A stretch of 64,000 nucleotides of DNA from Desulfonatronovibrio hydrogenovorans DSM 9292 (lineage in GTDB: Bacteria; Desulfobacterota; Desulfovibrionia; Desulfovibrionales; Desulfonatronovibrionaceae). Made by a program: the position numbers and the translations under genes. The stretch lies in assembly GCF_000686525.1 (NCBI RefSeq), contig NZ_JMKT01000011.1:62001-126000 (forward strand), written 5' to 3'. The notes beneath the pieces are model-generated. The model saw only the letters and a list, made by a program, of their open reading frames with translations, did not search any database and had not been told where the DNA came from. Below are positions 1 to 64,000 of this stretch, in pieces; positions within the stretch are counted from its first letter, which is position 1, and each line of letters begins with the position of its first letter.

Positions 1-695
1 TAAACAAGCATTTTGACCAGGAAAAGTTTTTTCAGGCCGTGGAGCTGGTGAGCAAACTGAGGTTTAATAACCTCAAGCTGTATTTTATCCTGGGTCTGCC
101 CGGTGAAAAACCAGATGATTTTCAGGAACTGGAATGCTTTTTAAAAAGGCTTGACCAGGCCAGAACTCAAGGCATGGGCTCCAGAAAAAAAGGCGTGGAT
201 CTGATCAGCATCAGCGCATCCATGTTTGTGCCCAAACCATGGACCCCCATGCAGTGGGCACCCATGGACCAGGAGGATGTCTTTCTGGAGAAGGCCGGGA
301 AGTTCAGGCAGCTGTGTGCACCGTACAAAGGGTTGAAATTTAACTTTGAAAGGCCTTTCATGGCCAGGATTCAGGGACTGCTGTCCAGGGGAGGGCCGGA
401 TGTCCATGAGCTGCTGCTGGATACCGCTGAAAACAAAAATGACTGGAGAAAAGGTTTAAAGAACTGGTCAGGCAGCATTAAAGAGTACCTTGATCAGGAA
501 TTGCCACTGGAAACATCCTTTCCCTGGGAAGTTATGGACATGGGCATTGACAGAAGTTATCTGGAAAAGGAATGGCAAAAGTACAGGAAATCCCTGCTGA
601 CCAGACCGTGTCCGGAATCAGGTTGCCAGACATGCCGGAGGTGCGGTATGCAAATATTGCTGGAGGAGCATGAACATGGCCAGAATCTGTTTTAA
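1..695 (+). CDS. Radical SAM protein, C-terminal part (5' end outside window)
   Basis: The reading frame is open from base 3, so the gene starts before the window. The visible part begins near the end of the radical SAM barrel (YFILGLPGE, a typical late-barrel strand) and includes SVSPFVPKP-like ISASMFVPKPWTP. It ends in a Cys-rich tail (CPESGCQTCRRCG). This pattern matches the B12-binding/radical SAM family of uncharacterised anaerobic proteins (TIGR03960-like), but the CxxxCxxC cluster that would prove the class lies outside the window. The substrate is unknown. The 3' end overlaps the start of a small ubiquitin-fold gene, so the two are probably co-transcribed. Confidence 0.8.
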   Translation, partial: NKHFDQEKFFQAVELVSKLRFNNLKLYFILGLPGEKPDDFQELECFLKRLDQARTQGMGSRKKGVDLISISASMFVPKPWTPMQWAPMDQEDVFLEKAGKFRQLCAPYKGLKFNFERPFMARIQGLLSRGGPDVHELLLDTAENKNDWRKGLKNWSGSIKEYLDQELPLETSFPWEVMDMGIDRSYLEKEWQKYRKSLLTRPCPESGCQTCRRCGMQILLEEHEHGQNLF

Positions 696-963
696 GGCTT
701 TTTCTTTTTTGCAGCCCAGGCTCAGGGCTCTGGGCCGGGACTGTTTTGACCAAGAGTTGGAAATAACTGAAAATGAAACTGTTGAAGACCTGGTCCAGAG
801 TCTGGGACTCGGGCTTGATGAGGTTGAAGCAGCCTTTATTAATGGACGGGTGGCTCCGTTGTCGACCAGGCTTAAACACGGCGACAGTGTGGCCCTGGTC
901 CCTCCGGGCACCCCCGGGCCTTACCGGGTTCTTCTGGGAATCAGAGAGTGCAAGGCAAAATAA
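676..963 (+). CDS. MoaD/ThiS-like ubiquitin-fold protein without a C-terminal GG
   Basis: A protein of about 95 residues with the MoaD/ThiS beta-grasp pattern: an ETVEDLVQSLGL helix, a FINGRVAPL strand and a hairpin ending LKHGDSVALVPPG. Sulfur carriers of this family end in Gly-Gly, which is adenylated and thiolated; this protein instead ends PYRVLLGIRECKAK. It may therefore not act as a sulfur carrier, or it may need processing. I chose ATG 676 over ATG 670 because GGAGG at 662-666 is 9 nt from it. The gene overlaps the upstream radical SAM gene and is followed after 12 nt by a small conserved protein. Confidence 0.7.
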   Translation: MARICFKAFSFLQPRLRALGRDCFDQELEITENETVEDLVQSLGLGLDEVEAAFINGRVAPLSTRLKHGDSVALVPPGTPGPYRVLLGIRECKAK

Positions 964-975
964 GGAGCATTTGTT

Positions 976-1230
976 ATGCCGTATATTTCTGCTGACAGAC
1001 GCCAGGCCTTTGATCAGGCCCTTGAAATGCTGGCCCTGGAGGTCCGGGACCAGGGCGAACTCAACTATTGCATCTTTAAGCTGTCCAGGCTGATTATTGA
1101 CCGGATAGGTGAGAGCTATGCCAATCTGAGCATGTGTTCCAGTGCCATGGAGCATGCCAAACTGGAGTGGTACAGAAAGGCTCTGGTCCCTTACGAAGAA
1201 AAAAAGATTCAGGAGAACGGCGGGATTTAG
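976..1230 (+). CDS. Small conserved protein (DUF6899-like)
   Basis: 84 residues, mostly helical, with the conserved pattern MPYI..(E/D)RR, GELNYCIFKLSRLI, A.LEWYRK.L.PYEEKKI.ENG. Proteins of this kind are widespread in bacteria, archaea and phages, and their function is unknown. AAGGAG at about 962-967 precedes the ATG by 9 nt. It is the last gene of the plus-strand group with the radical SAM and MoaD-like genes and converges on the ZIP transporter with only 5 nt between stops. The family assignment is from memory of the motif pattern. Confidence 0.6.
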   Translation: MPYISADRRQAFDQALEMLALEVRDQGELNYCIFKLSRLIIDRIGESYANLSMCSSAMEHAKLEWYRKALVPYEEKKIQENGGI

Positions 1231-1235
1231 AACCC

Positions 1236-2039
1236 TTACATGAGCATGAGCAGGGTTGCGGCCATGACCAGCATTCCTGCAACAAGGGCGTAGATAGCCA
1301 GGTGGCCCTGTCCGTATTCCTTGGCTGCTGGAAAGAGTTCATCCAGAGATATGAAGACCATGATCCCGGCAATAAAGGCAAAGATAAATCCCATGGACGT
1401 GGGATTAATAAAAGGGCGCAGGATAAGGAAGCCGATAAGGGCGCCAAGGGGTTCGGCCAGCCCGGTGGCCATGGAAAGCCAGAAAGCCTTGGCCCTGCTT
1501 TTGGTGGCATAATATATGGGAACAGCTACAGCTATGCCTTCGGGAATGTTGTGCAGGGCAATGGCGATGGCGATGGCAATCCCCAGGGTCGGATCTGCCA
1601 GGGTGGCAAAAAAGGTGGCCATGCCTTCAGGAAAGTTGTGGATGGCAATGGCCAGGGCTGCAAAAACCCCCATCCGGTGCATTTTTCTGCGGTCCACACC
1701 CTGATGGACTTCTTCCACCTTTCTGGCCTGGTGAGGGTTTTCATGCTCCGGAACCAGCCGGTCAATGATTCCAATGAAGAATACCCCGGCAAAGAATCCC
1801 AGGGTCATGATCCAGGCTGCTGCTTCATTGCTGTGGATGGACTCCAGCATTTCCAGGGCTTCCGGCAGCAGCTCTACAAAGGAAATATAGATCATCACCC
1901 CGGCGGAAAAGCCCAGGGCTATGGACAGAAAAGCCTTATTGGTATGCCTGGTGAAAAAGGCGATGAAACTGCCTATGCCGGTGGAGAGTCCGGCCAGGGC
2001 GGTCAGGGAAAAAGCCAGGATCAGGTTTTCTTCAAACAT
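1236..2039 (-). CDS. ZIP family divalent metal transporter (ZupT-like)
   Basis: 267 residues with about eight membrane segments. The two metal-binding helices carry the family signatures HNFPEGMATF and HNIPEGIAVAVP, which form the binuclear site of ZIP transporters. A His/Glu-rich cytoplasmic loop (EHENPHQARKVEEVHQGVDRR) lies between the third and fourth segments, as usual. It is predicted to import zinc or other divalent metals across the inner membrane. I prefer ATG 2039 to the TTG at 2042. It is a single gene, convergent with the upstream cluster. Substrate specificity cannot be read from sequence. Confidence 0.88.
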   Translation of the reverse strand: MFEENLILAFSLTALAGLSTGIGSFIAFFTRHTNKAFLSIALGFSAGVMIYISFVELLPEALEMLESIHSNEAAAWIMTLGFFAGVFFIGIIDRLVPEHENPHQARKVEEVHQGVDRRKMHRMGVFAALAIAIHNFPEGMATFFATLADPTLGIAIAIAIALHNIPEGIAVAVPIYYATKSRAKAFWLSMATGLAEPLGALIGFLILRPFINPTSMGFIFAFIAGIMVFISLDELFPAAKEYGQGHLAIYALVAGMLVMAATLLMLM

Positions 2040-2306
2040 CAATATTTACCTGTATGGATTGCTGTGCGTGGATAAAAAAGTTTATCACAGAGAGTAATAT
2101 TTAGGATCGGTTATTGTCAATTGGCCGGGGCTGCTGCTCAATCCGGCCCGGCTGTTTCCTGAGAATTTGCCCAGGTTTCTTATGGTTGCCTTTGGCAAGA
2201 TATGCTAATAGAATAATTGTCCTGAAATAATGAGTCATTAAATAGCCTGCAAAGGACAAGACCGGCTTTTTTAATAGTTCAGTTCAACGGATTTACAGAT
2301 AAAAAA

Positions 2307-3401
2307 ATGCAGCTGATCAAGACCTGGTTTCAAAGACAATTCGGCAATCCTCAGGTTGTCATTTTGATGGTCCTGCTCTTGACCGGATTCGGAGTAATCT
2401 ACTTTCTGGGAAAGATGCTGGTTCCTTTTTTTGCGGGGCTGATCATTGCCTATCTCCTGGACGGGGTGGTTAAACACCTGACCAAAAGGGGAGTGCCCAG
2501 GCTGCTGGCGGTGATACTTGTTTTCCTGTTTTTCATGCTCATCCTGCTTTTCAGTATCTTCTGGCTGGTGCCTCAATTGACTAAACAGGTCACCCAGCTG
2601 GTTCAACAGCTTCCCAATATGATCAGTGAAACCCAGAATCTTCTTCTGCAGCTGCCGGAACACTATCCCAAATTTATTTCTGAAGAACAGGTCTATGAAA
2701 TTTTTTCAGTCATCCGGGGAGAGGTGGGCAAGCTGGCCCAGAACATCCTGTCCATATCAGTGGCATCGGTAATGGGCCTCATTACTCTTCTGGTTTATCT
2801 GATTATTGTGCCGCTCTTGGTCTTCTTCTTTCTCATGGACAAGGAAAAGATCATTGGCTGGTTTTCCGGGTTTCTGCCCAGGGATCGTTCCCTGGCGGTC
2901 CAGGTCTGGGAGGATGTGAACATTCAGATTGCCAACTATATCCGGGGTAAAACCTGGGAAATAATCATTGTCTGGATTGTAACCTTCCTGGTCTTTACTC
3001 TGTTGAAACTCCAGTACGCCATGCTCCTGGGGGCCATTGTGGGCTTTTCAGTCCTGATACCCTATGTGGGAGCTGCTGTGGCCACCATCCCTGTGGCCAT
3101 GGTGGCCTATTTTCAGTGGGGCATCGGCTCTGAGCTGGTCTGGGTCCTGATTGTCTACGCCATCATCCAGATGATTGACGGTAATGTCCTGGCTCCCTTG
3201 CTCCTGGCCGAAGTTGTGGATATCCATCCAGTGGCGGTGATTGCCTCCATCCTGGTGTTTGGAGGGTTGTGGGGATTTGTGGGCATATTTTTTGCCATTC
3301 CCTTAGCCACCCTTATTCAGGCCATAATCAAGGCCTGGCCTGCCTATGAAGATATTGTTCCTCCAGAGCCTGTTCCAGCAGCCGATCCAGAAAACAGCTG
3401 A
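2307..3401 (+). CDS. AI-2E family transporter (PerM/TqsA-like permease)
   Basis: 364 residues, typical length for the family. The N-terminus has paired membrane segments, then a hydrophilic region around residues 95-150, then a helix-rich C-terminal half with the conserved PYVGAAVATIPV and D.(N)VLAPLL segments. The family includes TqsA, linked to autoinducer-2 export, and many members of unknown substrate, some proposed as Na+/H+ antiporters. It stands alone, divergent from the ZIP gene and convergent with uraA. Transport function is likely; the substrate is not known. Confidence 0.85.
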   Translation: MQLIKTWFQRQFGNPQVVILMVLLLTGFGVIYFLGKMLVPFFAGLIIAYLLDGVVKHLTKRGVPRLLAVILVFLFFMLILLFSIFWLVPQLTKQVTQLVQQLPNMISETQNLLLQLPEHYPKFISEEQVYEIFSVIRGEVGKLAQNILSISVASVMGLITLLVYLIIVPLLVFFFLMDKEKIIGWFSGFLPRDRSLAVQVWEDVNIQIANYIRGKTWEIIIVWIVTFLVFTLLKLQYAMLLGAIVGFSVLIPYVGAAVATIPVAMVAYFQWGIGSELVWVLIVYAIIQMIDGNVLAPLLLAEVVDIHPVAVIASILVFGGLWGFVGIFFAIPLATLIQAIIKAWPAYEDIVPPEPVPAADPENS

Positions 3402-3559
3402 CCGGTCTGAAGCCTGGCTTCATGCTCAAGGGCCATGTGGGGCAGGCTTGAAAGAGACAAGAACCAGCCGGGGCTGTTGCCGGATCAAAAGCCTGTCCTG
3501 AGCCGGACCTGATTCCTGACTGCAACCTCAAGGCACAGGCATGGACCAGGAATGGTTTT

Positions 3560-4810
3560 CTATTCCTGGACCTTCCTGGGATGGGGCAGGATCAGATTCA
3601 GCACGACCCCGATTATTCCGGCCAGGCCAATGCCCTGCAGGGAGAACTCACCTGCGGAAAAAGACATTCCCCCCACGCCGAAGACCACAATGACCGCAGC
3701 AATGGCCAGGTTTCTGGGCTGCATCATGTCAATCCCGGCCCTTACCAGGCTTCCGATGCCCACCACCATGATGGCCCCGAAGAGCAGAATCATTATTCCG
3801 CCCATAACTGGTACAGGTATGGTGGAGAGAATCGCCCCCACCTTGGCCACAAAGGCCAGAAGAATGGCAAATATGGCTGCCCAGGTCATGACGCCCACAT
3901 TGAATATTTTGAGCAGAGCCACTGCTCCTGTCACTTCTGAATAGGTGGTGTTGGGGGGGCCTCCAACCATGGAAGCAAAGGATGTGGCCAGACCGTCACC
4001 CAAAAGGGTTTTGTTCACGCCCGGCTTTTCCAGATAGTTTTTCCCGGTTACCGAACTGATGGCCATGACATCCCCGAAGTGTTCAATGGCCGGGGCAATA
4101 GCCACTGGAACGATGAACAGGATGGCGTGCCAGTTCCATTCAGGAAGGGTGAAGTTGGGCATGGCCAGCCAGGCTGCCTCCCGGACCGGGGTAAAATCCA
4201 CAAGCCCCATGGCCAGACAGAGCACATATCCTGAGATAATGCCGAAAAGGATGGGAACCAGTCTGAAAATGCCTTTGGCAAAGAGGGAAATGGCAATGGT
4301 CACTCCAAGGGAGACCATGGAGATGAATATGGCGGTTGTTTCAGGCACGAGCTGAACCGAGCCGTCTCCGGTCTTTCCCAGGGCCATGTTTACAGCCACT
4401 GGGGCCAGGATAAGCCCGATGACCATGATTACCGGTCCGGTAACGATGGGAGGCAGGATCCTCAGGACTATTCCGGGTCCGCGCAGAGAAATGATCAGGC
4501 TCAGGAGCACGTACAGCAGGCCCGCGGCCATGAGGCCGCACATGGTGGCTGGAATTCCCCAGGTATTGACTCCGTAAATGATGGGGGCAATGAAGGCAAA
4601 GGAAGAAGCCAGAAATATGGGGATCTGTCTTCTGGTGATAATCTGAAAAATTATGGTTCCCACACCGGCTGTGAAAAGGGCCACATTGGGGTCAAGGCCG
4701 GTCAGAAGGGGTACCAGAACCAGAGCACCAAAGGCCACAAAGAGAATCTGTGCTCCCAGGAGGCTGTCCTTGGGATGAAACCGGTATTCAACAGTGTTGG
4801 AATCCGCCAT
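3560..4810 (-). CDS. uraA: Uracil permease (NCS2 family)
   Basis: 416 residues with about 14 hydrophobic segments. The nucleobase-cation-symporter-2 pattern is visible: VALFTAGVGTIIFQ, PAIEHFGDVMAISSVTGKNYLEKPG (Glu/His substrate-binding helix) and GGPPNTTYSEVTGAVALL, which matches the uracil-permease motif GGxPxTTYxEN. It is predicted to import uracil with protons. It lies 65 nt downstream of upp on the same strand, so uptake and phosphoribosylation form a salvage operon. The start ATG is preceded by GGAG. Confidence 0.92.
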   Translation of the reverse strand: MADSNTVEYRFHPKDSLLGAQILFVAFGALVLVPLLTGLDPNVALFTAGVGTIIFQIITRRQIPIFLASSFAFIAPIIYGVNTWGIPATMCGLMAAGLLYVLLSLIISLRGPGIVLRILPPIVTGPVIMVIGLILAPVAVNMALGKTGDGSVQLVPETTAIFISMVSLGVTIAISLFAKGIFRLVPILFGIISGYVLCLAMGLVDFTPVREAAWLAMPNFTLPEWNWHAILFIVPVAIAPAIEHFGDVMAISSVTGKNYLEKPGVNKTLLGDGLATSFASMVGGPPNTTYSEVTGAVALLKIFNVGVMTWAAIFAILLAFVAKVGAILSTIPVPVMGGIMILLFGAIMVVGIGSLVRAGIDMMQPRNLAIAAVIVVFGVGGMSFSAGEFSLQGIGLAGIIGVVLNLILPHPRKVQE

Positions 4811-4875
4811 GCCACGTCTCCAGTAGAATTTAGGTTGATGAATAAGGGCCGAAAAAAAGGCGCCGGGTAAAGCGC

Positions 4876-5502
4876 CTATCTGGTTCCGAAAATTTTGTCG
4901 CCGGCATCTCCCAGGCCGGGCAGGATATACCCCTTGTCATTGAGTCTTTCATCAATGGAAGCCAGAAAGATGTCCAGTTCAGGATGAGCCCTGGTCACCC
5001 GTTCCAGACCCTCGGGGGCAGCAACCAGGAACAGTCCCTTGATCTTCCGGCAGCCGGCTTCTTTGAGCAGGTCGATGGTGGCCATGAGAGTCCCGCCTGT
5101 AGCCAGCATGGGATCAAGAATCAAGGCGGTTCTGTCGGGCATGTTGGAGGCCAGCTTGACGTAATAGCGGACAGGCTCAAGAGTTTCTTCATTTCTATAA
5201 AGTCCAACCACACTGACCTTTGCCCCGGGAATGAGATCCAGTGCTCCGTCCAGCATGCCCAGCCCTGCCCGGAGGATGGGAACCAGGGTGATTTTTTTCC
5301 CTTTAATCGACTCGACCTTTACCGGTCCTGCCCAGCCCTGAATGGTCCTGGTTTCCATCTCCAGATCCTGAGTGGCCTCGTAAGTGAGGAATCTGGTCAG
5401 TTCAAGGGCCAGTGATCTGAAGTTCTTGGTACTTACATCGTGTTTGCGCATGATGCCCAGCTTATGCCGGACCAGAGGATGATCAACAACTTTTACAGAC
5501 AA
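4876..5502 (-). CDS. upp: Uracil phosphoribosyltransferase
   Basis: 208 residues, full length. It catalyses uracil + PRPP to UMP + PPi in the cytoplasm. It has the PRPP-binding loop DPMLATGGT, the N-terminal HPLVRHKL and the C-terminal [12 protein letters not shown] uracil-binding segment. Translation appears to begin at TTG 5502, since GGAGG lies 6 nt upstream and no in-frame ATG fits the family start. It is first in the upp-uraA salvage pair. Confidence 0.95.
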
Positions 5503-5655
5503 TTAGGGCCTCCAAGGGGAACAGCTGGGACTGGATTTTGAAAAAAATTTATGCTTTATAGAATTTTCATCTAAACATGGTCAAGGGCTGAATCAGGATT
5601 TTTCTGGTGATCCCTGTTCCTGGGCCCAGGGCAGGGTTTTGATCCGGTATTGAGC

Positions 5656-5685
5656 TTGACAATGGTATTTTTATGGTAACAATAT
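5656..5685 (+). promoter_or_regulatory. Candidate sigma-70 promoter for hslVU
   Basis: TTGACA at 5656-5661 is followed after 16-18 nt by AT-rich TAACAATAT at 5677-5685. It lies about 75 nt upstream of hslV in a 240-nt gap shared with the divergent upp gene. The -10 is not a clean consensus, so a heat-shock sigma is not excluded. Confidence 0.4.
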
Positions 5686-5756
5686 GATCTTGCCTTTTGG
5701 AAGACCTCCAGGGCGAATATTAACAGCTTTTAGCTTGAAAAGGAGATGTGGTCCTG

Positions 5757-6293
5757 ATGATAATAAAGGGCACGACCATCCTGGCCGTAAAAAAGAACGG
5801 GCAGGTTGCCATGGCTGGAGACGGACAGGTTACCATGGGCCAGGCCGTGGTGATGAAACATACTGCCAAAAAGGTCAGGAGGATGTATAATCAGCAGGTT
5901 GTGGCCGGTTTTGCCGGAGCCACTGCTGATGCATTCACCCTGTTTGAGCGCTTTGAAGCCAGGCTGGAAGAGTATCGGGGCAACCTCCTCAGATCCAGTG
6001 TTGAACTGGCCAAGGAGTGGCGGATGGATAAATATCTGCGCCGACTGGAAGCCATGCTCATTGTAGCGGACAAGGAAAATATCCTGATCATCAGCGGCAC
6101 CGGAGATGTGATCGAACCGGATGACGGCATCGCAGCCATTGGATCGGGCGGCCCCTATGCCCTGGCTGCTGCCAGGGCCCTGAGCCAGAATTCCGATTAC
6201 CAGCCCTCAGATATTGTTGAGAAGTCCATGCGGATTGCCGCTGATATCTGCGTCTACACCAACCAGAACATCATCCTGGAAAAAATCGATTAA
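5757..6293 (+). CDS. hslV: HslV peptidase subunit of the HslUV (ClpQY) protease
   Basis: 178 residues. It is a proteasome-beta-like threonine peptidase that forms a double hexamer and degrades proteins unfolded by HslU. The conserved start of the mature enzyme, [21 protein letters not shown], is preceded by a short MIIKG stretch, so the catalytic Thr would be exposed by processing. I chose ATG 5757 because AGGAG at 5741-5745 is 11 nt upstream; GTG 5748 would be too close to it. hslU follows after 14 nt, the usual operon. Confidence 0.95.
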
Positions 6294-6307
6294 GAGGAAA
6301 GTCTTTA

Positions 6308-7693
6308 ATGAGTACCCTGACTCCCAGAGAGATTGTATCAGAACTGGACAGATATATCATTGGTCAGAGCGATGCCAAGCGCATGGTGGCCATTGCCCTG
6401 CGCAACAGATGGCGCAGGCAGCAGCTCGAGCCTGAGCTGAGAGAAGAGATTGCCCCCAAAAATATCATCATGATCGGCCCAACCGGGGTGGGCAAGACTG
6501 AGATTGCCAGGAGACTGGCCAAGCTGGCTGGTTCGCCTTTTTTCAAAGTTGAGGCCACCAAGTTCACCGAAGTTGGCTATGTTGGCCGGGATGTGGAATC
6601 CATGATCAGAGACCTGATGGAGATCGGGATTAACATGGTCCGGGACGAAGAAAGAAAAAAGGTCCAGTTAAAGGCCGAGGCCAATGCAGAGGAAAGGCTT
6701 CTTGATCTTCTTCTTCCTCCCAGGAAAACCCCCCAAACCCACCAGAATTTCCAGGAGCCCGGGGCGAATCCCGGTCAGCAGGCAGTCCCTGCTGGGCAGG
6801 ACCAGGATGAAGAATCCCGGGGAAGGACAAGGGAAAAGCTGCGTAAACTCTGGCGGGAAGGCCGGCTGGACGACAGAATGGTGGATATCGATGTCAAGAC
6901 TGGAAGCAATGTGGAAATAATGGCCATGCCCGGCCTGGAAGACATGGAAATGCAGTTCAGGGACATGTTCAGCAGGGTTTTTCCCAAAAAGACCAAAAAC
7001 AAGAAGGTCAGGGTCAGGAATGCTTATGAAATTCTGGTCCAGGAGGAGACCGAAAGGCTGGTGGATATGGACAAGGTCACTGAAGCTGCCAGAGAAAGGG
7101 TGGAACAGAGCGGGATAATCTTTATTGACGAGATCGATAAGATTTGCGGCGGAGACAAGTCGTCCAGGGCTGAGGTGTCCAGGGAAGGGGTGCAGAGAGA
7201 CCTGCTGCCGGTGGTTGAGGGGTGCGTGGTCAACACTAAATACGGCATGATCAAAACGGATCACATTCTGTTCATAGCTGCAGGGGCTTTTCACTATTCA
7301 AAGCCCTCTGACCTGGTGCCCGAGCTTCAGGGCAGGTTTCCCCTGCGGGTGGAGCTGACTGCTCTGACCATGGAAGACTTTTACCGGATACTCACTGAAC
7401 CCCAGAATGCCTTGACAAAGCAGTACAAGGCCTTGCTGGAGACCGAAGGAATCCAGCTGGAATTTACTGACGAGTCTTTACGGGAAATTTCGTCCTTTGC
7501 CCAGCGCGTCAATGATGAAACCGAAAATATCGGAGCACGAAGGCTGTACACTATAATGGAAAAACTGCTCCAGGACCTTTCTTTCAAGGCTCCGGAGATG
7601 TCCGGTCAAAAGGTTGTGGCGGATAAGGAGTATGTCCTGGATAAGCTCAAGGATGTTCAGGCGGATAAGGACCTGACCCGGTATATATTGTAG
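6308..7693 (+). CDS. hslU: HslU AAA+ unfoldase of the HslUV protease
   Basis: 461 residues. Walker A GPTGVGKT is at residues 57-64 and Walker [10 protein letters not shown] is near 270. The insertion (I) domain spans roughly residues 110-240 and contains a Pro/Gln-rich linker near 140-170. The C-terminus DLTRYIL is the HslU tail that docks into HslV pockets to activate it. GAGGAAAG lies 8 nt before the ATG. It is co-transcribed with hslV. Confidence 0.96.
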
Positions 7694-7766
7694 GATCATG
7701 ATTCGGGCTGCATCCTGCAGGGTCTGCAACTGGTCAAAAGTGAAACCAAGATAACGGAGTAATGGA

Positions 7767-8663
7767 ATGTCCCTTGTGAACACTGAAAGCGAGTCCTACA
7801 AGGCCCGGATTCTGCTGGAGGCAATGCCCTATATCCGGGAGTTCTATGGCCGGACCGTGGTCATCAAGTATGGGGGCCATGCCATGATTGACCAGGAACT
7901 GAAAAAAAGTTTTGCCCTGAATGTCATTCTTCTGAAACTGATAGGGCTGAATCCGGTAATAGTTCATGGCGGGGGACCACAAATCGGCAGAATGCTTGAA
8001 CAGCTGGGTATTGCCTGCCAGTTTCGTCAAGGCCTCCGGGTTACGGATGAGGCCACCATGGATGTGGTTGAAATGGTCCTGGTGGGCAAGGTCAACAAGG
8101 AAATCGTCAATCTGGTCAATTTAAGTGGTGGACAGGCTGTGGGCCTTTCAGGCAAGGACGGGCAGACCATCATGGCCAGAAAGATGGAAATGGTGGTGGA
8201 TAAGAAGAACGCTCCTCCTGAGATAATCGACCTGGGCAAGGTGGGGGAGGTTGTGGAAATCAATACCAGTCTGATCAAAGCGGTTCAGTCCCAGGGCTTC
8301 ATCCCCATAATTGCTCCGGTGGGGGTTGATGAGCAGGGAGAAACCTACAATATCAACGCTGATTACGTGGCTGCATCTGTAGCCGGGGCCCTCAAGGCCA
8401 GAAAGCTGATCCTGCTTACTGATGTGCCCGGGGTCAAGGATGCTTCGGGTGAGATCATTTCAAGCCTGACCCGCTGGGAAGCGGTCCGGCTTATTGAGTC
8501 AGGGATTGCTTCCGGAGGAATGATTCCCAAATTAAAGTGCTGTCTTGAGGCTGTTGAAGAAGGTGTGCAAAAGGCCCATATTATTGACGGCCGGGTGGAG
8601 AACTCCATTATCCTGGAGATTTTCACCAGGGGCGGGATAGGCACCCAGGTAGTGTTTTCCTGA
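7767..8663 (+). CDS. argB: Acetylglutamate kinase
   Basis: 298 residues. It phosphorylates N-acetylglutamate with ATP, the second step of arginine synthesis. Family motifs are KYGGHAM (phosphate-binding Lys), VHGGGPQI and ASGGMIPKL. The N-terminal helical extension of about 30 residues ([16 protein letters not shown]) resembles the arginine-sensitive hexameric form, so feedback inhibition is likely. CGGAG lies 8 nt upstream. It sits 73 nt after hslU and could share its transcript. Confidence 0.95.
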
Positions 8664-8743
8664 GCTGAATTTCATCTTTTTGCCTGACAAGCCGGTGGAT
8701 TCCTGCCTGTTGACGGATTGTTCCGGCTTGATCATAAATCATT

Positions 8744-10378
8744 TTGACAAACAGCAGCCTAGATTTTTCTTTTATTGTGGGTCCCGAGGATGCCGGGGCA
8801 AGACTGGACAAACTTGTCCTTGCCCGCATTCCCGGGGATGCACCAGCCAGATCCTTAATCCAGTCCTGGATCAAAGGGCGGATGATCTGGATCAATGGCC
8901 AGCCCTGCACCAAACCTTCCTTTTGTCCTCCTTCCATGAGCCTGGTCAGGGTCAGGGCAGCCCTGCCCCAGTCCGGACCGGTGCCCATGTCCGGAAAAAT
9001 TCACGAGATTTACAGGGATGATCATATTCTGGTCCTGAACAAACAGCCAGGCCTCAGCGTCCATCCTGCCCCTTCGGTTGAGCTGCCTACCCTGGTCAAT
9101 TTTCTGATCAGCCGGGACCTTTTTTCAGGCCATTTTCCCGATCCGGACAGACCAGGAATTGTCCACCGCCTGGACAAGGATACCAGCGGGCTCATGGTTG
9201 TGGCCCTGAACCCGGATATGGCTCAAAAACTCAGCCAAGCCTTTCAGGACCGGGAGGTGGAAAAGAAGTACCTGGCCCTGGTACTGGGCAGACCTGAAAA
9301 AGACCAGGGAGAGATCAACCAGGACCTGGACCGTGATCCCAGATCCAGGGTCAGGATGGCCGTGACCAGGTCCGGTCGCCCGGCCAGGACAAAGTACAGG
9401 GTTGTCCATACCGGCTCTGACAGCAAGTGGTCCCTGGTGGGCCTGGAAATCTTGACCGGCAGGACCCATCAGATCAGGGTGCATATGGCTCATCTGGGAC
9501 ATCCTGTTCTGGGTGATTCCCTTTATGGCCGAGAAATCCACAGAACATGGGATCTCAAGCACAGAATCCTGGCCAAACTTGTTAAGAGACAGCTGCTGCA
9601 TTCAGCAAAACTTGGGTTTAAACATCCAGCAAGTGGACAATGGGTCAGCTTTGCCCAGGCTTTACCCAAAGATTTTTTCCGGGTTTTCCTTTATCTTGAA
9701 AAAAAGATGCAGCGGGTGGCCATAACCGGAGCCATGGGTTCGGGCAAGAGCACTGTTTCCAGGATACTGAGAAACCTGGGCTATCCGGTTTTTTGTGCGG
9801 ACAGTTGCGTAGCCGGTCTTTATCAGCCGGGTCAGGACGGGTGGACACTTATCCAAAGGCGATTTGGCGACAGATTTTTTGACTCCAGTGAAGGGCCGGT
9901 CAACAAGGCTAGACTGGCTGAAGCCATTGGGCAGGATAAGGATATCCTTCTGGAAATAAACCATCTTATTCATCCTCTGGTCCGGCATCGTCTGAATAAA
10001 TTCTGGAAGGAACACAGGGCCAAAAGAGTGGCTTTTGCAGAGATTCCACTGCTGTTTGAGTCCGGTCTGACCAAGGATTGTGACCTGAGTGTGGGGGTAT
10101 TTTGTCCAGACAGCATAAGAGGAGACCGGTTGGAGAAGAAACTGGGAACAGGGCATGGCAAGGCTGCTGTCCTGGATGGACACCAGCTCAGTCAGCCGGA
10201 AAAAATCAGGCGCTGTGCATTGGTGGTTGACAATTCAGCCGGACCGGATGACCTTGAACAAAGGGTCAGGTCTTTGGCAATCATGCTCAGATATTTGAGA
10301 ATCAAACAGGTCAAAAAAGAGGCCGGTTTATTCCAGACCCGGTTTGATCCCGACAAGGTCTTTCATGATACCCCTTAA
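8744..10378 (+). CDS. Fusion of RluD-type rRNA pseudouridine synthase and dephospho-CoA kinase
   Basis: 544 residues in one frame. Residues 1-85 are S4-like and 90-315 are the RluA/RluD catalytic domain with HRLDKDTSG (catalytic Asp144) and GRTHQIRVH. Residues 322-520 are CoaE: P-loop GAMGSGKST at 329-337, FAEIPLLFESG, and the C-terminal VDNSAG. The first half would modify 23S rRNA; the second phosphorylates dephospho-CoA to finish coenzyme A. The start is TTG without a clear Shine-Dalgarno; GTG 8777 is an alternative. An internal ATG at 9707 begins CoaE exactly and could give a free kinase. I recall similar fusions in Desulfovibrionales. Confidence 0.9.
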   Translation: MTNSSLDFSFIVGPEDAGARLDKLVLARIPGDAPARSLIQSWIKGRMIWINGQPCTKPSFCPPSMSLVRVRAALPQSGPVPMSGKIHEIYRDDHILVLNKQPGLSVHPAPSVELPTLVNFLISRDLFSGHFPDPDRPGIVHRLDKDTSGLMVVALNPDMAQKLSQAFQDREVEKKYLALVLGRPEKDQGEINQDLDRDPRSRVRMAVTRSGRPARTKYRVVHTGSDSKWSLVGLEILTGRTHQIRVHMAHLGHPVLGDSLYGREIHRTWDLKHRILAKLVKRQLLHSAKLGFKHPASGQWVSFAQALPKDFFRVFLYLEKKMQRVAITGAMGSGKSTVSRILRNLGYPVFCADSCVAGLYQPGQDGWTLIQRRFGDRFFDSSEGPVNKARLAEAIGQDKDILLEINHLIHPLVRHRLNKFWKEHRAKRVAFAEIPLLFESGLTKDCDLSVGVFCPDSIRGDRLEKKLGTGHGKAAVLDGHQLSQPEKIRRCALVVDNSAGPDDLEQRVRSLAIMLRYLRIKQVKKEAGLFQTRFDPDKVFHDTP

Positions 10379-11093
10379 AGACAGTATCCCCAACGTATTC
10401 AAACCGTACATGGTCTGGGCGATCATCGGGATCAACCTGCTGGTTTTTTTGTACACCCTTGGACTCAGTCCCATTCATCTGGCCAGGTTCTTCCATTTGT
10501 ACGGAGTGGTTCCGGCCAGATTCACCCAGACTGAACTGGCCCTTCTGGCTGGTTATCCTGATGCGGGCTACTACACCCTGATCACCCACATGTTCATCCA
10601 TGGCGGGTTTCTGCACTTTATCCTAAATTGCTGGATGCTCTGGATATTTGCCGACAATATTGAAGACGTGATGGGTCCGTTCAGGTTTCTGGGGTTTTAT
10701 CTGATGTGTGGCGCCGGGGCATTGATGGTTCATGTTTTCTTTAATTATAATTCGCCTGTCCCGGTGGTTGGAGCTTCAGGGGCCATCGCCGGAGTCATGG
10801 GGGCCTATTTTCTGCTTTATCCCCATTCCAGGGTGATAACATTTATTCCCATTGTGTTTATTCCGTATATTATTGAGATCCCGGCCTTAGTGTTTCTGGG
10901 AATCTGGTTTTTGATCCAGGTTGTATCTGCCCTGGGATCTGATATCTTCGGGACCGGAACAGGAGTGGCCTGGTGGGCTCATGCAGGAGGGTTCATCGTT
11001 GGGATGGTCCTTCTTCCTCTTTTCAGGGACAGGAAAAGGTGTTATCATTGCTATGAGCGGATCAGGCGCAAAAAAGATTTTATTTTGGAATAA
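10365..11093 (+). CDS. Rhomboid family intramembrane serine protease
   Basis: 242 residues with about six membrane segments. The catalytic Ser lies in GASGAIAG and the catalytic His in WWAHAGGFIVG, the family dyad; HMFIHGGFLHFILNCW is the conserved second-segment motif. Rhomboids cleave membrane proteins inside the bilayer. The C-terminal cytoplasmic tail KRCYHCYERIRRKKD carries a CxxC pair that may bind metal. I chose ATG 10365, which overlaps the end of the RluD-CoaE gene by 14 nt. Confidence 0.9.
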   Translation: MIPLKDSIPNVFKPYMVWAIIGINLLVFLYTLGLSPIHLARFFHLYGVVPARFTQTELALLAGYPDAGYYTLITHMFIHGGFLHFILNCWMLWIFADNIEDVMGPFRFLGFYLMCGAGALMVHVFFNYNSPVPVVGASGAIAGVMGAYFLLYPHSRVITFIPIVFIPYIIEIPALVFLGIWFLIQVVSALGSDIFGTGTGVAWWAHAGGFIVGMVLLPLFRDRKRCYHCYERIRRKKDFILE

Positions 11094-11168
11094 TGAGTAT
11101 GGAGGTTCTGGATATTTTAATCCGGATTTTTGATAACAGCATGTTAAATCAGATAATGGAGACTGCCA

Positions 11169-11927
11169 ATGCTTAAGATACAGGACCTGCACGTCAAAGT
11201 GGGCGGCACTGAGGTCTTGAAAGGCATCAACCTGGAGATAGAGCAGGGTGAGACCTTTATTCTGTTCGGACCCAATGGTTCGGGCAAGACATCATTGCTT
11301 ATGACCATCATGGGCTTTGCAGGCTATGAAATAACCAAGGGCAAGATATTTTTTAAAGGACAAGATATTACGGATGTGCCTACCTATGAAAGGGCCAAGC
11401 TTGGGATAGGCATGTCTTTTCAGCGTCCTCCCACTATTCACGGGCTCAAAACCAGGGACATGGTCAGGCTTTGTGCAGGAGAAAGGGAGGTTGAAGTTGA
11501 AGCCCTGGCCGAGAAGGTTAACCTGACCAGCTTTCTGGACAGGGATATTAACTCGGGCTTTTCCGGTGGAGAGATAAAGCGCTCTGAACTTCTGCAGCTC
11601 ATGGCCCAGAATCCAAGCCTGGTTCTGTTTGATGAACCTGAATCAGGTGTGGACCTTGAGAACATGGCCCTGATCGGCAACACTGCCCGGGCCATTCTGG
11701 ACGGACCCCACGAACCCATTAACAGCGCATCATTAAAAGAGCTTCAGTCCAGATACAAGACTTCCGGACTGATCATTACCCATACCGGTTACATCCTGGA
11801 CTACATCAATGCTGACCGGGGACAGGTCCTGTACAAAGGGGTGCTCTGCTGTTCAGCAAGACCCCGGGATATCCTGGATCACATCACCAAGTACGGATAC
11901 AAGGAGTGTGTCAGATGCCTAAACTAG
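11169..11927 (+). CDS. sufC: SufC-like ABC ATPase of a two-gene iron-sulfur assembly system
   Basis: 252 residues. Walker A GPNGSGKT, signature FSGGEIKRSELLQ and Walker B LVLFDEPESGVD identify a SufC-type ATPase that drives the SufB scaffold. The C-terminal tail GYKECVRCL adds a CxxC absent from E. coli SufC. Together with a single SufB/D partner and no SufD, SufS, SufE or SufU nearby, this matches the minimal SMS (SmsC/SmsB) system described in anaerobic bacteria and archaea. That assignment is inference; the ATPase identity is clear. GGAG precedes the ATG, and the downstream gene overlaps by 13 nt. Confidence 0.88.
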   Translation: MLKIQDLHVKVGGTEVLKGINLEIEQGETFILFGPNGSGKTSLLMTIMGFAGYEITKGKIFFKGQDITDVPTYERAKLGIGMSFQRPPTIHGLKTRDMVRLCAGEREVEVEALAEKVNLTSFLDRDINSGFSGGEIKRSELLQLMAQNPSLVLFDEPESGVDLENMALIGNTARAILDGPHEPINSASLKELQSRYKTSGLIITHTGYILDYINADRGQVLYKGVLCCSARPRDILDHITKYGYKECVRCLN

Positions 11928-13099
11928 ACAATAACAATCCTGAACCCAAGGTGGATCTCGGGAGATTCAATTTTGACCAGGAAGAAGCAGTTGCCATGCA
12001 GGACCTGCGTGAACTCAGCCAGGAGGACAAGGACCGGCTGCTCATGGCTGGAATTGACACCAAGGAAACCGAGAGAAGCGGAACCTACCTTCATATCAAC
12101 CATGCCAAGGCTCATTGCCGTTCCTGTCAGGAAGGCGTGGAAGTCATGGATACCCGTGAGGCTCTGGAAAAGTACGATGGACTGCCGGAATATTACTGGC
12201 AGGCTGTGGACAAGGACAAGGACGAGTTTACCAGGGCTGCAGCCCAGAAGATTCACGGCGGGTATTTCATCCGGACTGCTAAAGGGGCTAAAATCAAGGA
12301 TCCTGTTCAGTCCTGTCTGTTCATCAAAGGCGAAAATATTGGTCAGAACGTCCACAATATCATGGTTATTGAAGAGGATTCCGAGCTGCATATCATAACC
12401 GGATGCACAACATCCGCCAATGTCAGCTCGGCCCTGCATCTGGGCATCTCAGAAATATTCATCAAAAAAGGCGGCAAGCTGACCTTTACCATGGTCCACA
12501 ACTGGGGCGAGGAGGTCATGGTCAGACCCAGGACCGTGGCCATTGTGGAAGAAGACGGAGTCTTTGCCAGCAACTATATCCTGCTCAAAAAGGTCCGTTC
12601 AGTTCAGTCTTATCCGGCTGTCTTTCTGAATGGCCGCGGGGCAGTGGCCAGATTTAACTCCATCCTGGTGGCTCCCAAAGGTTCACACATAAATTCCGGC
12701 AATAAGATCGTGCTCAATGCCCCGGAAACCAGAGGGGAGATCATATCCAGAACCATCACCACCGGAGGGACCATCATTGCTCCTGGAATAATCGAGGGTA
12801 ATGCGGTTCCGGCCAAGGGACATCTGGAGTGCAAGGGACTCATTCTGACTGACGGGGTGATCCACGCCATTCCTGAACTGAAAGGGACCGTTGCCGGGGT
12901 GGAGCTCTCCCATGAAGCAGCAGTGGGCAAGATCGCTCAGGAGGAGATCGAATACCTCATGGCCAGGGGACTGGACGAGGATCAGGCCACATCAACCATT
13001 GTCCGCGGTTTCATGAATGTGGACATCATGGGCCTTCCCAGGGAACTCCGGCAGAGTATTGAAAAGACCATTGAAGAAACCGAGGAAGACATGTTCTGA
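11915..13099 (+). CDS. sufB: SufB/SufD family Fe-S assembly scaffold (SmsB-like)
   Basis: 394 residues. The core is the SufBD beta-helix (about residues 120-330) with NILVAP, TGGTIIAPGIIEGN and KGHLECKGLILTDG. The C-terminal helical region has HEAAVGKIAQEEIEYLMARGL and DEDQATSTIVRGF, the SufC contact site. It is shorter than E. coli SufB (495). The start is ATG 11915, with AAGGAG 8 nt upstream inside the sufC end, so translation is coupled. It should form the cluster-assembly complex with the upstream ATPase. Confidence 0.9.
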   Translation: MPKLDNNNPEPKVDLGRFNFDQEEAVAMQDLRELSQEDKDRLLMAGIDTKETERSGTYLHINHAKAHCRSCQEGVEVMDTREALEKYDGLPEYYWQAVDKDKDEFTRAAAQKIHGGYFIRTAKGAKIKDPVQSCLFIKGENIGQNVHNIMVIEEDSELHIITGCTTSANVSSALHLGISEIFIKKGGKLTFTMVHNWGEEVMVRPRTVAIVEEDGVFASNYILLKKVRSVQSYPAVFLNGRGAVARFNSILVAPKGSHINSGNKIVLNAPETRGEIISRTITTGGTIIAPGIIEGNAVPAKGHLECKGLILTDGVIHAIPELKGTVAGVELSHEAAVGKIAQEEIEYLMARGLDEDQATSTIVRGFMNVDIMGLPRELRQSIEKTIEETEEDMF

Positions 13100-13121
13100 T
13101 CCAGGATCAGACTGAACAAAT

Positions 13122-13160
13122 AAAAAAGGCTTCCAGGGATGACCCTGGAAGCCTTTTTTT
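13122..13160. terminator. Bidirectional rho-independent terminator between sufB and secF
   Basis: GGCTTCCAGGG pairs with CCCTGGAAGCC (11 bp, 4-nt loop). Six A residues lie on the left and seven T residues on the right, so it can stop both the sufC-sufB transcript and the convergent yajC-secD-secF transcript. Confidence 0.9.
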
Positions 13161-13181
13161 ATCCGGAAAGGTGTCCGGCTG

Positions 13182-14282
13182 TTATGCGGTTTTGGGTTTT
13201 GAACGGCCAGGAGACAAAACTTCCTGTTCCTCACCTTCTTCTTCCACCACCGGCCTGAAACTGAGAAGTATGGGACTGGCAACAAAGATGGAAGAGTAGG
13301 TTCCAACAATGATTCCCACAGTCAAGGCAAAGGCAAAGTCGTGGATGATCCCGCCGCCCAGGAACAGGAGGCAGAGTACCACTGCCAGGGTTGTTCCCGA
13401 GGTGACGATGGTCCGGCCAAGGGTCTGGTTGATACTTATGTTAATGGTCTTGGACAGGGATGAGGAAATCTTGTTCCGCAGGTTTTCCCTGATCCGGTCA
13501 AAGACAATGATGGTGTCATTCAGGGAGTAACCTATGATGGTCAAAAGAGCAGCCACTATGCTCAGGTCGAATTCCTTGTTCAGCAGGGAAAAAATGCCCA
13601 CAGTGATCAGAATGTCGTGGATCAGGGCCAGAACCGCTCCCAGGGCGAAATTGAGCCTCAGATACCAGGAAAGGATGATGGTTATGACCATGGCTGCAAA
13701 GATCAGCAGGGCCAGGGGGATGGAGATGAGTTTCAGAATATAGACTCCCCCGGCCAGGCCGGCAGCCATAAAAGCAGAGATAAACCACTTATGTTCAAAC
13801 CTTCCCGAGATATAGATGGCAATAAACAGAACGGCAAAGAACAACGCTTCCAGGGCGTTTTCCCGCAGATCAGCCCCGACCCTTGGACCGACCATTTCCA
13901 GGCGCTGGATGGTGTAGTGGTCGTCCTGAAAGTGCTGGCTGAGGTTGTTTTCCACGGTCTCCCTGACCTGGCTGGGGGTAAGGTCCTCAGCTGAGGTCCG
14001 CAGCAGAAACTCATGGTCGGCCCGGTCTCCGAACCGCTGAACTACAAGGGCCGGAAGTCCGGTCTCGTCCAGGGAGGATGACAGGTCAGGGAGTTCGACT
14101 TCCCTTTCAAACTTGACCTGGATGATTACACCCCCGGCAAAATCAATGCCGAACTTGGGTCCTCCTTTCAGCCCCAGGGACAGCAGGCCAATGAGGATCA
14201 GTGAGATAGATATGATATACGCATACTTGCGTTTTCCAATGAAATCGTAGTCGGTGTCTGGTTTGATTATTTGAAAGCCCAT
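13182..14282 (-). CDS. secF: Protein translocase subunit SecF
   Basis: 366 residues. The N-terminal segment is followed by FGIDFAGGVIIQVKF, a periplasmic domain, then five membrane segments including LTIIGYSLNDTIIVFDRIREN, the conserved SecF proton-path motif. SecDF uses the proton gradient to pull exported proteins through SecYEG. It is 31 nt downstream of secD in a yajC-secD-secF order. The C-terminus is a charged tail (EEEGEEQEVLSPGRSKPKTA). Confidence 0.95.
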   Translation of the reverse strand: MGFQIIKPDTDYDFIGKRKYAYIISISLILIGLLSLGLKGGPKFGIDFAGGVIIQVKFEREVELPDLSSSLDETGLPALVVQRFGDRADHEFLLRTSAEDLTPSQVRETVENNLSQHFQDDHYTIQRLEMVGPRVGADLRENALEALFFAVLFIAIYISGRFEHKWFISAFMAAGLAGGVYILKLISIPLALLIFAAMVITIILSWYLRLNFALGAVLALIHDILITVGIFSLLNKEFDLSIVAALLTIIGYSLNDTIIVFDRIRENLRNKISSSLSKTINISINQTLGRTIVTSGTTLAVVLCLLFLGGGIIHDFAFALTVGIIVGTYSSIFVASPILLSFRPVVEEEGEEQEVLSPGRSKPKTA

Positions 14283-14313
14283 TTAATCCGCCTTTTAAGG
14301 AGTTTCAGACCTT

Positions 14314-15915
14314 TTAAATATTAAAAGCAGTGCCTGGTTTGCGTCTGGAAACCCAGATGTCGAAGAGCACCCTGGATACAAAAATGGCCGTGAACATGGA
14401 TGCCAGGACACCCAGAGTCAGAGTGACGGCAAAGCCCCGGATGGGACCGGTGCCGAACTGGTACAAGATAACTGCGGCAATAATGGTGGTCACATTGGCG
14501 TCCAGGATGGTCAGGGTGGCCCGGTTGTACCCTTCCTCCACAGCTGCCCGGGGCGACAGGCCCCGCCGCAGTTCTTCCCGGATGCGTTCAAATATGAGCA
14601 CATTGGCATCCACGGCTATACCTATGGTCAGGATTATTCCGGCTATGCCGGGCAGGGTCAGGGTGGCACCGAAACCGGCAAGTCCGGCCATGATCAGGAT
14701 GACGTTGAAGGCCAGGACAATGTCGGCGATCAGTCCGGCAAAACCGAAATAAAAAATCATGAAGATTATGACCAGTGCCCCGCCGATCATGGCTGAACGG
14801 ACTCCCCTTTCTATGGATTCCTGACCAAGGGAGGGGCCAACAGTTCTTTCTTCCATGACAAAGACCGGAGCTGGAAGAGATCCGGCCCTTAGAACCACTG
14901 CCAGATCATGGGCCTCGTCAACGGTGAACCGGCCAGTGATGCTGGCCCTGCCGCCGGAGATGCGTTCCTGGATGACCGGTGTGGAATAAACATTTCCATC
15001 CAGGACAATGGCCAGCCGTTTGCGCACATTTTCACCGGTAACCCGCTCAAATATCCTGGAGCCCCGGTTGTCAAAGGCGATGGCTACATAAGGCTGATTA
15101 TACTGATCAAAGGCTGTATGGGCGTTGGTTATGTATTCACCGGTCATAACAGTTTCAGCCCTCAGGACCACAGGTTCGTCAACAGTTGTCCCGTCAGCCA
15201 AGGTGACCTGCTGATAGTACAGTCTGCTTCCAGGAGGAACAATGCCCTGTTCCGCCCTCTGGGGATCGGCATCCTCATCTACCAGTTTGAATTCCAGATG
15301 GGCGGTCTGACCAATGATGGCAATGGCCCTTTGAGGATCATCCAGGCCGGGCAGCTGGACCTGAATCCGGTCTTCCTGCTGTCTGCGGATATCTGGTTCA
15401 GCAACCCCGAACTGATCAATTCTGTTGCGGATGGTCTTGACTGCCTGATCCATGGTCATATCCCTGATAACTTCTTTATATTCTGAGGTGAAGTCCAGGA
15501 TGTACCTTGTTCTCTGCTCGTCCTCAGCAGTTCTGGAAACTACTCGCAGGTTGCTGTATTCACGATCTATCAGCCGGTCCAGCTCTCTTTGCTGATCTCT
15601 TTGCACAAGCACGAATTCCAGTCTGGTATCGTCAGTAACCCCGGGCCGGAGAATGAGAATATTATGCTGTCTGGCCTGATCACGGATATCCTGCCCCATC
15701 TGGGCAAGAGACCGCTCCATGGCTCTTTCTACTTCAACCCCCAGGGTGAGGTGGATGCCTCCCCGCAGGTCCAGGCCCAGGCTGACCTGTTTGTCGGGCA
15801 TGATTTTAGCCAGAGATGAGTCTCTGACGCCTGAGAAAGAGGGCAGGAAATAGAGCAGACTGGTTATGAGGACCATTAATATGACTGGGATCTTCCAGCG
15901 CAGATTGCCTTTCAT
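14314..15915 (-). CDS. secD: Protein translocase subunit SecD
   Basis: 533 residues with an N-terminal membrane segment, [16 protein letters not shown], and a large periplasmic P1 region. Five C-terminal segments include [23 protein letters not shown]-type sequence ([19 protein letters not shown]) with the conserved Asp for proton passage. It is shorter than E. coli SecD (615) but usual for deltaproteobacteria. TCAGGA lies upstream of the ATG. It works with SecF and YajC at SecYEG. Confidence 0.95.
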   Translation of the reverse strand: [533 protein letters not shown]

Positions 15916-16049
15916 TATAGTAATCCTGAGGCGGTGTTTAAAAATTGTGAAGTGGTTGGATGCCTGGGCCCGGAAATGCGGACCGACAGCAAAAAGGCCT
16001 GACGACTCCTGTCCTCAGGCCTGTGCGGCTCCATTTTAGCGATTCTGGA

Positions 16050-16394
16050 TCAGTTTTTCTGCACCACGTCCTGATTGGGATCAGCCAGACCGGCAATATA
16101 GGCCCGGTTGGTCTTGATCTGCATCTTGTCCCCGATTTCCAGGGTAAGGACGTCATTTTGAATGTCGATGATCCGTCCGTATATTCCGCCATTGGTCAGT
16201 ACGCTGTCCCCTCTCTTGAGATTGGCCAGGACCTGACGGTGCTCCTTGGCTTTCTTCTGCTGAGGACGAATGAGCAGAAAGTAAAAGATGGCAAACATCA
16301 GGATCAATGGAATAAAGGCGGTAAAGGGATTCCCTGCGCCAGCCTGGGGATCGCCCGCCTGCCCCATGGCAAAGGCCAGATTTTCTAGAAACAT
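16050..16394 (-). CDS. yajC: YajC, preprotein translocase accessory subunit
   Basis: 114 residues. One membrane segment (FTAFIPLILMFAIFYFLLI) is followed by the diagnostic RPQQKKAKEH and GDSVLTNGGIYGRI. I chose ATG 16394 because AGGAGG lies 6 nt upstream and the family start follows; a longer frame to 16493 lacks a site. It is the first gene of yajC-secD-secF. Confidence 0.93.
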   Translation of the reverse strand: MFLENLAFAMGQAGDPQAGAGNPFTAFIPLILMFAIFYFLLIRPQQKKAKEHRQVLANLKRGDSVLTNGGIYGRIIDIQNDVLTLEIGDKMQIKTNRAYIAGLADPNQDVVQKN

Positions 16395-16628
16395 GATTCC
16401 TCCTGAGAAAAAGAATAGTTTGGGATACGCAACTTTTGCGCCCGCTAAGTTTTTTGAATTTTTGGTTTCCGATTCTGGATACAGACCTGCCAACAGTCAG
16501 TTCAAAGGGGAACTCATAGCTGAAAATAAAACAGATGTCCATGCTTTCCAGACAGCATGTCCGGCAGGTTCTCCAGAGAATAAATCCTGAAACAGGACGC
16601 CCTTATCCTGTCCAGGAGGGCGATCAGG

Positions 16629-18032
16629 TCACTGTTTCCAGAATTGGGACTGTTCCTTATAAGCCTCATCCAATTTGCTCATCATATCTTTCTGACTCTG
16701 GCTTGCAGCCAGTTCCCGGGCCTTGTCCCTGTGAAACATGGCCTGGCGCCGGTTGTTTTCATAAATATGGGCGTAAGCCATGTGCAGATGGGCCTGGAAA
16801 TTATTGCCTGACCTGCCGTATACCCTGGCCAGGTGTTCATGGGCCCGGGGGTCCTCTGGCAGGCGGTTCAGGACTCGTTCAAGGTAGGAAACAGCAGTGG
16901 TCAGCTCTCCTTTTTCCGCAAGGATCCTGGCATAGTAAAGCAATGCCACTGAATCGGCAGGGCTGAGCATTACTGTCTTCTGCAGGAGGCTGCCTGCCAG
17001 GCTCAGGTCCCCGAACTGGAAGTAAAAAATCCCGGCTTCCCGCAGATAAAGCGGGTCCTGATCATCACAGGCCATGAGTTTTTCAAAGTTGTCCCGGGCA
17101 TCACTGACCCGGTTCATCCTGGCATTGACAATCCCTCTGCCCAGATAGGTCAGGCAAGCATCATCTCCCTGATCCCGGAAGTGGCTGAGGGCGGTGGAGG
17201 GCTCCACATGCCTGGCCCTGAGCAGGGTCTGAACTCTTTTAAGCCGCTGATTATCATCCTGTCGTTCCAGCAGTTCCGGATCAAATCGACTGACGCGGTC
17301 CCTGAGATACCCTGTCCGTTCATCCATGCCTGGATGGGTGCTCAGATATGAGGGGATGTCTCCTCCGGAAAACCACTGCATCCTTCTCATCTTCTGCATG
17401 GCTGAAACCATGCCCTGGGGATTGTAACCGGCTTCAATAAGGTAATTCAGGCCCACCTGGTCAGCTTCGCGTTCGTCTTCCCGGGAGTATTTCAATGCAG
17501 CGGACTGACCCCCTGCAATGGATCCCAGGGCCACTGCCCCTCCTGCATCAGAACCCATGAACACCCCGGCCAGGATGCCGATCAAAGAGCCGATGCCAAT
17601 GATTTTGGAGCGTTCAATGTTTCTGGCGACATGCCTCTGAGTTATATGGGCGAGTTCGTGAGCCATGATGGAGGCCAGCTCGGACTCAGATTCAACATTG
17701 AGGATGAGCCCGGAAAAGATAACCATGTATCCGGCTACAGTGGCAAAGGCATTGACAGCGTTGTGGTTGACCACGTCAACCTTGATGGGAAAGGGCTGGG
17801 GCGGAGCTGCTTTTTCCAGCCTGGAAGCAATTTCTTTTACATAGCCGGATATTTCCGGGTCTTCTATTATCTGAAATCTGGCCCGAATCAGCCGGTGAAT
17901 TTTGCTGCCCAGCTCAGCTTCATCAGAAATGGTGAATTCTCCGAAAATTGAAGCGCGGGCAGGAGGGCAGGGCAGGGCCAGAGTGGAAATCAGCAGGAGA
18001 CAGAATATCTTCTTAAGATTTAATTTAAGCAT
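16629..18032 (-). CDS. M48 family zinc metalloprotease with TPR repeats (BepA-like)
   Basis: 467 residues. A signal peptide (KKIFCLLLISTLALPCPPARA) is followed by an M48 domain with the zinc motif HELAH in SIMAHELAHITQRH and the third ligand region REDEREADQVGL. A C-terminal array of TPR-like helices spans about residues 270-450. It matches BepA/YfgC, the periplasmic protease and chaperone that checks outer-membrane protein assembly. It stands between the sec genes and rho with its own spacing. Confidence 0.9.
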   Translation of the reverse strand: MLKLNLKKIFCLLLISTLALPCPPARASIFGEFTISDEAELGSKIHRLIRARFQIIEDPEISGYVKEIASRLEKAAPPQPFPIKVDVVNHNAVNAFATVAGYMVIFSGLILNVESESELASIMAHELAHITQRHVARNIERSKIIGIGSLIGILAGVFMGSDAGGAVALGSIAGGQSAALKYSREDEREADQVGLNYLIEAGYNPQGMVSAMQKMRRMQWFSGGDIPSYLSTHPGMDERTGYLRDRVSRFDPELLERQDDNQRLKRVQTLLRARHVEPSTALSHFRDQGDDACLTYLGRGIVNARMNRVSDARDNFEKLMACDDQDPLYLREAGIFYFQFGDLSLAGSLLQKTVMLSPADSVALLYYARILAEKGELTTAVSYLERVLNRLPEDPRAHEHLARVYGRSGNNFQAHLHMAYAHIYENNRRQAMFHRDKARELAASQSQKDMMSKLDEAYKEQSQFWKQ

Positions 18033-18130
18033 GTTGTGTTACTGCCGGGCGGTATAATGCAGACCTGCCCTGCAGCATATCCCTTTTTGAACCGGGATGA
18101 GCTGTCTCTCCAGACTTGGCCTGAGCAGAT

Positions 18131-19378
18131 CTACTTGTTCATCATATCCAAAAACTCTTTATTGTTTTTGGTACCTTTCATCTTATCAAGCAGAAATTCC
18201 ATACTGTCAATAGGGTTCATGGGTGCAAGCACCTTGCGCAGGATCCAGACCTTGTTCAGGGTCTCGGGCTCCAGGAGCAGGTCCTCCTTGCGGGTGCCCG
18301 AGCGGTTCATATCAATGGCCGGATAGACCCGCTTATCAGCCAGATGTCGATCCAGGTATATTTCCATGTTTCCGGTACCCTTGAATTCCTCAAAAATGAC
18401 CTCATCCATTCTAGATCCAGTGTCAATGAGAGCTGTGGCCAGGATGGTCAGGCTCCCGCCTTCTTCAATGTTTCTGGCTGCCCCGAAAAACCTTTTGGGC
18501 CGCTGCAGGGCATTGGAATCAAGTCCGCCCGACAAAACCCTTCCTGAAGAAGGAGTCACTGTATTATAGGCCCGGCCGAGCCGGGTAATGCTGTCCAAAA
18601 GAATGACAACGTCCTTTTTCCTCTCAACCAGCCTCTTGGCCTTTTCAAGTACCATTTCAGCCACCTGGACATGTCTCTGGGGGGGCTCATCAAAGGTTGA
18701 GCTGACCACTTCGGCCTTGACGGTCCGTTCCATATCCGTGACTTCTTCAGGCCGTTCGTCAATGAGCAGGACCAGCATGAACACGTCAGGATGGTTGGCA
18801 TTGATGGAATTGGCAATATTTTGCAGAAGCACGGTTTTTCCAGTCCTGGGGGGGGCCACAATAAGGCCCCTTTGCCCTTTGCCGATGGGAGTAAGAAGAT
18901 CCACAATCCTGGTGGAATAGTTATCAGCCCCGTTTTCCATGCGGTAGCGCTCATCAGGATAGATGGGGGTGAGGTTGTCGAACAGGACCAGGGTCTTGGA
19001 TTCAGCCGGATCGCCAAACCCGACCTCATTGACCCTTAACAGGGCGAAATACCGTTCACCCTCTTTGGGCGGACGGATCTGGCCGGAAACAACATCACCG
19101 GTCCTGAGACCGAACTTTCTTATCTGAGAAGGAGACACATAAATATCGTCAGGTCCGGGCATGAAACTGTACATGGGTGAGCGTAGAAAGCCAAAGCCGT
19201 CCGGCAGTATCTCCAGGACTCCCTCTCCAAATACCGAACCGTTTTGGGAAGCACAGGACTGAAGAATGGCAAAGATTAGTTCCTGCTTTCTGAGGCCGCT
19301 GGGATTCTCAATATCGAATTCCTTGGCCAGTTTCATCAGCTCCGGCATGGATTTGGTTTTAAGTTCGGACAAATTCAT
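18131..19378 (-). CDS. rho: Transcription termination factor Rho
   Basis: 415 residues. The N-terminal helical domain is followed by the RNA-binding cold-shock-like domain with GFGFLRSP. The ATPase has Walker [13 protein letters not shown], Walker [17 protein letters not shown], and the Q/R-loop SGGLDSNAL. It is a hexameric RNA helicase that ends transcription. I chose ATG 19378, which has AGGAG 9 nt upstream, over the TTG at 19384. Confidence 0.97.
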
Positions 19379-19770
19379 GAACAAAGTCTCCTGAAAAGTT
19401 GTGATGCTTATTAAAGGGTTTATAAATCAGGATAGAAACAGACCGGACCATGGCCGGTCAAAATCGAATCCAGGGCAGCCGGATCTAAAGACAACGGATG
19501 ATCAGCCGTTTCCTATGATTCCTGCCCGTTCCACTCCATATGATATGAGAAATAACTTTCAAGTCCGGACAACGGTGCAGTTCATCTACACCGGCCGACA
19601 TGGCTAACATAAAAATCTATTTAAATACTAAACTTGTGAAGGATATATGAATCCTGGTCGGTTGGGTATGAGGAACGGGCGGTACGCTGGCGCGCTACCC
19701 ATCTTGAAACGGTCTGTATGCCCTTAACTAGGAGCAGTATATGATTCAGTTTTTTCTTTGGCAAGCCTTT
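19379..19770. other. Gap between carD (3' end) and rho (5' leader)
   Basis: No convincing gene in this 390-bp gap. The part next to rho is the likely rho leader and promoter region on the minus strand. At 19650-19720 there are nested complementary segments (TGGGTA with TACCCA; GGTACGC with GCGCGCTACC), suggesting a folded RNA on either strand. A short hairpin followed by T residues on the plus strand (19763-19787) overlaps the end of carD. Confidence 0.4.
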
Positions 19771-20301
19771 TTAGGCTTCTTTTTTTTCCTCTGGCTGGTT
19801 CTGTTCGCTCAGGACATCGGAAAAAAGTTCCTCAACCTTGGACTTGGCCTGACTCTGATCCACGGACAGGGCATAGGACAATTCCATGGAAATAAGGCCC
19901 ATGGCCTGCTCCAGGAGTCTTCGTTCACCAAAGGAAAGCTCCTTGTCCTTGCTGATGAGGAACAGTTCCTTGAGCACATAAGCAACGTCTCTTAAGTCCT
20001 TGCTCTTGAGCTTGTCAGAGTATTCCCGGTATCGTCTGTTCCAGTTCTGGCCGGAATATCCGGTAAAATCCGATCGATCTTCCAGGTAAGCCAGAATGGA
20101 CATCCCCTGTTTCTTGTCGCTTACAGAGCGCAGTCCGACATTTTCCGCATTGCTGACCGGGACCATGAGGGTCACATTATTACTGAGGATGCGGACAATA
20201 TAGAGCCTGGTCGTGATCCCGCCCACGTCCTGTTCCTCAATTTTTTCCACTTTGCCCACGCCTTGGGCCGGATAAACAACTAATTCTCCGACTGAAAACA
20301 C
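19771..20301 (-). CDS. carD: CarD/CdnL family RNA polymerase-binding regulator
   Basis: 176 residues. The N-terminal Tudor-like RNA polymerase-interaction domain (MFSVGELVVYPAQGVGKVEKIE) is followed by a helical domain with FGERRLLEQAMGLISMELS. CarD proteins stabilise open complexes at promoters, especially of rRNA genes. The start is GTG 20301, 8 nt after GGAGG. The C-terminus is Glu/Lys-rich. It is monocistronic by spacing. Confidence 0.93.
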   Translation of the reverse strand: MFSVGELVVYPAQGVGKVEKIEEQDVGGITTRLYIVRILSNNVTLMVPVSNAENVGLRSVSDKKQGMSILAYLEDRSDFTGYSGQNWNRRYREYSDKLKSKDLRDVAYVLKELFLISKDKELSFGERRLLEQAMGLISMELSYALSVDQSQAKSKVEELFSDVLSEQNQPEEKKEA

Positions 20302-20596
20302 TTTCTTACCTCCAAAGACCCGTACTCAGTGCTGCGATTCAGCAGAAACCTGTCTCATAAACAACTGCCCGGCAGTTGCATAGCTGTGCATTTCTGCCGA
20401 GCATCTGAATTTGCCATAACAGACAGCGGGCCGTAAAAAGACGAGACAAAATTTTTTGACATGCATCATGCCCCTGAATAAGAGATATATCCTAAATACG
20501 CTGAATAGTCCATTGGTATATGGATGGAATTTTCAAGGTAAATGGAGCAGCAGGGGCAAAAGGCACGGCTCTGGATAGAAGGCCCGGTTAAACTGC

Positions 20597-21184
20597 TCAA
20601 AGGCTGGTTCCGGCCTTTTCCAGGCCGTGGCTGCAGAATATCCGCAACCCGTGGACTGCCTTTTCAACCGTGCTGTCCTTGAGTTCCAGCTCTGCAGGTG
20701 AAAATTTGCTCAACACGTAATCAGCCAGGTCAGCTCCATCTTCAGGTCGGCCCACCCCGAACCTGAGCCTGGCAAAATCCCTGGTGCCCAGGTGGCTGGC
20801 AATGGACCGGAGGCCATTGTGACCGGCCAGGCCTCCGCCTTGCTTGAAGCGCAGGCTTCCCAGAGGCAGATCGACCTCGTCATGGACGATCAAAAGCCGG
20901 TCAATTTCCAGCATGGTCCTGGAATAAATCCTGGATACGGCTGTTCCGCTCCGGTTCATAAAGGTCAGGGGCTTTAACAGGAGCCAGGTGCCGCTGAAAC
21001 TGGAGCTGGTCCATTCCCAGACTATGACATCTCTGGATTCAGACTTGAGCCTGACCTGATCACCCGGGATCTTTTCCTGAGATGCAATCAAACGGTCTAT
21101 GACCATGAAACCTGCGTTATGGCGGGTCCTGGCATACCCTGGACCTGGATTGCCCAGACCTGCGATTATTCCGGAAATACCCAT
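20597..21184 (-). CDS. pth: Peptidyl-tRNA hydrolase
   Basis: 195 residues. It releases tRNA from peptidyl-tRNAs lost from ribosomes. Family motifs are GIIAGLGNPGPGYARTRHNAG (catalytic His), LLKPLTFMNRSG, LIVHDEVDLPLGSLRFKQGGGLAGHNGL and FARLRFGVGRP. I chose ATG 21184 so that the family N-terminus follows directly; a longer frame to 21265 adds 27 unrelated residues. It is the last gene of the ispE/tRNA-Gln/prs/rplY/pth run, with a terminator between it and rplY. Confidence 0.93.
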   Translation of the reverse strand: MGISGIIAGLGNPGPGYARTRHNAGFMVIDRLIASQEKIPGDQVRLKSESRDVIVWEWTSSSFSGTWLLLKPLTFMNRSGTAVSRIYSRTMLEIDRLLIVHDEVDLPLGSLRFKQGGGLAGHNGLRSIASHLGTRDFARLRFGVGRPEDGADLADYVLSKFSPAELELKDSTVEKAVHGLRIFCSHGLEKAGTSL

Positions 21185-21263
21185 GGCAGCATGTTGTCCA
21201 GTTTGTTCATTTCCCTGGCAGCCCTCTGTCCAGATCCCCTGTAGACCCCAAAAAGGCTTGTGC

Positions 21264-21289
21264 AAAAAAAAGCCCCTGAGCAGGGGCTT
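21264..21289 (-). terminator. Rho-independent terminator after rplY
   Basis: AAGCCCCTG pairs with CAGGGGCTT around a 2-nt loop and is followed on the minus strand by seven T residues. It separates rplY from pth, so pth needs read-through or its own promoter. Confidence 0.85.
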
Positions 21290-21316
21290 GGGGAAATATG
21301 GACGTCAAAAGCAGGG

Positions 21317-21964
21317 CTATTCTTCCTGATCTGAAGCTTCTTCTTCAGGTGATTCAGCGCCTTCCTCTTCAGTCTCAGCCTCGGGCTCGGCCTTTTCCTG
21401 GTAAGGAGGCACAAGACCAACAACAGCAAAGTTTTCTTCGTACTCGGCTCTGGCCCCGGATGGGAGCTTGATGTCATCAATGTTTATATTGTCTCCAATT
21501 TCAAGCTTGCTGACATCAATGAGCACCTGGTTGGGGATATTGACGGGCAGACAGGTCAGATCAAGATGCTGCCGGTAAATCTCCATGACTCCTCCGTCTT
21601 CAGCACCCTTGGGCTTGCCAGTGATTTCCACCGGAACTGAAACAGTCACTTCCTTGGTCAGGTCTACCCCATAGAAATCAATATGGATGAAAACTGTCTT
21701 GTAAGGATGTTTGTCCACGGACCAGATCAGGGCCGGAATCTTGACTGTTTCATTGTCCTTTTCAAATTCCAGCTCAACCACCGAGGTTGACCCTGCTTTG
21801 AGCCAGACCTTGTGAAACAGGCCGTTTCTGACTTTCAGAGAAATGTTTTCTCCCTGGGGATTATAAAAGACCGCCGGGATATAATCGTTGGCTCGAAGCT
21901 TTTTGGCAGCTTCCTTGCCTCTTTTTTCTCTCAGTTCCACCTGTAAATTGACAAGCTCGGACAT
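21317..21964 (-). CDS. rplY: Large ribosomal subunit protein L25 (Ctc form)
   Basis: 215 residues. An N-terminal L25 domain (LREKRGKEAAKKLRANDYIPAVFY) binds 5S rRNA. A C-terminal TL5 beta domain (about 95-185) is followed by an acidic tail rich in Glu. This long two-domain form is the general stress protein Ctc type. GGAGAACAGG lies just before the ATG. It is 47 nt downstream of prs. Confidence 0.95.
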   Translation of the reverse strand: MSELVNLQVELREKRGKEAAKKLRANDYIPAVFYNPQGENISLKVRNGLFHKVWLKAGSTSVVELEFEKDNETVKIPALIWSVDKHPYKTVFIHIDFYGVDLTKEVTVSVPVEITGKPKGAEDGGVMEIYRQHLDLTCLPVNIPNQVLIDVSKLEIGDNINIDDIKLPSGARAEYEENFAVVGLVPPYQEKAEPEAETEEEGAESPEEEASDQEE

Positions 21965-22011
21965 CCTGTTCTCCTTATTTTGCGTAAAGCGAATTATATT
22001 TTAGATACGCA

Positions 22012-22965
22012 CTAATGTGAAAAAAGTACACTCACAGATGATTCTGTGTGAATGTTGTGTATGGCCTTGGCCAGCAGGCTGGCCACTGAAATAACCCTGA
22101 ATTTGGAAGATGCTTTGGCCTTTTCCGATAAAGGGATGGTGTCAGTGACTACTATCTCTGAAAAACAGGATTTTTCCAGCCTTTCAACTGCCGGACCTGA
22201 AAGCACGGGATGGGTGGCACAGGCCAGGACCCGGCTGGCTCCTTTTTCAGTGAGGACCTTGGCTGCTTCGACCATTGTTCCACCGGTGTCGATCATGTCA
22301 TCCAGGACAATAGCCACTTTGTCCTTGACGTCTCCGATGACCCGCATGGCCTGAGATTTATTGGGGGCGTCCCGCCTTTTGTCGATGATGGCCAGCTCAG
22401 CCCCGATTCTCTTGGCATAGGCCCTGGCCCTTTCAGTTCCTCCGGCATCAGGAGAAACCACCACTGCCTGATCACCGAACTGTTTCAGATAGGTCAGCAG
22501 GACTTCAGCAGCAAAAAGATTGTCTACAGGAATATTGAAAAAGCCCTGGATCTGGCCGGAATGGAGATCTATGGTCAGCAGCCTGTTTACCCCGGAAATA
22601 TTAATGATATCCGCAACAAGCTTGGCGCTGATGGGAACCCTGGGCACCACTTTCCGGTCCTGTCTGGCATATCCGTAATATGGAACAACCGCAGTGACTC
22701 GGCCCACACTGGCTCTTTTCAAAGCATCAAGCATGAGAAAGAGTTCCATAAGGTTGTGATTGACCGGCGCACAGGTGGGCTGGACCACAAAGACGTCGTC
22801 CCCCCGGACATTATCCCCGATTTCAATCCGGCTTTCACCGTCGCTGAAGGTGCAGACAAGGGTGGGACTCAAGGTCATTCCAAGGTGGTCGCATATGCCC
22901 CGGGCAAGTTCCGGGTTTGCGTTGCCGGTGATTATTTTAAGCTCTCGGTGTCCAGGCATGGACAT
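22012..22965 (-). CDS. prs: Ribose-phosphate pyrophosphokinase (PRPP synthase)
   Basis: 317 residues. It makes PRPP from ribose-5-phosphate and ATP for nucleotide, His and Trp synthesis. Motifs are GNANPELA, the flexible loop [22 protein letters not shown], and the PRPP site [13 protein letters not shown] chose ATG 22965, with GAGG at 22969-22972 just upstream, over ATG 22974, which sits 2 nt from the tRNA 3' end. ATG 22959 is also possible. The Shine-Dalgarno lies immediately after the tRNA-Gln CCA. Confidence 0.95.
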
Positions 22966-22975
22966 GATCCTCATT

Positions 22976-23050
22976 TGGCTGGGGCGGAAGGATTCGAACC
23001 CTCGAATGACGGGACCAAAACCCGTTGCCTTACCGCTTGGCTACGCCCCA
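22976..23050 (-). tRNA. tRNA-Gln(TTG)
   Basis: 75 nt with all arms. The acceptor is TGGGGCG paired with CGCCCCA, then G-CCA; the T arm is GAGGG-TTCGAAT-CCTTC, and the anticodon loop is TTTTGGT with anticodon TTG. CCA is encoded. It lies between ispE and prs on the same strand with gaps of only 4 and about 10 nt, so it is probably excised from their shared transcript. Confidence 0.96.
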
Positions 23051-23054
23051 GCAA

Positions 23055-23924
23055 TTACAAATTATAATAATAAAATGGTATGGAGCGGCTATCCAACAGG
23101 CAACAGGCATTAAAGGCACGGTCCTGATCCCTGAACCAGGCCGTCAGACTTGAACCTGAACCGCTCATGACGCATGCACCAGCACCCGATTCAAGCATGG
23201 CAAGTTTGATCTTGCGGATCTCTGGAAAGGCTTTGAAGACGATTTCTTCAAAACTGTTGCTAAAAACCGGCTGCTCCTCAAGACGGGAAGCTTTATCTGT
23301 TGTAGGCAGGCTTGTCAAGCTGTCAGACCCTGCTGAGACAGGGTTTTTCTGATGAATATCCCATTGGCTGTAGGCCCAGGCTGTATCAACGTGGAGCCCT
23401 GGACAGATAAGGATCATCTTCAGTCCGTTCAGATCGGTCTTGACCGGGGTCAACACCTCACCGATCCCCTGGACCCTGGCCGGGTGATTTTTGATGAAAA
23501 AAGGCACGTCAGCCCCAACTCCTGCTGCCAGCCTTAAAATGTCCTTAAGATCCAGCCCTCTGGCCCCGGCCATCTTGTTCAAGGCCAGCAGGATCATTGC
23601 TGCATTGGAACTCCCGCCGCCAAGGCCGGCCCCGGTGGGTATTTTTTTGTGCAGAAATACAGTGAGTCCGGGCCTGAATCCAGTGGCCTGAGCAAAGGCA
23701 GCATAGGCCTTGTGCAGGATGTTCTGCCTGTTTTCAAGTTCAGGAGGGCAGCATTTGAGCCTTAGCCCGGGCTGGGAATTTTCAATGATTTCAACCTGGT
23801 CCCAGGGATTGGCAAGGGGCAGGAAGATTGAGTCAATGTCATGATATCCGTCATTTCTTTTTTTAAGTATCTTCAGGTAGATGTTTATTTTGCATCCTGA
23901 TCGCAGGCTGAACTGTCTGGCCAT
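23055..23924 (-). CDS. ispE: 4-diphosphocytidyl-2-C-methyl-D-erythritol kinase
   Basis: 289 residues. It is a GHMP kinase that phosphorylates CDP-methylerythritol in the non-mevalonate isoprenoid pathway. Visible motifs are KINIYLKILKKRNDGYHDI (catalytic Lys region), PTGAGLGGGSSNAA (ATP-binding) and VMSGSGSSL. It is the first gene of a run with tRNA-Gln, prs and rplY; the tRNA begins 4 nt after its stop. Confidence 0.94.
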   Translation of the reverse strand: MARQFSLRSGCKINIYLKILKKRNDGYHDIDSIFLPLANPWDQVEIIENSQPGLRLKCCPPELENRQNILHKAYAAFAQATGFRPGLTVFLHKKIPTGAGLGGGSSNAAMILLALNKMAGARGLDLKDILRLAAGVGADVPFFIKNHPARVQGIGEVLTPVKTDLNGLKMILICPGLHVDTAWAYSQWDIHQKNPVSAGSDSLTSLPTTDKASRLEEQPVFSNSFEEIVFKAFPEIRKIKLAMLESGAGACVMSGSGSSLTAWFRDQDRAFNACCLLDSRSIPFYYYNL

Positions 23925-23988
23925 GTCTCTCCTTGTATCACCTGTCCCGGATCACTCCGGTGCAATCCGGGACAGGCCTGGGATATCC

Positions 23989-25410
23989 TCAGTTGTCCAG
24001 AGGTATGGTCCGGAACAGGTTTTGCCCCTGCCGGTTGATGAGGAGCATAAGCACATTTTTCGGCCTGGCATCTTCGTTCAGGATCCGGTTGAACTCCTGA
24101 ACACTGTTTACCTGCCTGCCATTGGCCTGCAGAATCAGGTCGCCAGACACAATATCAGCTCTATGGGCCTTGGAGCCGGATTCCACCTGAGAAACCAGCA
24201 GTCCTCTGGGGCTGTCCAGTCCCAGGGCTGAAGCCTCTTCCGGGCTGGGCGGTCTTATGGACAGTCCAAGCTCGGTTTCCCTGGTTTCTTCGGGCTCGAC
24301 CCTCTGGGTTCCGGCCAGTCGCTGGGTGTCCCTTTCACCCAGAGTAACGGAAAGGCTGACGGTTTCCCCGTCGCGCCAGATGGTTATCCGGGTTTCTGAT
24401 CCAGGAGCAATACCGCCGATCCTTCTGGTCAAATCAGTGGAGTTCTCCACCGGCAGGTCATTGATGGCCAGGATGACATCTCCGGCCTGAATCCCTGCCT
24501 GTTCAGCCGGATCACCCTGGGTCACCCCGGCCACCAGGGCACCTTTGGCTTCATCCAGGCCCAGGGCCCTGGCTGTATTTTCGTCCAGATTCTGAATGGT
24601 GACTCCCAGCCAGCCCCGGCTCACCTTTTGATCTGTTTGGAGCTGCTGGATAATATCCTGGGCCATGGTGCTGGGGATGGCAAAGCCGATTCCCTGGCCA
24701 GCCGCAACAATGGCTGTATTGATCCCGATAACCTCGCCCTTGAGGTTCAGCAGCGGGCCTCCGCTGTTGCCGGGATTGATGGAGGCATCGGTCTGAATGA
24801 AGTTATCGTAGGGCCCGGCTCCGATTATTCTGCCTTTGGCACTGATTATGCCGGCGGTAACTGTATGGCTGAGGCCAAAGGGATTGCCAATGGCCACGAC
24901 CCATTCACCGACCCTCAGCTTTTCAGAATCCCCGAATTTAAGGACTGGAAGATCAATGTCTGTTTCGATTTTGAGCAGAGCCAGATCTGTTTCAGGGTCA
25001 GACCCTATGACCTGGGCGTCGAAATTTCGGTCGCTTCCCTCTATCTGGAAGGTGACCTTGATCTGGTCAGCCCCGGCAATGACATGGTTGTTGGTCACAA
25101 TATAGCCGTCCTGGGAGATTATGAAGCCGGACCCCAGTGAACGCTGCTCCTGGGGGCCTCTTTCCGGTTCACCAAAAAAGCGTTCAAACTGGTCAAAGAA
25201 ATCTTCAAAGGGATGTCTCCGTTCCGGGAAACCGCGGAAAAATTGCCTTATGTCCGGTCGCTCCACCAGCTTGACAGTGCTGATATTGACCACTGCTTGG
25301 CCTGACTTTTCTGCCAGATCAGCAAACTGGGGAAGTCCTGCCCAGGATGTCTGGCTGAGCAGGAAAAAAGATATAAAGAAAAAAATAAAGCTCAATAAGA
25401 ATCTACGCAT
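23989..25410 (-). CDS. DegP/HtrA-type periplasmic serine protease
   Basis: 473 residues. A signal peptide (MRRFLLSFIFFFISFF...SWA) is followed by the protease domain with catalytic His109 (TNNHVIAGA), Asp142 (DPETDLALLKI) and Ser216 (NPGNSGGPL). Two PDZ domains follow (about 260-350 and 370-470). The family degrades or refolds damaged envelope proteins. I chose ATG 25410, with GGAGGA 5 nt upstream, not the frame's first codon. A Phe/Arg-rich loop (60-90) corresponds to the LA loop. The gene is transcribed away from fadD. Confidence 0.94.
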   Translation of the reverse strand: MRRFLLSFIFFFISFFLLSQTSWAGLPQFADLAEKSGQAVVNISTVKLVERPDIRQFFRGFPERRHPFEDFFDQFERFFGEPERGPQEQRSLGSGFIISQDGYIVTNNHVIAGADQIKVTFQIEGSDRNFDAQVIGSDPETDLALLKIETDIDLPVLKFGDSEKLRVGEWVVAIGNPFGLSHTVTAGIISAKGRIIGAGPYDNFIQTDASINPGNSGGPLLNLKGEVIGINTAIVAAGQGIGFAIPSTMAQDIIQQLQTDQKVSRGWLGVTIQNLDENTARALGLDEAKGALVAGVTQGDPAEQAGIQAGDVILAINDLPVENSTDLTRRIGGIAPGSETRITIWRDGETVSLSVTLGERDTQRLAGTQRVEPEETRETELGLSIRPPSPEEASALGLDSPRGLLVSQVESGSKAHRADIVSGDLILQANGRQVNSVQEFNRILNEDARPKNVLMLLINRQGQNLFRTIPLDN

Positions 25411-25755
25411 TTGTGTCCTCCGAAAAGTCTGGCTCTGGGGCCGTTTTTGCCTGGTTTTTTCAGCCAGAGGCTGGAGCCGCCAGGGAAAGGCCTCAGAAAA
25501 AAACATTGACCGATCCCTTGAGCCGCGGCTAACAATCTGATTGAAAGATCCCTGCACTAAGCTACACTATCCTGACCTTGGCCGGATGTAAAACATTGAT
25601 CATAAAAAGAGAAATTAATACCCAGTGGTTATTTGTAAAGGGCCGGCTGCCTCAGGGGGTGCGGTTCAAAGTTTAAGTTGATTTAACAGGTCTGTTTTCT
25701 TAAGTTTATAATCTTTGTCAGTTTATTTCAATAAAAATCTCATCAGAGGTCATCT
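25411..25755. other. Divergent intergenic region between degP-type gene and acyl-CoA ligase gene
   Basis: 345 bp with no supported gene; it holds the promoters of both flanking genes. A sigma-70-like site toward the acyl-CoA ligase is listed separately. Confidence 0.6.
25683..25712 (+). promoter_or_regulatory. Candidate sigma-70 promoter for the acyl-CoA ligase gene
   Basis: TTAACA at 25683-25688 and a perfect TATAAT at 25707-25712, 18 nt apart, 44 nt before the start codon. Read by eye only. Confidence 0.5.
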
Positions 25756-27453
25756 ATGCAGGAAAACGAAATCGTCCGCCCCTGGCTGAGCAGCTACGAC
25801 CAGGAAGTCAGCCCCAGCCTAGAGTATGAAAATATCCCGGTTTACGAGTACATGGACCGGATTGCCCAGAAATACCCCAACCGCAAGGCCATAGTCTTCA
25901 ACAACTGGAAGATAACCTATAAGAAGCTCAAGGAACTGACCGAAACAATGGCCGCCAACCTCAGGAGTTATGGTCTAAGCCCTGGAGACCGGGTGGCCAT
26001 CATGCTCCCCAACCTGCCCCAGACCATTATTGCCTACTGGGCAGTGCTCAAGGCTGGAGGTGCAGTGGTTATGACCAATCCATTATATATGGAAAAGGAG
26101 ATGCTCCATCATTTCACTGATTCCCAGGCCAAATTTCTGATCACCCTGGACCTGCTCTGGCCCAAGATATCCGGACTGCTTCCCCGTTTTGACCTGAGCA
26201 GGGTTTTTATCACCCGTATTCCGGACTGTCTGCGCTTTCCCCTGACTTTTCTGTATAATCTGAAGGCGCACAGGGACAAAAAGGTGTCCTCCATCCCCTA
26301 TGACAATGAAAAGGTGATTCCCTGGAAAAAACTGGTTCAAAAGGGGGAGGTCTTTATTAAGTATACTCCTGATCCAAAAGAGGATCTGGCTGCTCTGCAG
26401 TATACCGGCGGGACCACCGGCGTATCCAAGGGAGTGATGCTGACCCACTATAATCTGGCAGCCAATGTTGCCCAGTCTGTGGCTATCCTGCACAAGGTGG
26501 GACCGGAAAACACTGTTCTGGGGCTTTTGCCCTATTTTCATATCTACGGCCTGACAGTATGCATCAATTTTGCTACAGCCATCGGAGCTACACTGGCCCC
26601 ATACCCCAGGTTTGTACCCAGAGAAATCCTCAAGGCCATCCAGAAGGTCAAGCCAACTATTTTTCCCTGTGCCCCGGCAGTATTCATGGCTCTTTTGCAG
26701 CAAAAAGATATTGAAAAGTTTGATCTTTCATCGATTAACTACTGTATATCCGGTTCAGCTCCGATCCCTGTGGAGATCATTGAACGGTTCAAAAAGATGA
26801 CCGGGGCTGAAATCATTGAAGGGTACGGTCTGACAGAGGCTTCACCCATCACTCACCTTAATCCCCTGCGGGGCAAGCGCAAGATCGGGTCCATTGGCCT
26901 GCCCTTTCCTGATACTGATTCGGCCATCGTGGACATGGAGCTGGGGACACTCAAACTCCCGCCCGGCAAGATTGGGGAGCTGGTGATAAAAGGTCCCCAG
27001 GTGATGAAGGGGTACTGGAATCGACCCGATGAAACAGCTGGAGCCCTGAGGAATAACTGGCTGTATACCGGAGATATCGCCTACATGGATGAAGAGGGCT
27101 ATTTTTATATTGTTGACCGGAAAAAGGACTTGATCATAACCGGGGGATACAATGTCTATCCCCGGGAAATTGATGAAGTTCTGCATGAGCATCCCAAGGT
27201 CAAGGAAGCAGTCAGCGTGGGGATTCCCAGCGAAACCAGAGGGGAAGTGATAAAGGCCTTTATTGTTCCGCAAAACGGAGAAAAGCTGACCCGCTCGGAG
27301 ATCATATCGTTCTGCCGGGAAAAGCTGGCCGGTTTCAAGGTCCCCAAGCAGGTGGAGTTCAGGGATGAACTGCCCAAGACTATTGTGGGCAAAGTGCTGC
27401 GCAGGGCTCTTCGGGAGGAAGAGCTGGAGAAAATCAGGAAAAATGACAACTGA
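25756..27453 (+). CDS. Long-chain fatty acid-CoA ligase (FadD-like)
   Basis: 565 residues of the ANL superfamily. The AMP-binding P-loop is YTGGTTGVSKGVMLTH, the A5 motif GYGLTEASPITH, the A7 region WLYTGDIAYMDEEGYFYIVDRKKDLIITGGYNVYP, and the C-terminal catalytic Lys lies in PKTIVGKVLRR. It would activate fatty acids to acyl-CoA via acyl-AMP. Length and the N-terminal PVYEYMDRIA fit FadD; chain-length preference is not readable. It is followed closely by a zinc-ribbon gene. Confidence 0.9.
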   Translation: MQENEIVRPWLSSYDQEVSPSLEYENIPVYEYMDRIAQKYPNRKAIVFNNWKITYKKLKELTETMAANLRSYGLSPGDRVAIMLPNLPQTIIAYWAVLKAGGAVVMTNPLYMEKEMLHHFTDSQAKFLITLDLLWPKISGLLPRFDLSRVFITRIPDCLRFPLTFLYNLKAHRDKKVSSIPYDNEKVIPWKKLVQKGEVFIKYTPDPKEDLAALQYTGGTTGVSKGVMLTHYNLAANVAQSVAILHKVGPENTVLGLLPYFHIYGLTVCINFATAIGATLAPYPRFVPREILKAIQKVKPTIFPCAPAVFMALLQQKDIEKFDLSSINYCISGSAPIPVEIIERFKKMTGAEIIEGYGLTEASPITHLNPLRGKRKIGSIGLPFPDTDSAIVDMELGTLKLPPGKIGELVIKGPQVMKGYWNRPDETAGALRNNWLYTGDIAYMDEEGYFYIVDRKKDLIITGGYNVYPREIDEVLHEHPKVKEAVSVGIPSETRGEVIKAFIVPQNGEKLTRSEIISFCREKLAGFKVPKQVEFRDELPKTIVGKVLRRALREEELEKIRKNDN

Positions 27454-27470
27454 AGTCTAAAAAGGTTGGT

Positions 27471-27914
27471 GTGGCCATGTTTTGCCAAAAGTGCAGATAT
27501 GTATCCTTTGATCATTTAGGAGCCTGTCCCAAATGCGGACATAACTGGGCTGAGCAGAAGAAAAAACTCGGCATTGACTGGCTCAGGCCCGGAGAAAAGA
27601 GCTGGCTCCAAGTCCGGGAGGACAGGCCTGATTCCGGATCAGCCCCTCCTGGGCCGGACAGAACTGAGCACACTGAGATGACTGATTTTTTTTCAAATGA
27701 TGCCGACCCTGCTGAACAAGGTGCTCTTTCCTCCGGGGCAGACAGGGTCAAAACGAATCTGGAACAGGAGTCCGGAAGAAAGACCGGACTTCCGGATCAG
27801 GATGCCATTTCAGTTCAGGAAAAAAAAGTGTCTGACCAGGGTCTGGAAGAGGAGATCGAATATCCTGAACTGGAGTTTTTTGACCCTGACAAGGACAGGA
27901 AACATAGTTCTTGA
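27471..27914 (+). CDS. Small zinc-ribbon protein with acidic disordered tail
   Basis: 147 residues (145 if ATG 27477 is used). The N-terminus MFCQKCRYVSFDHLGACPKCGHNW has two CxxC pairs forming a zinc ribbon, followed by DWLRPGEKSW. The remaining 110 residues are charged, low-complexity and probably disordered. Function unknown. It starts 17 nt after the acyl-CoA ligase stop with AAAGG upstream, so the two may be one operon. Confidence 0.6.
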   Translation: MAMFCQKCRYVSFDHLGACPKCGHNWAEQKKKLGIDWLRPGEKSWLQVREDRPDSGSAPPGPDRTEHTEMTDFFSNDADPAEQGALSSGADRVKTNLEQESGRKTGLPDQDAISVQEKKVSDQGLEEEIEYPELEFFDPDKDRKHSS

Positions 27915-27950
27915 CTAATATTCCATAAGCTCTTACTAAGGTTTTCTTTC

Positions 27951-28027
<77 letters not shown>

Positions 28028-28036
28028 TAAAATCAA

Positions 28037-28073
28037 GGGGTTACTGAATATAATCAGTAGCCCCATTTTTTTT
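28037..28073 (+). terminator. Rho-independent terminator after tRNA-Arg
   Basis: GGGGTTACTGA pairs with TCAGTAGCCCC (11 bp with one G-T pair) and is followed by A and eight T residues. Confidence 0.9.
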
Positions 28074-28561
28074 GGTGAAACTTTTCCAGAAAGCCCTTTT
28101 CCAACCCATCCATAAGTTGCCCTCTGCCTGTGTCCCGGGTCACAGGTGATTTTCTGCTGCTCGTCCATTCCAGAGCCGACCACCCAGGCCAGGGTGATGG
28201 TCTCTCTTATCCACCACATCAGGTCGGTGATCCTGGTCAGATCTGGACCAGGCTTACAACTTGATCCAGAATTAATCCAGAACTTAAGGCTTTTCTTCTG
28301 TCACTATAAAGCCGGGAACCGGCTGCGCAACTCAGTTGGTTATCCATAGGGCTGAGCTGCCAGTGGCCAGGAATGTGTGAACATAATAATATAGATGGTA
28401 TTGAGGATGGGCATAAATATTTTGGAAAATAGGCGGGATAAGACTTATGCCCGCAGGCTTACATCTGCCGTTATTTTGTCCTGCTTTTGAAAAAGGTCCT
28501 AACTGAAATTAAGAACTTGATAAAAAACCTAATTCCACACAAAACGCCAAAGAACCAATGG
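28074..28561. other. Non-coding stretch after tRNA-Arg
   Basis: About 490 bp without a supportable gene. It could be the worn remnant of a past insertion next to tRNA-Arg, but I see no integrase motif and no second copy of the tRNA 3' end. Confidence 0.4.
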
Positions 28562-29023
28562 TCATAGTCTTTCTATTTTATGCTCAGAATCGGATTCATT
28601 CAAAAGTTGATCCCAACCATCCGGGGGACTGCCCTGGTGCAGCATTTTCTTGAAAACAGTGTACGGGTCTTTTTTCCCTTTGGCCTGGCGCAGGGTTTTC
28701 TGGTCATTGACCCAGGCATAGATGATGATTTTTGAAGCAGAGTCGTAGCGAAAGAAGAGGCGAAAGCGCCTGCCTATCTTAGCCCTGCACCAGTGCCTGT
28801 GGTCTTCTCCCAAAGTGTTGCCTTGGCGGAACGCAGGATGACCAGGCTCGAAAGGTATGGTCTTTAACATCAGCTTTGAGAGTGCATGAAATAACTTGAC
28901 ATTTGCATTGGCCAACCAGCCTTCAGGATCGGAAGATCTGGCGCGTTGGCAAGCTGCAGAAAGGCGTTCCAGCTGTTGGACCAGGCAGTCATGAAAGAGC
29001 AGTGTCCAGCCCTGGCTTTGCAT
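28562..29023 (-). CDS. yhaV: YhaV family toxin (mRNA interferase)
   Basis: 153 residues. It matches E. coli YhaV along its length: GWTLLFHDCLVQQL at the start, PAFRQGNTLGEDHRHWCRAKI, RRFRLFFRYDS, IIYAWVNDQKTLR and DPYTVFKKMLHQGSPPDGW. YhaV is a RelE-superfamily, ribosome-associated RNase that slows growth. Its antitoxin gene prlF is immediately upstream with a 1-nt overlap, the standard order. No truncation is seen, so the pair should be functional. Confidence 0.92.
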   Translation of the reverse strand: MQSQGWTLLFHDCLVQQLERLSAACQRARSSDPEGWLANANVKLFHALSKLMLKTIPFEPGHPAFRQGNTLGEDHRHWCRAKIGRRFRLFFRYDSASKIIIYAWVNDQKTLRQAKGKKDPYTVFKKMLHQGSPPDGWDQLLNESDSEHKIERL

Positions 29024-29337
29024 TACAGGTCCACATCCCCGGAGATTTCCTGATCATGGCCCTGATTGTGTTCAAGGGCCGTGACCAGACTTTTGACAAG
29101 GTCGTCCGGCAGAGTTGAAACATGGCGGCCGTGCGCAATGTCCTGTTCCAGCAGATTCAGGAAAGAGGCCACAGCCGGATCATTGTGCTCATTTTCCCGG
29201 GTGATCACGATTTCATTGCCAAGGAGAATGAAGGCCAATCTGGACCCTGCATCAAGGTTCAAAGCCTGACGGATGGCTTTGGGCAGGGTCACTTGGCCCT
29301 TGGAAGTCATGGTAGCCATTCCTCTGATTGTCATCAT
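29023..29337 (-). CDS. prlF: PrlF (SohA) antitoxin
   Basis: 104 residues. The N-terminal AbrB/SpoVT swapped-hairpin DNA-binding domain (ATMTSKGQVTLPKAIRQALNL) is followed by a C-terminal acidic helical part (DPAVASFLNLLEQDI) that binds the toxin. It neutralises YhaV and represses the operon. AGGAG lies 9 nt before ATG 29337. A palindrome suited to autoregulation lies 26 nt upstream. Confidence 0.92.
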   Translation of the reverse strand: MMTIRGMATMTSKGQVTLPKAIRQALNLDAGSRLAFILLGNEIVITRENEHNDPAVASFLNLLEQDIAHGRHVSTLPDDLVKSLVTALEHNQGHDQEISGDVDL

Positions 29338-29362
29338 GCAGATTGCTCCTGTTTTTTGTTAG

Positions 29363-29380
29363 GTAAGGATTATTCCTTAC
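29363..29380 (-). promoter_or_regulatory. Operator palindrome upstream of prlF-yhaV
   Basis: GTAAGGA-4nt-TCCTTAC, an 18-bp near-perfect palindrome. On the minus strand TTGACA lies just upstream of it, so the palindrome sits in the promoter spacer, where PrlF binding would block polymerase. Confidence 0.6.
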
Positions 29381-29897
29381 TCTGTCAATCAAGAATATTC
29401 ATTAGGCAAACCACGAAAATCAGCAAACAGTTTTAGCTGAAATGGTCCCCATGTCCTGGGTAATAAATGATTTTTAGTGAAGATGGGAACTTCGGCTATG
29501 GCTCTTTAATAGTTCTTTCCGTTTGTTCTGAAGATTGACTGTAAAAGACCTGATCATTCAGGCAGGGTTAAATTCATCTCTATGAATCCCCGTAGGCTTG
29601 CACACCACAGGGTGATTTTTCAGTTTCCAGGAAGCCATTATCGACTTGATAATGGTTTTCAGATATGCTTAGTAACGATTCAGAGGATTGCTGTCTTTTA
29701 AGACCTTCTCTTAGTCATCAATAATGATCAAGCTGCATCCATGTTTTTCTCCGAGGTCGGCATTATGAAGTGGTCCCCATGTGCTTGACAGTTAGGCGGC
29801 GGTTCTAAACAATTTTCCTTGGGCATGGACGTAGGCTTCAGATGGAGAGCTTGCAGCCCATGGCAAGCAAGAAACAATAAAAACAAAGACATGGATT
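29381..29897. other. Intergenic region upstream of methyltransferase
   Basis: About 515 bp without a supported gene. It contains copy 1 of a 113-bp imperfect repeat (29488-29600) and two copies of the short sequence TGGTCCCCATG at about 29446 and 29773. Confidence 0.5.
29488..29600 (+). repeat. Imperfect direct repeat, copy 1
   Basis: Begins AACTTCGGCTATG and ends CCCGTAGGCTTG. The core GACTGTAAAAGACCTGATCA matches GACTGCAAAAGGCCTGGTCA in copy 2 at 30870-30983. The two copies bracket the methyltransferase gene in the same orientation. Confidence 0.7.
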
Positions 29898-30842
29898 ATG
29901 ACGCTTGATCCCAAAAAATTTCAGTTGCCTGAAGAATTTCTGATTGTTGGAGCAGCAGTTGAATCCGGAATATTCAAGGAATTAAAAAACCGGGCTTTGA
30001 CGCTGAATGATCTAGCTGTGGCCACAGGGACAAACCAAAGGGCATTGTGGATCGTAACAGAGGCTCTGGTTTCATTGGGTTATCTTGAACATGACCAGGA
30101 AAGGATAAAACTTACACAGGCATGTTGCTCAGTTTTGTTCAATCAAGAAAGTCCAAATTATCAGGGCTTTGCATTTATGCACACCTATAATCTTTTGCCA
30201 AGGTGGTTGGATTTGCCAACCACTCTTAAAACCGGAAAACCCGTTAAAATAATTGAAGACCCTGAGGAAGAAAAATATTTCATTGAGGCCATGAGTCAAT
30301 ATGCTCAGGAAGGCGCCGCAGAGATAGCTGAATACTGCTTACAAGGCCTCAGCACCGAACCAGAGGTACTCGATATCGGCGGCGGACCGCTCACAATCGC
30401 CAGAGCTTTTGCCCGGAAGGGAGCAAAAGTCACTATACTTGATCTGCCGGAAGTTGTCGAAATGATGGAGCCAGAAATTGATCCGGGACTTTCGGTAAAA
30501 ATGGTCAAAGGAGATTTTACTGTTAGCCTTCCGGAGGGTCTGTTTGATCTGGCTTACCTTGGCAATATCTGTCATATCTTTGGTGAAAAGGAAAACAGGA
30601 AATTGTTCAAGGATGTGGCTGGGAGGCTCAGTAATGGAGGAAGGATAGTTATTAATGATTTTATCCGGGGGACTGGACCCGATCCCGCCACCTTTGCAGT
30701 CAACATGCTTGTCAACACCGACTCTGGCGGTACCTGGACATATGAGCAGTATAAAACCTGGCTTGAAGATGCCGGGTTTACCGTGTCCCCTTTTGCAACA
30801 ATAGGTGACGACCAGTTAATAAAAGCCCATAAACAAAAATAG
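29898..30842 (+). CDS. SAM-dependent O-methyltransferase-like protein
   Basis: 314 residues. The N-terminal winged-helix dimerisation domain (ALTLNDLAVATGTNQRALWI) is followed by a class I Rossmann fold with the SAM motif VLDIGGGPLTIARAF and acidic residue ILDLPEV. This is the architecture of the acetylserotonin/hydroxyindole O-methyltransferase family, which methylates small molecules. The substrate is unknown. The gene is richer in A and T than its neighbours and is flanked by an imperfect direct repeat, suggesting it was acquired or moved. No partner gene is adjacent. Confidence 0.8.
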   Translation: MTLDPKKFQLPEEFLIVGAAVESGIFKELKNRALTLNDLAVATGTNQRALWIVTEALVSLGYLEHDQERIKLTQACCSVLFNQESPNYQGFAFMHTYNLLPRWLDLPTTLKTGKPVKIIEDPEEEKYFIEAMSQYAQEGAAEIAEYCLQGLSTEPEVLDIGGGPLTIARAFARKGAKVTILDLPEVVEMMEPEIDPGLSVKMVKGDFTVSLPEGLFDLAYLGNICHIFGEKENRKLFKDVAGRLSNGGRIVINDFIRGTGPDPATFAVNMLVNTDSGGTWTYEQYKTWLEDAGFTVSPFATIGDDQLIKAHKQK

Positions 30843-31256
30843 CAGGCAGAAATATCGACCACAAAAGAAGAACTGCGGCTATGCCTGTGTAGTAGGTCTT
30901 CTCGGTTATTTTCAAGACTGACTGCAAAAGGCCTGGTCATTCAGACAGGATTATACTTCTCTCTAAAGAAGCCCGTAGTCTTGAAAATGAGGGCCATGGC
31001 ATTATGACAAGGTCAGTACGCTTCTGACCGCACCTGGACTTTGCCGGCATCATCACAACCCGGGCCTGGCTAGCCGAATCAAAGATGTGGTTGTCTGGAG
31101 GCCAGGCCTTCAGGAACCAGATTAGTATAGGATATAAATTTAGATTGACCTGCTGGAAATTATTTGCAAGGTCAAAGTTGATACAATTCTGCCATTTTGC
31201 CCTGCGTTCCAGGTAAGTTTTCAACTTAACTACCAGCCCCCAGCACAGGAAGGAAA
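30843..31256. other. Intergenic region downstream of methyltransferase
   Basis: About 410 bp holding repeat copy 2. A 95-codon minus-strand frame spans part of it but has no recognisable family or ribosome site. Otherwise I see nothing. Confidence 0.4.
30870..30983 (+). repeat. Imperfect direct repeat, copy 2
   Basis: Begins AACTGCGGCTATG and ends CCCGTAGTCTTG, with the core GACTGCAAAAGGCCTGGTCA. It is the downstream partner of 29488-29600, similar over its whole length by eye. Confidence 0.7.
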
Positions 31257-31526
31257 GTGGCCCTTATCAGGTTTATCTGGATTCCCCTCTATATCTTTGC
31301 AGCGCTCATCCTTCTCTACTTTTTTGATGGCCCTGCTTTTGATCCCCTGGTCACTGTCCTCCCAGCCTTTATTGGGGCTTATTACTGCCCTGATATTTTT
31401 TTATATTCAAACTTAAGGTGTAAAGCTGACACCCTGACTAGATTATGTCCCCAGGGGTTAATATCCAATGTTAACCCTGTACTCATAATATCTAAAATGC
31501 CATCAGACACTTTTGAAGTGGTTTAA
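31257..31526 (+). CDS. Short membrane protein, possibly a gene remnant
   Basis: 89 residues from GTG 31257, with AGGAAGG 4 nt upstream. Two hydrophobic segments (FIWIPLYIFAALILLYFF and VTVLPAFIGAYYCPDIFLY) are followed by an unstructured tail that looks like out-of-frame sequence. The second segment loosely resembles the GxxxPD..L pattern of TadC/GspF-type proteins, so it may be the 5' stump of a broken secretion gene. I do not recognise it with confidence. Confidence 0.3.
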   Translation: MALIRFIWIPLYIFAALILLYFFDGPAFDPLVTVLPAFIGAYYCPDIFLYSNLRCKADTLTRLCPQGLISNVNPVLIISKMPSDTFEVV

Positions 31527-31607
31527 GAGAATATTCTGGTGGAAATACTGACCTTGAAGAGGTCCCATAATTTAATATCTACAATCAAAATCAGGAGGTT
31601 CTAAGCT

Positions 31608-31865
31608 ATGAGCATGGATGTGAAAAACGTATTCTTTTTGGATGAAATGCTAACCCCAAAAATTATTACTCTCATTTACTGGCTCCTTCTTTTTGCAGCG
31701 GTAATTTCAGGCTTGGGAATGATGTTCAGCGGAATGAGCTTTACCGGTTTCATGGGAGGGCTCTTGACAATCACCCTTGGGGCTGTTTTTGCCAGAATCT
31801 GGTGCGAACTTCTTATTGTTTTATTCAAAATCCATGAAAACATTAAGAAGATAGCTGATAAATAG
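31608..31865 (+). CDS. DUF4282-like small membrane protein
   Basis: 85 residues with two membrane segments (IITLIYWLLLFAAVISGLGM and FMGGLLTITLGAVFARIWCE), then LLIVLFKIHENIKKI. The pattern, ending in R.WCELLIVLFKI.EN, matches DUF4282, a family of unknown function. AGGAGG lies 10 nt upstream. It precedes the PA2779-like cluster by 170 nt and may belong to it. Confidence 0.7.
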   Translation: MSMDVKNVFFLDEMLTPKIITLIYWLLLFAAVISGLGMMFSGMSFTGFMGGLLTITLGAVFARIWCELLIVLFKIHENIKKIADK

Positions 31866-32038
31866 CCCTGATTTTCGGCCTGCTGACCAGCTTCAGCTTC
31901 GGTCTCCATGACTTTTCTGCAAAGCGGCTGTGGTGGTCCATGGGCCTCAAGGTGCTGAGGTTAATTATTTTATGTTGCCTGAAATCCTCTCTTGGGATAT
32001 TCTTTGGTAAGAAAGAAATGCAAAAGGAGGAAGGTTCA

Positions 32039-32437
32039 ATGGGATTTAAAAGGGTAGTGCTGGACAAGAGGGTGTGCAGGTTTGTCCTGGTGTTCTATTT
32101 TTTCCTGGCCCTGATTCCATCCACAGGTGAAGCTTCACTCATTGAGAGCCGCCTTTCAACAGGGGAGGCCATGTCTGAACGGTCTGAAAAGATAGAAGCA
32201 GTTCGGAAGGCTCTGGAGCATAAGGTCGTTGCCCAGCGACTGGCGGATTATGGCCTTTCACAGGAAGAGGTCATGGCCAGAATGCAGACCATGGATGATG
32301 AGCAGCTGCACCAGCTGGCCTCGCTTTCCGATGAAATCGGTGGTGGCGGGTTCGGGGCGGTCATAGCAGTCCTGATTATTGTCCTTTTGATCGTGCTGAT
32401 CCTCAAGTTGAGTGATCGAAGAATTGTCATTCAATAG
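32039..32437 (+). CDS. PA2779 family secreted/membrane protein
   Basis: 132 residues. A signal segment (FVLVFYFFLALIPSTGEA) is followed by SLIESRLST, a helical region (RALEHKVVAQRLADYGLSQEEVMARM), a Gly-rich hinge (EIGGGGFG) and a C-terminal membrane segment (VIAVLIIVLLIVLILKLSDRR). This fits the PA2779 family, named from Pseudomonas aeruginosa; function unknown. I chose ATG 32039 because AAAGGAGGAAGG precedes it. It overlaps the next gene, a C39-like peptidase, the standard neighbour. Confidence 0.75.
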   Translation: MGFKRVVLDKRVCRFVLVFYFFLALIPSTGEASLIESRLSTGEAMSERSEKIEAVRKALEHKVVAQRLADYGLSQEEVMARMQTMDDEQLHQLASLSDEIGGGGFGAVIAVLIIVLLIVLILKLSDRRIVIQ

Positions 32438-32987
32438 TTTCCGGTATCTCTTCTGTCCAGCGATCATTGTCCTGTGGATCTGGGGGTGCACTCCTTTTAA
32501 GGAATTTCCGGATCAGGCTGGATATGCTGAGGGTACGGTCAGACTCGAAGTACCGTATGTCCCCCAGGTCCAGGATAATGACTGCGGACCCGCAGCTCTG
32601 GCCTCGGTGCTTGGTTTTTGGGGAGTGGATGTCTCTCTGGAGGAACTGACCCGGGAGGTCTATATCCCTGCCCTGAGAAGAACCCTGATGCCGGATATGG
32701 AGAACTATGCCCGGATGAGGGGGTTGGCAGCCTCATCAGGAAGGGGGGATGTTTTCCTGCTTAAGCAAAGCATTGACTCAGGCGCACCAATAATTGCCCT
32801 GCTGGAAACAGGCAGCGGGCCAGTCAGAAGACCTCACTATGTGGTGATTACCGGCTATACCAAAACAGGCTTCATCACCCATGCCGGGGTAATGGAAAAC
32901 GCCTTTATCCTGTTTGATGATTTTGACCGCCGCTGGAAGGAAATGAACCGGCTTTACCTGATCATAACCAGGAACCAAACTCCTTAA
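32412..32987 (+). CDS. C39-like cysteine peptidase lipoprotein (PA2778-like, peptidase part)
   Basis: 191 residues. A hydrophobic N-terminus with lipobox-like WIWGC is followed by the papain-like C39 domain: VPYVPQVQDNDCGPAALASVL (catalytic Cys), GVDVSLEELTREVY, and RPHYVVITGY (catalytic His). The start is GTG, overlapping the PA2779-like gene by 26 nt. In the PA2778 family as I know it, this domain is joined to C-terminal TPRs; here the TPRs are a separate gene starting 6 nt downstream. It would act outside the cytoplasm; substrate unknown. Confidence 0.78.
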   Translation: MIEELSFNSFRYLFCPAIIVLWIWGCTPFKEFPDQAGYAEGTVRLEVPYVPQVQDNDCGPAALASVLGFWGVDVSLEELTREVYIPALRRTLMPDMENYARMRGLAASSGRGDVFLLKQSIDSGAPIIALLETGSGPVRRPHYVVITGYTKTGFITHAGVMENAFILFDDFDRRWKEMNRLYLIITRNQTP

Positions 32988-32993
32988 ATAGTC

Positions 32994-33569
32994 ATGCCCA
33001 GGTCACTTTTGTTAATGCTGTTTTTTTGCCTGGCTGCATCGGCCTGCTCCATACCCAGAATCGTAGTCCTTTCTGATCCTCTTACTGCCCAGGAACATAA
33101 TGACCTGGGCGTGGCCTATGAGCTGATGGGGGAGGCTGATCTGGCTCTGGGTGAGTATGAGTCGGCCTTTAACAAGGACCGGACCTGGGATCAGCCCCTG
33201 ATAAACCATGGCAATGTCCATGCTGGACTTGAAAACTGGGAGCTTGCTGAAAAAAGTTATCTAAGCGCTCTTGAGCGCAATCCAGACAATCCAGAGGCCA
33301 TGAATAACCTGGCCTACGTCCTCCTGAGGCAGGGCCGGGACAAGCAGGCAGTGGAGTGGTCGGCCAGGGCTGTCAAGCTTGATCCTGAAAATCCGGCCCT
33401 TTTAAACACCCAGGCCAGGGCTGTTATGCAGTCTGGAAACCATGACCAGGCCCAGGAGATATTTCAAAGAGCCCTGAATAAGGTTTCTCTGGATGATCCT
33501 TTGTACGAACGCATCAGGCTGGGTCTGGACGAGTCTCTGGAGCAGATGGCCGGAGAAGCTGAGGAGTAA
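32994..33569 (+). CDS. TPR lipoprotein (PA2778-like, TPR part)
   Basis: 191 residues. Signal sequence with lipobox LAASAC, then four TPR units (DLGVAYELMGEADLALGEYESAF; INHGNVHAGLENWELAEKSY; MNNLAYVLLRQGRDKQAVEW; LNTQARAVMQSGNHDQAQEIF). TPRs bind protein partners. It follows the C39-like peptidase by 6 nt. Its position and content suggest it serves as the binding module of that peptidase, split off as its own membrane-anchored protein. Confidence 0.8.
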   Translation: MPRSLLLMLFFCLAASACSIPRIVVLSDPLTAQEHNDLGVAYELMGEADLALGEYESAFNKDRTWDQPLINHGNVHAGLENWELAEKSYLSALERNPDNPEAMNNLAYVLLRQGRDKQAVEWSARAVKLDPENPALLNTQARAVMQSGNHDQAQEIFQRALNKVSLDDPLYERIRLGLDESLEQMAGEAEE

Positions 33570-34099
33570 TGGACATATTAGCACCTGGTTTTCCTTGAAC
33601 TGAATTTCCTGACAGGCCCGCCCTTTGTCCGGTGGTCTGCATCTTAACCGGGCTTTTTTCTGATTGAGTTTCTCTAAAGCGGTTTGCCGCTCCATTAATA
33701 TAGCCCCGACCCCCTCCATCCCATCTTGATGGTGCCGGCTCAAGACATGTGTCCGGGCCTGACTCCTGATCCGGCTCTCCAAAGACTGGTCGGTTTTCTT
33801 CAGTAGCCTGCAGAGGATCATAAAATTTCTGTTGTCGGGATTGGCTCCAGGCGTAATAAAAGGACCCGGTTTGGCCCTGGCCAGCTACCCGAAAATATTG
33901 GGATCGGGCTCTGTAATCAGACCTTATGGACCCCGGCCGGATTTGCCTGAGGAAAAATATCTTGAAATTCTCCGGGCTTAAAAGTATATGATCCAGACTG
34001 GTGAACCGGGTGGTCAGCCGGAGTGTTGGTCTGGGTCTGAAAGGCAGTCTTATCCGGTTTTCAGTTTGATAAAAAAACAGGTAAAAAACGGATAGAATT
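33570..34099. other. Intergenic region before the chemoreceptor gene
   Basis: 530 bp with no supported plus-strand gene. A 238-codon minus-strand frame covers it and the start of the chemoreceptor, but it has no family signature and odd composition, so I do not call it. Confidence 0.45.
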
Positions 34100-36130
34100 A
34101 TGCGTATTTCAATTTTCTGGAAACTCTTGATCATGGTGGGAATGACTGTCCTGATTCTGGGAACAGCTGTTTTTTTCACTACCAAACATTTTGTGGCTGC
34201 AGGTTTTGACCGTGAATCGGTCAGCACCATAGAAAGAATCCAGAATGCAGTGCAGCACGAACTAAGGGAACTTGAAGAATATTTTCTGGAAACCGCAGGC
34301 CGGGCTGCTCAGGATCACCAGCTGGCATCTGCCCTTTATTCCAGCAATCCCAGGGTACTTTCCCGTTATGCCCGGGAATTGATGCAGGCCAATGATATTG
34401 ACTTTGTAACATTTTCCAATGCCCAGGGGGAAGTGATCCTTCGGGGGCATTCTGAACAGACCGGGGATGTTGTCCTGTCCCAGATCAATGTTAAAAAGGC
34501 CCTGCAGGGAGAGCCGGTTGCAGGAGTGGAACAGGGGAGTCAAGTGGGACTGTCCTTGAGAGCGGGCTATCCGGTTATGATCTTTGAACGAATAGTTGGG
34601 GTGCTGACCATTGGCATGGACCTGAGCCAGAATTCGCTGGTGGACGCCATCAATGAAAAGCTTGGGGTGGAAGCTACGATCTTTGAAGGGGATTCAAGGC
34701 TGTCCACCACCATCAGCCGGGATGGTCAGCGGGTGGTGGGCACCAGGCTGCAGAACCCGGATGTGCTGGCCAGGGTCTTAACGGACTCGGAAACCTTTCT
34801 GGACAGAAACCAGATTTTGGGCAGGTGGTATGACACGGCCTACTGGCCTGTCAAAGATTTGCAGGGTGACACTGTGGGCATGTACTTTATAGGGACTGAC
34901 CGGGAGACCATTGAGACGGCCCAGAAAGCCACCCTGTCCTCAATCATGTGGGTGACCTTCATCACTGGGGGGGCGATGCTGGGGGCGGGTATCCTGTTCG
35001 CCAGGACCCTGGCCGGACCGGTTTCTGCAGCCACCAGGTTTGCCTCAAGGGTAGCCGACGGGAATCTGGATGAAACCCTGGAGATAAAAAATAAGGACGA
35101 GATAGGAGTCCTTGCCAGGGCTCTGAACAAGATGGTGGCCAACCTCAAAGATCGGATAAAAGAGGCCAGGGCCAAGACCGAAGAAGCCTTGAGGGAGTCG
35201 GAAAAAGCCGGAGCAGCCACCCGGGAGGCCAACCAGGCCAGGGAGATGGCTGAAAAGGCCAAGGTGGAAGGGATGACCCAGGCGGCTTTTCAGCTGGAAG
35301 GCATTGTGACCCGTGTAGGTTCGGCTTCACAGGAGATTTCCGGTCAAGTGGAACAGTCCAGCCGTGGTTCAGAGGAACAGAAAGCCCGGACCGCTGAAAC
35401 AGCTGCTGCCATGGCCCAGATGAACGCTACTGTGATGGAAGTGGCCCGCAACGCTTCCACTGCAGCCAAGGATACTGATCAGGTCAGACAGGAGGCTGAA
35501 AAGGGAGCTGAAATTGTTAAGCAGTCTGTGGAGGCCATTGGCGAGGTCCATAAGACATCTTACCAGGTCAAAGACAGCCTGGAGGAGCTGGGAACCCAGG
35601 CTGAGCAGATCGGCGGAATAATGAATGTCATTGATGAGATAGCAGACCAGACCAATCTCCTGGCTCTAAATGCTGCTATTGAAGCTGCCAGGGCCGGAGA
35701 TGCCGGTCGGGGGTTTGCAGTTGTGGCTGATGAGGTGCGTAAACTGGCTGAGAAAACCATGGCCGCCACCAGAGAAGTGGAAGAGGCTATCAGCTCCATC
35801 CAGGACGGGGCCAGGACAAACATTCAGGGTATGGATCAGGCTGTTGCAGCAGTTGAAAAGGCCACTGATCTGGCCAGCAGTTCAGGCCGGGCTCTGGAAA
35901 AGATCGTGGATCTGATCGAGGATGCAGCCCAGCAGGTAAGATCCATAGCCACAGCCACAGAGGAGCAGTCTGCAGCCAGTGAACAGGTTGAGAAAAGTAT
36001 TGAGGATATCAGAAGGATTGCTGAGGACGGGGCAAAGGTGATGGAGCGCTCAGCCCGGGCAATCGGGGATCTGACCAGACAGAGCCAGGAACTTCAGGAC
36101 CTGATCAGGGAGTTGAAAAAGGCCGGATAG
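34100..36130 (+). CDS. Methyl-accepting chemotaxis protein with periplasmic cache domain
   Basis: 676 residues. Membrane segment 1 (residues 8-28), an extracytoplasmic cache-type sensor (about 35-270, with [20 protein letters not shown]), membrane segment 2 (275-297), HAMP (about 298-350), then a long coiled coil and the signalling tip [21 protein letters not shown]. It senses a ligand outside the cell and controls CheA. The C-terminus (LKKAG) has no CheR/CheB pentapeptide. The ligand is unknown. No che genes are adjacent. Confidence 0.95.
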
Positions 36131-36142
36131 GATTGTCCGGCC
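36116..36142 (-). terminator. Terminator for the pit-DUF47 transcript
   Basis: GGCCGGA pairs with TCCGGCC (7 bp, 8-nt loop) and is followed on the minus strand by five T residues. It lies 28 nt after the DUF47 stop and overlaps the 3' end of the convergent chemoreceptor gene. Confidence 0.65.
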
Positions 36143-36169
36143 ATAAAGCTTGTTGCAGGGTAACCAGGC

Positions 36170-36838
36170 CTATCTGGCTATCATGGACCGCAGGATTTCC
36201 ACGCATTTGCTGCAGCTGTGGCACATGGTGTACATCCGTTCAGTGAAGTGGATGAGCTGATAGATGTCTTTGAATTCGAGATCAGAACTGTAAATCTTTC
36301 GAATCAGCGCGTTTTTAGCTCTGAAAATATCGTGCCTCTTGTCGCGGATCTTCCGGTACTGCTCCTTGGTCCCGTCCCGGTCAAGATTTTCCAGGTGGAC
36401 CAGGGATACAGTGTCCTTGAGGGCTGGACCCAGCAGATAGACCATGTTTCCTACGTCATCCACCAGGTAAATGAGTTCCTTTTGAAATTCCTCAGGAATA
36501 ATCATGGTCCTCATGGAGAGCCAGTTCAAAGCTTCCTGGGCTGAATCCAGGACATCATCCTGGGCACTGGTATAGCTGAGGAAAAGGACCTTATCCACAG
36601 GCATGAACAGGCCCCGGGGCAGGTGATTGCGAATATACCTTATGATTTTGTCTGCCTGGGCCTCCAGGTCGTTGAGATTGGCCTGAAGGGTCTTGAACTC
36701 AACGCACTGCCCCCCCCCGATATAGCATTCCAGGGATTCGTTTATAACTTCTACTGACTGCTGGATCTTGTCGTAGTGTTCCAGCAGCCTTTCCATCGGC
36801 GACTTCTGGGTGAGCAACCCAAAGAAGTTGAATTTCAT
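36170..36838 (-). CDS. DUF47 (PhoU-like) phosphate transport regulator
   Basis: 222 residues, all-helical. Family features are an N-terminal FFGLLTQKSPMERLLEHYDKI, ANLNDLEAQADKIIRYIRNHL with the E..AD metal-binding pattern, and a Cys-containing C-terminal part. DUF47 proteins resemble PhoU and partner PiT transporters. It is the second gene after pit, 113 nt downstream on the same strand. Confidence 0.9.
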   Translation of the reverse strand: MKFNFFGLLTQKSPMERLLEHYDKIQQSVEVINESLECYIGGGQCVEFKTLQANLNDLEAQADKIIRYIRNHLPRGLFMPVDKVLFLSYTSAQDDVLDSAQEALNWLSMRTMIIPEEFQKELIYLVDDVGNMVYLLGPALKDTVSLVHLENLDRDGTKEQYRKIRDKRHDIFRAKNALIRKIYSSDLEFKDIYQLIHFTERMYTMCHSCSKCVEILRSMIAR

Positions 36839-36951
36839 CTTAAAATACCTCTTGATCCGTTCTTAACTTTTTCAGCTGCAGTTTTTTCTACTGAACCGAA
36901 ATAATGAAAGTTTTCAGGTCGGTCAACATAATGGTTCAAAAATGTTAAAAA

Positions 36952-38190
36952 TTAATGGATGAATGTCCACATAAGGACCTGAAAGATTACTATTGAAGTC
37001 AGGGCTGCAATGGGAACTGTAAGGACCCAGTATCCGACAATCTTCAGCAGTACCTTGAAATTGACGGCACTGAATCCCCTGGCCAGACCTACTCCGGTCA
37101 CCCCGCCCACACAGGCGTGGGTGGTGGAAACAGGCATGCCCATATTCGAAGCCACCAGAACCGTAGTTGCTGTACTGAAATTCACTGCAAAGCCTCGGGT
37201 GTGGGTCAGGGTGGTGATCTTGTTCCCCACAGTGGACATGACTTTATGCCCAAGAACCATGATTCCCAGGGACAGCCCGATTCCGCCGAGAACCAGCATG
37301 AACAGGGGAATTTCAGCTGTGTCAATCAATGCCTGCTGTCTGGCTATGAGATAGATGGCTGCCACCGGTCCGATGGCGTTGGCTACGTCATTGGCACCGT
37401 GGGACAGGGCTACATATGAGGCGGTCATGATCTGGAGCCTGCGAAAGATGCCCTCAACTTCCTCCACATTCTGCTCCATTTTCCGGGTGAGCTTGTTGGT
37501 GAAATACCTGGCAGCCATCCAGACCAGAAAGGCGATAACCGTTGTGGTCAGCATTGCTGCAGAGCGCGAGAATTCAAGCTGCTTTCCCAGGGGAGTCTTG
37601 TACAGGAAGGAATAACCAACAATCATGGCGGTCAGGGCAATCCAGCGGGGAGCCCATATCCTGGCCTGCTGCAGGTAATGGGGTTTGAAAAAGATATATT
37701 TCCGGATGTGGGAGAAGATAAAATAGGCTATGCCCCCTGCAAAGAGTGGTGATATAAACCAGGAGAGCACAACCCCGGACAGAATCCACCAGTTGATCAC
37801 ATTGGGGCCTCCGGCCACCAGAGCGAACCCCAGAATGCTGCCCACAATTGAATGAGTTGATGAAACCGGCAGGGAAGTTATGCTGGCCACCAGGACCCAG
37901 AGGGAGGCAGCCAAAAGAGCTGAAAACATGCCCAGCAGCATTATTTTGGGATCAGCAATGTATTCGGGATTGATTATCCCTCTGGTAATTGTGGCTGTGA
38001 CGTTGGCTCCAAGGAAAACTGCTCCCACAAAGGTCAAGGAACCGGCAATGATTACTGCCTGACGGACAGTGATGGCCCTGGCCCCCACTGCCGGGGCCAT
38101 GGAATTGGCAACATCGTTGGCCCCGAGGCTGAAAGCCATGAGAAATCCTGCAGCCATGGACAGGTATAAAAAAAGATCAAAAAATTCCAC
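36952..38190 (-). CDS. PiT family inorganic phosphate transporter
   Basis: 412 residues with about ten membrane segments. The duplicated signature is seen as GANDVANSMAPAVGARAIT and GANDVANAIGPVAA, together with PVSSTHSIVGSILGF and PVSTTHACVGGVTGVG. It imports phosphate with protons or sodium, or possibly sulfate as in the related CysP. The start is GTG 38190. Pairing with DUF47 favours phosphate. Confidence 0.92.
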   Translation of the reverse strand: MEFFDLFLYLSMAAGFLMAFSLGANDVANSMAPAVGARAITVRQAVIIAGSLTFVGAVFLGANVTATITRGIINPEYIADPKIMLLGMFSALLAASLWVLVASITSLPVSSTHSIVGSILGFALVAGGPNVINWWILSGVVLSWFISPLFAGGIAYFIFSHIRKYIFFKPHYLQQARIWAPRWIALTAMIVGYSFLYKTPLGKQLEFSRSAAMLTTTVIAFLVWMAARYFTNKLTRKMEQNVEEVEGIFRRLQIMTASYVALSHGANDVANAIGPVAAIYLIARQQALIDTAEIPLFMLVLGGIGLSLGIMVLGHKVMSTVGNKITTLTHTRGFAVNFSTATTVLVASNMGMPVSTTHACVGGVTGVGLARGFSAVNFKVLLKIVGYWVLTVPIAALTSIVIFQVLMWTFIH

Positions 38191-38505
38191 TGCAGCCCAT
38201 CTTGTTTTTAGGGGTTAATAAAGTCCCTTATTCCAGGACCTTCTCAGTCACGTGACGTATTTGTAACAATGAGTCATATTTGTCAATAAGTGATCAAATG
38301 CACAAAGTGGGTCGTCAAAGGCAAATTAAGACTGCCAGACAGGGGGTTAAATGAATAATCCAGTGATGTTGAAAAGGGCGGCTGGTCGACTAGAATGATA
38401 ATTTTTATCCAAACTTTACTTTTTTTTGGGAGGCAGTTAATATGAATTTAAGTAATCCTTATTAATTCTGAGTTTTTTTGAATCAATCAACAAGGAGTTT
38501 TTAAC
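38191..38505. other. Regulatory gap upstream of the YeeE/YedE pair
   Basis: 315 bp between divergent genes. It contains a seven-codon reading frame, ATG 38442 to TAA 38465 (MNLSNPY), with GGGAGG 8 nt before it, which could be a leader peptide. No larger gene is seen. Confidence 0.45.
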
Positions 38506-39021
38506 ATGAGCAAGCAAAGGGCCTGGAATCCATATCTGGCCGGAGGGCTGAGCGGTCTGGTTTCAGTCCTTTCAGTCTGGATCGCTGGTCAGTTTTTCGG
38601 TGCCTCCACAACCTTTGTCCGCATGGCCGGGATGATTGAGGGCCTGTTCGGAGCTGAGCGGCTGGAAAGGCTGGAATATTTTGTCCAGGTGGCGCCCAGG
38701 GTCGACTGGCAATGGATGTTTGTGGTTGGAATCCTCATTGGCTCTTTTGTTGCTGCCAAGACATCGGGCAGTTTCAAGAAACAGTGGGTGCCAGACATGT
38801 GGCAGGAAAAATTCGGACTTACCCCGGTCAAGAGAGGGGTGACAGCCTTTGGAGGCGGTGTCATCGCCATGTTCGGGGCCAGAATGGCAGACGGCTGACC
38901 CAGTGGACACGGGTTGAGCGGTACGCTTCAACTTTCAGTCAGCGGCTTTGTTTCTTTAATCTGCTTTTTTGTGGGAGGAATTGTTGTGGCCAGGATGGTT
39001 TATGGCGGAGGTGGCAGATGA
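38506..39021 (+). CDS. YeeE/YedE sulfur transporter, first half, with in-frame TGA (probable selenocysteine)
   Basis: Read with TGA 38896-38898 as selenocysteine, the protein has 171 residues. Four hydrophobic segments are visible. Residues after GGGVIAMFGARMADG are Sec-PSGHGLSGTLQLSVSG, where the family has Gly-Cys-Thr-Ser-Gly-His-Gly. That conserved Cys is needed for thiosulfate passage in TsuA (YeeE). After the TGA the frame stays open for 40 codons, keeps the family sequence (LICFFVGGIVVARMVYGGGGR) and stops in an ATGA overlap with the second half gene. A SECIS-like hairpin follows the TGA. Without Sec insertion the product would stop after 130 residues and lose the motif. Start: ATG with AAGGAG 9 nt upstream. 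Confidence 0.8.
38913..38932 (+). promoter_or_regulatory. Candidate bacterial SECIS hairpin
   Basis: GTTGA-GCG pairs with CGC-T-TCAAC: 8 bp with one bulged T, loop GTA. The loop begins with G and lies 22 nt after the TGA at 38896-38898. This fits the general bacterial SECIS rules (small loop with an early G, roughly 16-37 nt from the UGA), which place it inside the coding region. Confidence 0.65.
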
Positions 39022-39545
39022 AGATGATCATAATCGGGCTTATCACTGGAATATTGTTTGGCTTTTTGCTGCAAAAGGCCAGGGTGGTCAGGTATGACAA
39101 ACAGTTGGGCGCCCTGCGCCTGATGGACATGACCATAGTCAAGTTCATGTTTTCTGCGGTCATGGTCAGTATGGTCGGGGTTTATCTGCTGCACGACCTC
39201 GGACTGGTCCAGCTGTCCATAAAAACCACGATTATCGGGGCCAATATTGTTGGCGGTATTCTGTTCGGCATAGGGTGGGGCCTGCTGGGGTACTGCCCTG
39301 GAACCTCTCTGGGAGCTCTTGGCGAGGGCAGACTTGATGCAGTCTGGGGGATTCTGGGCATGATCCTGGGCGCCCGGATTTTTGCTGAATTCTATCCGGT
39401 TCTTAAAGATACAGTCTATACATGGGGAGATCTTGGCAAGATAACCCTGCCCGGGGTCCTGGGCATCAACCATTGGCTGGTCATTATTGTGTTCATCTGC
39501 CTTGGGCTGCTGCTTTTTCGCTGGTTTGAAAAGAAAGGACTCTGA
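39018..39545 (+). CDS. YeeE/YedE sulfur transporter, second half
   Basis: 175 residues with about five membrane segments. It has GILFGFLLQKARV at the start and the family motif GIGWGLLGYCPGTSLGALGEGR, which keeps its Cys. E. coli YeeE is one chain of about 350 residues; here, as in PmpA/PmpB-type pairs, two half-size proteins likely join to form one channel. The start ATG overlaps the stop of the first half gene. It probably carries a sulfur compound (thiosulfate, sulfide or polysulfide) or a selenium compound across the inner membrane. Confidence 0.88.
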   Translation: MKMIIIGLITGILFGFLLQKARVVRYDKQLGALRLMDMTIVKFMFSAVMVSMVGVYLLHDLGLVQLSIKTTIIGANIVGGILFGIGWGLLGYCPGTSLGALGEGRLDAVWGILGMILGARIFAEFYPVLKDTVYTWGDLGKITLPGVLGINHWLVIIVFICLGLLLFRWFEKKGL

Positions 39546-39613
39546 GTTCTTTGGCAGATTCCAAGATGTGAGCTGCCAGTTCAGCGGCCAGGGCTGGAAG
39601 TTTTTTTGAGTAT

Positions 39614-41194
39614 TTAATCGTTTGACCGGAAGTGGCAGCCGATACTTTTTTTATTGCGCAGGGCCGCGGTGGTAATAATGTAGGCTGCATGGCAGCCATG
39701 GAAAAGTTCCACCAGGGGGTTTGAAATGGCTGTTTCTTTATAGAAGTCGTGAAGTCTCTTGTTCAGGTTTCGCAGATCTTCAAAGCCCCGTTTAAGCCTG
39801 GCTGAGGTTCGGTTGATGCCCACATAGTTCCACATGGTGTGCCTGATGGTGGCCCAGTCCTGAGCAATAAGCACCGGATCCTCGTTCTGCCTTGAGCCTA
39901 AAAAATTCCAATCAGGAATGGAAGCCTTGATGCGCCTGCCAAGCCTTGATCTGGTCTTGAATCTGGCTGCAATGTCTCTGGCAGCAGAATGTCCCCATAA
40001 CAGCCCTTCCAGCAGAGAAGTGCTGGCCAGGCGGTTAGCCCCGTGAACACCAGTGCAGGCGCACTCTCCTGCAGCGTAAAGTCTGTCAATGGTGGTTTTT
40101 CCGTGCACATCCACCAGGACCCCGCCGCAGAAGTAATGGGCTGCCGGCACCACCGGGATGGGTTCGGAGGTCAGGTCAATATTGTGTTCAAGGCATTTTT
40201 TATAAATGGTTGGGAAACGCCTGTCCGGATTTTTAATGTGCCGGCAGGCGTTTAAGTAGACAAAATCCTCTTTGGTTCTGAGCATTTCTTCCACAATGGC
40301 TCTGGTCACTATGTCCCTGGGTGCAAGATCACCCCTGGGGTCATAGTTTTTCATAAAGGCATCACCCCGGGCATTGGTCAGAACAGCACCTTCGCCGCGC
40401 ATGGCTTCGGTGATCAGAAATTTTCTGGGACCGCGATGAAAAAGGGCTGTGGGATGGAACTGGGTATATTCCAGGTTCATCATTCTGGCCCCGGCCCTTT
40501 GAGCCATGACTATTCCCGAACCCAGGGATGCAGAGGTGTTGGTGGTGTTCAGATATATCTGGCCCATTCCGCCGGTGGCGATGACTGTGAAATCAGCCAG
40601 GATCTTGCGGACATTTCCGGTGCTTTGTTCAAGGACATAAGCTCCGGCGCACTGGTTGGCCAGCTGATACCTGATCTCAAGCTCTGTGGAGTGGTGATGG
40701 GTGGTTAACAGGTCAATGGCGGTCAAGCCGGTCATGACCCGGATGGAGGGATGGTCTGAAATGACCCTTAGGAACCCATCCATGATGCTTCGCCCGGTAT
40801 GGTCTGTGCAGTGAAGGATCCTGGCCATGGTGTGGCCGCCTTCCCTGGTCAGGTCAAAGTGACCGGACTTGTCAGTGGCAAACGGGATTTTCAGCCTGTG
40901 CAGCAGGACCTCTCTGACAATCTCTGGTCCTTTACGGCAAAGATAGCGGACAGCCCGCAGATGATTGTGTTTCCATCCAGCAGTCAGGATATCCTTTTCC
41001 AGGATCCTGGGATCATCATCAGACCCTTTATATACTATTCCCCCCTGAGCCAGCGGTGTATTCCCGCTGTCCAGTCCCTCTCCGGAAGAGATAAGCAGCA
41101 CATCCAGACCGGCCTCAGCCAGGGTCAGGGCTGCTGTTGAACCGGCTATCCCTGATCCGACAACCAGGACCTGGGCATTGATGGTATCCCCCAT
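39614..41194 (-). CDS. nadB: L-aspartate oxidase
   Basis: 526 residues. It oxidises aspartate to iminoaspartate, the first step of NAD synthesis. The FAD site is VVGSGIAGSTAALTLAEAG; other motifs are GNTPLAQGGI, EGGHTMARILHCTD, and HPTALFHRG; RLASTSLLEGLLWG is the C-terminal FAD contact. It can use fumarate in place of oxygen, which suits an anaerobe. It overlaps nadA by a TGATG junction and is third in nadC-nadA-nadB. Confidence 0.95.
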   Translation of the reverse strand: MGDTINAQVLVVGSGIAGSTAALTLAEAGLDVLLISSGEGLDSGNTPLAQGGIVYKGSDDDPRILEKDILTAGWKHNHLRAVRYLCRKGPEIVREVLLHRLKIPFATDKSGHFDLTREGGHTMARILHCTDHTGRSIMDGFLRVISDHPSIRVMTGLTAIDLLTTHHHSTELEIRYQLANQCAGAYVLEQSTGNVRKILADFTVIATGGMGQIYLNTTNTSASLGSGIVMAQRAGARMMNLEYTQFHPTALFHRGPRKFLITEAMRGEGAVLTNARGDAFMKNYDPRGDLAPRDIVTRAIVEEMLRTKEDFVYLNACRHIKNPDRRFPTIYKKCLEHNIDLTSEPIPVVPAAHYFCGGVLVDVHGKTTIDRLYAAGECACTGVHGANRLASTSLLEGLLWGHSAARDIAARFKTRSRLGRRIKASIPDWNFLGSRQNEDPVLIAQDWATIRHTMWNYVGINRTSARLKRGFEDLRNLNKRLHDFYKETAISNPLVELFHGCHAAYIITTAALRNKKSIGCHFRSND

Positions 41195-42210
41195 CAGGTG
41201 CTCACCTCAAGCATGGTCTGGACCGCTTTGCGGGCGTTGGGAATCAGGTCCCTGCTGATCCTGACCGCCTGTTTGGGATCAAGATTTTCCAGGCAGGCAC
41301 AGAGGTTGGCCAGGTTTATTTTGGCCATGTTGCTGCAGTATCCTGCGCCCAGGGGAAAGATGTTTTTGTCGGGAAAGCGGCTTTTCAGGCGCAGAACCAG
41401 GTTGTCTTCAGTTCCAATATAAATGGTGGTTCCAGGGTCTGCATCGCGGACAAAGGCAATTATCCTGGAAGTGGACCCTGCTTCATGGGCCTTGTCCACC
41501 ACCAGAGGATGACATTCAGGATGGACAACAATTCTGGCCTGAGGCTCCTGGCTGGTAACGGTGGCAACATGGTCCTTTTTGAGGCGGAAATGAACAGCAC
41601 AAACCCCGGGCCAGAGAAGAAGCTTTTTGCGGCTGAGAGTCATAGGATCAATGAGGCGGCCGCCCTGCCGGACATCCAGAATCTCTATTGATTTTTTATC
41701 CAGGCCAGCCTTAGCTGCAGTATTACGGCCAAGGTTCTTGTCCGGCAGGAAAAGGACCTTATCCCCCCGGTCAAGGGCCCATTCAAGCATCCTGGAAGCA
41801 TTGGAAGAAGTGCAGACACTCCCACCATAGTGGCCGCAAAGGGCTTTAATCTCTACAGAAGAGTTGACATAAGCCAGAGGTACAACTTTCTGATGTGAGT
41901 TGAGTTTTTCCAGGATGGTGCTGACCAGGCTGCCCGGGGCCATGTCAGCCATGACACAGGTGGCACCGGGATCAGGTGAAAAAACCAGCTGGCCCGGTCG
42001 GGCCAGGACAACAGCTGTTTCCGCCATGAAGTCCACCCCGCAGAAGACTATGTACCTGGCCTTTAGATCAGGGATGGCAGCAGCAAGCTGGAGTGAATCT
42101 CCCACCAGGTCGGCATGCTCAACTATTGAATCGTTTTGATAGTGATGAGCCAGGATGGCCAGATCTGAACCGTATTTTTTCTTTAAAAGCCGGATTTGTT
42201 CATTGTGCAT
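41194..42210 (-). CDS. nadA: Quinolinate synthase
   Basis: 338 residues. It condenses iminoaspartate with dihydroxyacetone phosphate using an oxygen-sensitive [4Fe-4S] cluster. AILAHHYQNDSI is the substrate motif; cluster Cys candidates lie in ALCGHYGGSVCTSS, VVHPECHP and LANLCACLENL. It overlaps nadC by one base and nadB by two. Confidence 0.95.
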   Translation of the reverse strand: MHNEQIRLLKKKYGSDLAILAHHYQNDSIVEHADLVGDSLQLAAAIPDLKARYIVFCGVDFMAETAVVLARPGQLVFSPDPGATCVMADMAPGSLVSTILEKLNSHQKVVPLAYVNSSVEIKALCGHYGGSVCTSSNASRMLEWALDRGDKVLFLPDKNLGRNTAAKAGLDKKSIEILDVRQGGRLIDPMTLSRKKLLLWPGVCAVHFRLKKDHVATVTSQEPQARIVVHPECHPLVVDKAHEAGSTSRIIAFVRDADPGTTIYIGTEDNLVLRLKSRFPDKNIFPLGAGYCSNMAKINLANLCACLENLDPKQAVRISRDLIPNARKAVQTMLEVST

Positions 42211-43085
42211 TACTGGGCCTCGATTTTCATGCTCAGGTCAACAGGAACTGCCGAATGGGTGATGGCCCCGGACGAGATAAAGGTCGGCTTGAGCCGGGCC
42301 AGGCTGTTGATGTTATGCAGGTGGACCCTGCCGCTGATTTCAGATTCAATGTTTTCCGGGATTAGATCCAGGGCAGTGCTCATTTCATCCTCTTGCATAT
42401 TGTCGAGCATTATTCTCTGGACACCAGCCCTGACAGCTTCCCGGACCTGGGAAACATTTCTGCATTCAACCTCGATGCCAGGACAGGGTGAATAGGTTCT
42501 TCTAAGTTTATCAACCGCCACACTGATGCTTCCGCACTGATCAATATGATTGTCCTTGATCATGAGCATTTCTTCCAGGTTAAGGCGGTGGTTGGTCCCT
42601 CCGCCCGCCTGAACAGCGTATTTTTCTGGATACCGCATGCCAGGAGAGGTTTTTCTGGTGTCCAGGATGGTTACGCCAGAATTTTTCAGGAGTTCTGAGA
42701 AGCTGCGGGTCAAGGTGGCAATGCCCGACATCCTGGCCACCAGGTTGAGGATAACCCGCTCAGCCTTGAGAATTTTCCTGGTTTGCCCTTTTAGTTCGGC
42801 AATTCTGGTCAGCCCGGGAATCAAAGCACCTTCCTTGACCAGGCAGTTCACTGTGGATGGGCCTGCAAGCCTTTGCATGACCAGGTCAATGACTGGCAGG
42901 CCGGCAATAACGCATTCCTGCCTGGTCACAATGATGGCCCGGGCAGTGTTGTCCTCAGGAAAGATTGCATTGGAAGTCAGGTCCATACCATCTTCTTCCA
43001 GGGCCAGATCTATGATCCTGTGCAGAAATTTCAGGGCTTTTCCCTGGAAAAAGGCATTAAATAATTTGAAGTCGTGCATAGCCAA
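42210..43085 (-). CDS. nadC: Nicotinate-nucleotide pyrophosphorylase (carboxylating)
   Basis: 291 residues. It turns quinolinate and PRPP into nicotinate mononucleotide. Motifs are ALEEDGMDLTSNAIFP, LNLVARMSGIAT, DTRKTSPGMRYPEKYAVQAGGGTNHR and MIKDNHI. First of the three overlapping nad genes; all three steps from aspartate to NaMN are encoded here. Confidence 0.95.
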   Translation of the reverse strand: MAMHDFKLFNAFFQGKALKFLHRIIDLALEEDGMDLTSNAIFPEDNTARAIIVTRQECVIAGLPVIDLVMQRLAGPSTVNCLVKEGALIPGLTRIAELKGQTRKILKAERVILNLVARMSGIATLTRSFSELLKNSGVTILDTRKTSPGMRYPEKYAVQAGGGTNHRLNLEEMLMIKDNHIDQCGSISVAVDKLRRTYSPCPGIEVECRNVSQVREAVRAGVQRIMLDNMQEDEMSTALDLIPENIESEISGRVHLHNINSLARLKPTFISSGAITHSAVPVDLSMKIEAQ

Positions 43086-43284
43086 ACTAAAAATTATAAT
43101 TTCTGATAAGAATTATGTAAAGCATGTAATAACCTGCAATAAATAGGAGGGAATTGGTCAATGCCAAGACAGGTATGCCAAGAAAACAAGTCAACATACT
43201 GGATTGATAACAGCCTTTCCGGTTCATAGAAATGGGGGTCCAGGGCAAGCCGGGGAGAGGTTTCTCCCTTACAGACCGTGCTCC

Positions 43285-43323
43285 AAAAAAAACAGGGGCG
43301 CTTGATAGATCAAGCGCCCCTGT
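43285..43323 (-). terminator. Rho-independent terminator of the 4.5S RNA gene
   Basis: CAGGGGCGCTTGAT pairs with ATCAAGCGCCCCTG (14 bp, tight loop), followed on the minus strand by eight T residues. Confidence 0.92.
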
Positions 43324-43424
43324 TAGGGAAACCGGGCACCCGGAAAAAACTGTTACCGCTGCTCCCTTTCGGGCCTGACGGGGTTGGCAGCGTTTCCGCC
43401 GCCCGGCTTCCCTGGCTGAGCATC
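43320..43424 (-). ncRNA. ffs: Small SRP RNA (4.5S RNA)
   Basis: On the minus strand the conserved domain IV loops are plain: GTCAGGCCCGAAAGGGAGCA, then GCGGTAACAG. Flanking arms AGGGAAGCCGGG and CCCGGTTTCCCT pair to close the long hairpin. Length is about 105 nt, the short bacterial type without an Alu domain. It binds Ffh to target membrane proteins to the translocon. A terminator follows. The sequence just upstream (43461-43520) is the 3' fragment of tRNA-Ser, so a tRNA-Ser/ffs unit was split by the prophage. Exact ends are approximate. Confidence 0.93.
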
Positions 43425-43457
43425 ATTACTAAAAAAAGGACAGCAGGAAGCTCTGGT

Positions 43458-43520
<63 letters not shown>

Positions 43521-43525
43521 CTATT

Positions 43526-43846
43526 CCTAGGTTGCCAGGGCCAAGGTAAATGTTTGAATAACCTGCAGATCGTTGCTTGCGCTACGCCCTGATTGGCGTA
43601 TTTTTTAACAGATTCGCCAATAAAAACGCCAATAAGAATCCCATTTTTCCGCGCTAAAGAGCAAGTGCTATTCCTTATATTCCCAGCCAGGAGTTGTCAA
43701 ATTAAAAAGTCAAGTTGTGGGCCTGGAAATCATGCTTGTTTGGCTGCTATCTTTTTCCTGCGCGAAAAGTGTCTATCTTTTGGGTTGACGAAGGTGCAGG
43801 GCTGAATTATATTTGCACACGTTGCTTGAGAAGTAAAGGAGGGAAT
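43526..43846. other. Prophage end region with short repeated boxes
   Basis: 320 bp without a supported gene between the attachment site and the first phage gene. It has two direct copies of CGCCAATA (43615-43622 and 43627-43634) and an inverted ATTGGCG (43592-43598). Such boxes next to an attachment core can be arm sites for integrase or excisionase; this is inference. Confidence 0.5.
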
Positions 43847-44185
43847 ATGAGTCAGCTTGATTTTAACAGGAATATTTCTAGGAATGCAACCAACAAGAGG
43901 GTCGAGAAAAATGCTACTGAAATTGTGGAGAAGCTCATTAAGGATGGTTTTAGCCGTGCTGATATTGCAAGGCATGCTGGTGTTTCTCAAACGACAGTGT
44001 CAGCCTGGCAAAAAAGGGGGCGAGCTAATGCAGACGCTATTGACCGGCTAATTAAATCAATTAATTTAAAGCAATCAACAACATCACCAGTGACAAGAAG
44101 TTCAGGCGACAACGCAGAACTTTGGCTGCATATAAATGCAATTAGAGCACTAGGCTTCAATGTTTCATTAAAACCAATAGAATAA
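43847..44185 (+). CDS. Helix-turn-helix DNA-binding protein of the prophage
   Basis: 112 residues. The helix-turn-helix is clear: GFSRADIARHAGVSQTTVSAWQKRGR, followed by ANADAIDRLIKSINL. A C-terminal part (NAELWLHINAIRALGFNVSLKP) is unassigned. AAGGAGGG lies 4 nt before the ATG; longer frames upstream lack a site. It is the first gene inside the attachment site, so it could be a regulator or excisionase-like protein. No paired opposite-strand repressor is seen nearby. Confidence 0.75.
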   Translation: MSQLDFNRNISRNATNKRVEKNATEIVEKLIKDGFSRADIARHAGVSQTTVSAWQKRGRANADAIDRLIKSINLKQSTTSPVTRSSGDNAELWLHINAIRALGFNVSLKPIE

Positions 44186-44209
44186 TCTTAGTACATAGGA
44201 GATTTTATT

Positions 44210-44467
44210 ATGGACCAATCATTGCGCCAATTTTTGCTCAACATCTTTCCGCATGTTCAAATTAACAGGACTGTTACTGACGATGTGTTCATGTTTATCG
44301 AGTCACATCCAGATTTTTTGCTACGATATCATCAATTTTGTCTTGAATACGGATCACATGTCGTTAACCCTAAGATTGGTCGACTTGTTAAAATTATGAA
44401 TGACTTGCCAAATACAGGACGAACCGTGGCAAAGAGTAAGCTTATTCGGACTTACACATTGCACTAA
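44210..44467 (+). CDS. Hypothetical protein with SAM/GCV-like helical length
   Basis: 85 residues, start ATG 44210 with TAGGAG 9 nt upstream. Sequence is mostly helical (LRQFLLNIFPHVQ, VFMFIESHPDFLLRYHQFCLEYG, IGRLVKIMNDLPNTGR). I do not recognise the family. It follows the helix-turn-helix gene by 24 nt and overlaps no other gene. Found within the prophage's plus-strand accessory group. Confidence 0.55.
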   Translation: MDQSLRQFLLNIFPHVQINRTVTDDVFMFIESHPDFLLRYHQFCLEYGSHVVNPKIGRLVKIMNDLPNTGRTVAKSKLIRTYTLH

Positions 44468-44523
44468 TGCCGGTCTCGTTTCAAGGCATCTCGGTTTCAA
44501 TATCACTCAAGGTAACCACAACT

Positions 44524-44709
44524 ATGACAGCAGAAAAACTCAATCCCCAGGATGAAATTGCCACTCAGGAAGAAATCATTTATTCGAATATGGTCCAGCA
44601 TGAAGCTTTGCTTCGACTATTGTTCAAAAAAAGGATAATTACCAAGGATGAGTATCTGGAGGAAGTTAAAGGCGTATCTCGGACCATCCAGCAAAGACAC
44701 GTCGGATGA
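44524..44709 (+). CDS. Hypothetical small protein
   Basis: 61 residues from ATG 44524 (a longer frame starts at 44467 directly at the previous stop). Charged and helical: NPQDEIATQEEIIYSNMVQHEALLRLLFKKRIITKDEYLEE. The pattern of a short N-terminal helix followed by LL.KKGIIT.EEYL is common in small bacterial proteins of unknown role. The next gene starts inside its end. Confidence 0.5.
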   Translation: MTAEKLNPQDEIATQEEIIYSNMVQHEALLRLLFKKRIITKDEYLEEVKGVSRTIQQRHVG

Positions 44710-44995
44710 AGAGTTCCGTGAAATCACCATCAAGCGAGATGGCGAGGATCCACTTTGTTTCAGTGGTCGTCTGCTTCAAGGAAAAAGGATCGAGGATGAA
44801 AGATTTGATTTGACCTTGAGATTGTATCAAGTTGAAGACAAGAAGATTATACTTGAATCCAGGTATATTGATCCCGCCCGAAGCGTTCATAAGGCGCTTG
44901 AGTTTGACAGCATCCAGGCGGCGATATTCTACATTCAGAACATAACCAAGGACTTACAAAATGACAGAGTCCAGGAAGGCGGTCCAATTCAGTAA
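44648..44995 (+). CDS. Hypothetical protein
   Basis: 115 residues, overlapping the previous gene by 62 nt in another frame. Beta-rich: EITIKRDGEDPLCFSGRLLQG, then FDLTLRLYQVEDKKIILESRYI and AIFYIQNITKDLQ. No family recognised. The arrangement with overlapping neighbours suggests coupled translation in a small accessory operon. Confidence 0.5.
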   Translation: MSIWRKLKAYLGPSSKDTSDEEFREITIKRDGEDPLCFSGRLLQGKRIEDERFDLTLRLYQVEDKKIILESRYIDPARSVHKALEFDSIQAAIFYIQNITKDLQNDRVQEGGPIQ

Positions 44996-45263
44996 TCCGG
45001 TGGCTTATATAAGACATCTGCTATTGTCTTTGGCATTTCTCTTAATATGTTCTCCTGTCTTTGCAGAAGGATTATGTGAGTCTGGAGACACCGAGTGGGA
45101 GGCCATAGTTCAAGAATACCCGGATGATAAGGAGCTATTTGAACTTTATACCCTTCGTAACAATCTATGTGATCAAGTAGAAAATAGAGAGATTTCCTAC
45201 TCTGAAGCAGTGGTGATCTTTGAAATTGAACGCGGAATTCTCGTTGAAAAGAGACGACAGTAA
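44961..45263 (+). CDS. Hypothetical secreted protein
   Basis: 100 residues. An N-terminal hydrophobic segment ending LLLSLAFLLICSPVFAEG has a clear signal peptidase site (VFA-EG). The mature part is short, acidic and has two Cys (GLCESGD and NNLCDQVE) that could pair. It overlaps the previous gene by 35 nt and is followed after 4 nt by the SLOG-like gene. Function unknown. Confidence 0.5.
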   Translation: MTESRKAVQFSNPVAYIRHLLLSLAFLLICSPVFAEGLCESGDTEWEAIVQEYPDDKELFELYTLRNNLCDQVENREISYSEAVVIFEIERGILVEKRRQ

Positions 45264-45267
45264 CCCC

Positions 45268-45777
45268 ATGCAAGAACGCAGAGTTTTCGAAAAGATCGTC
45301 TCAGGTGGTCAGACCGGAGCAGACCAGGGAGCCCTTGATGCAGCCCTGGAACTTGGTCATCCCTGTGGTGGCTGGTGTCCAAAAGGCAGAAAATCTGAAC
45401 TGGGGCATATACCAGACAAGTATCCGGTAATTGAACATGACTCATCCAACTACGTTGCTCGGACAGAAGCAAATGTTGTTGATTCTGACGGGACCCTGAT
45501 ATTTACTTATGGAGAACCAACAGGTGGAACCAGGCTCACCGTTGATCTGGTCAAAAAACATAAAAGGCCCTACTATATTTTTGATGTTGAGACTGAGTCC
45601 TTAAACCTTACCCCAGAAATCATTTGGAAATGGGGTCTTGATAGTAACGTCTTCGTCTTGAATGTAGCTGGGCCTAGGGAAAGCAAGAATCCTGGGACTC
45701 AGATCCTGGTCAAGGCCGTAATGCTCAGGATACTGGAACACGCTGAAAAATGTTACCCGGTTGTTGCGGGAACATAG
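45268..45777 (+). CDS. Putative molybdenum carrier / SLOG-fold protein
   Basis: 169 residues from ATG 45268. The N-terminus KIVSGGQTGADQGALDAALELG with GGWCPKGRKSE is diagnostic of the 'putative molybdenum carrier' family, a Rossmann-like (SLOG/lysine-decarboxylase-like) fold that binds nucleotide-type ligands. EPTGGTRLTVDLVKKHKRPYYI is the second conserved block. The carrier name comes from weak early evidence; SLOG relatives act in nucleotide signalling and phage defence, so a defence role inside this prophage is possible but unproven. Confidence 0.8.
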   Translation: MQERRVFEKIVSGGQTGADQGALDAALELGHPCGGWCPKGRKSELGHIPDKYPVIEHDSSNYVARTEANVVDSDGTLIFTYGEPTGGTRLTVDLVKKHKRPYYIFDVETESLNLTPEIIWKWGLDSNVFVLNVAGPRESKNPGTQILVKAVMLRILEHAEKCYPVVAGT

Positions 45778-45896
45778 CTCTTAAAGAATTTCGGACTTCA
45801 TCAGCCGTTGACAGGCAGATCCGAAGTTCAAGGCTGGCAAGAAGTTGAATGATGAGGTGGGGTAAGATTGGCGTGACCGGGCTTAGCGTCAAATAG

Positions 45897-46106
45897 TCAA
45901 CCGGTCTGTCCAAGAAATATTTGAACGGCCGCGATGGCCCCATCTGAACCTTTAAATGCCCCGATTGCGCTGCCAGAAAAATCCGGTCTTAAAATATTTT
46001 CGCGGTGCCCAGGGCTGTCCATCCACTGCTGGACTAGGGACCTCAACATTACCAAGCAATATCTACCCAAGGCTATTTGGAAAGAAATTCTTATACCTGT
46101 GCGCAA
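45897..46106 (-). pseudogene. 3' fragment of a CAP (SCP/PR1) domain gene
   Basis: The last 45 residues contain the end of a CAP domain: LVQQWMDSPGHRENILRPDF followed by GSAIGAFKGSDGAIAAVQIFLGQ. Upstream, only IALGRY resembles the preceding GENIAxG motif, and the catalytic-His N-terminal half is missing. The 5' end runs into the end of the tail gene at 46091. It looks like a remnant of an older secreted or tail-associated CAP protein, cut off when the present tail gene end was formed. Confidence 0.6.
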
Positions 46107-48286
46107 AACAATAAGTCTGGCTTAGTAATTCCAGAAATCGCAAGGCTTTCAAGTAAAGATAAATTTTCTTGAGAATATATCCTCAATCGCCCGCTGGTCA
46201 GATCCCAATAGTAAACATGATCACCCCTAGCGGCTACCGGCCTCCAATGGTTACGCCAAGTCGGTATAATAAATGAATCAGCATTAGGCAAAGATATAGT
46301 AGAGCTGACTGTCATATCAGTTAGGGTTACCTTGTATAAACTATTTGTGAGTTCATAAAGTTGCCCAAGGTGATTTTCTCTACAATAAAGTAAAAATAAA
46401 TTGTCACCCCTGCCAAGAGCAGCATGAAAAAAACCATGCCGATCAGAACTTGGTGCGCTGGCTACTCGGCTGACAATTGCCATACTTTCTGGATTTATTT
46501 TGCATAAATAACCATAAGTGGAAGCTTGCGGGGGTGTTATATTACTTGCAATAACAGCCCTAGACGGGACATAAAAATAACCACCATGATACAATAAAGG
46601 ACCACGAGTATGCCCATACAGCCCATTTGCAGCCCATCTTCCAGAATTGGAAGATATTAAACCGCCCCCCATGCTAAATTTATAAAGCCTTATGTTGTCA
46701 AGGGCGTACACATGCGATCCATCTGTTTCCAAATCCCATACCTCAGAGTGCTCAAAAAGCTTATTAACTAAGGTGGTACCTGAATATAAATATGTGTGTG
46801 AATTGCTATCAGCGATTCCAAGAATTAATATTGGATCACCTGCCTTCAGTGTGATCCCCCGAATTTGAAAATTTTGAATAGTAGTGCTCCAAATCAAATC
46901 CATTGATGCCGCATCAAAAATCCAAACATAACTTATTGTATGCCAGGTGGAGCTTTCCGTCCAATACCGCCAAGCGCAAAAAGCTATTTTCCCATCAGCA
47001 AAAGACGGTTGCCCAAACCTCAAGCTATCTGTTCCTACTGGTGGAGGAGTGCCCGTAATTCCAGTATCAAATGATTTCTTAATTTCTAATTCAGGGGATA
47101 CAATGTGAATATACTTCGGCGAAGCAACCGTGGACCCCCGATCTGAAATATACAAATCCAACACGCAAGGATGCGGCGCACTAGAAAACCCTATAATTTT
47201 CGGATCATCCCATGTTTGATTATCGAATTGAATGACAACATCGTCACCAACCTCAAACGCAATATGATCACAATCCATATAATCAAAGGGGACGTCATCA
47301 AGCCGGCGGGCGTTAATTTCGAAACGATTATATCTCAAAATGCGGAAATTAGTTCCGGGCTGTCTACCCAGTGGGGTGTTAGGGGATTGATCGAGATGAA
47401 ATACTCCCCGATCTGTAAAAACAACAGCCCAAGCATGATCAACATCTTGATTTCCACGAATTGGCCCTGATCCCAGCTTACCAATGGCTAATCCCATAGC
47501 AGATGCAGGAATACCCTGGTTGGCTAACAATTGTATTTTAGTTAAAGCATAGTCTTCACAATCCCCATAGCCAGGAAGATTAACCACATCCCATCGATCA
47601 ACAACCTCACGCTGATATGTAACATGGGTATTGACCAACGTATTGATTGCAACAATAGACTCCCACCATGTTCCATAAGAAATACTAGCTCGTTCTGAAA
47701 ATTCTTGGCAAACTGGATGTCCAGGATACCGGTTACAAAAGTCCTGAACCTGCTCCAGATGAAAGTCATCCATTGGCGAAGGTTCTCCAATATCACATTC
47801 TGGCAAGTCATCTGGTTCCAAATTAGACATTATAACAGGGTCAAACCCCGGCCGTATGCAGACACTTGCTGAATTTTTTTCAGGATTAATGCTAATTATC
47901 TTACCAGTCCTAAATGTCGGCTTCCACTTTTGCCAACCAGGTTGAAGTGATGCATTAAAAAAGAAACCACTGGCTGATTGTAGACTAGGGGGTTGTTGCT
48001 GCCCATCTTGGGATGACCAATAAGGGCCTGGAGCGCCTAAAGGCCCATTTTCAAATCCAGGCTTAATTAAATAAGTCCAAGCTTGTTGCCCTTGTCGATA
48101 CTCCAGACCAATTCCAGCTATTTCAATAGTCCCAACAATGGTCCCTGGTTCAATATCCTCAGTATAATCAACACACCAGGCAGATGTGGTTTTTCCATCT
48201 TTGTCGTGGCCATCTGCATCTTTTACAATATAAGTGATAGTGTACGCGCCTTGACCATGATTACCTTCAATCCGTGCTTTGCCCAT
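46091..48286 (-). CDS. Phage tail protein with transglutaminase-like cysteine peptidase domain
   Basis: 731 residues from ATG 48286. Residues about 170-305 form a bacterial transglutaminase-like (BTLCP-type) domain: catalytic Cys243 in GYGDCEDYALTK, His284 in DVDHAWAVVF, Asp299 in FHLDQSP. The N-terminal part is beta-rich. The C-terminal 400 residues look like repeated beta-strands of a propeller or fibre (VYALDNIRLYKFSM, GYFYVPSRAVIAS, DHVYYWDLTSGRLRIYS). It is the last structural gene, just after tail tip and fibre genes, so it probably sits at the tail end, cutting or crosslinking cell-wall or surface protein. Start is 2 nt after the previous stop. Confidence 0.75.
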   Translation of the reverse strand: MGKARIEGNHGQGAYTITYIVKDADGHDKDGKTTSAWCVDYTEDIEPGTIVGTIEIAGIGLEYRQGQQAWTYLIKPGFENGPLGAPGPYWSSQDGQQQPPSLQSASGFFFNASLQPGWQKWKPTFRTGKIISINPEKNSASVCIRPGFDPVIMSNLEPDDLPECDIGEPSPMDDFHLEQVQDFCNRYPGHPVCQEFSERASISYGTWWESIVAINTLVNTHVTYQREVVDRWDVVNLPGYGDCEDYALTKIQLLANQGIPASAMGLAIGKLGSGPIRGNQDVDHAWAVVFTDRGVFHLDQSPNTPLGRQPGTNFRILRYNRFEINARRLDDVPFDYMDCDHIAFEVGDDVVIQFDNQTWDDPKIIGFSSAPHPCVLDLYISDRGSTVASPKYIHIVSPELEIKKSFDTGITGTPPPVGTDSLRFGQPSFADGKIAFCAWRYWTESSTWHTISYVWIFDAASMDLIWSTTIQNFQIRGITLKAGDPILILGIADSNSHTYLYSGTTLVNKLFEHSEVWDLETDGSHVYALDNIRLYKFSMGGGLISSNSGRWAANGLYGHTRGPLLYHGGYFYVPSRAVIASNITPPQASTYGYLCKINPESMAIVSRVASAPSSDRHGFFHAALGRGDNLFLLYCRENHLGQLYELTNSLYKVTLTDMTVSSTISLPNADSFIIPTWRNHWRPVAARGDHVYYWDLTSGRLRIYSQENLSLLESLAISGITKPDLLFCAQV

Positions 48287-48287
48287 T

Positions 48288-48944
48288 TCATCTTTCCATA
48301 AGGTCCATAAAAATATTTCTTGTGGAAACATTCAAAGTAATCATGCCTACGATTAACTTATCACCATCTGCAGGACCATATCTGGCAACATCCCCTGGAC
48401 GAATAAAAAAAGAAGGTTCGCATCGGATACGCCGTTTACCAGTCCCTTGTTTAGAGTAACTTGTGACACCCGTTACATCTACAACCTTACTGGTAGTTGT
48501 GGTCTGGACCATATAGCCCACGAGTGTCCCCGATCCAGATCGGCCACCCAAGTCATAGCGGAAAGACTCCAGCTTTGAATTGATAAGCTCTTCAACAATA
48601 TCCTGCCCAGCAATGGTCCTTACTCCAGAATAAATGACTAAATCTCCTCCTACCCTGGATTCAATCGCATCAATCAAATTTTGGGTAATTCCAGGCACGA
48701 CCACATTGACATAGGTTGGCTGGCCATCCCTCATCCGGGCATGGAGAGAAGAGATTGATAATGGTAACTCATTAAGGCGACACAAGTAGATTATTTGAGC
48801 CACAAAAGCAGATGATATTGCCCATTCCCGTGCCGGTTTATAATAATAAAGCCGGTACTTGGCCCCTGTAACTTCAAAAGAAAGCTCAGTATAGCCAGCG
48901 CCCTCGTTTAGGGCATGACTATTTAGCTGTCCTAAATTAAGCAT
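48288..48944 (-). CDS. Phage tail tip protein
   Basis: 218 residues. Begins LNLGQLNSHALNEG; the middle has ISSLHARMRDGQPTYVNVVVPG; the end PSFFIRPGDVARYG..GDKLIVGMITLNVS resembles phage proteins with a late beta-domain where position-dependent values are mapped. No named family recognised. It overlaps the upstream fibre gene by one base and is followed by the transglutaminase-like tail gene. Role inferred from position. Confidence 0.55.
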   Translation of the reverse strand: MLNLGQLNSHALNEGAGYTELSFEVTGAKYRLYYYKPAREWAISSAFVAQIIYLCRLNELPLSISSLHARMRDGQPTYVNVVVPGITQNLIDAIESRVGGDLVIYSGVRTIAGQDIVEELINSKLESFRYDLGGRSGSGTLVGYMVQTTTTSKVVDVTGVTSYSKQGTGKRRIRCEPSFFIRPGDVARYGPADGDKLIVGMITLNVSTRNIFMDLMER

Positions 48945-50305
48945 TACTCACCCGCCATCAGATAACCAATTATAATTACTCGGCAATTAAGATTTCCAGT
49001 CCCAGCCGTCGCCACAGATACTCTGATACTATCTACCCCATTTATTTCTGGAGTAAACATTTGCCTTTGTTGGGCCTGATCAACGGTGACCGCCGATGAA
49101 GTCAATATATTATCAACATCAGGACCATCACCTGTACCCACTTGAATTTCAAAAGGCCCAGCTGGGTCTGTGGCAGAAGTCACGATCAAATCAATTCTAT
49201 CAATATAAAATTCAGCCCCCGTGGGAATTTCAATTTCTGCGTGATCTTGATCATCAGTTAAATCAATTACCCCTGTGGCCAGCGTCATTACGGGGGCGGC
49301 CCGGTGACGGCTGGCCAAATCATCTTCATGCAAATCCCCCGGCAGAGCATTTGCAGCGGGTTGACCAGGGATCATTGCCAAATGAGAAAAATGAGGGGAA
49401 GTAGCCATGGCCTGATACCCCAAGACTACACCAAAATTGGCATAATTCTGCGTCTTGGCTCCAAGAGATACGCCGGCAATTGATGCCATTTCTGTTCCTG
49501 CACCAATAATAATTCCAAAATCACCGAAGTAGCCTTTCGCCTGATCACCAATAGTAATGGCACGTTCGCCCTGACTAGCCGCTTCCCGGCCCAAAGCAAT
49601 CCCCCCCTGAGCATGTGCAGCGGAGTTAACCCCGACGACAATAGTATCTGGGGCGTAGCCCTCCCCCCGAACGCAGATAGCATCCGGTTCCCATGAACCG
49701 GCACCAAGGCCAATGGCAATTACCCTTGGTCCACCTGCACTAGAATCCCCAATAGCAATCCCATCTTCATCCGCAGCATTAGAAAAATCCCCAATAGCAA
49801 TCCCACGATCAGCGCCAACATAACCATTGCCAATAACAACGGCATTATCAGCCTGCGCATTTGCCCCTTGACCAAGGGCCAAGCTTGCAGGTCCAGAGCT
49901 GAAAGCCCCTTGGCCAATAGCCACGGCCCCCATGCCAAGAGCCACCCCTAAAATTGCAATTGTATTATCAGCAAAACCACTAAATAAACTTTGTAACAAA
50001 TAACGGGTTACTCGCAATTCCAAAACGGTATTTGCCGGCCACTCTAAAGACTCTGTACCGTCCCGCCCTCTAAGAATGGTTGCCGTGGCTGTCCCCGAAT
50101 CCCAATCTACCACTTCAACGATCTCATGTATCTCGTCAGTTATATTTGCAACCGTCAATAATATATGCATTTGCCCATCAACCACATTTTCCAAGGCGTC
50201 ACTTAAAGTATCTGAAATTTCCGTCAGCATAATACCGGTATTACTATCTGTAATAGACTCAGCTAATTCTGCCTTGGCATTATTTGCCAATATATAACTT
50301 GCCAT
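48944..50305 (-). CDS. Tail fibre with YadA-head-like (Hep_Hag) repeats
   Basis: 453 residues. Residues 1-110 look like an attachment region. About residues 115-300 carry repeated strands of the type AxAIGxGA, e.g. AVAIGQGAFSSGPASLALGQGANAQ, GIAIGDFSNAADEDGIAIGD and GVSLGAKTQNYANFGVVLG. These build the trimeric left-handed beta-roll of YadA-type adhesin heads. A C-terminal domain (about 335-453) ends in a beta-rich lectin-like part. Position in the tail block makes it a receptor-binding fibre. It overlaps its neighbours by one base on each side. Confidence 0.75.
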   Translation of the reverse strand: MASYILANNAKAELAESITDSNTGIMLTEISDTLSDALENVVDGQMHILLTVANITDEIHEIVEVVDWDSGTATATILRGRDGTESLEWPANTVLELRVTRYLLQSLFSGFADNTIAILGVALGMGAVAIGQGAFSSGPASLALGQGANAQADNAVVIGNGYVGADRGIAIGDFSNAADEDGIAIGDSSAGGPRVIAIGLGAGSWEPDAICVRGEGYAPDTIVVGVNSAAHAQGGIALGREAASQGERAITIGDQAKGYFGDFGIIIGAGTEMASIAGVSLGAKTQNYANFGVVLGYQAMATSPHFSHLAMIPGQPAANALPGDLHEDDLASRHRAAPVMTLATGVIDLTDDQDHAEIEIPTGAEFYIDRIDLIVTSATDPAGPFEIQVGTGDGPDVDNILTSSAVTVDQAQQRQMFTPEINGVDSIRVSVATAGTGNLNCRVIIIGYLMAGE

Positions 50306-50718
50306 TATTCCACTACCTCCAATTCAATTATTCCAGGTGCTGCCCATTTTATCACAAAGTCATAGCCAGTAATCGTTATCGTATTACCCTCAGAAAATGC
50401 TATGTATCCAATCAGGCTCAAACCTGAGTACAACACACCATAAGCAAAAGTTGCCTGGAGTGCGGAAAAGACTGTGTCCGAAGGTTGCCATTGATACTTG
50501 TTGCCGGATTGTTTGATTGTGCCGTCTATGATTTTACCCCCGGCCTCGTATCCTGGGCTGGGGTTAATCTCATGCGCCGACAGATCAGACCATTCACTAT
50601 GCTCCAGGTCCGGCACATAAGTATTAGCCATTAGCGCCAATTTGGCATTTGCAACGCCTAAACCAGTCAATAAAGGTAACTCTTTTGCGCTCCGATACAG
50701 GATTAAATTCATTATCAT
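50305..50718 (-). CDS. Phage tail protein (unassigned)
   Basis: 137 residues, mixed alpha/beta: MNLILYRSAKELPLLTGLGVANAKLALMANTYVPDLEHSEW, then YLATFAYGVLYSGLSLIGYIAF. I recognise no family; phage proteins of this kind in the position between tape measure and fibre form the tail tip. It overlaps both neighbours (ATGA type). Confidence 0.5.
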   Translation of the reverse strand: MIMNLILYRSAKELPLLTGLGVANAKLALMANTYVPDLEHSEWSDLSAHEINPSPGYEAGGKIIDGTIKQSGNKYQWQPSDTVFSALQATFAYGVLYSGLSLIGYIAFSEGNTITITGYDFVIKWAAPGIIELEVVE

Positions 50719-51080
50719 GCGCCCACCTTCCTAATGACAGCCAAGGTCAAAACTAGATCAAGCCCTTGCCTTTGCCATGACTGTAATGATATTTCAAAGT
50801 AACCCGCAGGAGTGCTGGCAAAAATCCGTTGATACACCAGAGATAAATGCTCAACCAAAGAAATTGCCGAGGGATTGTAAACTGTCCGTATTTGCCATGT
50901 TTGATCAGACACCGTATACCCTGTATCGTATAATGACACTCCACCGTCCAAAGTTGGGGTTCTGGTTTGCCTGCGTTGCCCGCCAAAAAAGTCGTCAATG
51001 CTTTCAGGGCGCAAATACAGAAAGCCTGCGCCATGCGGATCAAACAAAGGTGCATTTAGAGCCATTACTATTCCCATCAT
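50715..51080 (-). CDS. Phage minor tail protein (unassigned)
   Basis: 121 residues, beta-rich: TLDGGVSLYDTGYTVSDQTWQIR, SAISLVEHLSLVYQRI, LDLVLTLAVIRKVG. Position right after the tape measure matches the minor tail M slot of lambda-like phages, but sequence similarity is not clear to me. It overlaps the tape measure end. Confidence 0.5.
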   Translation of the reverse strand: MMGIVMALNAPLFDPHGAGFLYLRPESIDDFFGGQRRQTRTPTLDGGVSLYDTGYTVSDQTWQIRTVYNPSAISLVEHLSLVYQRIFASTPAGYFEISLQSWQRQGLDLVLTLAVIRKVGA

Positions 51081-53965
51081 TCAACCCCTAATAAAAAATT
51101 TTGATATTCTTCGCTTGCCCTGGCCTGGACTGCCCCCAGGATCTCGAACATTATCATTTCAAGATGAGGCTGAAGCCCATCTCCAGATACAGTGATAAGA
51201 GGTTCCCCAGATTGCATCCGTCGTTTTCGTATTTCCATAAATTCCATCTCTGCCCAAGACATCTTTTCTTGTATTTCCAAACCACGCTCTTGAATATCCA
51301 TTTGGCGCTCTATGTACCGTTGAATATCATACGACCAAATTCCAGCTTCTGACATTTGTCCTATATTAGAAAAAATAGACTCAAGAACTCCCCCAGCAGT
51401 TTCAACGCTGGTTGATACTCCATCCATGATCGCTTCAACTCTTTTCGCATTGGCCTCAACCTCGGCAATCTCAAGTTTAGCTTGCCATTCGACTTTAGCC
51501 TGAATGGTATCATGGTAATTGGATATCATTGTATCAAGAACTCCCATGACCGCCTTAAATTCATCTGTTTCCAAGCCAGACAATTCTGGCTCAATCTCAA
51601 CGGATCGTGGACGACTTGCATACTCAAGATCATTTTCCAAAATCTCAATGCTGCCATCATCAGATACGTTGATAATATAAGGAGGGATATTTTGGGTTTG
51701 TCCCTTGATCCTTTCGGTTGTTTCTGTGATTTCTTGCTCTGTCTTGGATAGGGCCACCTGATCATGGATTGCCCGCAATTCCAAAATCTGTTCACCAGTT
51801 AAGCCCTCAACATCATGCCCCAATTCAATTAGTTCCTTTTTAGCCTCAACTATATCAGCTTCAAATTTTATCTTTTGTTTCTCAGGCACCCGGGTGCGGA
51901 TGATCTGCATAGCTTCTTCAAAGCTTAAAATATCCGCTTCCGCACTAAGCCGGATTACATCCGCGTCGGAAAGTCCGGACAGGTCATGTCCTAAACCCTC
52001 TAGCTGGTCCCGCAGTCCACCGAGGTCGTAGGTAAAATCGCCTATATTGTCGGCAATGGCATTGACCAGGTTGGCAAAAGACTCTGCTTCCTTGTTTGCT
52101 GCCTCTTGTTTACCGGTAAAATCAAGAATCCGATCAGCCCAACCATATATGCTTTGTGCCGCTTTGCCGACGGCTGGTACATGCTCATTGAACAGGGTTC
52201 CTGTGATATGACCGGCATAATAAGCCAGGCCAATCAAACCAGCTTTGCCAGCAGCACTCCCAATGGCGGCTTGGGTTGCTGCTCCAAGTCCACCCATGGC
52301 CGTGGCTGCGCTTCCTAGTCCGGTAATGAGATTGACAAGGCGCTGAGCTGCAATAACCTTGAGCAATACAGACATGCCATCCAAGGCGCCTGCAAAACTG
52401 GAAACAAAACCAGCAGCCACATTAATAACTTTGCCAAGCTGGAGGAAGTTGCCAATGGTTTCTGTTGTACTAGAATCAAGATCTCCAAATCCTTCTACTA
52501 AGCTGCCCAGCCACCCAGCCCATTTTTGCCAGCTTTCAATGATACTTGAGCTGATTTCAGTCAACGCTGCCCCAGCGTTAACAATTCGCTGCATTGCCTG
52601 AGCCAGCCCCTCTGGAGTATCAAGATCAACTTGGCCAAAAAAAGCGTCGAGCACTCCAGCCGTATTATCAGCCAGATCCCGGATTGACCGGGCAAGCCTG
52701 GAAAAATCCATCTGATTTAAAGCTTCTGGAAGATTGCGGGCAATGTTATCAAAGGTGGCGGTCAGATCACCTGCGATTTCACGGAGTACGTCAAAGACAT
52801 CGTCAAAGGCCCCGGCCTGGACAGATTGCTGTAAAGCTTTGAAGATATCAGAGATACCACTGACCATATCGCCGTACTCAGATATCAACTCATCTCCAAC
52901 AGCGACAAAAGTCAGTCGAACATTATTGGCCAACTGCTGATTGGCGTAACTGACATCCCCAACCATCTTTTCAAACGCGTCTGCCGTGACCCCAGCCGCG
53001 TCTTGCATCTTGCCAATGTTATCCAGAAACCTGTCTCCGCCATCCTGGCCAAACATTGCCAGCACACCGGTCAAGCCCCGGACATTGCTGAATAGCTGGG
53101 ACACAGCATCAACATTGCCATCTGTAGCCTCCCATACGTCCAGGAGTACTCCTTCAAGTCCTTTGGATGCCAAGGCAGAGGCATTAAACTCAATGCCGAG
53201 TTCGGCAGCGTAATTTGATGCCTGCTGGGTTGGATTAATAATTGACTGGATCGCACCCCGGATTGCAGTCATGGCTTCACTGGTCGGCATGCCCTGGGCT
53301 GTCAGGGAGGCAATGGCCGCACTCACGGTTTCTATGGGAACACCAGCTGCTCCAGCCATAGAAGATACCTGGGATAGGGACTGGGCAAGTTCAGGAATGG
53401 TTGTCAGGCCTTGGCGAACGGTTTGGAACAGGACATCGGAATAACGACCAGCCTCGTCAGTGCTGGCCCCGTATGCGTTCATCACGGATTCCAGCAACTT
53501 GGTTGTGCTGTACAAATCTGCCCGGCCTGCAACAGCAAGCTGTTCGGCCTGGGCTATGTATTTCAGGGCATCTCCATATTCAATGCCTGCGCTCAAAGCT
53601 GTATAAATGGATTTATTTATGTCCTCGATGGACTGGGTAGATGTATTGGCATATTCGCGGATCTGCATCCGGAACTGATCGACTCCGTCACCCGTGTCAT
53701 CAATCAAGGTGGCGATTTCACGGAACTGGCTGTCAAAATCCGCAGCAGCATTTATGGATAGAGCAAGACCACCGATGGCCAAAGCACCCAGGGCAGTCTG
53801 GAGCTTGAGGATCCGGTCGTGCATGTTGGCCAGGGGTTGAGTTGCACTTTGAACACCACCGGCAAGCTTGTCCATTTCCCGGGAAATATTGCGGATTACT
53901 GTTCCGGTATTATCCACTCCCTGGAACACAATCTGAACAACTCGCTCAAGGTCCCTGCTCATCAT
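51077..53965 (-). CDS. Phage tail tape measure protein
   Basis: 962 residues, the longest gene here. The N-terminal part (MSRDLERVVQIVFQGVDNTGTVIRNISREMDKLAGG) and residues 85-330 (LYSTTKLLESVMNAYG, TAQGMPTSEAMTAIRGAIQSIINP) match the TP901-type tape measure core. Hydrophobic segments near 555-600 are usual. Coiled coils fill the C-terminal third. It sets tail length; by the usual rule of about 0.15 nm per residue, the tail would be roughly 140 nm. Starts ATGATG, overlapping the stop of the frameshifted chaperone. Confidence 0.92.
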   Translation of the reverse strand: MMSRDLERVVQIVFQGVDNTGTVIRNISREMDKLAGGVQSATQPLANMHDRILKLQTALGALAIGGLALSINAAADFDSQFREIATLIDDTGDGVDQFRMQIREYANTSTQSIEDINKSIYTALSAGIEYGDALKYIAQAEQLAVAGRADLYSTTKLLESVMNAYGASTDEAGRYSDVLFQTVRQGLTTIPELAQSLSQVSSMAGAAGVPIETVSAAIASLTAQGMPTSEAMTAIRGAIQSIINPTQQASNYAAELGIEFNASALASKGLEGVLLDVWEATDGNVDAVSQLFSNVRGLTGVLAMFGQDGGDRFLDNIGKMQDAAGVTADAFEKMVGDVSYANQQLANNVRLTFVAVGDELISEYGDMVSGISDIFKALQQSVQAGAFDDVFDVLREIAGDLTATFDNIARNLPEALNQMDFSRLARSIRDLADNTAGVLDAFFGQVDLDTPEGLAQAMQRIVNAGAALTEISSSIIESWQKWAGWLGSLVEGFGDLDSSTTETIGNFLQLGKVINVAAGFVSSFAGALDGMSVLLKVIAAQRLVNLITGLGSAATAMGGLGAATQAAIGSAAGKAGLIGLAYYAGHITGTLFNEHVPAVGKAAQSIYGWADRILDFTGKQEAANKEAESFANLVNAIADNIGDFTYDLGGLRDQLEGLGHDLSGLSDADVIRLSAEADILSFEEAMQIIRTRVPEKQKIKFEADIVEAKKELIELGHDVEGLTGEQILELRAIHDQVALSKTEQEITETTERIKGQTQNIPPYIINVSDDGSIEILENDLEYASRPRSVEIEPELSGLETDEFKAVMGVLDTMISNYHDTIQAKVEWQAKLEIAEVEANAKRVEAIMDGVSTSVETAGGVLESIFSNIGQMSEAGIWSYDIQRYIERQMDIQERGLEIQEKMSWAEMEFMEIRKRRMQSGEPLITVSGDGLQPHLEMIMFEILGAVQARASEEYQNFLLGVE

Positions 53966-54563
53966 TTATCCTTGTTTAATTCTGCATAAAACATTGACCA
54001 GATTTCGTTTTCCACAGAGGTTAAATACCCATGGGGAAAGATATCAGGCCGGAGTTCATAAAGCATCTTGCCCCTGGCATGTCCTAAGTAGCAGGCCGTT
54101 TTGATTTCTTCTTTCTGCCAGAGGCTGGCTGCTCCCCCAGGGTCATTCCCTGTCCTGATAAAACCAGGATTTTATTGGTCAGGGCATATCCGTCCACCGG
54201 GGCAACCCTGAAGATTTTGCTTGCATTTTGAATATCAAGAACTGGCTCAACACAGCCCATGGCCAGGACTTCAATCCGTTTGGCAAGATCGCCGGGCATG
54301 TCGTCTCCAAGTCCCATTACGTCTTTTAATCCTTTGATTTTTTCATTCTGGGCCTGGCCAGCAATAGCTTCCAGAATAGCAGCAATATTCTTTGACTTAT
54401 TCAGGGCTTCGTTGGCTCTGGCCATTTCTTCGCCTGTCAGCCCACGCACAAGAAACTCCGGCTTACTGTCTTCTTCAAAAAAATCAGCTAGAGCTGGAAC
54501 CGCAACGGCCTCAGTCCTGGCCTGAAATTTTGCCTTGCTGAATTTTTTCAGATCAAAGCTCAT
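53962..54563 (-). CDS. Tail assembly chaperone with -1 frameshift extension (G/GT-like)
   Basis: The zero frame (54084-54563) gives 159 residues with FEEDSKPEFLVRGLTGEEMARANEAL and ends KKKSKRPAT. The -1 frame is open from about 54155 through this stop to TGA 53962-53964, encoding LWQKEEIKTACYLGHARGKMLYELRPDIFPHGYLTSVENEIWSMFYAEL in two stretches. The extension has no start codon of its own with a ribosome site and ends in the tape measure start. A -1 shift would yield about 200 residues, as in lambda gpG-gpGT. Candidate slip sites are G-GGG-GAG at 54132-54138 and A-AAG-AAG at 54108-54114. Confidence 0.75.
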
Positions 54564-54580
54564 ACAACCTCCCAGGTTAA

Positions 54581-54606
54581 GCAGGGCAGGGTGGTGCCTG
54601 CCCTGC
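54581..54606 (-). promoter_or_regulatory. Perfect hairpin between tail tube and tail chaperone genes
   Basis: GCAGGGCAGG and CCTGCCCTGC form a 10-bp perfect stem with a 6-nt loop. No T run follows on the minus strand. It may protect or process the mRNA 3' end of the abundant tail tube, or partly terminate. Confidence 0.6.
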
Positions 54607-54610
54607 AGTA

Positions 54611-55618
54611 TTACTCTGCAACCTCTATGGCAGGGCCGTCAGCGGTCAGGGTGCAGGCTGCCTGAATTGAGTCGCCAGCCGGAAATGTCCGGCTGATGCC
54701 AAGGATTCCCTGGGCCAGCAGGTGCGGAGCACGTAAGCGATGTGGATAAAACCTGAACCACAATTTTTGATTCTTAAGGGCCAACAAGGGGTCAGTCACC
54801 CCGTCTCTCAGATAGGCGGTAAAGCTGCCCTGGTTCAGAGCGCTTGAGCTTGCTCCGATGGCTCCTCCATATACCCCGGTCGAGGTCTGGCTATGGGTGG
54901 TTTCAGGTGGGATAAATTCAGAAGCAGGCTCAAGGTTTGCAAAAGATGGTGTGTAATATTCTGCAAACACGCTCTTGCATGTCCTGGTCACGCCGTTGTC
55001 ATCACTGTGTATTTCAGGCAATGCTGAAATAAACTCGATTTTTCCTTCTCCGTAATCCTCGGCATAAAGTGGAAAGTCGTATCTTTCAGTTGAAACACCG
55101 ACAACCTGCCTGACTGCATCAGCCGGGACAATCTCCGGATCAGATCCCTCAAGCCTGATCTGGGCAATCTCAATATGGCCTTCAGGAATCCAGGGTGGTC
55201 CGCCTGCCGTGCCACGGGTGCCGCTGAAAGCAGGGCCTTCATCCACACCAGAAACGATTGCAATTTCTCCTGCATCAGTAATGGTCACGCTGTTGATCCG
55301 GAATTTGTCCGTTGAATTAGTGGATCTCGTGACTGTCTGGGTGGCGATACTGGTCAGGTCAACCTGTTCTCCACCAAGATAAGCAGTTAGATTGCTGATA
55401 TCGATTTCATTGTTTCCTGAACCTGGGGTGACTGTTCCACCGGTGATCAGTCCGTCCGGCCTGACCACCGGTTCATAACCGGCCACTCCGGACCAAGGTG
55501 CATCTGAACTTGAAAATGTCTTATTATCATTGGTTGACAATGCCTCCATGGCCACAAATTCTTGCCCCGCTTCATACTGGATAAGGGCTTGATCTGCCTG
55601 ATTTGCTCGTAATGACAT
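54611..55618 (-). CDS. Phage major tail (tube) protein
   Basis: 335 residues, beta-rich: KFRINSVTITDAGEIAIVSGVD, GHIEIAQIRLEGSDPEI, GEGKIEFISALPEIHSDD, and the tail-tube type AACTLTADGPAIEVAE at the end. Placed between the tail terminator-like and chaperone genes, it is the expected tube subunit. Family assignment rests on position and overall pattern. A strong hairpin follows the stop. Confidence 0.65.
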   Translation of the reverse strand: MSLRANQADQALIQYEAGQEFVAMEALSTNDNKTFSSSDAPWSGVAGYEPVVRPDGLITGGTVTPGSGNNEIDISNLTAYLGGEQVDLTSIATQTVTRSTNSTDKFRINSVTITDAGEIAIVSGVDEGPAFSGTRGTAGGPPWIPEGHIEIAQIRLEGSDPEIVPADAVRQVVGVSTERYDFPLYAEDYGEGKIEFISALPEIHSDDNGVTRTCKSVFAEYYTPSFANLEPASEFIPPETTHSQTSTGVYGGAIGASSSALNQGSFTAYLRDGVTDPLLALKNQKLWFRFYPHRLRAPHLLAQGILGISRTFPAGDSIQAACTLTADGPAIEVAE

Positions 55619-55636
55619 GATAATATCCTCCGTAAG

Positions 55637-56098
55637 TTATTCGTTGTTGCATGGATTGCCTGTTGCTGTTTCGAACGTAACAGTAATGGTTACAGCTATG
55701 GTGATAAGGGCCGGGCCAAGTTCAGACGGGTAATCAACAATTCCCCCGCCAGTGTAGATCAGGGCCACATAATCGTCACCGATTTGGATTTCACCACCGT
55801 CAAAACATGCTTTGTGAAGCTCTCCAAAAGCCGGTTCTCCAATATCAAACGCCTCCTTGCCATCTGCCAGGGAAAGCAGGGCAGACACATCAATTTGCAT
55901 TGTACGCAGATCCGTACCGTACCTGGTACGTTCTGATGTTTCTGTCCCGGCTACAATTGTGACCACCGGCAAGGGGTCTTCATCCGGGTCAAATATTGTC
56001 CTGCCAGCATGAATTTCCGGCTCAAACTCTGCCCAGGAATATGATTGTAGCCTGGCTTTCAGGGTCTCGATAATTTGCTGTCTGACTGTCATCCCCAT
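55637..56098 (-). CDS. Phage tail terminator-like protein (gpU position)
   Basis: 153 residues. RQQIIETLKARLQSYSW at the start, LPVVTIVAGTETSE, IDVSALLSLAD and a C-terminal ITIAVTITVTFETATGNP fit the tail completion / terminator fold. It is located between minor tail Z-like and tail tube genes, the gpU slot in lambda. It overlaps the upstream gene by 10 nt. Confidence 0.6.
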   Translation of the reverse strand: MGMTVRQQIIETLKARLQSYSWAEFEPEIHAGRTIFDPDEDPLPVVTIVAGTETSERTRYGTDLRTMQIDVSALLSLADGKEAFDIGEPAFGELHKACFDGGEIQIGDDYVALIYTGGGIVDYPSELGPALITIAVTITVTFETATGNPCNNE

Positions 56099-56688
56099 TT
56101 TCCCTGTTGTTTGCGAAATTCAGCATCAATTTCTCGTTGGATGTTCGTGTCCAGCCGCCTGGCAACTTCGGTCTGGATTCGAGTCCAGTTTTCCGGTGAA
56201 TTGTACAGCACTTCGGGATGGGCCGTGGTTATGGCCTGGATCGGATATCTGGGAACAAGCCTGGAAATCTGCTTCGGTGGGTCGCCTTGTCTGCGGAAGA
56301 CTATCTGCTTGCCGCTGATTCTTCCTGATGCCTTGAACGCCCTGGGAATCACGCGTCGGCCTGTACTTTTTCGGACATCAACGCTAATCCCTTTTTTTGT
56401 CTGTCTGGTTCCAGTGATGTCAGTCAGATGAACAGGTCCGCCTTTCGACTGAACATGGCCTCTGATGTTCTGCCGAGTAGCCTTGGCAATGGTGATGCGC
56501 TTTCTTAGGGCAGCTGCCTTGTAATTGTACCGTTCTCTGATAATTGAAACCAGGTCCGTCTTTACGCCGGTCATGGCCTTGTTCAGAGCCCGGACTGCAA
56601 CCCAGGGCATTTCATTGGCCATGTAGTTAAGGTCGCGCTGGGCAGATCTGATATCGTCTGATGATATGCTGATAGTCGGCTGCATCAC
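56089..56688 (-). CDS. Prophage minor tail protein Z-like
   Basis: 199 residues. MANEMPWVAVRALNKAMTGVKTDLVSIIRERYNYKAAALRKRITIAKATR is typical of gpZ; later KASGRISGKQIVFRR and ENWTRIQTEVARRLDTNIQREIDAEFRKQ. In lambda, gpZ completes the tail terminator end that joins the head. It starts within the 3' end of the connector gene. Confidence 0.75.
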   Translation of the reverse strand: MMQPTISISSDDIRSAQRDLNYMANEMPWVAVRALNKAMTGVKTDLVSIIRERYNYKAAALRKRITIAKATRQNIRGHVQSKGGPVHLTDITGTRQTKKGISVDVRKSTGRRVIPRAFKASGRISGKQIVFRRQGDPPKQISRLVPRYPIQAITTAHPEVLYNSPENWTRIQTEVARRLDTNIQREIDAEFRKQQGKWG

Positions 56689-57008
56689 ACACCATAGTTC
56701 AAGTTCTTGGTTTCACGGTCCACCTGCAGTGTCCAAAGACCGGCATCAAGACTGGGTATCCCGACCACATGGTAGACATGTCCACCATGGGTGATCCTGT
56801 CCCCTTGTTTGCAGACAGCCACTTGATCCGCCTGGACATACAGGGTTAAACTGGTGACAATCACTCCAGGGGTCCCTGCGGATTGGAGCATTGCTTCATC
56901 TGGTATGATTTCAACAGGTTCTCCATTGTAGGTTGCCTCTTCTGCAAATTCGTCCTGGTTAAAAAAAACCTCAGCCAGGTCTGATTTTATCTGGTCTTTA
57001 AATTCCAT
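56685..57008 (-). CDS. Phage head-tail connector (gpFII-like)
   Basis: 107 residues from ATG 57008 (a longer frame overlaps the lysis gene and is rejected). MEFKDQIKSDLAEVFFNQDEFAEEATYNG, then EIIPDEAMLQ, GVIVTSLTLYVQADQV and GDRITHGGHVYHVVGIPSLDAGLWTLQ match the small beta-barrel connector ATP-binding-sugar-like / gpFII type. It lies at the joint between head and tail gene blocks, as expected. Confidence 0.7.
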   Translation of the reverse strand: MEFKDQIKSDLAEVFFNQDEFAEEATYNGEPVEIIPDEAMLQSAGTPGVIVTSLTLYVQADQVAVCKQGDRITHGGHVYHVVGIPSLDAGLWTLQVDRETKNLNYGV

Positions 57009-57012
57009 TTTT

Positions 57013-57483
57013 TTACCGGTAAAACAGTTTACTCGCCTCAAAATGCCGATCCCAATAGCTACCTCTCCAGTGGGTAGCTTTGGTCGGTCCGGTGCTTGAT
57101 CCTGAGTGCCAGAACTCGGGTTGCTCAATGTGCATCCCCAGATGGCCGTAAGGTCTGCTCGGCTGCAGCGTCCACCAGACAACATAGCCGCATTTCGCCT
57201 CTGACCAGTGCTGATCCGGACCTGGAGTGGACAGGTAATAGCGTTGGCTTGTTGTCCGGGGGACAGGGCGGCCGATGAGTTTGGAAACCTTAAAAATTGC
57301 TCCAGAACAATCAAATCCACCAGCTGCAAAAGAGTTTCCACCCCAAACATATGGAGTGCCTTCAATGGTCAGCCATGCCTCCTGAATATCCTGGCAAAGG
57401 TCAGAAGCTTGCGCTGGCGATGACGAGTGACAGCCCCAGAATAAAAGAGGCAACAACAAGACCCAGGGCCATAGGATTTTCAT
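57013..57483 (-). CDS. NlpC/P60 peptidase, likely phage endolysin
   Basis: 156 residues. An N-terminal hydrophobic stretch with lipobox-like LFWGC suggests signal-anchored export. NlpC/P60 motifs are GTPYVWGGNS, FDCSGAIFKVSKLIG (catalytic Cys) and GHLGMHIEQPEFWHS (catalytic His). It would cut peptide stems of peptidoglycan. It is grouped with holin-like and spanin genes, so lysis is its probable job, with a signal-arrest or lipoprotein route to the periplasm. Confidence 0.8.
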   Translation of the reverse strand: MKILWPWVLLLPLLFWGCHSSSPAQASDLCQDIQEAWLTIEGTPYVWGGNSFAAGGFDCSGAIFKVSKLIGRPVPRTTSQRYYLSTPGPDQHWSEAKCGYVVWWTLQPSRPYGHLGMHIEQPEFWHSGSSTGPTKATHWRGSYWDRHFEASKLFYR

Positions 57484-57604
57484 AGAGCTTGTCCCAAATG
57501 TTATAGGCTTGACGTTTGTTCACCACCCAGATCCCGCTGATGAGCAGGACCGCGCCCAGCAGTCCAGCAAGCAGGCTGGTCAACAGATAAAGCTGAATAC
57601 TCAT
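57401..57604 (-). CDS. Holin-like membrane protein
   Basis: 67 residues from ATG 57604, which overlaps the Rz1-like stop by ATGA. Two membrane segments (LYLLTSLLAGLLGAVLLISGIW and MALGLVVASFILGLSLVIAS) with a charged loop between. Small size, two segments and its place next to endolysin and spanins indicate a class II holin. It overlaps the endolysin start. Confidence 0.65.
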   Translation of the reverse strand: MSIQLYLLTSLLAGLLGAVLLISGIWVVNKRQAYNIWDKLYENPMALGLVVASFILGLSLVIASASF

Positions 57605-57906
57605 TTGACTTCCTCCTGCCATAATTGGATCATGTCTTTATCCTGGTTATGTTTTTCTATGATCTCCAGCAGATCAATTGCATAATGCAGCAGGTCACTG
57701 TTGGTTTCGCCATCAAATTCAAGGGGATGACGCTTGACAAGCCAGGCAGCTGGAGGGGTCATGTAGATATACTCAGTCTTGGTAACTGTCTGGATCTGTG
57801 GCTTGCCGCAGCCGCTCAACAATAGGAGCAGGCAAAGGATCAAGAGCCCATTTCCGGGCTTCCAGTTCCAAACTATGCATGTCCTGTCTGAGTGTCTGAT
57901 ACTCAT
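57601..57906 (-). CDS. Rz1-like outer-membrane spanin lipoprotein
   Basis: 101 residues. A hydrophobic start with lipobox LLSGC, then mature Gly-Lys-Pro-Gln and Pro-containing sequence (YIYMTPPAAWLVKRHP). It starts inside the Rz-like gene in another frame (134-nt overlap) and extends past it, the typical Rz/Rz1 nesting. The lipidated spanin joins the inner-membrane spanin to fuse the membranes at lysis. Confidence 0.75.
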   Translation of the reverse strand: MSIRHSDRTCIVWNWKPGNGLLILCLLLLLSGCGKPQIQTVTKTEYIYMTPPAAWLVKRHPLEFDGETNSDLLHYAIDLLEIIEKHNQDKDMIQLWQEEVK

Positions 57907-58168
57907 GTTTTAACTCCTGAACCTGCAATTCACGCAGAGCAAATAGCCTTTCAATGCGCTCTCGCTCAGCTTCGATTTCAGATATCCTTTGTTCCATGTC
58001 TTTAAGATCCTGTATCTGCTGTATGATAATCTGGGCCTGTCTACCGGTCTCTCTTAGGGCGTCTTCGAAGCGCCACCAGACAAAACCGGCTACACCGGCT
58101 AGTAAGAAAACCATAATCAAAGGAATGATGATTTTTTTAGATTTAAATATGGCGAAAAGGCCCATCAT
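57773..58168 (-). CDS. Rz-like inner-membrane spanin
   Basis: 131 residues. One N-terminal membrane segment (IIIPLIMVFLLAGVAGFVWW) is followed by a long coiled coil (about residues 38-115: ETGRQAQIIIQQIQDLKDMEQRI, EAERERIERLFALRELQVQEL). This is the inner spanin form. Its 3' part overlaps the Rz1-like gene. Confidence 0.75.
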   Translation of the reverse strand: MMGLFAIFKSKKIIIPLIMVFLLAGVAGFVWWRFEDALRETGRQAQIIIQQIQDLKDMEQRISEIEAERERIERLFALRELQVQELKHEYQTLRQDMHSLELEARKWALDPLPAPIVERLRQATDPDSYQD

Positions 58169-58431
58169 TATTGACCATTTCCTTCATTCAGTATTTTTGA
58201 CCGGATCTCAGGCGTAAGATCAGGCATATAGCTGACCAGGCTTCGAAGCATCTTGAACTGAATGTTTGAAGTTTTATCCAGCTTTCTCAACTGGTCATGC
58301 AGTTCATTTACAGTCTGTTTGTATAAATCTTTGCGGACAAAACAGCGAAGCATGACAAAAATGGTGCTGACCACCCCTAAAATCATAGAGACCAAGCCGA
58401 TTAAGATTGCTTCCAGGCCGGTGAAAGTCAT
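58168..58431 (-). CDS. Small membrane protein of the lysis cassette
   Basis: 87 residues. One N-terminal membrane segment (LEAILIGLVSMILGVVSTIFVML) then a cytoplasmic-type helix (DLYKQTVNELHDQLRKLDKTS). It could be a holin or antiholin, or a DUF-type phage membrane protein. It overlaps its upstream gene by 4 nt and abuts the Rz-like gene. Confidence 0.55.
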   Translation of the reverse strand: MTFTGLEAILIGLVSMILGVVSTIFVMLRCFVRKDLYKQTVNELHDQLRKLDKTSNIQFKMLRSLVSYMPDLTPEIRSKILNEGNGQ

Positions 58432-58592
58432 TTATTTGTGTCCTTTGTTTTGTGCTGAAACAGCCATTCATATTTCTTGCAGATCCGTTCGGCCTGGACT
58501 CGGCTGATTCCAAATCCTCTGAGTCTGCAAAACAGGTGCAGGCTGTTGGTGTTGTGCTGCCACCAATTTATGGCTTTACGTTTCCAGTTCAT
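58428..58592 (-). CDS. Small basic phage protein
   Basis: 54 residues from ATG 58592, after AAAGGA. Contains NWKRKAINWWQHNTNSLHLFCRLRGFGISRVQAERICKKYEWLF. No family recognised. It lies between the decoration protein and the lysis genes. Confidence 0.45.
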   Translation of the reverse strand: MNWKRKAINWWQHNTNSLHLFCRLRGFGISRVQAERICKKYEWLFQHKTKDTNK

Positions 58593-58659
58593 TTTCCTTT
58601 GTGTCCCGACCGGGCGGGAGGTAGTGAATAACCCGGCCGGAACTGGCGGTGGAGTGTGG

Positions 58660-59010
58660 TTAAATGCCAACGTTAATCTTGATCAGACAAGTGGTGGCGG
58701 CACTGGCAGCGTCCTCGTATGCAATGCCAATGCAGGGCAGCTCAGGCTCAGATCCGGGTGTATTGGAAACCTTGCCTGTGGTAGCGTTCCAGTACACCTT
58801 TTTTCCCTGATCCAGTTCTTTTCCGGAGGGATCGGCTTCCTTGTCCAATTCCCAGACGTTTTCGATGGCGGCTGATCCCTTCTTAGTGTTATCGATATCG
58901 GTGATGCACACTGCTGCAATGTCCCCGACAATGACCAGTTCGCCGGATTTCAAGTCTGTGCCGGCAGTAATATCCATTACCCTGCCTTCGTATCTGTAAT
59001 TAGTGGCCAT
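58660..59010 (-). CDS. Capsid decoration protein (DUF2190-like)
   Basis: 116 residues, all beta: YEGRVMDITAGTDLKSGELVIVGDIAAVCITDI, GSAAIENVWELDKEAD, GKKVYWNATTGKVSN, CIGIAYEDAASAATTCLIKINV. This matches DUF2190/capsid cement proteins that follow major capsid genes. Located 53 nt after the capsid stop. Confidence 0.75.
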   Translation of the reverse strand: MATNYRYEGRVMDITAGTDLKSGELVIVGDIAAVCITDIDNTKKGSAAIENVWELDKEADPSGKELDQGKKVYWNATTGKVSNTPGSEPELPCIGIAYEDAASAATTCLIKINVGI

Positions 59011-59062
59011 GACTTATTCCTCATGCATTGCGGAGCGGTTTTATGCTCCGGTTAAGGTTTGG

Positions 59063-61288
59063 TTATGCAGTGCCGTCGTTCAGGACCAGGGTTCTGAATT
59101 CCATGGCTCCGACGCCAAAGAAGTGGCGGATTTTCCATTCAATGGCATCACTGGTGAATGCTTCCCGTTCCATGATCTGGGGCTGTTCGTATCCATCCAG
59201 ATAAGCCACCTCAAAAGTGTCAAACTGGGCAGGGTCGGCGATTATGTACCATCCAAGGCCGGAAAAGACGTCCAAAAGGTACGGTTCGACTATGGATACA
59301 AACTTGCCCTGCATGGGGTTGAGCACTCCGGAATTCTTATCGTCAGTTACACTGGCCGCACTTCTGAGCAGGACATCAGTGACCATCTCTTTTTTGGGCG
59401 ATACAAGCAGGAACCTGGGCTCGATATTCAGTCTGGATCCCTTAAGGCCTTTCTGGGCGCGCATGAGCTGGCGGGCTGCATCCAGATTCTCAGCGGTAAT
59501 GGCTCTGCCAGTTTGCAGCAGGTTTTTATGGACCGTGGTTTTGAAAAGCTGCCTGTTGTCGCTCATGGTCGGGCCATGATTGTTGCTGCCACTGGTAAGC
59601 AGGCTGTACACCAGCTCGTTTTCTTTTCTGCGGGCTGCTGAGCCAAGCAGCCTGGGCAGCCTGGTAAAGGCACGCAGGTCATCATTGACAATGGATTCAA
59701 AGGTCAGCTTGACGATTTTTCCATATTTGAACACCCTGTATTTTTCTGCGGAGTCTTTGAGATCCCCATACTTGTATTCCCCGGCCTCGCTGACCAGATC
59801 CAGGTCGGGGGCTTCAGACAAGGACACATTGTACATGTCCTTGAAATCTGTTGCCGGGACCCTGTTGGTCCAGGCAGGATAGGTGACCGGAATCTCCTCA
59901 TACGATTTCTGCAGGGTCTTGTTGGCAGCATCCCGGAATATCTCTGGAAAGTCGCTGGTGGTCATGGTCATCTGCCTGCTGTTGAACACGAAGTCCGCAA
60001 CCATGCGCCGGGAGTGCAGGCTGGAAACATCGTGGCCAGACCTCATCAGAGACTCACGGATTATCTGGGCTATCTCGTAGCCCATGAGCTGTTTTGCTCC
60101 GGCAGTGGGTTTTTCAATGTGCAGGCCAGCGCGCATAACCAGGGCATCGACAGCCGCGGACTTGAATTTCTCGTTTTCGGTTTCACCCGACTGGATGCGC
60201 CCGGCACCAATGGGCGGGTTGGTTTCTGCCATCTTGGCAAAGATTTTTTCCCTGGCCGCATCAAGGGTGGTATCGTTTTCAATAAGCTCTTCGGCAAAGG
60301 CCTCCTTAAGGCCTGCCAGGCGAACGGCCTGACGAATTTCTTTTTGGCGGGTCTTTTCAGCCTTTCTTTCCTCGGAGCGGATCTTTTTTTGATCATCGCT
60401 GGAAAGATCGCCTCTTGCCAAAAGGTCCTTCATGAACTGCAGGGCCTGTTCATCGGTCGCATCCTTGGCCAGGCCCTTGGCCTCCAACAGTTTTCTGAGT
60501 TCTGGATTCATTTTCTCTTCCTCCGTTTTTATGTTGTTAACGCGGGCGCTGGCCGCACGCTGTAACGTCTGCGGTGTGGCTTTTCTGTCTGGAGCCTTCC
60601 CTGGAGCCCGGTCAAAAATTGATAGGTCAAACATTGCCTGTGCTGCCTGAGTATCAGGATTATTGCCGTCAAGCTGGTCAGCAAATCCTGCCTCGATGGC
60701 CTCTAACCCAGTGAACCATGTTTCCTGGTGCATCCAGCCCCGGATCTGGCCCAGGTCCTTACCGGAACGCTCAGCATAAATTTCAGACATAACTGTCTCA
60801 ATCTTGTCCAAAAGGTCAGCTTCTTTGCGCAGATCCTCGGCCGTACCGATCATTAAAGCCCAAGGGTCGTGGATCATAAAGAATGCCGACCTGGGCATAA
60901 TGATGGTCTGGCCGACCATGGCAATGATCGAGGCCATACTGGCGGCCAGGCCGTCTATGTAGACATTGATTTTTGCAGAATGGTTCTTAAGCCAGTTGTA
61001 AATAGCGGTACCTTCAAACACAGATCCGCCAGGGCTGTTGATATGCAGATTGATTTCGGTCACGTCTTTAGGCACTGCATCAACAATGTCCTGAGCTTCG
61101 ATCCATGGCCAGCCAATGACGTCATAGATGTACAGATCAACGGTCTGTCCGTCGGACCGGGCAATGTGCTGGCCGAAATTCTTGGGAGCATCCGGGTCTT
61201 TGCGCAAGGCTATGATTTTTTCGGCTATGCTCTGCTTCCTTTCCGCATTAGCCTGGATTTTTGCTATCTTATTAATGGGAAAAGGCAT
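59063..61288 (-). CDS. Prohead protease / scaffold / major capsid protein fusion
   Basis: 741 residues. Residues 1-230 are a ClpP-like protease: NLHINSPGGSVFEGTAIYNWL, catalytic Ser in GLAASMASIIAM, His in MIHDPWAL. Residues about 255-370 are charged and helical (scaffold-like: QFMKDLLARGDLSSDDQKKIRSEERKAEKTRQKEIRQ). Residues about 375-741 are an HK97-fold capsid protein (AGLHIEKPTAGAKQ, FRDAANKTLQKSYEEIPVTYPAW). The family of fused protease and capsid is known in tailed phages. An internal start with a good ribosome site lies at the scaffold boundary. It follows the portal gene directly. Confidence 0.88.
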   Translation of the reverse strand: MPFPINKIAKIQANAERKQSIAEKIIALRKDPDAPKNFGQHIARSDGQTVDLYIYDVIGWPWIEAQDIVDAVPKDVTEINLHINSPGGSVFEGTAIYNWLKNHSAKINVYIDGLAASMASIIAMVGQTIIMPRSAFFMIHDPWALMIGTAEDLRKEADLLDKIETVMSEIYAERSGKDLGQIRGWMHQETWFTGLEAIEAGFADQLDGNNPDTQAAQAMFDLSIFDRAPGKAPDRKATPQTLQRAASARVNNIKTEEEKMNPELRKLLEAKGLAKDATDEQALQFMKDLLARGDLSSDDQKKIRSEERKAEKTRQKEIRQAVRLAGLKEAFAEELIENDTTLDAAREKIFAKMAETNPPIGAGRIQSGETENEKFKSAAVDALVMRAGLHIEKPTAGAKQLMGYEIAQIIRESLMRSGHDVSSLHSRRMVADFVFNSRQMTMTTSDFPEIFRDAANKTLQKSYEEIPVTYPAWTNRVPATDFKDMYNVSLSEAPDLDLVSEAGEYKYGDLKDSAEKYRVFKYGKIVKLTFESIVNDDLRAFTRLPRLLGSAARRKENELVYSLLTSGSNNHGPTMSDNRQLFKTTVHKNLLQTGRAITAENLDAARQLMRAQKGLKGSRLNIEPRFLLVSPKKEMVTDVLLRSAASVTDDKNSGVLNPMQGKFVSIVEPYLLDVFSGLGWYIIADPAQFDTFEVAYLDGYEQPQIMEREAFTSDAIEWKIRHFFGVGAMEFRTLVLNDGTA
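60509..60524 (-). promoter_or_regulatory. Internal ribosome binding site within the protease-capsid fusion gene
   Basis: GGAGG at 60520-60524 (minus strand) is 8 nt before in-frame ATG 60511. Translation from here gives 482 residues: scaffold plus capsid without the protease, similar in logic to the lambda C/Nu3 nested start. Confidence 0.6.
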
Positions 61289-61290
61289 GG

Positions 61291-62799
61291 CTATTCCTCC
61301 GTAGCGTTAAGTTTTTTCTCTTTAAGAATGGCCTCTTCCTCGGCCAGCTCTTCTATTTCCTCGTCCCAGTCCAATCCTCGCTCAGCTGCCAGACGGCGGC
61401 GGTTGGTAATCTTCATCCCGAGTTCAAGTTGTGCTCCCCGGGCATCTTTTTGGGGGTCGATCCATGGCCAGCCAGGGTTCTGCCACTGGACAGGGACCCT
61501 TTGCGGCAGGCTGCCCAGCATCTGGGCCAAGCGGGCATAGTCTATCCAAGACTTCCAGACCCAGTTGTTGGGGTGTCGGTTCAGAAAAAACTGCATTTTG
61601 CGGTAGCCGCGCCGTTCTTCCAGAATCGCCTGTCTAGCGCTGGAGTATGTTGACCCTTCATAGTCGTTGGAGAAATTTTCATAAGAAAGTCCTGACCCGG
61701 TGGATGCGGACTTAAGGCTGGTCTTGGTGAACGGTTCGTAGGTCTGACCGGGGCGGTTGTACTGTGCGGCGCTGATCTTCATGCCTATGGGCAAAACATC
61801 GATGCGTCCCGGCTCCATATATTTGGGAATATCTGCAATGCTGGGTGTGTCCTGGTCGGTGCCTGCAAGGGGGTGGGTCATCTGATGTTCTGCATAGGGC
61901 GACTCAATGAAGATGCCGAAGGCCGCGGCCAGGCGGGCGGCTATGCGCTCAGAGCTCTGGTACTCGCTGAAGTCACGCATTTCCATGATGATGGATGCCA
62001 GCCAGGACACACCTCGGCCCTGGGAGGCCCGGCGGCGGTGAAAGACATGTTTGATTTCAGTAGCTGGAATGCGAACAGATTCGTTGAAAGTGGATCCCCA
62101 GAGACAGTCACCTGGATGTTCCTTAAACATCCAGTAAGCCACGGGGCGTCCTTGAAGGTTATATTCAATGCCATTTTTGACCTTGTTTCCGCTGCTCCCT
62201 GTCTCGTTTTTACTGCTGTCAAGAAAATCTGTTTCCAGGATCTCAAGGCCAAGAGGGACCAACCCTTTTTCCCGCAGATCCTCGTCCCAGAAGCGATGCA
62301 GAAAGAACTCTCCCTCAATCCATGAATGCCGGACAAAGAGTTCCTGAAGGTCGTAAAAGTTGACCAGATCGTCCTCTGCCCAAAGCTGGAACCCCTCTTC
62401 GATACGGTCATTATGTGCCTTATGCAGCTTTCCGTCTGATGTTTTCAGGCGGGCCTGGGGAAAGATTCCGGTATAAACCACATTGTTGCAGATTTTATTG
62501 ATAGCTCCGGAAACATGGCTAGAGTTGCGTTCCAGATCACGAGCCCGGGCCAGAAGTCTTGTTCGGTCACGAGCCAGGACAGCGTCGGCTGATTTGTTTG
62601 GAGGGTTCCAGCCTTGATCCGGACCTTTTGGCGAAGCTCCGGTATAATGGGAAAGGACAGCTCTGGAGTGCAGGAAATTCAGTGCGGCTCTGGGGGCAAA
62701 CAGGCCGATGGCCTTGGCAACATACCTGGACCAGGGATCAGTCTTGAGCCGGGGATTGCTTTGCCTGGGATCAACCACGATGTCCCCCGAAGATGACAT
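61291..62799 (-). CDS. Phage portal protein (lambda B family)
   Basis: About 502 residues from ATG 62799 (a TTG 62832 start is possible). Motifs are RDLERNSSHVSGAINKICNNVVYTGI, AEDDLVNFYDLQELFVRHSWIEGEFFLHRF, EIKHVFHRRRASQGRGVSWLASIIMEM and GSGLSYENFSNDYEGSTYSSARQAILEERRGYRKMQ, all of the lambda-type portal. It forms the dodecameric ring for DNA packaging. Upstream terminase is beyond the window or separated by the HicAB genes. Confidence 0.93.
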   Translation of the reverse strand: MSSSGDIVVDPRQSNPRLKTDPWSRYVAKAIGLFAPRAALNFLHSRAVLSHYTGASPKGPDQGWNPPNKSADAVLARDRTRLLARARDLERNSSHVSGAINKICNNVVYTGIFPQARLKTSDGKLHKAHNDRIEEGFQLWAEDDLVNFYDLQELFVRHSWIEGEFFLHRFWDEDLREKGLVPLGLEILETDFLDSSKNETGSSGNKVKNGIEYNLQGRPVAYWMFKEHPGDCLWGSTFNESVRIPATEIKHVFHRRRASQGRGVSWLASIIMEMRDFSEYQSSERIAARLAAAFGIFIESPYAEHQMTHPLAGTDQDTPSIADIPKYMEPGRIDVLPIGMKISAAQYNRPGQTYEPFTKTSLKSASTGSGLSYENFSNDYEGSTYSSARQAILEERRGYRKMQFFLNRHPNNWVWKSWIDYARLAQMLGSLPQRVPVQWQNPGWPWIDPQKDARGAQLELGMKITNRRRLAAERGLDWDEEIEELAEEEAILKEKKLNATEE

Positions 62800-62995
62800 G
62801 TCCGGTATTGATCCGGCCTTTGCGCTGAACAATGGCTATTCTGGCTTCCAGCTCTGTTATTTTTTTTTCAATTTCGGCCAGGTCCGGTCGGCGTAATCGC
62901 CTGGAGCCGATAGCATACTCCTGCCCAATGAGGATTTTTTCACGGGCTGCCCGGTACAGGGCAAGGTCGTTTTGAAGGGTGGTAAGGTTTGCCAT
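62771..62995 (-). CDS. gpW-like head-tail joining protein
   Basis: 74 residues. LTTLQNDLALYRAAREKILIGQEYAIGSRRLRRPDLAEIEKKITELEARI is the pattern of small phage proteins encoded just before portal genes, lambda gpW or similar (DUF6148-like). It overlaps the portal start by 29 nt. Confidence 0.75.
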   Translation of the reverse strand: MANLTTLQNDLALYRAAREKILIGQEYAIGSRRLRRPDLAEIEKKITELEARIAIVQRKGRINTGHVIFGGHRG

Positions 62996-63028
62996 GCCTC
63001 ACGCATGACAGGGAAAAGAGGGGATGTC

Positions 63029-63059
63029 GTAAACTTTTCTTAAATTAAGAAAAGTTTAC
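63029..63059. repeat. 31-bp perfect palindrome upstream of the phage structural operon
   Basis: GTAAACTTTTCTTAA, one central A, TTAAGAAAAGTTTAC. It lies 34 nt upstream of the gpW-like gene and 65 nt upstream of the hic promoter -35 element. It is too A/T-rich for a normal terminator stem; it may be a regulator site or a terminator between opposed transcripts. Confidence 0.75.
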
Positions 63060-63123
63060 AAGTCCTACTTGGTGGAGAATATTATTTGTATGAAATTGTT
63101 CACAAAATCTTTTCCTGGTCATG

Positions 63124-63152
63124 TTGACAAGCCACGGTACTATATATAGTAT
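63124..63152 (+). promoter_or_regulatory. hicA promoter with overlapping operator palindrome
   Basis: TTGACA at 63124-63129; TATAGT (63145-63150) or TAGTAT (63147-63152) as -10 with 15 or 17 nt spacing. The perfect 14-bp palindrome TACTATATATAGTA covers 63138-63151, so a HicB-type DNA-binding protein could cover the -10. Confidence 0.65.
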
Positions 63153-63179
63153 CATTGTCAAATATGAGGCACTGGCTTA

Positions 63180-63467
63180 ATGGGGAAAAGAGACAAGCTG
63201 TTATCTAAGTGGGAAAATGATCCGCCGAAGTTTGCACCGAAAGAACAAGTTTTAGGTGTTCTGGATTATCATTTTAAAAACCAATATGAGTATAAGGGTT
63301 CTCATATTGTGATTAAACACCCCAAGCTTAAAGATTACCCTGAAGACTATGGCCCAGACGGTCACTTTGTTGTTTCCGTAAGGGGAGGACAGCAAGTCAA
63401 AGGTGTTTATCTGAAAAAATTAGCAACTACCATTTCTTTTTTAAAAGATTTGGGAGAGTTGGGGTAG
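63180..63467 (+). CDS. HicA-like toxin
   Basis: 95 residues. The double-stranded-RNA-binding-like fold of HicA is suggested by VLGVLDYHFKNQYEYKGSHIVIKHP (active His in GSHIVIKHP) and GHFVVSVRGGQQVKGVYLKKLATTISFL. It would cleave mRNA. It starts downstream of a promoter with a palindromic operator and is followed after 19 nt by a HicB-like gene, as in HicAB modules. It sits opposite in direction to the adjacent phage structural genes. Confidence 0.8.
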   Translation: MGKRDKLLSKWENDPPKFAPKEQVLGVLDYHFKNQYEYKGSHIVIKHPKLKDYPEDYGPDGHFVVSVRGGQQVKGVYLKKLATTISFLKDLGELG

Positions 63468-63486
63468 CAAAGAGGAGGTACATGTT

Positions 63487-64000
63487 ATGCACAAGGTTGA
63501 AAAAAATATAAATTATTACTTAAAGCTGCCATATAAAATGGAAATTCTGCCGATCCCTGAAGGTGAAGGAGGGGGGTTTATGGCAACCCTTCCAGAACTC
63601 GGAAGAGAAGTTTTTGTTGGAGACGGCGACACAATCGAAGAGGCCATCGAAAGCCTTGAATCAATAAAAAATATAATGTTCGAGGAGTATCTTCGTAGCG
63701 GGGTAAATATTCCAGAGCCAGAATCAAGGCCTGCAGACTCGTTCAGTGGAAAGTTTGTTTTAAGGGTTCCGAGAATCCTGCATAAGGAACTGGCCAGTGG
63801 AGCAAAGAAAGAAAACGTCAGCCTAAATCAATATGTAAACATGCTGCTATCTCAAACAAATGAACGTTTGCAGCTTTTCAAGAGACTGACATCCGTAATT
63901 GACTGTCATTTTATGTCCATTAAGCAGGATATTGAAAAGCTGTCTTTTCAGATTAATACGTCTGACAAAGGCGCAAAGAAATGTCCCCTTTCAGATAAGA
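63487..64000 (+). CDS. HicB-like antitoxin (3' end outside window)
   Basis: The first 171 residues are visible and the frame is still open at the edge. HicB core: MEILPIPEGEGGGFMATLPELG and GDTIEEAIESLESIKNIMFEEYL, then a ribbon-helix-helix-like DNA-binding segment FVLRVPRILHKELASGAKKENVSLNQYVNMLLSQ. A longer C-terminal helical part follows. AGAGGAGG precedes ATG 63487 closely. It would neutralise HicA and bind the operator. Confidence 0.82.
   Translation, partial: MHKVEKNINYYLKLPYKMEILPIPEGEGGGFMATLPELGREVFVGDGDTIEEAIESLESIKNIMFEEYLRSGVNIPEPESRPADSFSGKFVLRVPRILHKELASGAKKENVSLNQYVNMLLSQTNERLQLFKRLTSVIDCHFMSIKQDIEKLSFQINTSDKGAKKCPLSDK

Follow-up and report, generated by a model that had tools for sequence, protein, structure and literature searches.

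A LapG-type cysteine peptidase domain inserted in a tail-tip protein of a Desulfonatronovibrio hydrogenovorans prophage and its putative role at phage entry

The stretch of DNA analysed here (hereafter referred to as the window) comprises 64,000 nucleotides of Desulfonatronovibrio hydrogenovorans DSM 9292 (contig NZ_JMKT01000011.1, positions 62,001 to 126,000) and carries the structural operon of a prophage on the minus strand, to which all the coordinates given below refer unless mentioned otherwise. The operon includes the genes for the portal (61291-62832), for a single 741-aa protein in which a ClpP-like protease is fused to the major capsid protein (59063-61288), and for decoration and head-tail joining proteins, while terminase and primase are encoded further right on the contig. 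An Rz-like spanin gene (57773-58168) and an NlpC/P60 gene (57013-57483) are located between the head and the tail genes, so that lysis genes seem to be embedded in the structural operon.

The tail module contains the gene for a tape measure protein of 962 aa (51077..53965; PhageMin_Tail, E 4e-33; PHROG tape measure), followed by five genes coding for proteins of 121, 137, 453, 218 and 731 aa. The 121-aa tail protein (50715..51080), conserved at its position directly after the tape measure gene, is 37% identical to its counterpart in the Marinobacter phage PS3, and the 137-aa protein (50305..50718) of the tail module corresponds to phrog_644. The 453-aa protein (48944..50305) is fibre-like and carries YadA head repeats (Pfam YadA_head, E 6e-9; PHROG tail fiber protein), a repeat of the trimeric bacterial adhesins. 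The 218-aa tail protein (48288..48944) has a conserved region that, in most related loci, comes before the gene for the tail-tip scaffold. The last tail gene (46091..48286) encodes the 731-aa protein that is the subject of this study, a tail-tip scaffold protein with an inserted domain of the bacterial transglutaminase-like cysteine peptidase (BTLCP) type. No sheath was recognised in the prophage operon of the window, which suggests a siphovirus-like tail. The prophage is bordered at its tail end by a cpYpsA SLOG-family gene on the plus strand (45220-45777); this gene matches phrog_289, as does a gene near the terminase genes (L109:11293-11907). The order of the tape measure gene, the 121-aa gene, the 218-aa gene and the scaffold gene is maintained in about 50 viral and genomic loci, and this gene order places the putative enzyme in the tail module, as is expected of a tail-associated hydrolase.

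The reading frame of the scaffold gene is open already from 48331, which would yield a form of 746 aa. The start at 48286 is backed by the N-termini of the homologues (MSKGEI..., MSYALI..., MGKG.I...), in agreement with the 731-residue protein described in the first-pass annotation. Because the 218-aa gene and the 731-aa gene overlap and PS3 is one gene short in this region, a frameshift between them was also considered. It was rejected, since in PS3 and the other relatives the counterpart of the 218-aa protein is the final part of the gene before.

The protein begins with a beta region (residues 1-102; 47981..48286), from which the helical hairpin present near the N-terminus of most relatives is missing, as it is in the locus L065. 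An OB-type domain follows in two halves. The first half (residues 103-146; 47849..47980) matches positions 2-43 of the OB profile at residues 103-144 and includes the strands 125-134 and 139-144, and the second half (residues 327-376; 47159..47308) matches positions 54-107 at residues 323-375. The two halves are separated by a gap of 178 residues that corresponds to an inserted block (about residues 147-326; 47309..47848), the OB domain being unbroken in relatives. The remainder of the protein (residues 377-731; 46091..47158) is a C-terminal domain that found no match in any related ORF and is possibly a beta-propeller; residues 396-512 resemble propellers in an AlphaFold model that is mostly of low confidence in this region. 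Kelch-like repeats terminate several of the proteins with BTLCP at the same site (L066 by a weak Pfam match; L127, L128 and L145 by visual inspection), and the C-terminus of the window protein may likewise be kelch-like. No beta-helix was found in the window protein, whose C-terminal domain is modelled with low confidence.

The inserted block contains a match to Peptidase_C93 (BTLCP) at residues 181-301 (47384..47746). This is the best Pfam family for the protein, with a score of 48.6 bits against the curated cut-off of 27 and an E-value of 9.8e-13 (9.5e-13 on the 731-aa form). The predicted catalytic residues Cys243 (47558..47560, within GDCEDY), His284 (47435..47437) and Asp299 (47390..47392) occur in the order expected for C93 and their positions were verified. 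When 31 related domains are aligned, which have a low overall identity, the GDCED motif and the His never vary (31 of 31) and the Asp is present in 30, being replaced by Glu in L067. A phmmer search with the full protein found no match in the PDB, but the profile of the 31 domains identified the LapG proteins of Pseudomonas fluorescens (E 5e-18) and Legionella (E 3e-12).

Structure prediction supports the assignment. The C93 core of the AlphaFold model has pLDDT values mostly of 88-98; Cys243 opens a helix (243-256), His284 lies in a strand (282-291) and Asp299 just past another (294-298), so that the order of the three residues along the predicted secondary structure, with the Cys at a helix start and the His and Asp at two strands, is the usual one. 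A Foldseek search with the 731-aa model gave no significant match, but with VIA-align residues 205-324 superpose on LapG with an rmsd of 2.6 over 113 residues (Z 11.4). LapG structures top the structural list (Z 11.4 and 10.7), and transglutaminases, TglA and factor XIII among them, follow at Z 7-9. In the LapG homologue DvhG, the Asp and Glu flanking the catalytic Cys (D316/C317/E318) are required for calcium (PMC13090378). Asp242 and Glu244 match DvhG D316 and E318 by sequence comparison; the calcium-site residues of the window domain are therefore intact and calcium binding is predicted. The Cys-His-Asp domain of the BTLCP type proposed in the first-pass annotation is thus borne out by family score, verified residues and fold.

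That the domain is embedded in a tail protein was likewise confirmed, since homologues exist in which the same protein is without it. Homologues in the equivalent position downstream of the tape measure gene are encoded by the Marinobacter phage PS3 (ATN93331) and by the viral genome MW202621 (UOF79461); their two conserved scaffold blocks, PGWQK...G.I and VPI.YM.C...GD.V...IGF, are contiguous in these proteins but split by the BTLCP domain in the window. The span from Gly128 to Val332 (window numbering) amounts to 35-43 residues in nearly all the members without a domain at this site and to 196-216 residues in the window and five other clearly aligned members. An OB-region profile, for which solely members that carry no insert in this position were used, matched in one piece in 59 entries (some of them duplicate contigs) and was split, just before L..VPI.YM.C, in the window and in ten further intact viral loci (L063, L064, L065, L068, L069, L070, L117, L127, L128 and L145), in which a BTLCP block of 160-180 residues interrupts the OB domain at one loop. 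The L063 protein ends soon after the insert. The loop tail ...SSAQ.L.INQ is kept before the insert in several loci and is lost in the window. Taken together, the sequence comparisons indicate that the BTLCP domain is an insertion in one loop of a conserved OB-type scaffold domain. The location at the fibre end of the operon, as described earlier, therefore holds in that the gene is at the distal end of the tail operon, but the domain resides in a scaffold loop and is not part of a fibre.

Other arrangements were also observed. The domain follows an unbroken OB domain in L067, L071 and L157, and occurs in more distant proteins of similar make-up in L076, L078 and L081. Three loci (L066, L097 and L121) have the same BTLCP order with the frame broken near the insert, which may reflect an error in sequencing, decay or recoding. 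In the host's order, one genome (G069) has two near-identical prophage tail genes ending in BTLCP (L110 and L111), one of them frame-broken, and the archaeal Methanosarcina virus MetMV has a C93-like stretch (L009:6001-6375, E 3e-4).

The nature of the scaffold was examined in the relative L019, which is without the insert and was modelled at a mean pLDDT of 92. Its OB region is most similar to the spike domains of E217, Mu, R2 pyocin, Pam3, SN Orf41, VgrG and P2 gpV, which top the list at Z 7.8-8.6. Kinship with the tail-spike OB folds is plausible but not proven, because unrelated OB folds reach Z values of up to 7.9. The alignments of the R2 pyocin spike and of VgrG to the window model run across the insert (110..368 and 121..370). 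PDB searches with sequence profiles made from the scaffold and from its 218-aa neighbour gave no convincing relative, the scaffold matches being mostly coiled coils.

A search of viral contigs with the whole protein retrieved nothing, half of the pattern peptides being located in the unique C-terminal region, and a search with the conserved scaffold blocks retrieved 46 viral and 7 genomic loci. The loci L063-L103 and L113-L189 were fetched by BTLCP motifs or lie close to them, and the counts given here are hence not frequencies. In this sample, enriched for C93, C93 is the only bacterial enzyme family detected by Pfam in 51 members of the tail family. Phylogenetic analysis groups the tail-borne BTLCP domains apart from the sampled stand-alone ones (support 98/94). 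The window domain clusters with the domains from L067 and L157 (100/99), both located after the OB domain, and has therefore probably moved. A single ancestral insertion is contradicted by the domain tree, in which a common clade for the domains at the same site is rejected (p 2e-10). The scaffold tree, with its poor resolution, only leans against such an insertion, with four changes needed for the same-site members and p values of 0.066 and 0.051 for a single clade. The simplest account of these trees is a tail-adapted BTLCP lineage that shifted between positions and between phages, and the retention of the triad while the domain changes sites would fit selection on the domain as an enzyme. 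Homologues lacking the catalytic residues had been named as evidence against the proposal; most homologues indeed lack the whole domain, but nearly all that bear it keep the triad, a pattern that suggests an accessory enzyme rather than a dead one. The domain is not needed for infection in general, as most tail relatives are without it.

The characterised members of MEROPS C93 provide the closest comparison. LapG and DvhG are calcium-dependent proteases that cut an adhesin at di-alanine sites (PMC13090378). They share with the window domain the fold, the Cys-His-Asp triad and the GDCED motif with its calcium-binding Asp and Glu; however, they are periplasmic proteases of the host encoded in an operon with a regulator and an adhesin, whereas the window domain lies inside a phage tail protein and has no such partners, unlike the free-standing exported protease of the LapG/LapD/LapA system. 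HvyA of Caulobacter, a BTLCP protein whose active site affects the capsule and phage sensitivity (PMC4241560), is likened here by its description and belongs to the same family, but is also a periplasmic protein of the host. Stand-alone BTLCP genes likewise place C93 on viral contigs. They are reported to be the commonest kind of auxiliary gene in river viruses (PMC11283719), were met in the present analysis, and code for proteins of 120-250 aa that separate from the tail-borne domains in the above tree.

The first-pass annotation had raised LapA-like adhesins as possible substrates. In the host genome (98.9% complete) the LapA retention module NF033682 is absent, although LapA control genomes matched it weakly and the modules of the Desulfovibrio type differ (PMC13090378). 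No VCBS repeat and no second C93 protein, including a LapG of its own, were found in the host genome besides the tail protein. The LapD-type receptor PF16448 is absent as well, as it is from every control genome. These absences argue, weakly in view of the weak controls, against a LapA adhesin in particular. The host has Omp85 proteins and is therefore Gram-negative, in line with the Rz-like spanin.

Where a phage tail tip bears an enzyme, this is usually a wall hydrolase or a polysaccharide depolymerase. T4 gp5 has, in addition to a beta-helix spike, a lysozyme that comes after the OB domain. Like T4 gp5 and other tail-associated lysins, the window protein combines an enzyme domain with an OB-containing tail-tip protein, but its C93 domain lies inside the OB loop and no beta-helix was found. 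The main rival to proteolysis of an envelope protein is that the domain cuts peptide or isopeptide bonds of peptidoglycan as the tail crosses the periplasm, in a role like that of the T4 gp5 lysozyme or an NlpC/P60 tail protein. The match of the OB-type domain to the spikes of tails and injection systems, on one of which the T4 lysozyme rides, and the Gram-negative host would suit such a wall enzyme, and C93 has relatives (C71, PeiW/PeiP) that are viral cell-wall isopeptidases (PMC10318531). However, the characterised proteins nearest to the domain in both sequence and fold are the protein-cutting LapG enzymes, the prophage encodes NlpC/P60 separately, next to its spanin gene, and Pfam recognised a wall hydrolase in this tail protein in none of the relatives. 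The absence of known wall hydrolases from this slot in the 51 members favours a substrate specific to C93. We regard a wall substrate, suggested by the analogy with the T4 gp5 lysozyme and the C71 isopeptidases, as rather unlikely.

Two further roles appear improbable. Given its place within a structural protein and a superfamily that includes transglutaminases, the domain might mature the phage's own tail proteins during assembly or cross-link them by transamidation; but the domain is missing from most tail relatives that share these neighbouring genes, and its closest kin are hydrolases. Alternatively, it could be a catalytically idle module that recognises a receptor or an adhesin via the BTLCP fold, in keeping with a C-terminal region and neighbours that look like binding modules (YadA head repeats), a possibility that sits poorly with the near-complete conservation of the triad in domains of such low identity and that we consider equally remote.

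Related phages share the same insertion, from which it follows that the phage probably cuts something on the cell surface during infection. The gene product is the final tail-tip protein in a prophage of the siphovirus type, and the best explanation for its inserted domain is proteolysis of an envelope protein: the protease would be carried by the assembled tail and would meet the cell envelope at adsorption or penetration. There, with calcium and its Cys-His-Asp triad, it would cut an exposed envelope protein (an adhesin, a receptor or a periplasmic anchor), and the cleavage would clear or open a path for the tail. The analysis demonstrates the domain with its residues, its insertion, the recurrence of the insertion and the syntenic place in the tail module; we infer the presence of the domain in the virion, its activity, its timing and the protein nature of its substrate, and give this explanation an even chance. 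It has to be set against a host that seems to be without the long adhesins cut by LapG, and against the action of the characterised LapG and HvyA in the periplasm. A broader proposal, that a mobile LapG-type protease hops between the OB loop and the site behind the OB domain in siphophage tail tips and cuts host surface proteins, phages having taken over an adhesin-shedding enzyme, is tentative and falls somewhat short of an even chance.

Viral BTLCP auxiliary genes (PMC11283719) and a link of the family to phage sensitivity (PMC4241560) are already known; the new element is a BTLCP domain on a tail tip, for which no earlier report was found in the literature searched, most subscription journals being outside its coverage. 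The domain is an instance from nature of an enzyme built into the OB domain of a tail tip and shifted between sites, and the known calcium-dependent reporter assay for LapG/DvhG offers a ready test of the tail-tip protease. A LapG-type protease on the tail tip, if true, would mean an entry step aimed at protein and would explain one use of the BTLCP genes, which environmental viruses commonly carry and which have no known role.
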